Shown here: piece after piece, positions 1 to 37,093 of the stretch
How positions within the stretch are numbered: the first letter of the stretch is position 1
Layout: each line of letters starts with the position of its first letter
NCBI GenBank assembly: GCA_029252685.1
Contig: JAQXAY010000117.1
Span: 1-37,093 of the forward strand
Source of the DNA: Saprospiraceae bacterium
Lineage (GTDB): Bacteria > Bacteroidota > Bacteroidia > Chitinophagales > Saprospiraceae
DNA: 37,093 nt
Direction of reading: 5' to 3'
Translations under genes and position numbers: made by a program
Notes under the pieces: model-generated
The model's database searches: none
What the model was told of the DNA's origin: nothing
What the model saw: only the letters and a program-made list of their open reading frames with translations

Positions 1-1031
1 GCAGAGGCAACAACAACTACACCAGCGGCTTTAAGGTTGTTGATTGCTGTTTCAAGGATAAGAAAGTTCGTCGGATTACATCCTTCTGATTCTGGACAAC
101 CCCAAGAATTGTTTATAACATGTGGAGCCTTAGAAACGTCAGGATTTTCATTGTTGCTGTCAGTAGGTGCTAGAAACCATTCGAAGCATTCCAAGTATGT
201 ACTCGGTCTTCCTGCACCGCGTTCCATATTTCGACAGCCAATCCATGATGCTTCTGGAGCAACACCTATCTGAAGGTCATTATCGACTCCTACCATGGTA
301 CCTACTGTGTGAGTACCGTGATTGTGATCATCACAAGGGGCTACATTGTCCAAACCGCAGGGATTGGTCCCACTATTGCCTGGGTCAATCTCGTGGATGG
401 CGTCGTGCCAGTTGTAATTATGATCTTCTGCAGATCCATCCCAACCTCTGTATTGAGATTTTATAGCCGGATGGAACCACTCTACTCCAGTATCTTGACC
501 ACCAATTACAACATCATTTCCTGTATATCCTAGATCCCAAACTTCATCTGCGCGGATCATGGAAAGCCCCCACTCAATGGCATCTATTGTACGATTATTT
601 GCTTCATTAACTGATTGATCTTTGGGAAGTTCATTTGTTGTCCACTCATCGATTTGGATTCGCTTTACCTCTGGCATAGCAATTAAATCTTGAAGCATTG
701 GGGCAGTAATCTTGGTAAGAATTGCATTGGCAAGAAAAAATGACCTGGAAGCTATTTGCTTATTGTTGAGATATTCAAGAATCTCTTTTTGACTTTCTTG
801 GGCTTCTTGTAAGAGTATCTCGTAAACATAGGTTCCTTTGTCTACCTTTTGATTAAAAAGGCTTGCCTGACTGAGGTCGGTATTGTTTTCTAGAATGATC
901 AATACATCTTGATGGCTGTTTGTATTGAAGTTATTGTAAACTTGTTGATCAACACTTGCATGCTGTGCCATTAGGTGGTTACCTATTGTCAATAACAATA
1001 GACCTATCAGATTCCAAATTCTTGATTTCAT
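1..1031 (-). CDS. Secreted subtilisin-like serine protease (peptidase S8), 3' end missing
   Basis: This reading frame is open from an ATG at 1031 to the left edge, about 343 residues with no stop. It begins with a signal peptide (hydrophobic core around residues 6-20, then MAQ), followed by a propeptide-like region of about 130 residues. The peptidase domain then shows the Asp motif GGQDTGVEWFHP (Asp180), the His motif DDHNHGTHTVGTMVG (His238) and the oxyanion-hole segment VINNSWG (about Asn307). The Ser motif (GTS) and any C-terminal sorting domain lie beyond the window, so a type IX secretion signal cannot be judged. It starts 9 bp after the stop of the TolB/barrel gene on the same strand, so the two are probably co-transcribed. 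The family endo-cleaves proteins outside the cytoplasm; the substrate is unknown. The short plus-strand frames opposite it are shadows. Confidence 0.9.
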   Translation of the reverse strand, partial: MKSRIWNLIGLLLLTIGNHLMAQHASVDQQVYNNFNTNSHQDVLIILENNTDLSQASLFNQKVDKGTYVYEILLQEAQESQKEILEYLNNKQIASRSFFLANAILTKITAPMLQDLIAMPEVKRIQIDEWTTNELPKDQSVNEANNRTIDAIEWGLSMIRADEVWDLGYTGNDVVIGGQDTGVEWFHPAIKSQYRGWDGSAEDHNYNWHDAIHEIDPGNSGTNPCGLDNVAPCDDHNHGTHTVGTMVGVDNDLQIGVAPEASWIGCRNMERGAGRPSTYLECFEWFLAPTDSNNENPDVSKAPHVINNSWGCPESEGCNPTNFLILETAINNLKAAGVVVVAS

Positions 1032-1040
1032 GTTAACGCA

Positions 1041-4000
1041 TTAAAAGTCATACCCAAGCGAGAAGAATAGACGAGGGTCTAGTTTTTCTCCAGTTTCTAT
1101 ACCTTGAGCATAATCTATTCTTAAATAATAGCCTAAGATAAGCATTCTTACTCCGGCTCCATAGCCCATTACAAATGGATCACGGAAGAATTTAACAGAA
1201 AGAAAAACATTTGGATCACCTGGTTCGTAAATGTCTTGTAAATTTTTAATGTTAAGTGGATTGTCTGTCGCAAAAGGGCTCTTACCTACCCAAGCAGAAC
1301 CAGCATCAAAAAATCCAACAAGCTGGAAGTTTCTTAAGAATGGGGAACGAATATTATTTGAGATATACTGGAATATTGGAACCCTAAGTTCTGTGTTTAG
1401 CATCAGGTATGAATTACCATTTCTGATATTGGAAGAGAATCCTCTTAGATTAGGCATCAGCATTTGATATCTAAAGCCATCCTCTACATTTGGAGTTGGT
1501 ATGTCGTTATTTGTATCTGAGTTTGGAGAGAAGAACATATTATCCGTAGCTCCGATAAAATAGGCTACTTTTTCGCTTCCTATAGAAGTTGCAGCTGCGA
1601 CTCTGGAAGCAAAAACTGATTTCTTCAGACCTGGAATATAGTTTCTTGCATCTAAGGAGAAAACAGTCATGAATCCATCGTTAAAACTGAAAGATGTATC
1701 ATCCGTAAGATCCACCTCCATACCTTTGGATAGCTCTACTGTTCCTTTGACGCGTGTGCCATTCAGTATATTTATGCCTTTGATTATAGTGTTGTCATAG
1801 ACATATTCTGACCGCCATCTAAGACGTTGAACATTTTCTGATAAGGTCTCCAATGTATTTTGGTCCGTTGCTAACTGTACGCGCTGATCTAATCGGATAC
1901 TCAAACCAGTTTTTACTGCAGAGAATACCGAAAACGGATAACTTACTTTGTATTGAGCTACAAAACTATTTGCTTCTATTCTTGGCTGTATTTGGCTTGG
2001 GAAGAGCGAGCCATTATCTTCAGTAAACCGGAATGAACTCTTGTAGACAAAGTATTCTTTATCGAGTCTTGATTTATTGTTGTTGTAACGTATATATGCT
2101 TCATATCCATTGAAAGTAGAGGGGAATTTAATGCCCGCTTCCAGTTCGTAATCTTCTAGAAGATCTTTGAAGTTTGCTTTCATTAGAATACCCATCCTTG
2201 ATGATCTAGGATCTTGTTCACTGCTTGGCTGGAAAGCATTTAAACTTGGCGTTCCGTTATAAGGATAATAGTCATCTAATAAATTATTATTGTCAAATTC
2301 AGTATTGATGAAATCGTTCCTAAATAAGAGTCTGTAGGGAATCACATCAGATGGGAAATACTGGTATTTCTTGTTGGGGTCTATTCTCTTACCTAAGGAT
2401 AGATCAGCTGCTTTTGTAAGGTATGAATCAAGTTCCTCAGAACCTTCTTCATAGTCTGTTGTCTCATTCTCTTCTTCTACTTCAAAACCGGATTGAAACA
2501 CATAGCTATCGATGTCTAAAGTTTCTTCTGTGTCTTCATTTTTATAGTCTGGATCTAAAAAGGAATCTTCCTTAAGCACTGTTACATCATCATTTGTTTT
2601 AGCAAGATCTTTTTTATTAAAGTCCTTGCTGATTGGATCAGCGCTGAGCTCTGTGTTGATCTTACTGAGGTAAATGATCGAATTATCTTTGGATTGTTGT
2701 TTACTTATTATTGAATTATTTTTTTGGTTTACCTTTTGAAAGTCAAGGTTGTACCTCAGGTTGGTTTGCGGTATAGATTTACCTCGTTTTTCAATGATTG
2801 GAATGATATTAACACTATCAATCTCCGTCATCCGGACACTATCAATTACGTTTTCTAGAAGAGTATCTTTATGGAAATATCCAATGTCTCCGTCATTAAA
2901 GAATACTTCTTGTTCGTAATGGTGAATATAGGATTCAATTTCGCCGATATATCTATTTACAATACCCGTATTGTCTGATAAGTAGGTAAAGTAATTTTCG
3001 TCAAAGCAAAAGGCTTCTCTTTCGTTGGTCTTAGGTGTGTTTGTTAGTCTAATCAGTTTGCTGCCATCTTCCGGAAGAAAGAAAATATCCATTTTATCTT
3101 CTGGTACGATAGAGTCGATTCGGACCTTTCGTTTGTTTAGAGTATCCGGTCTGTTGGAACTGAAAATATAGCCTTTACGTCCGTCAAGTTCAGCTGTTTG
3201 GGCATCTAAATCATCCCAGATATCATTTGTGATTCTGGTTGTTTGGCGATCGACTAAGCTATAAATGAATAAATCTGAAAAGCCGTTTATAGTGGCTGAT
3301 AACAACATCCTATAGTTGTTCTTATAGGAGATGGAATGAACTCTTTGATATTGGTTGGTAATCGGTTCAGTTTGCTTAAACTTATCTGTAAAGATATCGT
3401 ATTGTCCGAGGTAGATTATATCATTTTTCTCAAACAGAATTGCCAATTCTTGCCCTGAACTATTCCAAGCAATTTTTGGATAATTATAATCAGTGTTTTG
3501 AATTTGATTGCGCTGACCGCCACGGAGGATAATGGATTTTTCCTCCTTTTCCATATGTTGTAGAATGACTTTATATCTACCCATATCATTCAAAACATAA
3601 GCTATTCGTTTGCCATCAGGACTGATTAGAACGTCCGTAATTGGGATGTTTTTTTTGTTTTTTATTTCTATTTTTTCCCCCTCTAAAGTATCTGTTTGTT
3701 TTGCCTCGTAAGCATACAGTTCTTTGTAATAGGCATAACTGTCTTTTTGAACCTTTGTCGAGGACATACCTAAAACATCGTAGAATCCTGAATCCAACGA
3801 ACGGTCATTCTTTGCTAGGTAAAGAATGGTTGGGATGATCCCCTTTTTATTTCTAGAATCTATATAGAACCAGATTGATTTGCCTGCCAGGATAGGATTT
3901 TGGCTAGCAAATGCCTTATAGTCTTTGTAAGAGTCCGTATTGAGTAGTTCACGAAGTGCACTGTCATCTTTACTGGTCCATCCGTCAGCAATATATTTAA

Positions 4001-4529
4001 CTAAACCATCCGTCACCCAGTCAGGAAGATTGAGTAAGATGCTGGCTTGTACCATTTCTTGAAGACTATTGCCAAGTAACAGTGAATTGAGAAAAACTCT
4101 TGCCGTTCCTTCACGTATTTGTGATCTTAGGTTTTGATGATCTCCATTGAATTGGACGAATATCTTTTTACCAAGTACTAAAGTTTTTTGGTCAAAAGTA
4201 TTGAGCAGCTCTTCTTCACCAATATTACTTTGATTCAGGTCAGTAATATCTTTGTAGACAATGATTTCAATTTTTTCATTGATACGGTGTTCTGTAAGCT
4301 CTTCAATTTCAGCATAAATATCTTCAGCAATCATTATCGCACTTTGGCCAATATTTTTGCCTGTACCATACCAGAATCCTACAAAGTTCGTGCTCTCATA
4401 TTGAAGCCAATTTTCAAATTCGTTATGGAATTGAACTCTATTTTTCCCAAACTCTACACTTGCTACCTGAGCGCTTAAGACCTGAGGAAAGAAAAAAAGG
4501 AAAACTATGTAGATGTAGATATTTTTCAT
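1041..4529 (-). CDS. Outer-membrane protein: peptidase-like N-domain, TolB-like propeller, C-terminal beta-barrel
   Basis: This is a 1162-residue protein with a signal peptide (residues 1-20, ending LSAQ). Residues about 25-270 resemble the gluzincin-like domain found before TolB propellers. The place where HExxH is expected reads REGTAR (139-144), and the later element is LPDWVTDGLVKYI (168-180), so the metal site looks lost. Residues about 295-560 carry TolB-type repeats, for example ISPDGKRIAYV, IAWNSSGQELAIL and IFSSNRPDT. An acidic, low-complexity linker spans about 600-720. The last 400 residues alternate in barrel style and end in LDPRLFFSLGYDF, with the terminal Phe typical of outer-membrane barrels and resembling the Omp85/surface-antigen family. 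It is probably anchored in the outer membrane with a periplasmic or surface propeller. The S8 protease gene follows in the same unit. Its function is unknown. Confidence 0.75.
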   Translation of the reverse strand: MKNIYIYIVFLFFFPQVLSAQVASVEFGKNRVQFHNEFENWLQYESTNFVGFWYGTGKNIGQSAIMIAEDIYAEIEELTEHRINEKIEIIVYKDITDLNQSNIGEEELLNTFDQKTLVLGKKIFVQFNGDHQNLRSQIREGTARVFLNSLLLGNSLQEMVQASILLNLPDWVTDGLVKYIADGWTSKDDSALRELLNTDSYKDYKAFASQNPILAGKSIWFYIDSRNKKGIIPTILYLAKNDRSLDSGFYDVLGMSSTKVQKDSYAYYKELYAYEAKQTDTLEGEKIEIKNKKNIPITDVLISPDGKRIAYVLNDMGRYKVILQHMEKEEKSIILRGGQRNQIQNTDYNYPKIAWNSSGQELAILFEKNDIIYLGQYDIFTDKFKQTEPITNQYQRVHSISYKNNYRMLLSATINGFSDLFIYSLVDRQTTRITNDIWDDLDAQTAELDGRKGYIFSSNRPDTLNKRKVRIDSIVPEDKMDIFFLPEDGSKLIRLTNTPKTNEREAFCFDENYFTYLSDNTGIVNRYIGEIESYIHHYEQEVFFNDGDIGYFHKDTLLENVIDSVRMTEIDSVNIIPIIEKRGKSIPQTNLRYNLDFQKVNQKNNSIISKQQSKDNSIIYLSKINTELSADPISKDFNKKDLAKTNDDVTVLKEDSFLDPDYKNEDTEETLDIDSYVFQSGFEVEEENETTDYEEGSEELDSYLTKAADLSLGKRIDPNKKYQYFPSDVIPYRLLFRNDFINTEFDNNNLLDDYYPYNGTPSLNAFQPSSEQDPRSSRMGILMKANFKDLLEDYELEAGIKFPSTFNGYEAYIRYNNNKSRLDKEYFVYKSSFRFTEDNGSLFPSQIQPRIEANSFVAQYKVSYPFSVFSAVKTGLSIRLDQRVQLATDQNTLETLSENVQRLRWRSEYVYDNTIIKGINILNGTRVKGTVELSKGMEVDLTDDTSFSFNDGFMTVFSLDARNYIPGLKKSVFASRVAAATSIGSEKVAYFIGATDNMFFSPNSDTNNDIPTPNVEDGFRYQMLMPNLRGFSSNIRNGNSYLMLNTELRVPIFQYISNNIRSPFLRNFQLVGFFDAGSAWVGKSPFATDNPLNIKNLQDIYEPGDPNVFLSVKFFRDPFVMGYGAGVRMLILGYYLRIDYAQGIETGEKLDPRLFFSLGYDF

Positions 4530-4710
4530 ATTTGCTTTATTACGAGCTGCGATACACTTGTTTATTTAATAACGGCGGTGTTTTGCTTACCTTTATGCTT
4601 AATTTAATTTTAACTGATGCGGAATCCAACTGATCAATCAAATGTATTTTTCATAATATAAGGGATTTTGCATCTATTTACGTTCGACAAAAGGAAAATC
4701 AAGTTTAGTC

Positions 4711-5355
4711 ATGGCAAAAGTTGAAAGCTTTACATTTAATCCTTTTCAGGAAAACACATACCTTGTTTATGATGAAACGGGTGAATGTTTAATTTTTGAT
4801 CCTGGTTGTAGCAACAAACAGGAAGAAGCTAAATTATTAACATTTATTGAGGAGAAAAAACTCCGTCCTGTACGTCTTATCAATACACATTGTCATATCG
4901 ACCACATATTGGGAAACGCTTTCATCGCCAATGAGTTTGATTTAGGGCTTGAGATTCATCAAGAAGAGTTGCAGGTTTTGAACCAAGGACCTGTTGTAGC
5001 GGACATGTATGGTATTGGATATACGAATCATTCGCCTCAGCCAAGTCGATTTATTGAAGTGGGAGAACTTATTGAATTCGGTCAGACTAAATTAAGCGCA
5101 CTGTTCACCCCTGGCCACTCCCCTGCAAGTCTTTCATTCTATTGCTCAGAAGATAATTTTTTAATTGCTGGAGATGTACTTTTTTATCAAAGCATAGGTC
5201 GCACAGATCTTCCTGGCGGTGATTTCGATACGCTTGCAGATAGTATTCGAACGCAGATTTACAGTTTACCAGATGCAGTAATCGTTTATCCAGGACATGG
5301 TCCAAAAACAAGAGTGGGCTATGAAAAGATGAACAATCCTTTCGTGAAACCTTAA
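4711..5355 (+). CDS. Metallo-beta-lactamase-fold hydrolase, glyoxalase II-like
   Basis: This is a 214-residue single-domain MBL-fold enzyme. The binuclear metal motif THCHIDH gives His60, His62, Asp64 and His65. Further ligands are His136 (TPGHSPAS), Asp155 (IAGDVLF) and His196 (YPGHG). The early [12 protein letters not shown] and the GRTDLPGGD segment match the short YcbL/glyoxalase-II-like branch rather than true lactamases. The family hydrolyses thioesters such as S-lactoylglutathione, but the substrate here cannot be read from the sequence. It is cytoplasmic, with no signal peptide. It stands alone on the plus strand. Its TAA stop shares the palindrome TTAA with the stop of rnhB on the opposite strand, so no separate terminator fits between them. 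Confidence 0.88.
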
Positions 5356-5975
5356 TTGAATAATTCGCTTTGTTCTGGCTTTAGTAGGGTAAAACTTTTC
5401 CTGTGATGCGCACAGGGGCCATGTTCTTTGATTGCCTCACGATGTGCTTTGGTGGGATAACCTGCATTGCTATTCCAGGCATAATGCGGATGGTCGAGAT
5501 GTATCTGCTGCATATATTCATCTCTATGTGTTTTGGCTAGTACAGATGCAGCAGCAATCGACATGAATTTACCATCTCCTTTTATGATGCATTCAAAAGG
5601 AATTTCTTTATACGGTTTGAATCTGTTGCCGTCTATTAGTAGGAGTTCGGGGATTTGCCCTAATTTATCAACTGCCTTATGCATAGCTAAGAAAGAGGCA
5701 TTGAGAATATTTATGGAATCAATCTCTTCAGGTGTGCAAATTCCAACAGCCCACTCCAAGGCATGTTCCTCGATATATGGCCTTAGGAGATTTCTCTTTT
5801 TCTCACTGAGTTGTTTGGAGTCATTCAATAAAGGGTGGTTGAAATCTTCTGGAAGGATAACCGCAGCAGCAAATACAGGACCTGCTAAACAGCCTCGGCC
5901 AGCTTCATCACATCCAGCCTCTATTTTATCTTTGGAAAATCGTAGTTCTAAGCTATTCTTTTGATTAAGCTTCAT
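5352..5975 (-). CDS. rnhB: Ribonuclease HII
   Basis: This 207-residue protein cuts RNA in RNA-DNA hybrids and removes single ribonucleotides misincorporated into DNA. The signature [14 protein letters not shown] gives catalytic Asp23 and Glu24. The other two carboxylates are Asp115 (LLLIDGN) and Asp134 (IIKGDGK), followed by the family segment [14 protein letters not shown]. Length and motif order are normal for bacterial type 2 RNase H. Its ATG overlaps the stop of the upstream OmpA-family gene by one base (TAATG), which suggests translational coupling. The stop shares TTAA with the convergent MBL hydrolase gene. Confidence 0.95.
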
Positions 5976-7084
5976 TAGTTGATATTCATAATCTTAAATT
6001 CCACTCGTCTGTTCAGTGCCCTACCGCCGGAGTCTTTATTTGACTCTACGGGTTCTGAAGATCCGTATGCTTTGTGGCTTAGTCTTGATGCATCAATGCC
6101 TTGATCGACTAAGTAATTGATAACAGACCTTGCTCGTTTTCGTGAAAGATAAATATTATAATTATCACTACCAATACTATCCGTATGTCCATGAATTTGA
6201 ATGTTCATAGATGGATTCTTTTTCAATATAGTAATCAGCTTACTGAGTTCAATAAAGGAACGTGGATGCAGATCCCATTTGTCAAAATCGAAATAGATGT
6301 TTTTTAGTTTGATTATTTTGCCTTCGGTTAGGATTTGCTTTCGTAGATCCTCTTTTTCTTCAGGTACTTCAAGTATAGGCGGAATTTTTTTGATGAGAAA
6401 ATCATCGAAATAATAGTATGCGTAGTTTAACACAGCATCCGTATACTCAAACTCTGTATCAATATCTTTATAGAAATTACCTACGACCAGAAAGTTGTAG
6501 GCGGAGTCTGCTTGAAATCCTCCTTTGATTTTAACCCATTCTTCTGCCTCGTTATCAACTACACTTACGGAGTTAAATAAAGGGCTGATGTCTATTTCTT
6601 TTTCTATTTCTAAGTCAACGAGGTCAATCGCAAACGCAAGACCGAAATTATTACAGGCAAGACTATTTTTAAGTTTGGATACGTAGAATTCTACATAATA
6701 GTTTTGTCCAACTACTAGTTCTTCATTCAGCCTCACTTGAACATATTCTCTACAGTGTGGTTTTCCTTTTTCGCAGCCAAACATGGTAAGGCCTATCATT
6801 GATTCACCTTTATTTGCCTTTTGGAGGTGGAATCCATTTGTTTTCCAATGTGCAGGAACCCGGATTTTTTGTCCGTATGCATCAGGGGATGCGTTGGTTG
6901 GTGAATCCCAAAAACGCATGAGCGAGGTAAAGTCACTACCTCTGTAGAACCAACCGATAGGAGGACTAGAGAATTGTTCAAAGCTTGGGTTTGGAACCAA
7001 ATTTTGAATTTTTCCATTTTGCTGTCCAAATAAACCTAAAGACAGGCTTAGCAATAAATATGTTAGTATAATCCTCATTTGCAT
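5975..7084 (-). CDS. OmpA-family cell-envelope protein with N-terminal lectin-like domain
   Basis: This is a 369-residue exported protein with an N-terminal signal peptide (hydrophobic core about residues 4-19, ending LFGQ). Residues about 25-230 start with [11 protein letters not shown], the usual opening of galactose-binding-like jelly-roll domains in Bacteroidota. The C-terminal 110 residues form an OmpA peptidoglycan-binding domain: [14 protein letters not shown], then [16 protein letters not shown], then [13 protein letters not shown], then [13 protein letters not shown]. It probably links the outer membrane or a surface ligand to peptidoglycan. It is coupled to rnhB downstream. Upstream, a terminator at about 7193-7224 separates it from the ALDH gene, so it should have its own promoter in 7085-7192, but I could not find a TAnnTTTG element there. 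Confidence 0.85.
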
Positions 7085-7192
7085 CTAGTGAACTTAAATA
7101 TATATGGTTTAATGTAAGTCATTATACCATTAGTTAATGCAAGTTGGGAATCAAAAAAGAAGATAAGAGGCTCGAGAGGTTACATAGGAGAC

Positions 7193-7224
7193 AAAAAAAA
7201 GGAAGTCCGAAGACTCCCTTTTTT
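7193..7224 (-). terminator. Rho-independent terminator with UUCG loop after the ALDH gene
   Basis: On the minus strand the stem GGGAGTC, loop TTCG and stem GACTTCC (one A-C mismatch) is followed by eight T. The closing C(UUCG)G is the very stable tetraloop type. It lies 11 bases after the ALDH stop and before the OmpA-family gene. The A/T tracts on both sides make the hairpin partly symmetrical. Confidence 0.85.
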
Positions 7225-7234
7225 AGTATTTATT

Positions 7235-8761
7235 TTACAGATCAAATTTGATGCCCTGTGCAAGGGGAAGACCTGTACTGTAGTTTATTGTATTTGTCTG
7301 ACGACGCATGTATGCTTTCCAAGAATCAGATCCGGACTCACGGCCACCTCCTGTTTCTTTTTCACCACCAAATGCACCACCAATCTCAGCACCAGAAGTA
7401 CCAATGTTTACATTTGCAATACCACAATCAGATCCTTGACAAGAAAGGAAAAGCTCTGCTTCTCTCATATCTTTTGTCATAATCGCTGAAGATAATCCCT
7501 GAGGAACATCATTCTGTAGTGCGATTGCTTCATCAAGATCTTTATATTTTATTAAGTAAAGTATCGGAGCAAATGTTTCATGCTGAACGATCTCGAAGTG
7601 GTTTTCCACTTCTGCGATACAAGGCTTAACATAGCATCCAGACTCATATCCTTCACCTTCAAGTACGCCTCCTTCAACTAAGATAGAACCACCTTCTGCC
7701 TTTACTTTTTCTATAGAACTAAGGTATGCGTTCACAGAATCTTTGTCGATAAGTGGTCCAACGTGATTGGACTCATCCAATGGATTACCAATCTTAAGCT
7801 GAGGATATGCACCTGATACACGTTCTTTAACAGCATCATAAACACTTTCGTGAATGATCAAACGACGTGTTGATGTACAACGCTGACCACATGTACCAAC
7901 AGCACCAAATACGGCACCAGGAACAACAAGATTCAAATCAGCATTTTCAGTAATAATGATTGCGTTGTTTCCTCCTAACTCAAGTAAGCTTCTTCCAAGA
8001 CGAGCTGCAACTTCCTGAGCAACAATTTTACCCATTCTTGTTGATCCTGTTGCTGATACAAGAGGAACACGCTTATCTTTAGTCATGAATTCTCCTACTT
8101 TGTAGTCTCCATTTACTACACAAGAAATACCTTCTGGTAGGTTGTTCTCACGAAGTATATTTTGGAAGATATTCTGACATGCGATAGTACACATTGGAGT
8201 CTTCTCAGAACCTTTCCAAATGTTTACATTTCCACAGATCAAAGCGATCATAGAGTTCCATGACCAAACGGCTACTGGAAAATTGAATGCAGATATTATA
8301 CCAACGATACCCATTGGGTGCCATTGCTCATACATACGGTGCATTGGACGCTCCGAGTGCATTGTCAATCCGTAAAGTTGGCGAGAAAGACCTACTGCAA
8401 AATCACAGATATCGATCATTTCCTGTACTTCACCGAAACCTTCTTGAAGGCTTTTTCCCATCTCATAAGAAACAAGACTACCTAGTGCAGTTTTGTGTTT
8501 TCTTAATGCTTCTCCGTACAGACGTACGATTTCTCCACGCTTAGGTGCAGGAACAGTTCTCCATGTTTTGTATGCTGCCTGAGCAGTTGCAACAACATGT
8601 TCATATTCTTCTTTGGTTGTTTCACTAACAGAGCCAATGTATTTTCCATCAACGGGTGAGTAAGAATCAATATAGCTGCCTGAATTTGAAGATTTAAGAC
8701 CAGTCCATGTACCGGCATTCTTTTCTTCTAGGCCCAATTCTTTTAGAAAGTCTAAATTCAT
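7235..8761 (-). CDS. ALDH7-type aldehyde dehydrogenase (alpha-aminoadipate semialdehyde dehydrogenase-like)
   Basis: This 508-residue cytoplasmic NAD(P)-dependent enzyme oxidises an aldehyde to an acid. Catalytic Glu261 lies in LELGGNNA and the nucleophile Cys295 in [12 protein letters not shown]. The C-terminal signature [20 protein letters not shown], then [10 protein letters not shown], is typical of the ALDH7/antiquitin branch (lysine catabolism, piperideine-6-carboxylate or aminoadipate semialdehyde). That substrate is inferred from family similarity. No other lysine-degradation gene is nearby, so a broader role in aldehyde detoxification is possible. It lies 76 bp downstream of the dienelactone-hydrolase-like gene and is closed by the UUCG terminator. 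A perfect -7 element is present upstream. Confidence 0.92.
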
Positions 8762-8794
8762 TGTTTTGCTGTTTTAGCTTTATTTAATTAGCTG

Positions 8795-8802
8795 CAAAAA
8801 TA
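8795..8802 (-). promoter_or_regulatory. Possible -7 element of the ALDH gene
   Basis: On the minus strand this reads TATTTTTG, an exact match to the Bacteroidota -7 consensus TAnnTTTG, 33 bases before the ALDH start codon. I see no clear TTG at the -33 position, so this is a weak call. It would let ALDH be transcribed separately from phoH and the lipoprotein gene. Confidence 0.3.
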
Positions 8803-8837
8803 GTTAATATTCACAGACTTGCTTATAGTAAGTGTGA

Positions 8838-9671
8838 TTAATTTTCTGAATACCAATTCTTTTCAAGAAAGGAAACGACTAGCTTGTATGCATCTTGGGC
8901 GGCTTCTTCGTTATATCTTCCTCCTGAAGGGTTTGCAAAAGCATGGTCTGCATCGAACCAATGTTCATCAAAAGATTTATTCGTTGCTGTAGTTAATACC
9001 TTGAATTTATCGATCATTTCGTGGTTGATCCATTTGTCGTTCTCAGCGAAGATGCCAAGGATTGGAGCTTGTAGTGGTGCCAACTCAATAGCTTGTTCAA
9101 CAGGGCTTCCATAATAAATAACACAGGCACTTGCTTTTTCTCCAGCTTCGATAGCTGTTTTTAGTGACCAGCCGCCGCCAAAGCACCAGCCAAGTGTTGC
9201 AATATTTGCCTCCTCTCCAGTATAATCAATTACAGTGCGTACAATTTCTGTTGCTCTTTCCGTTTTTACTGCTTGCATAAATTCAGATGCTTCTGCTCGA
9301 TTTGTAGCAACATTTCCATCGTACATATCCAAAGCAAGCACGTTTATGTGATCGAATTGATTAAAGATTTCTTCGGCTTCACGCAATGCGTAGTCGTTGA
9401 GTCCCCACCATTCGTGTATGATAAGTATGTAATCTTTACTTTCCTGCTCCGCTTCCAAGAAAAATGCATTTACATCTTTTCCGCTTGGACTTGGAATCTT
9501 GATATAATTCCCTTTTCCCTGATAGCTTAAGTTTCCGGGAAGTTCATGTGCATTTTGAAAAGATTGGGATGATGCAAACTTGCTCATTCCTTGTGATTGC
9601 TTAGTTTTATCAACAGAATTACAGGCTGACACTAGTAGTAATATCAGGATAGAATAAATAGTAGATCGCAT
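8838..9671 (-). CDS. Dienelactone-hydrolase-family lipoprotein
   Basis: This 277-residue alpha/beta hydrolase begins with a lipoprotein signal: hydrophobic residues 5-14, then lipobox LVSAC with acylated Cys17. The DLH triad is visible as Cys163 in the nucleophile elbow GWCFGGGW, Asp212 in AENDKWI and His243 in DADHAFANPSG. A Cys rather than Ser nucleophile is the hallmark of this family. Dienelactone hydrolases open lactones, but envelope-bound members have no firm substrate. It probably acts in the periplasm on an ester or lactone. The gene starts 23 bp after phoH on the same strand and is likely co-transcribed with it. Confidence 0.87.
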   Translation of the reverse strand: MRSTIYSILILLLVSACNSVDKTKQSQGMSKFASSQSFQNAHELPGNLSYQGKGNYIKIPSPSGKDVNAFFLEAEQESKDYILIIHEWWGLNDYALREAEEIFNQFDHINVLALDMYDGNVATNRAEASEFMQAVKTERATEIVRTVIDYTGEEANIATLGWCFGGGWSLKTAIEAGEKASACVIYYGSPVEQAIELAPLQAPILGIFAENDKWINHEMIDKFKVLTTATNKSFDEHWFDADHAFANPSGGRYNEEAAQDAYKLVVSFLEKNWYSEN

Positions 9672-9694
9672 ATTATTAAGAGCTTGGTTAAAGA

Positions 9695-10741
9695 TTAGAC
9701 ATCTCTAATAGATTCACTTTTCTCAGCCCCATCTTCTTCTGATTTTTTTTGACGATCAAGTTTTTTTTGTTCTTGACGGATTTGTCTTTCTTGATCAGCT
9801 TTGTCATAGGCGATAATAATCTCCTTGACTAGACGGTGTCTGACAACGTCTTCTGCACTTAATCTGATCAGAGAAATACCTTTCACTCCGTCTAGGACAT
9901 TGATTGCCATTTTTAATCCTGATGTTACGGATCGAGGTAAATCAATCTGTGAAAGATCACCGGTTATGATACATTTTGCACTTGGCCCAAGTCGAGTCAA
10001 GAACATTTTTATTTGCATACCGGTACAGTTCTGTGCTTCATCAAGAATGATAAAAGCATCATTGAGTGTTCGCCCGCGCATGAAAGCAAGGGGAGCTATT
10101 TCAATAGTTCTATTACCGATGAAGTGTTCGATCTTATCAGCTGGCAACATATCGTAAAGTGCGTCGTAGAGTGGTCTAAGGAAAGGATCGACTTTATCTT
10201 TTAAGTCGCCAGGAAGGAATCCTAGGTTTTCACCTGCCTCCACTGCTGGTCGGGTAAGTATAATCTTTTTGACTACTCTATTTTTGAGTGCTCGGACGGC
10301 TAGCGCAACTGCTGTATACGTTTTACCTGTTCCTGCTGGTCCTACAGCAAAAACGATGTCATTGCTCTCAGAAGCCATGACTAGTTTTTTCTGGTTGACT
10401 GTCTTGGCCTTTATCGGAGTTCCTTTCTTGCCATGGACAATAGTCATGTTGTTTTTGTCTGCAGCACTTAATTTATGCTCAAAAGGATTGTTATCGTTTA
10501 GCAAGTCCTCGACAATTTGTCCAGTTAATTCGTGCTTTTCTTTAAGCATCCGAACCATTATCTCAAATTTTGCCTTTAGTTTTTGAGTCTCCTTCTTTTC
10601 TCCTACAAGTTTTAGGTTATTTCCCCTAGCTGTTATTGAGATATTTGGAGATGCTGATCGGATTATATTCAGATAGGCATTATTTTCCCCGTAAAGTTCT
10701 AGGAAGTCAATGTCTGATATGGTTAAGTTAATTTCGCTCAA
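9695..10741 (-). CDS. phoH: PhoH-family P-loop ATPase
   Basis: This 348-residue cytoplasmic ATPase has an N-terminal KH-like region (residues about 1-70), then Walker A GPAGTGKT (134-141), then Walker [10 protein letters not shown] with Asp234 and Glu235. The block [18 protein letters not shown] and the ending [15 protein letters not shown] match PhoH/YbeZ proteins. Homologues are linked to RNA metabolism and ribosome maturation together with YbeY, but no ybeY lies in this window. The tail is Lys/Glu/Asp-rich and probably disordered. The gene is divergent from the DUF62 gene across 193 bp. It leads a minus-strand run into the lipoprotein hydrolase. Confidence 0.93.
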
Positions 10742-10934
10742 TACCTTAAAATCTAGATTAATAATTTAAATAAATAAGAAATATGATTCTAAAAACTTAT
10801 ATTTCTTTAGTTCGCTTGAAAAATTTAATTGTGGTTATATAACAATGATAATTTAAAAACAGTTGCTCATAAACACAAACATAAGAGACAATATTTTAAG
10901 AGAACATTAATAATACCAAAGAGAGGCATAAATA

Positions 10935-11723
10935 ATGAGAATTCTAACTTTGACGAGTGATGCTGGATTGAATAGCCACTATATAGGTGCTATTAAGGGA
11001 GCTGCCCTTTGCGCTTCTGAAATGCAATTGCTTCCTATTGATATTAATCACCAGATTCCTGCTTTTGATATAGTTCGGGCTGCTTACGCTGTGAAAAATT
11101 ACTTTATACACTATCCCAAGAGCAGTATTCATGTTGTTTCAGTCAATGATTTTTATGGTGACAAACCTTCCATATTGTTGGTAAAGGATAAGGGACATTA
11201 TTTTATTCTTCCCGACAATGGTATAATCACACTGATCTTCGAGATCTTGCCTACGCAAATTCGTAGGTATGAATTGAATATGAAAGATAGATCGCCTTTG
11301 ATAAGTTGTTTAAAAGGTATTGTGGAGGATCTTTTTTCTGATAAAACTTGGAGTAAACACGGGAAGGCTGCGCGATCTGTAAATCAAGGCTTGAGTTTCC
11401 AGCCAGTCATAGATTCCGATCGGATTCGTGGAACAGTTATTTTTATAGACAATTACGGCAATGTGGTAGTGAATGTTCACAAACTACTATTTGAATCTGT
11501 CTTTGATGGGAAAGAAGTAGTTATTTACTTTAAGCAAAATGATCCAATCAAAGGTTTAAGTTTGAGCTATAATGATGTTGAACTTGGAGAACCTCTTTGT
11601 CATTTCAATTCTTCAAATTTATTGGAATTGTCTGTGAATATGGGAAGTGCTAGTACACTCTTAGGGCTCAATATAGACGACCTGATACAGGTAGAACTAG
11701 CAGTAGTAAAAGAAAAAGTATGA
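10935..11723 (+). CDS. Divergent SAM hydroxide adenosyltransferase family (DUF62) protein
   Basis: This 262-residue protein has the two-domain layout of the SAM hydrolase/fluorinase family: LTSDAGLNSHYIGAIKG (6-22, cf. LTTDFG), DINHQIPAFDI (36-46), LPDNG (92-96), and a C-terminal half with FIDNYGNVVVNV (170-181) and MGSASTLLGL (236-245). Family members hydrolyse S-adenosylmethionine to adenosine and methionine. The usual VDPGVGTxR stretch that carries the Asp and Arg of the family triad is replaced here by VNDFYGDKP (70-78), and I do not see the FHGRD histidine motif. The activity may therefore be changed or lost. The stop overlaps the next start as ATGA. Confidence 0.8.
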   Translation: MRILTLTSDAGLNSHYIGAIKGAALCASEMQLLPIDINHQIPAFDIVRAAYAVKNYFIHYPKSSIHVVSVNDFYGDKPSILLVKDKGHYFILPDNGIITLIFEILPTQIRRYELNMKDRSPLISCLKGIVEDLFSDKTWSKHGKAARSVNQGLSFQPVIDSDRIRGTVIFIDNYGNVVVNVHKLLFESVFDGKEVVIYFKQNDPIKGLSLSYNDVELGEPLCHFNSSNLLELSVNMGSASTLLGLNIDDLIQVELAVVKEKV

Positions 11724-12013
11724 TACAGCGCATTGTGCGAATGGAATTCAGAGTTGAGGAAATAGAATCCTTTAAAGCTCTTTTTGTAGAGATAAAGGAT
11801 AAAATAAGAGCCTTTGAAGGCTGTAATTCACTGAAACTCTTGCAAGATGTTGATAAGCCCTTTATCTTCTTTACCTATAGTGTTTGGGATTCTGAATTGG
11901 ATCTGAATAATTACAGAAACTCTGAATTGTTTGGGAAGGTTTGGAAAGCCACTAAATCTAAATTTGCTGGTCGCGCGGAAGCTTGGTCAACTAACTTATT
12001 GCATGAATTGTAA
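11720..12013 (+). CDS. Small ABM/ferredoxin-fold protein (putative antibiotic biosynthesis monooxygenase family)
   Basis: This 97-residue single-domain protein has the typical pattern of the ABM-type dimeric alpha-beta barrel: IVRMEFRVEEIESF, then IRAFEGCNSLKLLQDVD, then FFTYSVWDSELDLNNYR, then SELFGKVWKATK. Related small proteins act as quinol monooxygenases or haem-binding enzymes, and many have no known role. The catalytic function here is not established. The ATG overlaps the DUF62 stop (ATGA), so translation is probably coupled, and aroB starts 8 bp after its stop. Confidence 0.75.
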   Translation: MIQRIVRMEFRVEEIESFKALFVEIKDKIRAFEGCNSLKLLQDVDKPFIFFTYSVWDSELDLNNYRNSELFGKVWKATKSKFAGRAEAWSTNLLHEL

Positions 12014-12021
12014 CTAATTCT

Positions 12022-13122
12022 ATGGAATTAATAGAACTTATAGATTCGACTATTCTTTCAGGATATGAAGCCTGGGAAAAATTAGAGGAACTGATTCAAG
12101 GAGGCCCTTGGACAACCTGTGCTGTTCTTGTTGACGAGAATACAAATAAGTTTTGTTTGCCCGCATTCAAAGAACTGCTGCCGGCTATTGACTTTGAGGT
12201 CATTGAAATACCTTCCGGAGAAAAGCATAAGACTTTGAATACCTGCAACTCTATTTGGAAGGACATGATGCATTATAATTTAGATCGTAAATCTCTTTGT
12301 TTCAACCTCGGAGGAGGCGTGATAGGAGATATGGGTGGCTTTTGTGCCTCGACTTATATGCGTGGTATTGATTTTGTCCAAATTCCTACCACCTTATTGT
12401 CAATGGTTGATGCCTCTGTAGGGTCCAAACTTGGAGTGGATTTTGAGGGCTATAAAAATATGATCGGGATGTTTAATGATCCAGATCTTGTAATGATACA
12501 CGGTAGTTTTTTAAATACACTGCCAGCAAGTGAATTACGATCTGGTTATGCAGAGATGCTTAAACATCTTTTGATTGCGGATATCGATAGCTGGGAGAAG
12601 TATAGCGCCGCTTATGACTGGAGAGATAATATAGACTTAGAGAATATTCTGCATTCAGTGCGTATCAAGAAAAGTTTTGTAGAGGAGGATCCCTACGAAC
12701 AAGGTGTTCGGAAAGCATTGAATTTTGGCCATACCTTTGGTCATGCGATTGAGAGTTTAGGAATGGAGTCCGATGATTTTGTGCATTTAAAACACGGCGA
12801 TGCAGTAGCCCTAGGTATGGTGTTCGCAAATATAATCGCGCATGAAAAGGACATGCTAAGCATGGAGGAGATGGAGGAAATTAATGACTACCTGTTTTCT
12901 GTATATAAGCCAATTGAGGTTCCAAAGCCATTCTGGGAAGATATATTTGCTTATATCGTTAAGGATAAGAAAAATCAAAGAGGGTCTATATTGATGACTT
13001 TGCTTGAAGAAATAGGTGTCGTTCGGGTAAATATCGAGGTCAGCCCCGAAGAAATATTTTTTGCATTATCTGCCTACAATGCATTGGTAGCTGCCACTAA
13101 AAAAAGCAAAAGCGATTCCTGA
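12022..13122 (+). CDS. aroB: 3-dehydroquinate synthase
   Basis: This 366-residue enzyme performs the second step of the shikimate pathway, converting DAHP to 3-dehydroquinate with NAD and a divalent metal. NAD-binding GGGVIGDMGGF spans 97-107. Next comes PTTLLSMVDASVGSK (122-136). The metal ligands are Glu178 (SGYAEMLK), His237 (NFGHTFGHAIES) and His258 (LKHGDAVALGM). Length and motif order are normal. It is the third gene of a tight plus-strand set (gaps of -4 and 8 bp). The last codons and the TGA stop lie inside the bidirectional terminator that closes the unit. Confidence 0.95.
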   Translation: MELIELIDSTILSGYEAWEKLEELIQGGPWTTCAVLVDENTNKFCLPAFKELLPAIDFEVIEIPSGEKHKTLNTCNSIWKDMMHYNLDRKSLCFNLGGGVIGDMGGFCASTYMRGIDFVQIPTTLLSMVDASVGSKLGVDFEGYKNMIGMFNDPDLVMIHGSFLNTLPASELRSGYAEMLKHLLIADIDSWEKYSAAYDWRDNIDLENILHSVRIKKSFVEEDPYEQGVRKALNFGHTFGHAIESLGMESDDFVHLKHGDAVALGMVFANIIAHEKDMLSMEEMEEINDYLFSVYKPIEVPKPFWEDIFAYIVKDKKNQRGSILMTLLEEIGVVRVNIEVSPEEIFFALSAYNALVAATKKSKSDS

Positions 13123-13135
13123 TGGAATCGCTTTT
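13108..13135. terminator. Bidirectional terminator between aroB and the DUF5606 gene
   Basis: A 12-bp perfect stem AAAAGCGATTCC / GGAATCGCTTTT (13108-13119 with 13124-13135) encloses the loop TGAT and is followed by a run of eight T. The reverse strand also has T-rich sequence after the stem. The aroB stop codon TGA (13120-13122) occupies the loop, and the stop of the convergent gene (13138-13140) directly follows the T-run. Confidence 0.92.
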
Positions 13136-13137
13136 TT

Positions 13138-13560
13138 TTATTCTGCTTCTTTAGTTTCTTCAACTTCTTCTTCCTCTTGTGATAGTAAGTTTCTTTCGTT
13201 TAGGAAAATAAACCATTTGATCACTTTTTTGATATCTCCAGAACTTACCTGGTCTCTATCAAAGTCAGGCAGTACATCTGCAAAATATTCTCTGAGTTCT
13301 TCAGGCTTTGAATTTGGATTTACTGGAGGATTATCTTCTAGTTGATCCATCATGTTTGAGAAAACCTTTGATAATTCTGTTGAATCATCATCTGTATAAA
13401 TTGCGATTGACTCAAGAGGCGTAAATTGATGCCTTCTTGATGGCGCAAACTTTTTCTTACCGGTATCTAAGTCCTCAATGATCAAACCATTATTCCTGTT
13501 ACCTGCAATTTTAAAAACTCCAGATATTCCACTTACTGCAATGAGATCTTTTAAATTCAT
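13138..13560 (-). CDS. DUF5606 family protein
   Basis: This is a 140-residue conserved Bacteroidota protein of unknown function. The N-terminal MNLKDLIAVSGISGVFKIAG, then NNGLIIEDLDTGKKKFAP and HQFTPLESIAIYTD, matches DUF5606. The first 70 residues look like a small beta-rich (SH3-like) domain. Residues 100-130 form a helix-rich part, FDRDQVSSGDIKKVIKWF, and the tail is a Glu-rich disordered stretch. It starts 28 bp after the stop of the E1 fusion gene on the same strand, so it is probably co-transcribed with it. It has no signal peptide, so it is cytoplasmic. No catalytic residues can be proposed. Confidence 0.82.
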   Translation of the reverse strand: MNLKDLIAVSGISGVFKIAGNRNNGLIIEDLDTGKKKFAPSRRHQFTPLESIAIYTDDDSTELSKVFSNMMDQLEDNPPVNPNSKPEELREYFADVLPDFDRDQVSSGDIKKVIKWFIFLNERNLLSQEEEEVEETKEAE

Positions 13561-13588
13561 ATCTACTTTTTATAATAATGGGAGCTGC

Positions 13589-15589
13589 TTAATAGCTCAT
13601 TAATTTCTTTAATTGTTCTTTTAGGCGTTCTATTGGAAGAAACTGTTCTTCCAATGCTTTCGCAAATGGGAAAGGTGTATCTAAACTCGCAACACGCATT
13701 ACCGGAGCATCAAGATGCTCAAAAAGGTGTTCAGAAATATGAGCAGATAATTCCCCGCCGATTCCTCCTAATAGGGTATCCTCGTGCAAAATTAAAACTT
13801 TATTTGTCTTTTTCACAGATTGTTCAATGGCATCGTAGTCCAATGGAAGCAGTGTTCTTAAGTCAATAATATCTGCTTGAATATTCATTTCAGCACATAT
13901 TTTTTCTGCCCAATGTACACCCATACCATATGTGATTATACTTAGATCTTCTCCTTCCGTGGCCCAACGAGCTTTTCCAAACTCAATAGTGTAAGGTTCA
14001 TCAGGTACCTCCGAGCTTATAGATCTATATAGAGCCTTATGTTCAAAGAACATAACAGGATTTGGATCTTCAAAAGAGGTCATCAATAGACCCTTTGCAT
14101 CTTCTGGTGTTGATGGATAAGCGATCTTAAGTCCTGGTGTATGGAAGAACCATGCTTCATTACTTTGTGAATGGAAAGGACCTGCTCCTACACCACCACC
14201 GGTAGGCATACGTATTACAACATCTGCTTTTTGTCCCCAGCGATAGTGGAGTTTAGCAAGATTATTTGTGATCTGGTTGAATCCGCAGGTTACGAAATCA
14301 GCAAATTGCATTTCTACCATTGCTTTACCACCCTTTAAACTTAGACCAAGGGCAGCACCAATTACGGCACTCTCACACAAAGGAGTATTCCTTACTCGCT
14401 CTTTTCCAAACTCTTTATAAAATCCATCTGTGATCTTGAATACACCACCATAATCAGAAATATCCTGACCCATTAATACAAGGTTTGGATGTCTTTGCAT
14501 GGATTGACGAAGACCATCTGAGATTGCATCTACAAGTCGTTTCTCAGTCTTCTTTGATGGATCTGCTTTTATTGGCAGATAATTGAAAGGCGCATATACA
14601 TCTTCAAGTTCTTCTTGGAGGTCAGCTTCTACTGGCGGCATGTTGAAGGCTAGTTCAACATTCTCGTTTATTGAACGCTTGACTTCAGCTCTGAAATTTT
14701 CGATGTATGCTTTGTCAATAATCTTTTCTTCCAAGAGGAATTCTTCGAAATTAGAGATCGGGTCCTTAAGGGCCCACATATCCATAAGTTCTTTAGGAAC
14801 ATATTTTGTGCCTGAAGCTTCCTCATGCCCTCTCATTCTGAATGTTTTACATTCTAGAAAAATAGGCTCAGGATTCTTGCGCATAGATGTGGCAAGTTTC
14901 TTTATTGTGGAGTATACCTCAAGGATATTATTTCCATCAATACTGTATCCTTTCATGCCATAACCTTTCGCTCTATCGACAAGGTCCTTACAATTATATT
15001 GCTCATTTACAGGTGTGGATAAGCCATACCCGTTGTTTTCAATGACAAATATTACTGGTAGCTGCCAAACAGATGCAACATTCAAGGCTTCGTGAAACTC
15101 ACCTTGTGAGGTAGCACCATCTCCTGTAAAAGCAAGAGATACTTTTGCTTCACCATTTAATTTATGAGATAAACCAACTCCAGAAGCTAGAGATAGTTGA
15201 GGTCCAAGATGTGATATCATCCCAACAATACCGTGCTCCATAGCACCAAAGTGGAAGGAGCGATCACGCCCTTTTGTATATCCTGCATCTTTTCCCTGCC
15301 ATTGAGCAAAAAGATTTTCTAATGGCATATTCCTACTGGTGAATACTCCCAGGTTTCTATGCATAGTAAAGATGAGCTCATCAGCATCAAGTGCCATAGT
15401 AGCACCTACAGAAATTGCCTCCTGTCCGATACCCGAGAACCATTTTGAAATTCTTCCCTGTCGAAGCAGGATAAGCATCTTCTCTTCAATTAATCTAGGC
15501 CTTAAAAGACCTTCGTAAAGATCAATCAGTTGTTTTTTACTGATCTTCCCTTTCTTATAATTAATTTGATCTTGTTTTACGTTCGCCAT
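13589..15589 (-). CDS. Fused 2-oxoacid dehydrogenase E1 component, alpha and beta subunits
   Basis: This 666-residue thiamine-diphosphate enzyme decarboxylates a 2-oxoacid and passes the acyl group to the E2 lipoyl domain. Residues 1-320 form the alpha part, with MHRNLGVF, GRDRSFHFG, the TPP/Mg motif GDGATSQGEFHEALN (156-170) and VIENNGYGLSTP. Residues about 345-666 form the beta part, with MGQDISDYGGVFKIT, TPLCESAVIGAALGLSLKG, MPTGGGVGAGPFHSQS and PSTPEDAKGLL. In most bacteria the two are separate genes; the fusion is common in Bacteroidota. Similarity is closest to branched-chain or general oxoacid E1 enzymes, so the substrate (pyruvate or branched-chain) is not settled. No E2 or E3 gene is in the window. 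Confidence 0.93.
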   Translation of the reverse strand: MANVKQDQINYKKGKISKKQLIDLYEGLLRPRLIEEKMLILLRQGRISKWFSGIGQEAISVGATMALDADELIFTMHRNLGVFTSRNMPLENLFAQWQGKDAGYTKGRDRSFHFGAMEHGIVGMISHLGPQLSLASGVGLSHKLNGEAKVSLAFTGDGATSQGEFHEALNVASVWQLPVIFVIENNGYGLSTPVNEQYNCKDLVDRAKGYGMKGYSIDGNNILEVYSTIKKLATSMRKNPEPIFLECKTFRMRGHEEASGTKYVPKELMDMWALKDPISNFEEFLLEEKIIDKAYIENFRAEVKRSINENVELAFNMPPVEADLQEELEDVYAPFNYLPIKADPSKKTEKRLVDAISDGLRQSMQRHPNLVLMGQDISDYGGVFKITDGFYKEFGKERVRNTPLCESAVIGAALGLSLKGGKAMVEMQFADFVTCGFNQITNNLAKLHYRWGQKADVVIRMPTGGGVGAGPFHSQSNEAWFFHTPGLKIAYPSTPEDAKGLLMTSFEDPNPVMFFEHKALYRSISSEVPDEPYTIEFGKARWATEGEDLSIITYGMGVHWAEKICAEMNIQADIIDLRTLLPLDYDAIEQSVKKTNKVLILHEDTLLGGIGGELSAHISEHLFEHLDAPVMRVASLDTPFPFAKALEEQFLPIERLKEQLKKLMSY

Positions 15590-15626
15590 GGGCTATACTA
15601 TGTAATACACATTTTAATATGAATCG

Positions 15627-15634
15627 CAAAGGTA
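15627..15634 (-). promoter_or_regulatory. Possible -7 element of the E1/DUF5606 unit
   Basis: The minus strand reads TACCTTTG, an exact TAnnTTTG match, 37 bases before the E1 start codon. The -33 region has only a poor TTTTC match. It is the only good candidate in the 269-bp divergent gap 15590-15858, which otherwise holds AT-rich sequence and short GTGG/CCAC inverted repeats but no gene. Confidence 0.35.
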
Positions 15635-15858
15635 ATAGAAATTTACTGCGAAAAGCACTCTATTGTAAAGTATTAAGCTCTTTTTTTAGTATATAAATAA
15701 GGATTTTAATTTTTTTGCGTTTGCAATACTGTAAGCTTACCACACAATAAAAGCATGTGGAAAGATTGTGGTCATATTTTTACCACATTCGTATATTTAT
15801 AGCGACTTTTATATACAATATAACCTTGATCACTAAGCAGAGCTAAAATTAGTTCATC

Positions 15859-18486
15859 ATGAGTATGGAGCATAATACACCAGATACAGACCTACCAAAC
15901 GAAGGGGATGAGCACAAGGAAGTGCTATCTAAAGATGAATTGCGAGAGCAACGAATGCCGAAGTATAGACGTATAATCAAACGTACATGGTTGCTAATTG
16001 TAGCTGGTATAGTTGGTTTTTTTGCATTCTTTGTATTCTTATCTTTTGGTGACCTTCCTGATACCAAAGAACTCGAAAATCCTAAAAGTGTTTTGGCGAC
16101 CGAAGTTATTGGAATTGATGGCTCTGTACTTGGGCGTTTCTTTATCGAAAACAGGGTTAAGATAAGCTATGATTCCTTGTCTGAAAATGTAAAACAGGCA
16201 CTTGTAGCTACTGAAGATGCTCGATTCTTTGAACATTCTGGGATTGATTTTAGAGCATTGGCTCGAGTTTTTGTTAAAACCATACTCGGTGGAGATAAAA
16301 GTGGTGGAGGTGGCTCCACGATCACTCAACAACTTTCGAAGCTCTTATTTACAGATAATGCATCCAGACATATAGTGGAGCGTGCTATGCAAAAATTCAG
16401 AGAGTGGATTATATCTGTTCAGTTGGAGCGGAAATATACCAAAGGTGAGATCATGGCCATGTACCTGAACAAATTCGACTTCTTGAATGATGGAGATGGT
16501 ATACAGGCTGCTTCGGAAGTGTATTTCGGAAAGCCACAAAGCGAACTGACTATTGAAGAGGCCGCAATGCTTGTGGGGATGTTGAAAAATCCATCCCTTT
16601 TCAATCCGGTTTCTCAGCTGAAGTGGAAAAGAGATACGACTATCCACCGTAGAGAAGTTGTATTGTTTCAAATGAAAAACAAAGGGTTCATCTCGCAAGT
16701 GCAGTATGACTCCCTTCGCCAGGTGCCTTATGATGGGACAACATTCAAAACAAAGACCCATAATGATGGTCCTGCTCAGTACTTCAGAGGTGAGTTATCT
16801 AAGAAGGTTCAGTCAATTTTGAATAAAGAACAGCATAGAAAACCCGACGGAACAAAATATAATATCTATAGAGATGGATTGAAGATTTATACGACGATTG
16901 ATCCTATCATACAAAATCATATGGAAACTGCTCTTGTAGACCACATGAGCGACCAGCAGAATAAATTCAATAAACATTGGAAAAGGAAACGTAAAAGTCC
17001 TTGGGATTATAAGGAAAAGGATACAAGTGATGCTGAAATGCGAGCTCGGAAATCGAAAAAAGCACGCATGATACGCGAGTCTGATCGTTATCAGCGTATG
17101 CGAATAACAATGATGGCAGAGGTTACTACAGCTATTGAAAAGGAAAACGATGGCGCTTTACTCCGTCCTGTCGATATCACTCGTATGCTTAAAGAGGAAA
17201 AGACAGGGAAAGAGTTTGCCGCTTTGCTTAAGAAGGAGTATATCTCCAAAAAGATGGTTAAGAATTATCTGGCTACTATGAAATCAGATACATGGGCCGC
17301 ATATAAAAAGCAAAATGAAAAGTTTCTCTTAGAAAGTAAAAAGGCTTTTGATACTCCCGTAAAGATGAAAGTGTTTACTTACGAGAACAGGGATTTCATT
17401 AAAGATACCATCATGTCTCCACTGGACTCTCTATTGTATCATCACAACTTTCTTCAACTAGGGTCTCTAGCCGTTGATCCTAAATCAGGCTATGTAAAAG
17501 GCTGGATTGGGGGGATTAATTACAGGTACTTCAAGTACGATCACGTAACTTCTGATAGGCAGGTAGGTTCCACTTTTAAGCCATTTATTTATGCTACAGC
17601 AATAGATAATCTAAGTATTTCTCCATGTATGGAGGTCTACGATCGAGCGCAAACTATCTTCCCTGAGGAAGGTCAGTTTGGTTTATTAGAGCCGTGGACA
17701 CCAGCAAACTCTGATGGAAAGTATTCTGGAGAGCTAATTTCTCTGAAGGATGGACTAAAAAAATCTTTGAATACAGTTTCAGTAAACTTGATGAAAAAAC
17801 TCGGTAATGTTGATCTAGTTGTAAACCTTGTTAATCAATTGGGTATTCAATCGGATAAGATTCCGCGCTCACCTTCCATTTGTTTAGGAGCTTCAGATCT
17901 TTCAGTGATGGATATGTCAGGAGCGTATACTGCCTTTGCAAATAAAGGACAATACACAAAGCCAATTTACTTACTGAAAATAGAAGATATGAACGGTAAG
18001 GTTATTTATTCAGATCAGTCCATTCCACAGCAGGCAATTGCTGAGAATAAGAATTATGTAATGGTAGAGATGCTTCGATATGCAGCAGAAGGTACTGTTC
18101 AATATCAACATAAATTAAAAACTCAGTTGGGAGGAAAGACCGGAACTACTAACGACTATACAGATGGTTGGTTCATGGGGATAACTCCTAATCTGGTAAT
18201 CGGTACCTGGGTTGGAGGGGATGACCGTTGGATTCGTTTTACAACTATAGGTGATGGACAAGGTTCAAGAATGGCAAGACCTTATTTTGGGAAAGTTCTT
18301 GAACTTATTGAAAAGGATTCCTTGCCTGGGTTTGGTGTAGATGCTGAGTTTGAAGTGCCGCAGGGAGATATAGGCATCGAATTGGACTGTGAAGAATATC
18401 AGCGAATAAATCAAGGAATAGATATCAATGATCCAGATGAGTTTAACGAGGAAGAAGAGGAGGAAGATGAAGATGATTGGGGATAA
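15859..18486 (+). CDS. Class A penicillin-binding protein (PBP1A-like glycosyltransferase/transpeptidase)
   Basis: This 875-residue peptidoglycan synthase has a cytoplasmic tail of about 42 residues, one membrane segment (43-62), then a GT51 glycosyltransferase with ATEDARFFEHSGID (catalytic Glu119) and GGSTITQQL (152-160). The transpeptidase has Ser571 and Lys574 in GSTFKPF, SLN (636-638) and KTGTT (760-764). Residues about 362-530 form a long insert between the modules, rich in Lys and Arg. The C-terminus is strongly acidic (EEEEEEDEDDWG). It polymerises and cross-links glycan strands at the outer face of the inner membrane. Two ATGs lie six bases apart; I used the first. It stands alone and ends in a bidirectional terminator. 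Confidence 0.95.
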   Translation: MSMEHNTPDTDLPNEGDEHKEVLSKDELREQRMPKYRRIIKRTWLLIVAGIVGFFAFFVFLSFGDLPDTKELENPKSVLATEVIGIDGSVLGRFFIENRVKISYDSLSENVKQALVATEDARFFEHSGIDFRALARVFVKTILGGDKSGGGGSTITQQLSKLLFTDNASRHIVERAMQKFREWIISVQLERKYTKGEIMAMYLNKFDFLNDGDGIQAASEVYFGKPQSELTIEEAAMLVGMLKNPSLFNPVSQLKWKRDTTIHRREVVLFQMKNKGFISQVQYDSLRQVPYDGTTFKTKTHNDGPAQYFRGELSKKVQSILNKEQHRKPDGTKYNIYRDGLKIYTTIDPIIQNHMETALVDHMSDQQNKFNKHWKRKRKSPWDYKEKDTSDAEMRARKSKKARMIRESDRYQRMRITMMAEVTTAIEKENDGALLRPVDITRMLKEEKTGKEFAALLKKEYISKKMVKNYLATMKSDTWAAYKKQNEKFLLESKKAFDTPVKMKVFTYENRDFIKDTIMSPLDSLLYHHNFLQLGSLAVDPKSGYVKGWIGGINYRYFKYDHVTSDRQVGSTFKPFIYATAIDNLSISPCMEVYDRAQTIFPEEGQFGLLEPWTPANSDGKYSGELISLKDGLKKSLNTVSVNLMKKLGNVDLVVNLVNQLGIQSDKIPRSPSICLGASDLSVMDMSGAYTAFANKGQYTKPIYLLKIEDMNGKVIYSDQSIPQQAIAENKNYVMVEMLRYAAEGTVQYQHKLKTQLGGKTGTTNDYTDGWFMGITPNLVIGTWVGGDDRWIRFTTIGDGQGSRMARPYFGKVLELIEKDSLPGFGVDAEFEVPQGDIGIELDCEEYQRINQGIDINDPDEFNEEEEEEDEDDWG

Positions 18487-18488
18487 AA

Positions 18489-18519
18489 AAAAGAGGCTGA
18501 ATTTCAGCCTCTTTTTTTT
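18489..18519. terminator. Bidirectional terminator between the PBP and TPR genes
   Basis: The stem AAAAGAGGCTGA (18489-18500) pairs with TCAGCCTCTTTT (18504-18515) around a three-base loop, and eight T follow. A-tracts on the other side make it work for the minus strand too. It occupies nearly all of the 31-bp gap between the two convergent stop codons. Confidence 0.92.
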
Positions 18520-19528
18520 ATTGTATGTTACTCAATAAGAGTTTTGCTTTTTCATAATCAGGATCGAAGCGCAATGCCTGCTCCAAATCTGCTTTACCAG
18601 CAGCAGTATTTCCTAGCTCAAGATCACATAGTCCTCTGTAGTAATAAGCCTGAACCAAGGCAGGATTCAATTCTACACAGATATTGAACTTGTTCCATGC
18701 ATTCTTATAATCATTCAGCTCAACCATCACTATACCTGCGTTGAAGAATGAACTTTCATCAGATGGAAACATTCGTCCCATCGAATTATAGGTATCAATA
18801 CAAGGACCAAATTTACCTTGCTTGTATAGAGTCTGGGCCTTACTGAATAAGGCATCCGTATACATAGAGTCCACCCTGAGTGCATTATCGTAATATAGAA
18901 TTGGGTCATTTCCAGAACCTTTAATGTTCCAAAGATTTCCCAACTCATACCAAGCTTCAATGTGCCTTGAGTTCAGCTCCACACAAGTTTGCATATTGCT
19001 TATCGCCATGTCAAGCTCCCCATTATCCGCAAAAATCAAGCCCGCCAGATAATGGACTTCATCGTTGTTGGGATTGTAGTTTTTAACTTTAGACACTACA
19101 TTCAAAGCCTTTTCATGATTCTTAAGGATTAAGTATGTCTCTGCAAGTTTAAGTTGTGTAATGATGCTATCGGGAAATAGAAACGAGGCCATCTCCATAG
19201 TTTGCAATGCACTTTTTTCCCTGTAATAGTCCAGATAGACATTGGATAGACTATGCCAATATCTGCTTTGTGCAGAGTCTAACTGAATGGCTTTGTTATA
19301 ATCTGCTATGGCTTCGTCGAAGCCATTCATTTCATAAAAATATTCTCCACGGACATAATATAGATCCGGATTATCTGGTTGCTGTTCGATCAATGCATTG
19401 ATCGTTTTGAAGGTATTCGGTACCTCCGAATTTGATACCTGTGCTGCTTCATCTGCAGCCTTTTTCTCACAGGATGCTAAGAGCAAGGTGGGAATAAGAT
19501 ACAGTAAGTGTTTAAGATTGAATTGCAT
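18518..19528 (-). CDS. TPR-repeat lipoprotein
   Basis: This 336-residue protein has a lipoprotein signal (LLYLIPTLLLASC, acylated Cys20) followed by a short spacer and about eight tetratricopeptide repeats covering residues 40-335. Clear repeats are DLYYVRGEYFYEMNGFDEAI, AWYELGNLWNIKGSG and QAYYYRGLCDLELGNTAAG. TPR arrays are protein-protein interaction scaffolds. The lipid anchor places it in the periplasm or on the outer membrane. It starts 12 bp after dapD, so it is probably co-transcribed with that lysine/diaminopimelate gene, but nothing in it points to an enzymatic role. Its partner is unknown. Confidence 0.85.
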   Translation of the reverse strand: MQFNLKHLLYLIPTLLLASCEKKAADEAAQVSNSEVPNTFKTINALIEQQPDNPDLYYVRGEYFYEMNGFDEAIADYNKAIQLDSAQSRYWHSLSNVYLDYYREKSALQTMEMASFLFPDSIITQLKLAETYLILKNHEKALNVVSKVKNYNPNNDEVHYLAGLIFADNGELDMAISNMQTCVELNSRHIEAWYELGNLWNIKGSGNDPILYYDNALRVDSMYTDALFSKAQTLYKQGKFGPCIDTYNSMGRMFPSDESSFFNAGIVMVELNDYKNAWNKFNICVELNPALVQAYYYRGLCDLELGNTAAGKADLEQALRFDPDYEKAKLLLSNIQ

Positions 19529-19540
19529 AGTGTTTTGTGT

Positions 19541-20356
19541 TTATACTGCTACATTATGTTCTCTCAATGCATTATTAAGAGATACTTTTTTATCTGTACT
19601 TTCTTTTCGCTTTCCAATAATAAGAGCACAGGCTACCTGGTACTCTCCTGCAGGGAATTTTTTAGTGTAGGTACCAGGGATCACAACAGAACGAGCTGGA
19701 ACTTCACCGGTGTAAACAACCTCCTCAGGACCCGTAACATCTATGATCTTAGTGGATTGAGTTAGTACAACATTTGCGCCTAGTACTGCTTCTTTTTTAA
19801 TGCGTACTCCCTCTACAACGATGCATCTTGAGCCGATAAAGCAATCATCTTCTATGATGGTTGGTGTAGCTTGAAGTGGTTCTAGAACTCCTCCAATCCC
19901 TACACCTCCGCTTAGATGCACATTCCTGCCGATCTGAGCACAGGAGCCAACGGTAGCCCAAGTGTCAACCATAGTTCCAGATCCTACCCAGGCACCAATA
20001 TTTACGTAACTAGGCATCATGATTACTCCTTTCTCCAAGAATGAACCTGCTCTTGCGATAGCATGTGGTACTACTCGGACACCGAGTTTAGCATAATTCT
20101 TTTTTAAAGGAATCTTATCGTGGAATTCAAAAGGTCCTACTTCTATGGTTTCCATTTTTTGAATCGGGAAATAAAGAACAACTGCTTTTTTTACCCACTC
20201 ATTTACTTTCCAGTCAGAACCGTCAGGCTGTGCAACTCTCAATTCGCCAACTTCAAGTTTTGCGATCACACTACGAATGGCATCTTGTGTTTCTTGTTGT
20301 TGCAGAAGTGTTCTATCTTCCCAGGCACGTTCAATAATTCCCTGTAAATTTTCCAT
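19541..20356 (-). CDS. dapD: 2,3,4,5-tetrahydropyridine-2,6-dicarboxylate N-succinyltransferase
   Basis: This 271-residue enzyme transfers succinyl from succinyl-CoA in the succinylase branch of the diaminopimelate/lysine pathway, which supplies peptidoglycan. The N-terminal helical domain includes VNEWVKKAVVLYF. Residues about 100-235 form left-handed beta-helix hexapeptide repeats: VIMMPSYVNIGAWVGSGTMV, then WATVGSCAQIGRNVHLSGG, then IGGVLEPLQATPTIIEDDCF. The C-terminal cap ends KKFPAGEYQVACALIIGKR. Length is normal. A TPR lipoprotein gene follows directly. An 18-base perfect palindrome sits 26 bases upstream of the start codon. Confidence 0.95.
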   Translation of the reverse strand: MENLQGIIERAWEDRTLLQQQETQDAIRSVIAKLEVGELRVAQPDGSDWKVNEWVKKAVVLYFPIQKMETIEVGPFEFHDKIPLKKNYAKLGVRVVPHAIARAGSFLEKGVIMMPSYVNIGAWVGSGTMVDTWATVGSCAQIGRNVHLSGGVGIGGVLEPLQATPTIIEDDCFIGSRCIVVEGVRIKKEAVLGANVVLTQSTKIIDVTGPEEVVYTGEVPARSVVIPGTYTKKFPAGEYQVACALIIGKRKESTDKKVSLNNALREHNVAV

Positions 20357-20381
20357 AAAAGTTTGTTGTTTATAAAGGCCT

Positions 20382-20399
20382 GAACTTTTGCAAAAGTTC
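20382..20399. repeat. 18-base perfect palindrome upstream of dapD
   Basis: GAACTTTTGCAAAAGTTC is identical on both strands. It starts 26 bases before the dapD ATG in the 202-bp divergent dapD/ligA gap. It has no T-run on the dapD side, so it does not look like a terminator. It could be a regulator-binding site or, with the centre unpaired, a hairpin in the dapD leader. Confidence 0.6.
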
Positions 20400-20478
20400 T
20401 ATTTTTGATTTTTCAGCTTTAAAGATATAAAAGACATGCCCCTTTTGTGCTTATATTGAGCCAGATGAATAAAAAAAT

Positions 20479-20525
20479 GACCTTTATTTGAGTGATTAGC
20501 AATCATTTTTTGTTACTAAAAGGTC
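20479..20525 (+). repeat. Nested inverted repeat upstream of ligA
   Basis: GACCTTT (20479-20485) pairs with AAAGGTC (20519-20525). Between them lies a second short stem, TGATT-AGC-AATCA (20493-20505). The structure ends 33 bases before the ligA start. It could be a leader RNA fold or chance; no known riboswitch is recognised. Confidence 0.35.
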
Positions 20526-20543
20526 TAGCGTCCATTTTTTTAA

Positions 20544-22688
<2,145 letters not shown>

Positions 22689-22693
22689 TAGTA

Positions 22694-24058
22694 ATGCGTT
22701 TATTCAGTTTCCTATTTGTACTAATTAGCTCCACAGTTCTTGTAGCTCAAGATACTGCTGAGAAATCTATGGCGGCATTGACCATAAAATTTGAGAATAG
22801 TGCAGTGAAGTCATTCAAGGTCATGCAGTTTAATGGTTTTTCCTTTGAGGAGTTAGCCGATGTTCCTGTTGTAGATAGTATGGCTAGGGTAGAAGTAGAA
22901 CTTTCCTCTGTTCGATTTTTCTATGTAGGGACAGATACAAGAAACATGAAGCCGATAATACTGGAGCCAGGATCTGATGAAAATATGTTGTTGACTCAGC
23001 AATCATTTAGGGCACTAAGATTTGACAGGAATAGTTTGAATGGACAATATACCATCGCCACTAAAGCCTTGCGCGACATCAATAAAAAGCGTGACAATAT
23101 GGTTAAAAAGTGGCATAGTGTAAGAAGCAATCCAGAACAAGCAGAAAGTATAGGTCAAATATTTGAGCGCATCGCAGTTGATGAGAAAGAACTGAGAGAC
23201 AGTTTTGCTATCATCAAACCATTTTTTGGATCTTGTTACGACATCATGACCTACCAGACTTTTCAAGCAGCACCTGAGTCCTTCAATAATGAGCTGCTAC
23301 ATTATGTAAACAAGCGATTTGATGGTATAGACTTTAGTAATCCGAATGTGTATAACAATTCATGGCTCTATGAAGCATTTAAGGAGTTTTCAACATTAGT
23401 TTCTTCGTATACTTTGACCACGGAAGATCACGAAAACGCTATCAAGTCTCAGCTTTTTCGAGCGACAAATGGTCAGGCAAAAGTTCTTGCCTACGCGGGT
23501 ATTCTCGCAGGCTTAGAAGAAAAGAAGCATGGTAATTACTCTGTTTTTGCAAAAAACTTTTTAGAAGAATTCAAAACCATCAAGCCGGAAATAAGATCTA
23601 TGCTTGAGGCAAAGATTAAGCGAATGGATGCCTACCGAATAGGTGGAGCTGCTCCTTTGTTTTCACAGAATGACCCTGAAGGAAATCCAATCAGCTTAGA
23701 GGATCTAAAAGGAAAGGTTGTTCTACTTGATTTCTGGGCATCTTGGTGTGGCCCTTGTCGTAGAGAGAATCCAAATGTTGTAAAGGTTTATGATAAATAC
23801 AAGGATAAAGGTTTTGAGATATTGGGAATCAGCTTGGATAAAGATAAAGGAAGATGGTTGGGAGCTATTGAAAAAGATGGCTTGACTTGGCCGCAAGTTT
23901 CAGATCTCAAGGGATGGAGCAATGTGGTTGGTAAGATGTACGGCGTATCCTCAATACCACATACCGTATTGATTGATGAGGAAGGAAATATCCTTGCATT
24001 GAAATTGAGAGGACCAGCATTAGAGAAAAAACTAGAAGAGATATTTGCAGATAAATAA
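22694..24058 (+). CDS. TlpA-like thiol-disulfide oxidoreductase with DUF4369-like N-domain
   Basis: This 454-residue exported protein has a signal peptide (residues 1-19, ending LVAQ). Residues about 25-115 resemble the DUF4369 beta domain often found before thioredoxins in Bacteroidota. A helical middle of about 200 residues follows. Residues 317-454 form a TlpA/ResA-type thioredoxin fold with AAPLFSQNDPEGNPISLEDL, the active site WASWCGPCRREN (Cys352, Cys355) and a cis-Pro in VSSIPHTVLID. It probably reduces or reshuffles disulfides, or supports cytochrome maturation, in the periplasm. The gene lies 5 bp after ligA and 23 bp before the membrane patatin. Nothing links it functionally to DNA ligation. 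Confidence 0.88.
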   Translation: MRLFSFLFVLISSTVLVAQDTAEKSMAALTIKFENSAVKSFKVMQFNGFSFEELADVPVVDSMARVEVELSSVRFFYVGTDTRNMKPIILEPGSDENMLLTQQSFRALRFDRNSLNGQYTIATKALRDINKKRDNMVKKWHSVRSNPEQAESIGQIFERIAVDEKELRDSFAIIKPFFGSCYDIMTYQTFQAAPESFNNELLHYVNKRFDGIDFSNPNVYNNSWLYEAFKEFSTLVSSYTLTTEDHENAIKSQLFRATNGQAKVLAYAGILAGLEEKKHGNYSVFAKNFLEEFKTIKPEIRSMLEAKIKRMDAYRIGGAAPLFSQNDPEGNPISLEDLKGKVVLLDFWASWCGPCRRENPNVVKVYDKYKDKGFEILGISLDKDKGRWLGAIEKDGLTWPQVSDLKGWSNVVGKMYGVSSIPHTVLIDEEGNILALKLRGPALEKKLEEIFADK

Positions 24059-24081
24059 CAGGCAAAATACTGCCCTGACCA

Positions 24082-26334
24082 ATGACTAAAATTAAGACAA
24101 CCCTACAGGGGATCTACCGATCCTTTCCCTTTCAATTGGGCCTGGCTCATTTACAACATAATTTGTTGTTGCTGTCTATCTATGCATTTTTGATAATGCT
24201 GGTCTTTGGTCAGGTTGGTAAAACTTATGGTTTTCATTATTTGTTTCTGAAGCCTTTATATCTCGATAACGCAGGCTTTTTGAGCTTTTTGTTGATCGGG
24301 ATATCTTTGGGATGGATGACCATAAACTGGAATCTGACGACCTATATTCTGCATTCCCATCGCTTTCCTTTTTTAGCTACATTAGAAAGACCATTCATAA
24401 AGTTTAGCTTCAATAACTTCTTCTTCCCTTTTTTGTTTCTTCTGGTCTATATCTATGCGATTTGGGACTTTGATAAACAGATGGAATTGAGCAGTGGAGC
24501 AGATATTTTCATTGATATCCTTGGTTTGCTAGCAGGTAATTTACTCATACTTGGAGTTTTGACCTTGTATTTTCGATATACCAATAAAGACTTGAATCGG
24601 GAGATTAAACTGCTGCGAAATATTCAAAAGAAAGTGGAATCCACCAAAAAAGAGCGCAAACGATTAGAGCAGGTTTTTCGGAATTTTAAAGAAGGAAAGG
24701 CGCAGCGTCAGGTAGATTTTTTCGTCACAGAACGAGGAAAAGTAAGGCCGGTCAGAGATGTACAGCATTATTCCGAAGAGGAAATGTTAAAGATATTCAG
24801 ACACAACCATTCTAATATTATCAGCTTTCAGCTCTTGAGTATTCTGGTGCTTTTCTTTTCTGGAATATTTGCAGAAAATCCTCTTTTTCAGATACCAGCA
24901 GCATCGAGTAGTCTACTTCTTTTTTCATTGTTGATCTCCTTGTTTGGGGCCATGACCTACTGGTTCTCCAGATGGCGTACATTAGCGTTTATTCTTTTTT
25001 TAGTGCTATGGAATCAGTTGAGCAAGCAGGAGGTGTTCAATCATTTGGCAGTTGCCTATGGGATTGATTATAGCACAAAAGCGGACTACTCATTAGATAA
25101 TTTTGAACGCACAGCTAACTTCGATCAATTCCAAAAAGATAAACAGGCAACTATACATATACTTGACCAATGGAAATCCAAAAACAGTAGAGGACCAACG
25201 AAGCCCAAATTGCTGATCTTCAGTTCCTCTGGTGGTGGATTGAAATCTGCGGTGTGGACCTTTAAAGTATTGCAAGCATTGGAGGAGATGACAGACAGAC
25301 CTTTGATGGATCAAACGGCCCTTATGCTTGGGGCATCTGGTGGAATGTTTGGTCAGGCTTATTTCAGGGGACTTTATAATCAATCCATGCAAGACCCTTC
25401 CATAGATCTTCAAAATCCAGAATATTTGGAGGACCTCAGAGAAGATCTATTGAATGCAGTCTTGTTTACCTATGTTTCTACAGACTTATTTATGCCATTG
25501 GCAAAACGAGAAGTCAATGGAGAGAAACAACCATTGGATCGTGCCTATGCTTTTGAAAAAAGGCTGAATGATGGGACAAACGGTATTTTTGATGTGCCGC
25601 TTAGTTATTTTAAAACCTTGGAAGATTCTGCAAAACTTCCAGTTTTACTAACAAACCCTTCTATTGTAAATGATGGAAGATCTCTTTATGTATCTTCTAT
25701 AGGGGTTTCTTACATGATGGCTAATCCTGTATACTGGGAAAAGAATTTACCTGTCAACTACGATGGTGTAGATTTTGGACTGATCTTCAAGGAACAAAAT
25801 GCATCAAATCTAAGGTACTCTTCTGCCTTGCGCATGAATGCCTCTTTTCCGTATGTATTGCCAAATGTGAACTTACCTTCAGAGCCAGGTATACAAGTTT
25901 TGGATGCTGGTCTGAGAGACAACTTTGGTCTTAAAGCTACAGCACGTTTTATTCATGTTTTTGAAGATTGGATCAAGGAACATACTTCTGGAGTTGTGAT
26001 TGTGGAATTGAGAGCCTTTGCTCGGGATGAAAAGATAAATTCCCTAGAAAATGAGGGTGTTTTCGATGGTTTGCTCAATCCCTTAGCCCTGGCGGGCGAT
26101 ATTGTTCGTTTGCAGAATTATGAGAACGATAATTATATCGGCTTTTTACACGCACTGTTGGGGGAGGATATGTTGGAACACATCAGCTTTGTCTGTACCA
26201 GTGCTGAGGAAAAAGTAAAGGTGCCGATCAGTTTGAATCTAAGTAAGCGAGAATATGAAGAGACGATTGATAACTTAGAAAGAAATCCTGCCAATCAAGA
26301 GGCACTATCAAGATTCAGAGCTTGCTTTAAATAA
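24082..26334 (+). CDS. Multi-spanning membrane protein with C-terminal patatin-like phospholipase domain
   Basis: This 750-residue protein has about seven likely membrane segments: near 27-47, 64-84, 111-128, 143-163, 246-263, 276-294 and 298-312. A charged, coiled-coil-like stretch (170-205) lies between the fourth and fifth. The C-terminal 370 residues carry the patatin elements: oxyanion loop SSSGGGLKS (381-389), nucleophile motif LGASGGMFG with Ser419, and the Asp motif LDAGLRDNFG with Asp608. The family hydrolyses acyl esters of lipids. The usual DG[AG] is DAG here, and the glycine-rich loop has Lys in place of Arg. The membrane part is not a known transporter. Its 3' end overlaps the convergent nuclease-like gene by 8 bp. 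Confidence 0.8.
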   Translation: MTKIKTTLQGIYRSFPFQLGLAHLQHNLLLLSIYAFLIMLVFGQVGKTYGFHYLFLKPLYLDNAGFLSFLLIGISLGWMTINWNLTTYILHSHRFPFLATLERPFIKFSFNNFFFPFLFLLVYIYAIWDFDKQMELSSGADIFIDILGLLAGNLLILGVLTLYFRYTNKDLNREIKLLRNIQKKVESTKKERKRLEQVFRNFKEGKAQRQVDFFVTERGKVRPVRDVQHYSEEEMLKIFRHNHSNIISFQLLSILVLFFSGIFAENPLFQIPAASSSLLLFSLLISLFGAMTYWFSRWRTLAFILFLVLWNQLSKQEVFNHLAVAYGIDYSTKADYSLDNFERTANFDQFQKDKQATIHILDQWKSKNSRGPTKPKLLIFSSSGGGLKSAVWTFKVLQALEEMTDRPLMDQTALMLGASGGMFGQAYFRGLYNQSMQDPSIDLQNPEYLEDLREDLLNAVLFTYVSTDLFMPLAKREVNGEKQPLDRAYAFEKRLNDGTNGIFDVPLSYFKTLEDSAKLPVLLTNPSIVNDGRSLYVSSIGVSYMMANPVYWEKNLPVNYDGVDFGLIFKEQNASNLRYSSALRMNASFPYVLPNVNLPSEPGIQVLDAGLRDNFGLKATARFIHVFEDWIKEHTSGVVIVELRAFARDEKINSLENEGVFDGLLNPLALAGDIVRLQNYENDNYIGFLHALLGEDMLEHISFVCTSAEEKVKVPISLNLSKREYEETIDNLERNPANQEALSRFRACFK

Positions 26335-26911
26335 GTATCTTAAGATCTAAGCCCTCAAAGTCTTCTTCCGAATCTTCCACAATGATCTCCAAAGGGACAT
26401 TTAGGTAATTATTCCAGGCCTTTTTTAGTGTCTTACAATAGGCTGATTTTACAGATTCTAGTTCTGTTTTTGGAAAACCAATAATGAGCAAGAAGATTAT
26501 TCTTTTGTCAAAGAAAGCTTTTGATTTCAAATACCACGGATGTCTTTGTTGAAAGGCCAAAGGAAGTTTATCCAATAGTTTGAAAATAGTCTTACCTGGC
26601 TGTCGCTGTTTGTAATAGGAGCAGATAGCATCTACTCCGGTGTGTGATCCCTTGTATTTAGCTTTTAATGTTTCGGCAAGTTCTGCGGCATCTGGATAGT
26701 CATCCTTAGGGGCATACTGCCCATAGTTTTTTAATTCAACGAAAATCAACTTATCCTTTTCAAGGAACAAAAAATCTATTGCCTTAAGGCCAGCTGACGT
26801 AAACTGTCTATAGAATGGATGTTCATCGTATTTAATAACCTTATCCACAGTGCGGAAACTAAGTTCGAAAGAACTTTCACGGAATAGGCTATGGATGAAT
26901 CTTGTTTTCAT
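26327..26911 (-). CDS. Orphan PD-(D/E)XK nuclease-like protein
   Basis: This 194-residue protein without a signal peptide is not one I recognise as a named family. Residues 43-63 show the pattern of a PD-(D/E)XK core: KAIDFLFLEKDKLIFVELKN, giving Asp46, then Glu59-x-Lys61 on a hydrophobic strand. The rest alternates helices and strands, with FDKRIIFLLIIGFPK a probable core strand. It has no extra domain and no helicase, methylase or toxin/antitoxin neighbour. Its start is divergent from icmF across 124 bp, and its 3' end overlaps the membrane patatin by 8 bp. A structure-specific nuclease or a repair-related role is possible but unproven. Confidence 0.6.
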   Translation of the reverse strand: MKTRFIHSLFRESSFELSFRTVDKVIKYDEHPFYRQFTSAGLKAIDFLFLEKDKLIFVELKNYGQYAPKDDYPDAAELAETLKAKYKGSHTGVDAICSYYKQRQPGKTIFKLLDKLPLAFQQRHPWYLKSKAFFDKRIIFLLIIGFPKTELESVKSAYCKTLKKAWNNYLNVPLEIIVEDSEEDFEGLDLKILI

Positions 26912-26968
26912 GATCTCGCTTAGTTAACTTTTACTTTTCCTTTACAAGGACAATTAAATAAGTATTCG

Positions 26969-26997
26969 TTGAAGAACGATAATATTTAGTATTTTTG
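26969..26997 (+). promoter_or_regulatory. Bacteroidota-type promoter of icmF
   Basis: TTG (26969-26971), an 18-base spacer, and TATTTTTG (26990-26997) match the -33 and -7 consensus of the primary sigma factor of Bacteroidota. The start of transcription should fall near 27003, leaving a leader of about 30 bases. That is too short for a cobalamin riboswitch. Confidence 0.65.
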
Positions 26998-27035
26998 TGC
27001 CATAGTTAAACGCTCTAACCAAAATTAAGCCTTTT

Positions 27036-30000
27036 ATGAACAAAGCGTTAGTATACCAACCAAAGAATAAAATCAGAATTGTGACCGCCGCTTCCCTTTT
27101 CGATGGTCACGATGCAGCAATCAATATCATGCGTCGTGTGATGCAGAGTTCTGGTGCGGAGATTATCCACTTAGGACATAATCGGTCTGTTCAAGAGATC
27201 GTGAAAACTGCTATTCAAGAGGATGTTCAAGGTATAGCCATTACTTCCTATCAGGGAGGGCACAACGAATTTTTCAAGTACATGTATGACCTGTTGAAAG
27301 AGGCAGGCGCAGATCATATAAAGATCTTTGGTGGAGGAGGAGGTACTATACTTCCTTCGGAAATTAAAGAACTTCATGATCATGGGATCACCAGAATATA
27401 TTCTCCGGATGATGGCCGTGACATGGGTTTGCAGGGAATGATTAACCATGTATTGGAAAACTGTGATTTTCCAGTTGGAGTGAATCAAAAAGCGGATTTA
27501 TCCACTATTGAGGAAAAAAATTCAACTGCATTAGCTCAGCTGATTTCTGCTGTTGAGAACTTTCCTGAAGCGAGTGAAAGTTGGATGGAGGAGTTGAGGA
27601 AGAAGGTTGAAACATTGAATGTGCCAGTCTTAGGAATTACAGGTACTGGAGGTGCCGGTAAGTCTAGCTTGGTTGATGAACTGATTAGACGATTTTTGAT
27701 GGATTTTCCAGAGAAGCAGATCGGCGTTATTTCAGTAGATCCATCTAAGCGTAAGACCGGAGGTGCCCTTTTAGGAGATAGAATACGAATGAATTCAGCA
27801 AGGGATGAACGCGTATTTATGCGTTCACTGGCAACGCGCCAGTCGAATCTTGCCCTATCAAAGCACGTTCAAAGTGCTGTAGATATTATAAAGTCAGCGA
27901 ATTATGATTTAATTATTCTGGAGACTTCCGGTATCGGACAGTCTGATACGGAGATTATTGATCACTCGGATATGTCCTTGTATGTGATGACACCAGAATA
28001 TGGTGCGGCTACTCAGTTGGAGAAGATCGACATGCTTGACTTTGCTGATATCATTGCTTTGAACAAGTTTGATAAGCGTGGAGCATTGGATGCATTGAGA
28101 GATGTGCGTAAGCAGTATCAGCGTAACCACAACCTTTGGGAGGCTGATTTGGATACTATGCCAGTGTTTGGTACTATCGCTTCTCAGTTCAATGATCCGG
28201 GGATGAACAACCTGTATAAGCGTATCATGGATATGATCGCTGAGCGTACAGGTGCAGATTTGAAATCGACATTTGCAAAGTCTGACGAGGAGTCAGAAAA
28301 GATATATATCATTCCACCAAAGCGTACACGTTACCTTTCAGAGATCTCTGAGAACAACAGAGCTTATGACGAACGTGTGGAAAAGCAGGTAGGAATTGCA
28401 CGTAAGTTGTTTGGTTTGGAGCAGACTATTGAGTTATTAACATCAAGAGAGCAAAGCCCAGAACTTACAAATACCATTGAGCACTTAAAGAAAGAGCAAG
28501 CTTCCTTGGAGCTGGATCTGGATGGAGATAGCAAGCGTTTATTAGCAGCTTGGGAAGAAAAGAAAGCCGCTTATTCTGCGGATGAATTTATCTATAAAGT
28601 AAGAAACAAAGAGATTCGTGTTCCAACGTTTACAAGGTCTCTTTCTCAGTCAAAAATTCCAAGAGTAGTCCTTCCAAGGTATAAGGATTGGGGAGAAATA
28701 CTGATGTGGTGTTTACAGGAAAATGTACCTGGTGAATTCCCTTACACGGCGGGTGTATTCCCATTTAAGCGTAAAGGAGAAGATCCAACGAGGATGTTTG
28801 CCGGAGAGGGTGGACCAGAGCGCACGAATACGCGTTTCCACTATTTGTCTTCAGATATGCCAGCAGCTCGTTTGTCAACAGCATTTGATTCCGTTACATT
28901 ATATGGGGAAGATCCTGCACCTAGGCCCGATATATATGGTAAGGTGGGTAACTCAGGGGTGAGTATCTGTTGTTTGGATGATGCGAAGAAGTTGTACTCA
29001 GGTTTTGACCTTTGTGCACCGACGACTTCTGTATCTATGACCATCAATGGACCGGCAGCTACGCTTTGTGCCTTTTTTATGAATGCGGCTATTGATCAGC
29101 AGTGTGAGCTGTATATCAAGGAGCATGGACTGGAAGCAAAGGTAGAAGCGAAGAAAAAAGAACTATACGATGATAAGGGTCTGGAAAGGCCTTCCTATAA
29201 AGGAGCAATTCCTGACAATAATGATCAGCTTGGTTTGATGCTTTTAGGGCTTACAGGAGATTTGATCTTGGAGGCAGATGCTTATGAGCAATGCAGACTA
29301 AAGGCTTTATCTTCTGTTCGTGGTACCGTTCAGGCGGATATCCTGAAGGAGGATCAGGCACAGAACACTTGTATTTTCTCTACGGAGTTCTCTTTGAAGT
29401 TGATGGGAGATGTACAAGAGTACTTTATCCACAATAATGTTAGAAACTTCTACTCGGTATCGATTTCAGGTTACCATATTGCAGAGGCGGGTGCAAACCC
29501 AATCACGCAGTTGGCCTTTACCTTGTCTAATGGATTCACCTTTGTAGAGTACTACTTATCCAGAGGTATGGATATCAATGCCTTTGCACCAAACCTTTCC
29601 TTCTTCTTCTCCAATGGAGTAGATCCGGAATATGCGGTTATCGGCCGTGTAGCAAGAAGGATTTGGGCAAAAGCGATCAAGCATAAATACGGTGGTAATG
29701 ACCGTTCACAGAAGCTGAAGTATCATATTCAGACTTCCGGTCGTTCCCTGCACGCACAGGAGATTTCGTTCAACGATATCCGAACAACCCTGCAGGCACT
29801 TTATGCAATCTATGACAACTGTAATTCACTACATACAAATGCCTACGATGAGGCCATCACGACTCCTACGGAGGAATCTGTAAGGCGTGCAGTGGCGATT
29901 CAGATGATTATCAACCACGAGCTTGGATTGGCGAAGAATGAAAATACCTTACAAGGTTCATTCATCATCGAAGAGCTAACTGACCTGGTTGAAGAAGCGG

Positions 30001-30419
30001 TATTGACTGAGTTTGATCGCATCACCGAGCGTGGTGGGGTACTTGGAGCTATGGAGACTATGTATCAGCGTGGAAAGATACAGGAAGAGTCCCTATACTA
30101 CGAGACCTTAAAGCACAACGGAGACTATCCAATCATCGGTGTGAATACCTTCCTAAACAAGGATGGATCACCGACAGTCATTCCGGATGAGGTTATCCGT
30201 GCTACCGAGGATGAGAAGCAGGATCAGATCCGCACAGTGGAGAATCTTAAGACTTGTAAAGCTACTCAAGCAGAGCAGGCCCTGAAAGATCTTCAACAGG
30301 CAGCTATCCGCAATGAGAACCTCTTCGGTTATCTGATGGATGCTGGTAAGATCTGTTCACTAGGGCAGATCACCAATGCCTTGTATGAGGTGGGTGGTCA
30401 GTATAGGAGGAATATGTAA
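27036..30419 (+). CDS. icmF: Fused isobutyryl-CoA mutase (B12 domain, GTPase chaperone, mutase)
   Basis: This 1127-residue adenosylcobalamin enzyme interconverts isobutyryl-CoA and butyryl-CoA. Residues 12-145 form the B12-binding domain ([10 protein letters not shown], base-off ligand His25). Residues about 190-410 form a MeaB-like GTPase with P-loop GTGGAGKS (202-209) and LNKFDKRG (341-348). The mutase barrel runs from about 540 to the end. In it Phe574 (AGVFPFKR) and Gln775 ([10 protein letters not shown]) replace the Tyr and Arg of methylmalonyl-CoA mutase, which fits the isobutyryl type. A 60-70 residue insert (about 687-755) separates these sites. The gene is monocistronic, with its own promoter and a bidirectional terminator. 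Confidence 0.92.
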
Positions 30420-30435
30420 GGGTATTTCTTTAGAT

Positions 30436-30468
30436 AAAAAAGGCTGTTCATTTCGAACAGCCTTTTTT
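30436..30468. terminator. Bidirectional terminator between icmF and the aminopeptidase gene
   Basis: The 14-bp stem AAAAAAGGCTGTTC (30436-30449) pairs with GAACAGCCTTTTTT (30455-30468) around the loop ATTTC. T-runs occur on both strands. It lies between the icmF stop and the convergent stop at 30470-30472, so it can serve both genes. Confidence 0.92.
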
Positions 30469-30469
30469 A

Positions 30470-32239
30470 TTAAAAATTAAAACATTTCTCTCGCATCCAA
30501 ACACGCTCTGCATCCCTCAAACGTCCTTCCACGTCGGCATAGACTTTGTTGTGGTATTTGTTGATCCATGCTTTTTCGGTTTCAGTCAAAAGAGCTTCAT
30601 CGATCATTGCCCGATCAAAAGGGAATAAGGTTAGATCCTTAAATTGTAGATAACCGTCTTCCTTAGCAGCTTCACAAAGAATTAGATTTTCAATTCGGAT
30701 ACCATATTGGCCTTCCTCATAATAGGCAGGCTCATTAGAGGTTATCATACCCTCGAAAAAGACTTGGGCGCCTCTTCCGGCAGGCGCTGTAGTAATCCCC
30801 TGTGGGCCTTCATGCACATTCATAAATGCTCCTACACCGTGACCGGTCCCATGTCCATAGTTCAAGCCCTGCTGCCATAGGAACTGACGGGCAAGAATAT
30901 CGAGCTGCACACCTGTTGTTCCCTCTGGAAATTTGGCGTGCCCTAATGCAATCATACCTTTAAGTACTAGTGTAGCATTGGTGATTGCTTCTTTTGGAAC
31001 AGGTCCCAAAGCTACTGTCCGGGTTGTATCTGTGGTTCCATCCAGATACTGACCACCTGAATCAATGAGTAATACACCTTCTGCCTCCAGCGTAGCACAA
31101 GATTCTGGTAATGCTCTATAGTGTGGCAAGGCACCATTTCCCTTATATCCTACTATAGCTCCAAAACTATCTCCCACAAAATGCTTTTGTTCTTTACGGA
31201 AGCTATGCAGTTTATCTGCCACCTCAATTTCTGTAATTGTAGTTATTTTTAAAGTCTCTTCAAGCCACATATACAATCGACAAAGTGCAACAGCATCTTT
31301 TTGCATAGCCGTCTCTACATTCTTACGCTCTGTAGCATTCTTGATTCCTTTAGCCAGTGGCACAGGATTCTGACAAGCTTGTAAAGTGCAATGTTCCATG
31401 GCATTGGCAAGGGGTAGGTTGACCTGTGCCATATTACAAAGTACAGTTCCTTTCAGCTGGGCAAAGAAATCCAGTGTGATGCTATAATCAATGATATCGA
31501 TATGATCTTCTTGAAGGTCTGCTTTGATTTTCTGAGGTATACAATTTGCATTTGCAAAAAGCACATGCCTATCTTTTCCCGCCAGAAAATAGCTGTAGAA
31601 TACAGGATTACATTCTACATCCGATCCTCTTAGATTCGTCAACCAAGCAATATCATCCAAGGCAGAGAGTAAATAATAATCTCCTCCATTGGCTTCTATC
31701 ACATCTTCTAAAAGTGCTAGTTTTTCTGATCGCTTCTGCCCGCTGTATTTAAGATCAAGTGCATATACAGGATCTTTAGGTGCTGCTGGTCGGTCAGACC
31801 AAATCGCATCAATAGGATCAAAGCTAGTTAGAACATGTATGCCTGACTTTGCAAAATAATTTTGGTAATGATTGGCTCCTGCAAGGGTATGCTGCCCAGG
31901 GCTCAAAGCTATCCTCTGTCCCTTGTTTAGATGCTCTTCCAGCCACTGCATATGTATAGGAGCGCGGTTCTGTCCCAACTTGTGCAAAACCACACAATTG
32001 TCTTTCAACTCATCTTCAGCTTGCGTAAAATATCTGCTATCGGTCCATAGCCCTGCAGCCTCCTGTGTGATGATCAGCATTCCTGCCGATCCTGTAAAGT
32101 TGGAGAAGTAGTCTCGGATTTTCCACATTTCACTCACATACTCACTCTGATGCGGATCACCCGAAGGAATTACATAAGCATCTATATCCTGCTCAGCCAT
32201 TTTTTGTCTGAGTTTTTCTATCCTTTCGTCTATATTCAT
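30470..32239 (-). CDS. Xaa-Pro aminopeptidase, M24B family (XPNPEP1-like)
   Basis: This 589-residue cytoplasmic metalloenzyme removes an N-terminal residue that precedes proline. It has the three-domain layout of the eukaryote-like form (about 600 residues), longer than E. coli PepP. Two creatinase-type N-domains cover 1-300. The catalytic domain supplies the dimetal ligands Asp393 and Asp404 (LIDSGGQYLDGTTDTTRTV), His467 (GHGTGHGVGAF), Glu503 (TSNEPAYY) and Glu517 (GIRIENLI). No signal peptide is present. It is divergent from rpoN across 127 bp, in which I found no convincing promoter. Confidence 0.93.
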   Translation of the reverse strand: MNIDERIEKLRQKMAEQDIDAYVIPSGDPHQSEYVSEMWKIRDYFSNFTGSAGMLIITQEAAGLWTDSRYFTQAEDELKDNCVVLHKLGQNRAPIHMQWLEEHLNKGQRIALSPGQHTLAGANHYQNYFAKSGIHVLTSFDPIDAIWSDRPAAPKDPVYALDLKYSGQKRSEKLALLEDVIEANGGDYYLLSALDDIAWLTNLRGSDVECNPVFYSYFLAGKDRHVLFANANCIPQKIKADLQEDHIDIIDYSITLDFFAQLKGTVLCNMAQVNLPLANAMEHCTLQACQNPVPLAKGIKNATERKNVETAMQKDAVALCRLYMWLEETLKITTITEIEVADKLHSFRKEQKHFVGDSFGAIVGYKGNGALPHYRALPESCATLEAEGVLLIDSGGQYLDGTTDTTRTVALGPVPKEAITNATLVLKGMIALGHAKFPEGTTGVQLDILARQFLWQQGLNYGHGTGHGVGAFMNVHEGPQGITTAPAGRGAQVFFEGMITSNEPAYYEEGQYGIRIENLILCEAAKEDGYLQFKDLTLFPFDRAMIDEALLTETEKAWINKYHNKVYADVEGRLRDAERVWMREKCFNF

Positions 32240-32305
32240 TGTTTATACTTATATCCTTTAATTGATCGGTTTTTCAATCTTCGAAAAAATTGTCATATTG
32301 GAATC

Positions 32306-32319
32306 CAAAGCACGCTTTG
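32306..32319. repeat. 14-base inverted repeat in the divergent aminopeptidase/rpoN gap
   Basis: CAAAGC and GCTTTG flank a two-base centre, 48 bases upstream of the rpoN start. It could be an operator for either divergent gene. It is short enough to be chance in AT-rich DNA. Confidence 0.3.
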
Positions 32320-32366
32320 AAAAAGGCACTTTGTATTTAAACACTATTTTAAAGAAAAAATAATTA

Positions 32367-33833
32367 ATGAGCGGACAGAAGTTAGGATTAAAGCAAAAAA
32401 TGCAGTTTAAGCTTTCTCCTCAGCAGATTCAATTGATGAAATTGCTGCAACTGTCTGTTGCTGATTTAGGTCAACGTGTACAGGAAGAACTCGAATCCAA
32501 TCCAGTATTGGAGGAGGAAAATTACGATAATCAGGCAGAAGAGGTCGCAGAGACTAATGATGAGATTGAATACGACGATTATTTGAATGAATACCTGGAA
32601 GATGATCCTGTTACATACCGCATGACGGCTGATGCGGGTACAAGCGAGGAAGAGGAAAAACAAATGCCTATTGCCCTAAAGGAGTCTTTGTTTGATAAAC
32701 TCAAAGTTCAGCTTTTAGACTTAGAGTTGGATACAGTGGAGGAGCAGCTTATTGCAGCTCAGGTGATGGGTAGCATCGATGAAGATGGGTATATTCGCAG
32801 AGACCTTTTAGCAATTCAAGATGATCTCCTATTTATGCACAATAGGGATATACCGGAAAAGAACATCGAAAAGATCCTAAAACAGATACAAGGTTTTGAA
32901 CCTGCAGGTGTTGGAGCAAGAGACTTGAGAGAATGTTTGATGTTGCAGTTGAAGTATAAATTGGATAATGAAGATGCAGAGCCACCTGTCAGAAGATATT
33001 GGAAGACCGCTTGGATTATTCTTCGAGATCAATTTGAGCTTTTCTCCAAACGAAACTTTGATAAACTCATGCAGGAGTTTGATCTTACTCAAGCTGAAAT
33101 GCGCGAGGTTGTCGAGGAGATAACTCGGCTGAACCCAAAACCCGCTGCAACGCTTGGGGAGACACAGTCCACTGTACAGTTGACCATAACTCCGGATTTT
33201 ATAGTCCGTGAAAAGGATGATGAACTGATGTTGAGCATGACCAAAGGGAATATGCCAGAACTCAGGATATCCGATCACTATAGAGATCTGCTTAATTCGT
33301 ATAAAAAGGTGGATTCAAAAAAGGATAAAAAGAAAAAAGAGACGGTTCAGTTTATCAAGCAGAAAATCGATTCTGCCCAATGGTTTATTGAGGCAATTCG
33401 TCAAAGGCAGCAAACTCTTGAAGGAACTATGCATGCTATTATATCCATTCAAGAAGCTTATTTCAGGTCGGGTGATGATAAAAAGTTAGCTCCAATGCGG
33501 CTAAAAGATGTAGCTGAGTTGACGCATTTGGATGAGTCTACGATCTCAAGAGTAGCAAATAGTAAGTTTGTTTTAACAGAATTCGGTACAAAACCATTGA
33601 AATATTTTTTCTCGGAGTCTATGCAAAATGCAGAAGGAGAAGATATTTCTACAACAGAGATAAAGTCAACCCTTAAGGACTTAGTTGCTGCTGAGGATAA
33701 GCGCAGACCGCTTTCCGATGAAAAATTAAAAGATTTGCTGCAAGAAAAAGGATATACACTTGCTAGAAGGACAGTTGCCAAATACAGAGAACAACTGAAC
33801 ATTCCTGTCGCTCGATTGAGGAAGAATGTTTAA
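32367..33833 (+). CDS. rpoN: RNA polymerase sigma-54 factor
   Basis: This 488-residue alternative sigma factor needs AAA+ enhancer-binding activators. Region I (residues 1-50) has GLKQKMQFKLSPQQIQLMKL and the Gln/Leu-rich activator-contact helix. Acidic region II follows (about 45-100). The core-binding region III starts near 105, with GSIDEDGYI and GFEPAGVGARDLRECL. The DNA-binding part has LKDVAELTHLDESTISRV and ends in the RpoN box ARRTVAKYRE (466-475), near IPVARLRKNV. All regions are present, so it should be functional. The promoter of rimP starts just 15 bases after its stop. Confidence 0.96.
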   Translation: MSGQKLGLKQKMQFKLSPQQIQLMKLLQLSVADLGQRVQEELESNPVLEEENYDNQAEEVAETNDEIEYDDYLNEYLEDDPVTYRMTADAGTSEEEEKQMPIALKESLFDKLKVQLLDLELDTVEEQLIAAQVMGSIDEDGYIRRDLLAIQDDLLFMHNRDIPEKNIEKILKQIQGFEPAGVGARDLRECLMLQLKYKLDNEDAEPPVRRYWKTAWIILRDQFELFSKRNFDKLMQEFDLTQAEMREVVEEITRLNPKPAATLGETQSTVQLTITPDFIVREKDDELMLSMTKGNMPELRISDHYRDLLNSYKKVDSKKDKKKKETVQFIKQKIDSAQWFIEAIRQRQQTLEGTMHAIISIQEAYFRSGDDKKLAPMRLKDVAELTHLDESTISRVANSKFVLTEFGTKPLKYFFSESMQNAEGEDISTTEIKSTLKDLVAAEDKRRPLSDEKLKDLLQEKGYTLARRTVAKYREQLNIPVARLRKNV

Positions 33834-33848
33834 TAGCTTACATTTTTC

Positions 33849-33879
33849 TTGTGAAAATCAATAAAATACCATACTTTTG
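33849..33879 (+). promoter_or_regulatory. rimP: Bacteroidota-type promoter of the rimP-nusA-infB operon
   Basis: TTG (33849-33851), a 20-base spacer and TACTTTTG (33872-33879) give an exact match to the -33/-7 consensus and are the best promoter in the window. Transcription should start near 33885. The leader of about 70 bases holds a terminator-like hairpin before the rimP start. Confidence 0.7.
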
Positions 33880-33896
33880 CAGTACAAACAAAAAAC

Positions 33897-33924
33897 GAGG
33901 GAACGATTCAGTTCCCTCTTTTTT
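33897..33924 (+). terminator. Terminator or attenuator hairpin in the rimP leader
   Basis: The perfect 8-bp stem GAGGGAAC (33897-33904) and GTTCCCTC (33911-33918) encloses GATTCA, and six T follow (33919-33924). It lies about 12 bases after the predicted transcription start and 29 bases before rimP. It may terminate rpoN read-through, but because it is downstream of the rimP promoter it would also act on the rimP transcript. Confidence 0.8.
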
Positions 33925-33953
33925 GTATCCATACTATTTAAATTGATCGAAAG

Positions 33954-34430
33954 GTGGTAGAAGACAAGATAAAAGCATTAGTTGACGAAAAGCTCAAAGA
34001 GGAGCTGTATGAAGATTGTTTCTTCGTGGAGATGCTTTTAAAAGGAGATAACAGAATAGAAATTTATTTAGATAGTGATTCAGGGATTTCATTTCTGCAG
34101 TGTCAGCGCATGAGCAGGCACGTTGAAGCAGTCCTTGATGAGGAACAATGGTTTGGTGTTAAGTATACCCTTGATGTATCTTCTCCAGGCATTGGAAAGC
34201 CCTTGAAGTTACATCGCCAGTATTTAAAGAATATTGGACGTGACTTGGAAGTTCGCGTAGAAGGTGAAAAACCTGTAGTTGGTGAATTAATCGACGTGCA
34301 GGATGAAATTTTTACTGTAGTTCGCGAAGAAAAGATTAAAGAGGGTAAAAAGAATGTGAAAAAGATGGTGGAATACACATACCGTTTTGATGCAATCAAT
34401 ATGGCTAAGGTGAAACCACGATTTAATTAA
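33954..34430 (+). CDS. rimP: Ribosome maturation factor RimP
   Basis: This 158-residue cytoplasmic protein is needed for 30S subunit maturation. The family layout is visible: an N-terminal alpha/beta domain starting VEDKIKALVDEKLKEELYED, the conserved LDVSSPGIGKPLKLHRQY (about 79-96), and a C-terminal SH3-like domain with GELIDVQDEIFTVV. The start is GTG at 33954, chosen because the family begins a few residues before this EDKI segment and no upstream ATG keeps the frame. It is the first gene of the standard rimP-nusA-infB cluster. The strong promoter and hairpin just upstream suggest regulated expression. Confidence 0.92.
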   Translation: MVEDKIKALVDEKLKEELYEDCFFVEMLLKGDNRIEIYLDSDSGISFLQCQRMSRHVEAVLDEEQWFGVKYTLDVSSPGIGKPLKLHRQYLKNIGRDLEVRVEGEKPVVGELIDVQDEIFTVVREEKIKEGKKNVKKMVEYTYRFDAINMAKVKPRFN

Positions 34431-34460
34431 TAATATTTATTGCTCAGAAATTTTGCTGAA

Positions 34461-35693
34461 ATGAATTTGGTAGATACTTTCTCGGAGTTTAATGCTGGCA
34501 AGAACATAGACAGGCCAACTTTAATAAAGGTTTTAGAAGATGTTTTTAAAACCTTGATCCGCAAAAAATACGGAACTGATGATAACTTTGATGTAATTGT
34601 AAACGTCCAAGAGGGTGACCTTGAGCTATGGCGTGTTCGTAAAATCGTCTCCGATGGTGAGGTGATGGACGAACAGAGTCAGATCTCAATTACAGAGGCA
34701 CTTTCAATTGACGACGATTACGAAGTAGGTGACGATTGTTATGAAAAACTAACACTCGAGCACTTCGGAAGACGTTCAATTCAGGCAGCTCGTCAAACAC
34801 TGATTTCCAGAATTATGGAATTAGAAAAAGACGAGATCTACAAGAAGTACTCAGACCGTGTGGGTGATATGATAGTAGGTGAGGTTAATCAGATTCTTAA
34901 AAGAGAAGTGTTTATCCTCGATGACGCAACTGGCAATGAAGTTGTTCTTCCAAGAAATGAGATGATCAAGGCCGATTTCTACCGTAAGGGAGATATGGTT
35001 CGTGCGATTATCAAAGAAGTTCGAATGAAGAATAATAATCCGGTTGTCGTAGTATCTAGAGTGGACTCTGACTTCCTGGCTAAACTTCTTGAGCAAGAGG
35101 TTCCAGAGATTGAAGACGGCTTGATTACGATTAAGAACATTGAACGTCTACCCGGAGAGCGTGCAAAAGTTGCTGTAGAGTCTTACGATGATCGTATTGA
35201 CCCAGTCGGTGCATGTGTCGGTATGAAAGGTTCAAGAATTCATGGTATTGTTCGTGAGTTAAAAAATGAGAACATCGATATCGTAAACTTTACGAATAAC
35301 GAGACTCTATATATTCAACGTTCATTGACTCCTGCAAAAGTTCTTTCTATAGAGCTTGATAAAGAGAATATGAGGGCTTCTGTATTTTTAGATCCAGATC
35401 AAGTATCGCTTGCTATTGGTAAGGGAGGTTCAAATATTAAGCTTGCGTCAAAGCTTACTGGATTCGAAATTGATGTATTCAGAAATGCTCCAGTAGAGAT
35501 TGATGACGTTAATTTGGAAGAATTTGGCGATGAATTAGAGAGCTGGGTGATTGAAGAATTGAAGAATATTGGATGTGATACAGCAAGGTCAGTTCTAGAG
35601 CTAGATGCCGATGAATTAATAAGAAGAACAGACTTAGAAGAGGAGACAGTTAAGGAGATTTTAGGTATTCTTGCTTCTGAGTTTGAAGATTAA
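34461..35693 (+). CDS. nusA: Transcription termination/antitermination protein NusA
   Basis: The protein has 410 residues from the ATG at 34461. The frame is open further to a TTG at 34440, but homologues in Bacteroidota begin MNL..F.EF...KNIDRPT, so I chose the ATG. The RNA polymerase-binding N-domain spans about 1-125. S1 lies at about 128-200 (GDMIVGEVNQILKREVFIL), KH1 has GACVGMKGSRI (250-260), and KH2 has AIGKGGSNIKLASKLTG (318-334). A short helix-hairpin-helix tail ends at Glu-Asp (IGCDTARSVLELDADELI). It controls pausing, termination and antitermination. It lies 30 bp after rimP. Confidence 0.94.
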   Translation: MNLVDTFSEFNAGKNIDRPTLIKVLEDVFKTLIRKKYGTDDNFDVIVNVQEGDLELWRVRKIVSDGEVMDEQSQISITEALSIDDDYEVGDDCYEKLTLEHFGRRSIQAARQTLISRIMELEKDEIYKKYSDRVGDMIVGEVNQILKREVFILDDATGNEVVLPRNEMIKADFYRKGDMVRAIIKEVRMKNNNPVVVVSRVDSDFLAKLLEQEVPEIEDGLITIKNIERLPGERAKVAVESYDDRIDPVGACVGMKGSRIHGIVRELKNENIDIVNFTNNETLYIQRSLTPAKVLSIELDKENMRASVFLDPDQVSLAIGKGGSNIKLASKLTGFEIDVFRNAPVEIDDVNLEEFGDELESWVIEELKNIGCDTARSVLELDADELIRRTDLEEETVKEILGILASEFED

Positions 35694-35699
35694 TTAAAT

Positions 35700-35736
35700 A
35701 TCGCACGTTCAAATCATTAAGATTTGCGGGTGCGAT
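35700..35736 (+). other. Imperfect hairpin in the nusA-infB gap
   Basis: The outer stem ATCGCAC / GTGCGAT and inner stem CAAATC / GATTTG are separated by a 3x3 internal loop, with terminal loop ATTAA. It starts 7 bases after the nusA stop and is followed by the T-rich stretch TTGCTTAATTTTC, which is not a clean T-run. It could be a processing site or a weak terminator inside the operon. The rest of the 160-bp gap shows no clear promoter. Confidence 0.5.
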
Positions 35737-35853
35737 TTGCTTAATTTTCTTAATTTAGCAGAAAAATAGGGCATTGCTGAGTGTATGCCTGTTATAATCA
35801 GTTCGTAATTAGTGGGTTTCACTCGTTTTGAACTAAAAAAGTATTTAAACTAA

Positions 35854-37093
35854 ATGGCGAAAAATTTAGTCAAGGTTGCAAAGGAATTTAATGTAGGCTC
35901 ATCTACGATTGTCGAACACTTGTTAGACAAGGGTTTCGAGATTGGTAATAAGCCAAACGCCAAGGTTAGTGACGAAATGTACAGTGTACTTTCGGCTAGA
36001 TTTGGTGATTCCAAGGTGACGAAGAAGAAGGCGGAGAATGTCGAGATAGGTATTAGACCCTCAGGAAATACCTCAGAGAATGAGAATGCAGATACTAAAA
36101 AGCCTGCAGCACCGGCAGCCAAAGCAACAGAGCCTACTGAGACAACCCCAGTCGAAGAAGTTAGCCCTAAGAAAGAAGAAACTCCAATAGTTAAGGAGAC
36201 CCCTAAAGTAGAAGCTCCTAAAGAGGAAGCTCCTAAAAAAGAGGAAAAGCCTGCTGAGGATTCTGAAAAGAAAGCAGCAAGTGCCCCTAAACTCAAAGGA
36301 CCTAAGTTGGTTGGAAAGATCGACCTAGAATCTTCTGGACGCAAACCTGCAAAAAAGAAGCCAGCAGAAAAGGCTAAAGTAGAAACTTCAAAAGAGCAAA
36401 AGCCAGCAGCAAAGGCAGCACCCAAAAAGGAAAAGCCTGCAGTCGCAAAAGAAACTCCTAAGCAACCAGCTCCTAAAGTAGAAGCTGCTGAGAAGAAGGC
36501 TAGCACTCCAAAGGAGACGCCTAAGGCTGAACCTGCGAAGGAAGCGAAAAAGGAGGTGACCGAAAAGACAACCAAGGAGGCTGATGCAAAAGAAGCTCCA
36601 GCGAAAGATGCTGCTCCAGGTACTTTCAGAGGAAAAACTCCAGAATTGAGAGGTCTTAAGATTCTTGGTAAAATCAAGATCGAGGAAAAGCCTAAGAAAA
36701 AAGCAACCAAGCCTGATGATAAAAAGGCTAAAGATAATGACCCTAACAAGCGTAAGCGTAAGCGTAAACGCGTAACTGTTGGAGGTAGTAATGTGAAGAG
36801 TGGTGGCAACAACCAACAAGGTGGTGGCCAAAGAACTGGCAACAACCAACAAGGTGGTGGCCAAAGAACTGGTAGCAACCAACAAGGTGGTGGACGTGGT
36901 CCTAATAATCGCCCAAATCAAGGCGGTGGACGCGGACCTGGTAGTCGTCCTGGTCAAGGTGGAAGATTTCCAAACAGAAGATTCCAAGGGAATAGTAGAA
37001 ACCCAGATGAAGTAAAAGAAGTTTCTAAAAAAGAGATTGAGGATAAGATCAAGTCTACTATGGCCAGAATTAATTCTGGTGGTAAGAAGAATA
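35854..37093 (+). CDS. infB: Translation initiation factor IF-2, N-terminal part (cut by window edge)
   Basis: The frame is open from ATG 35854 to the right edge, 413 codons without a stop. It starts with an IF2 N-terminal domain (MAKNLVKVAKEFNVGSSTIV, then EHLLDKGFEIGNKPNAKVSD). A long Lys/Ala/Pro/Glu-rich disordered linker follows, with KRKRKRKR near residue 306. Gly/Asn/Gln repeats start at residue 318. It ends in the segment KKEIEDKIKSTMARI that precedes the GTPase domain in Bacteroidota IF-2. The GTPase part is outside the window. IF-2 places initiator tRNA on the ribosome. It is the third gene of the rimP-nusA-infB operon. A 342-codon open frame on the opposite strand (35850-36878) is a composition artefact. 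Confidence 0.95.
   Translation, partial: MAKNLVKVAKEFNVGSSTIVEHLLDKGFEIGNKPNAKVSDEMYSVLSARFGDSKVTKKKAENVEIGIRPSGNTSENENADTKKPAAPAAKATEPTETTPVEEVSPKKEETPIVKETPKVEAPKEEAPKKEEKPAEDSEKKAASAPKLKGPKLVGKIDLESSGRKPAKKKPAEKAKVETSKEQKPAAKAAPKKEKPAVAKETPKQPAPKVEAAEKKASTPKETPKAEPAKEAKKEVTEKTTKEADAKEAPAKDAAPGTFRGKTPELRGLKILGKIKIEEKPKKKATKPDDKKAKDNDPNKRKRKRKRVTVGGSNVKSGGNNQQGGGQRTGNNQQGGGQRTGSNQQGGGRGPNNRPNQGGGRGPGSRPGQGGRFPNRRFQGNSRNPDEVKEVSKKEIEDKIKSTMARINSGGKKN
36805..36897 (+). repeat. infB: 33-bp in-frame tandem repeat inside infB
   Basis: Two copies of an 11-codon unit (36805-36837 and 36838-36870, identical) encode GNNQQGGGQRT. A third, diverged copy follows from 36871 (GSNQQGGGRG). The identical copies suggest recent duplication by slippage. 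The repeat stays in frame and extends the disordered linker of IF-2. Confidence 0.9.

Follow-up and report, generated by a model that had tools for sequence, protein, structure and literature searches.

The hairpin that stands 5' of the rimP-nusA-infB operon in a Saprospiraceae bacterium is, in our reading, the promoter-proximal intrinsic terminator of that operon, i.e., an attenuator of the rimP-leader kind, with NusA as its probable sensor, and we place the probability of this reading at roughly 0.65. Its two parts stand on different ground: premature termination at the hairpin is strongly supported by the sequence, namely by the computed position, structure and conservation of the hairpin and by a layout that makes its passage obligatory, whereas NusA is assigned the role of sensor by analogy with better-studied systems. 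The DNA analyzed here, hereinafter the window, is a stretch of 37,093 nucleotides (contig JAQXAY010000117.1) from a 3.44-Mb draft genome in 297 contigs. Judged by NusA, with entries from this genome itself possibly absent from the comparison, the closest named relatives are metagenome assemblies of Saprospiraceae, which places the organism in or near that family.

The leader lies in the 120-bp gap between rpoN (32367..33833, + strand; TIGR02395), the upstream neighbor in this genus, and rimP (33954..34430, + strand), which begins with GTG and is recognized by NF002531 (E 3.9e-32, 111 bits, below the curated cut-off of 123). After 9 nt, rimP is followed by nusA (34440..35693, + strand; TIGR01953, E 1.1e-109) and then by the N-terminal part of infB (35854..37093, + strand), which extends beyond the window and is named from operon order and the initial annotation. 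No terminator-like site was found in the 160-nt gap 3' of nusA. Two further features of the neighborhood were noted: a fused isobutyryl-CoA mutase/GTPase, IcmF (window 27036-30419; 1127 aa; NF045497, 1802 bits), is encoded two genes before rpoN, and the N-terminal part of InfB includes a repetitive stretch rich in Gly, Gln, Asn and Arg (window ~36780-36990).

Within the gap, the initial annotation had described TTG-N20-TACTTTTG followed by a perfect 8-bp hairpin, six T and, 29 bases on, rimP, and this description is correct base for base. The -33 element TTG (33849..33851, + strand) and the -7 element TACTTTTG (33872..33879, + strand), a TAnnTTTG box, are separated by a spacer of 20 and constitute a promoter of the Bacteroidota primary-sigma type. 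Counting five bases 3' from the box to reach +1, in line with the assignment of the box to -12 to -5 in PMC9723704, we infer a transcription start near 33884; the predicted RNA would thus comprise a 13-nt leader (33884..33896, + strand), the terminator hairpin GAGGGAAC-gattca-GTTCCCTC (33897..33918, + strand) and the T6 run that would supply the U tract (33919..33924, + strand), ~41 nt in all when the T run is included. The arms of the stem occupy 33897-33904 and 33911-33918, with a 6-nt loop at 33905-33910 (all on the + strand), and 29 nt separate the T run from the GTG of rimP. The stem has a folding energy of -13.5 kcal/mol, which none of 200 shuffles equaled. A terminator scan also calls the hairpin on the + strand; by itself this is no proof because the 6-kb region contains 4 terminator-like sites against a shuffled mean of 4.3. 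The promoter model of the scan is of the E. coli type and does not cover the promoter type of the rimP leader.

The promoter/hairpin order in close relatives, to which the initial annotation had tied its proposal, is present in the two genus members G001 and G002, and the elements of the rpoN-rimP gap are conserved there, both genomes keeping TTG-N20-TAnnTTTG, the GAGGGAAC/GTTCCCTC arms and the six T; their stems are identical to that of the window and their loops differ. More widely, we surveyed 100 relatives from the order, of which 96 have a RimP match, with upstream DNA obtained from all 96 and 95 loci judgeable, and took in 88 of 152 further matches. By a strict test (a perfect stem of at least 6 bp whose arm has 4 or more G or C, a tail with 5 or more T out of 7, and no more than 150 nt from rimP), 75 of the 95 order loci have a terminator-like hairpin, as against 0/475 dinucleotide shuffles and 1/282 windows farther upstream. 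The hairpin was likewise found in 32/35 other loci of the class (shuffles 0/175, control windows 5/103) and in 29/53 from elsewhere in the phylum (shuffles 3/265, control windows 0/158). A chance hairpin is ruled out by these counts, which are lower bounds, since the test does not admit mismatched stems or loops and gaps of greater length: G048, G161 and G208, for example, fail it and have imperfect leader hairpins visible by eye, the misses having been inspected in part.

In a set of 80 named loci, 77 of them long enough to be judged and 3 too short, 65/77 pass at a looser finder threshold, and 58 of these 65 have a TAnnTTTG box. Loci that pass include those of Pedobacter, Mucilaginibacter, Brumimicrobium, Crocinitomix, Lewinella and Bacteroidales assemblies. 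One of them (L190) passes on a hairpin other than that of the leader, the leader hairpin also being seen by eye. Inspection by eye of the 12 that fail revealed a leader hairpin in 11, the exception being L195. Four Chitinophaga loci (L236, L241, L242 and L246) keep the hairpin (GAAGGGGAC..) with a few bases between stem and T run, and the T run is weak in G092; to judge from their sequences, termination may be poor in all five. In G029 and G048 the finder picked the wrong hairpin and the leader hairpin is present by eye; both were excluded from the class-level set of 128 loci used below and retained among the 95 and among the 130 stem picks. The one order locus left unjudged, G024, has only 178 nt upstream of rimP, which starts that far inside its contig; on another contig of the same genome a box and a hairpin of the rimP-leader type lie near the end (L287; G024:C269:232-268), and this leader has probably been split in two by the assembly.

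Several observations were made alongside this survey. Records titled Verrucomicrobia and Williamsia (L215 and L268) have a Bacteroidota-like NusA and rimP leader, and their titles look wrong. A tandem pair of terminator-like hairpins precedes rimP in L163, L164, L166 and L175 (G102, G146, G127 and G181; families f31, f43 and f47), recalling the tandem arrangement reported in some Gammaproteobacteria. In L247 and L267 (Bacteroidales, Lentimicrobiaceae), an apparent tRNA 3' part, recognized by eye, lies just 5' of the leader hairpin, at a distance of ~400-680 nt from the NusA match. No TAnnTTTG box was seen to separate the tRNA-like part from the hairpin, and this layout recalls the metY-rimP arrangement of E. 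coli.

A strict TAnnTTTG box occurs 3-42 nt before the chosen stem in 86/95 order loci (median box-to-stem distance 19 nt), in 35/35 other loci of the class and in 17/52 loci outside it, counts which are somewhat inflated because the finder gives a bonus for a box, and which compare with a background of 0.62 boxes per kb. A TTG with a spacer of 18-22 accompanies the strict box in 44 of the 86 order loci.

The gene to which the hairpin belongs can be told from its neighbors. Upstream genes were taken as reading frames of at least 90 aa rather than annotations, over 1500 nt or, in a few loci (e.g., G024, G074, G091 and G095), up to an earlier end of the contig. Only 5/96 order loci have rpoN in this stretch; an upstream frame was found in 92 loci, the nearest one being divergent in 45 of them. 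The hairpin therefore belongs to rimP. In G029, where rpoN is adjacent, an additional strong hairpin with a weak T tail stands between rpoN and the leader. On the downstream side, nusA is 3' of rimP in 184/184 loci, and we found none of the 184 in which the two are apart. The stem ends no more than 45 nt from the RimP match in 97/128 class-level loci, and a TAnnTTTG box is absent between the two in 126/128; in the window, such a box is likewise missing from the 29 nt that follow the T run up to the GTG. A promoter of the TTG/TAnnTTTG kind spans ~35 nt from TTG to +1, and therefore none fits between the T run and the GTG of the window. It follows from this short, box-free stretch that operon mRNA, be it from the operon's own promoter or from rpoN, must read through the hairpin. 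As this is the sole + strand terminator that the scan of the window detected in the rpoN-rimP gap, rpoN mRNA probably ends at the hairpin too in this genus.

At the class level the core of the stem is GGG/CCC, with GGG in the 5' arm of 121/130 picks, and the pair after GGG (n=124) is A-U in 59, G-C in 57, G-U in 6 and C-G in 2; these stems were found by pairing, and their full pairing is thus by construction. In a gap-free subset (alignment A4; 16 of 128 rows, selected for a loop length of six), the pair after GGG has changed on both sides in 6/16 rows, a value that 0/500 shuffles reach. This is the one pair that covaries. Six of the eight pairs are invariant, which is why two of five covariation measures do not rise above the shuffles (pairs changed on both sides, 487/500; further pair types, 500/500). 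Two other alignments were excluded from the pair counts, viz., A2, in which MAFFT misaligned the 5' arms, and A5, which mixed strands.

As an exact string, GAGGGRAC-N2-10-GTYCCCTCTT is present in 54/100 relatives and marks the rimP leader in 53 of these 54, in the sense direction in 52, whereas in 1 the palindrome was read on the opposite strand alone. A covariance model that covers the hairpin but not the promoter (R1) reached E <=0.001 in 42/60 genomes and missed 18/60. In the genome of the window its best match is the rimP site (45.6 bits), and the 13 rows returned correspond to rimP and seven other places, the latter at no more than 38 bits. We fetched 20 R1 places other than known rimP leaders, including all seven of this genome: 14/20 are within ~20 nt 3' of the end of a same-strand reading frame, 12/20 have an opposite-strand frame facing them, and 18/20 lack a box in the preceding 45 nt. 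A box precedes the remaining two, from G019 and G024, that of G024 probably being its own rimP leader at the contig end. R1 also matches gene-end terminators in G000, G001 and G002. Thus, this genus seems to have the hairpin form as a common strong terminator which, at rimP, has been placed just behind a promoter. As a separate matter, four equal-score matches spaced exactly 101 nt apart (L290; G009:C98, ~1728-2070) apparently represent a tandem repeat containing a GAGGGAAC-type hairpin.

Outside Bacteroidia the stem is replaced by lineage, with ATGGGC..GCCCAT and GTGGG..CCCAC in some, and arm-reversed forms, TCGCCC..GGGCGA or ATAGCCCG..CGGGCTAT, in others. Reversed arms were noted in L152-L157, L160-L161, L172-L173 and L188 (families f32, f34, f37 and f52). 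The 5' arm is C-rich in 22/52 finder picks from outside Bacteroidia; for f31, f43 and f47, which have two hairpins, the finder took the second. The reversed arms argue against recognition of a G-rich arm, and, since the sequence changes by lineage under a constant form and place, hairpin strength rather than a G-rich arm would appear to be what counts.

The leader itself leaves little room for a switch. The segment before the stem has a median length of 17 nt (121 loci, assumed start), and pairing of at least 5 bp with the 5' arm occurs in 17/118 loci, slightly more than the ~10 that shuffled leaders predict, with no common alternative structure and no general antiterminator pairing among the 118. 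Given a leader this short and the lack of a common alternative pairing, a classical two-hairpin switch is unlikely. For the same reason, i.e., a leader too short for a classical antiterminator, the fraction of polymerases that pass would most likely be set by a factor bound to the polymerase.

We accordingly envisage the following course of events. Polymerase would start near 33884 and, after ~41 nt, reach a strong hairpin followed by a U tract; a share of the polymerases would halt there, and the remainder would yield the rimP-nusA-infB mRNA. NusA can help such hairpins to form and acts as a termination factor (PMC12288461), and this suggests a feedback in which abundant NusA would aid hairpin formation, thereby increasing termination and reducing the amount of NusA made. 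A hairpin as strong as that of the window (-13.5 kcal/mol) may need little NusA. Of the autogenous NusA attenuation put forward in the initial annotation, the promoter-proximal attenuation of rimP-nusA-infB (+ strand) emerges as the best reading, and NusA, for which there is precedent elsewhere, would be the most likely sensor.

The most serious competitor, though in our estimate an unlikely one, holds that the terminator removes a constant share of the transcripts of a strong promoter, unadjusted by any factor. The very short leader without a general antiterminator, the strength of the hairpin, and its sharing of form with ordinary gene-end terminators in the genus are all what such an arrangement would look like. 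Against it, autogenous control by NusA at the leader is reported in B. subtilis (PMC12288461), and control by NusA has been proposed for both E. coli and S. agalactiae (PMC2965389; PMC4448216). Moreover, a weaker promoter would be the simpler route to a constant level, yet the hairpin has been kept across much of the phylum.

A regulated attenuator could also answer to something other than NusA: RimP, IF2, NusG or ppGpp might act on the polymerase instead. The linkage of nusA to rimP in all loci cannot tell NusA from RimP or IF2 in this respect, as the latter two are encoded in the same operon; RimP was named as a possible sensor by Naville and Gautheret (PMC2965389), and in B. subtilis intrinsic termination has NusG as one of its factors (PMC8060035). 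However, the flipping of the arm sequence between lineages speaks against a sequence-specific RNA binder, and the evidence that we found in the literature for the rimP operon, in the sources as available to us, concerns NusA alone, and we therefore consider a different sensor improbable.

More improbable still is a stand-alone RNA of ~41 nt with a function of its own, ending at the terminator, which the initial annotation had mentioned. A promoter and a terminator alone suffice to make such an RNA, and the leader matches 0 Rfam families at the gathering score; but the leader and loop sequences vary while the stem, the box and the place before rimP are kept, and the exact stem pattern has only 2 sites away from rimP in 100 genomes, one of these being the contig-edge site of G024 with its box. 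A short RNA of this length would rather be a by-product of leader termination. Finally, the idea that the hairpin is the rpoN terminator, with rimP transcribed from a second promoter hidden further downstream, has the slightest claim of all: the hairpin may indeed serve both genes in this genus, but it is kept before rimP whatever the upstream gene, G029 has a separate hairpin next to its adjacent rpoN, and we reject this as the main explanation on the upstream-gene survey and the box-free stem-rimP stretch.

Returning to attenuation with NusA as the probable sensor, we tentatively suggest a wider interpretation, in which this is a minimal NusA feedback, built from one bare hairpin ~10-20 nt after the start, that predates the Bacteroidota radiation, lineages outside Bacteroidia included. 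It would operate with neither a sensor domain nor an antiterminator, the stem having been replaced or arm-reversed in several lineages, and the polymerase-NusA complex would read the strength of the hairpin and the U tract. A terminator passed by all operon mRNA would set the level of NusA, a general termination factor, and of IF2 where infB follows. To our knowledge, the elongation factors of Bacteroidota have been little studied, and the whole device in the window, amounting to one hairpin on a ~41-nt RNA, would make a simple test bed for the relation between NusA level and intrinsic termination. The stem swaps between lineages likewise provide a natural test of hairpin sequence against hairpin strength.

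An Rfam family for the rimP leader exists. The window leader nonetheless matches no family at the gathering score, and no rimP family is among its 11 matches at E up to 10, all of which are far below their gathering scores; assignment to a known Rfam family is thus rejected. By its features, the window hairpin is the rimP-leader attenuator described by Naville and Gautheret in 2010 (PMC2965389). It shares with the published element a short terminator hairpin 5' of rimP-nusA-infB with a T stretch, arms with GGG on the 5' side and CCC on the 3' side (in the window, GAGGGAAC/GTTCCCTC), a terminator located 4-130 nt before the gene (the window having 29 nt after the T run), and the lack, in its general form, of a larger conserved element or a visible antiterminator. 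It differs in that Bacteroidia have A-T or G-C next to GGG (A-T in the window), in contrast to the weaker c-g of that report. The published signature was reported as unused by other terminators; here the exact pattern is at rimP in 53/54 genomes with matches, and the looser model R1 matches gene ends as well. The legend in that paper names Firmicutes and Gammaproteobacteria, and its main text, as distinct from its species tables, has no occurrence of Bacteroid, Flavobact or Cytophag.

Individual examples come from three bacteria. In the S. agalactiae gbs0413-gbs0418 region, RNA-seq showed that transcription ahead of rimP-nusA-infB terminates 31 nt from its start; the short and long transcripts share one start, and a NusA feedback was proposed (PMC4448216). 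That case concerns a Firmicute and was measured by RNA-seq, whereas the ~41 nt of the window are predicted. In B. subtilis, NusA is reported to be autoregulated via NusA-stimulated termination in the leader (PMC12288461, citing its reference 34); its leader is 180 nt long according to PMC2965389, and NusA dependence has been studied there, while the window is known from its sequence. The metY-rimP leader of E. coli similarly has a GGGCTTTAGGCCC hairpin with T7 shortly 5' of rimP; it differs in being preceded by the tRNA metY and a second, upstream terminator, and its hairpin is weaker (-7.4 kcal/mol, with 33/200 shuffles equally good).

Within Bacteroidota, precedent is slender. A structured 5' element before rimP, also found in other Flavobacteriaceae and with no Rfam hit, has been reported from Flavobacterium psychrophilum in a single main-text clause that gives neither structure nor mechanism (PMC9723704). 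It is the only account of a rimP leader, terminator or attenuation in the phylum that we found in the literature, judged in part by titles; the main text of the B. thetaiotaomicron transcriptome study (PMC7366714) mentions neither rimP nor nusA. The kind of element is therefore already known, and in Bacteroidota it had, in the literature available to us, only been hinted at, in flavobacteria. What the present work adds is a phylum-wide survey, the minimal anatomy of the leader, the lack of a general antiterminator, and the reversed arms of some lineages.
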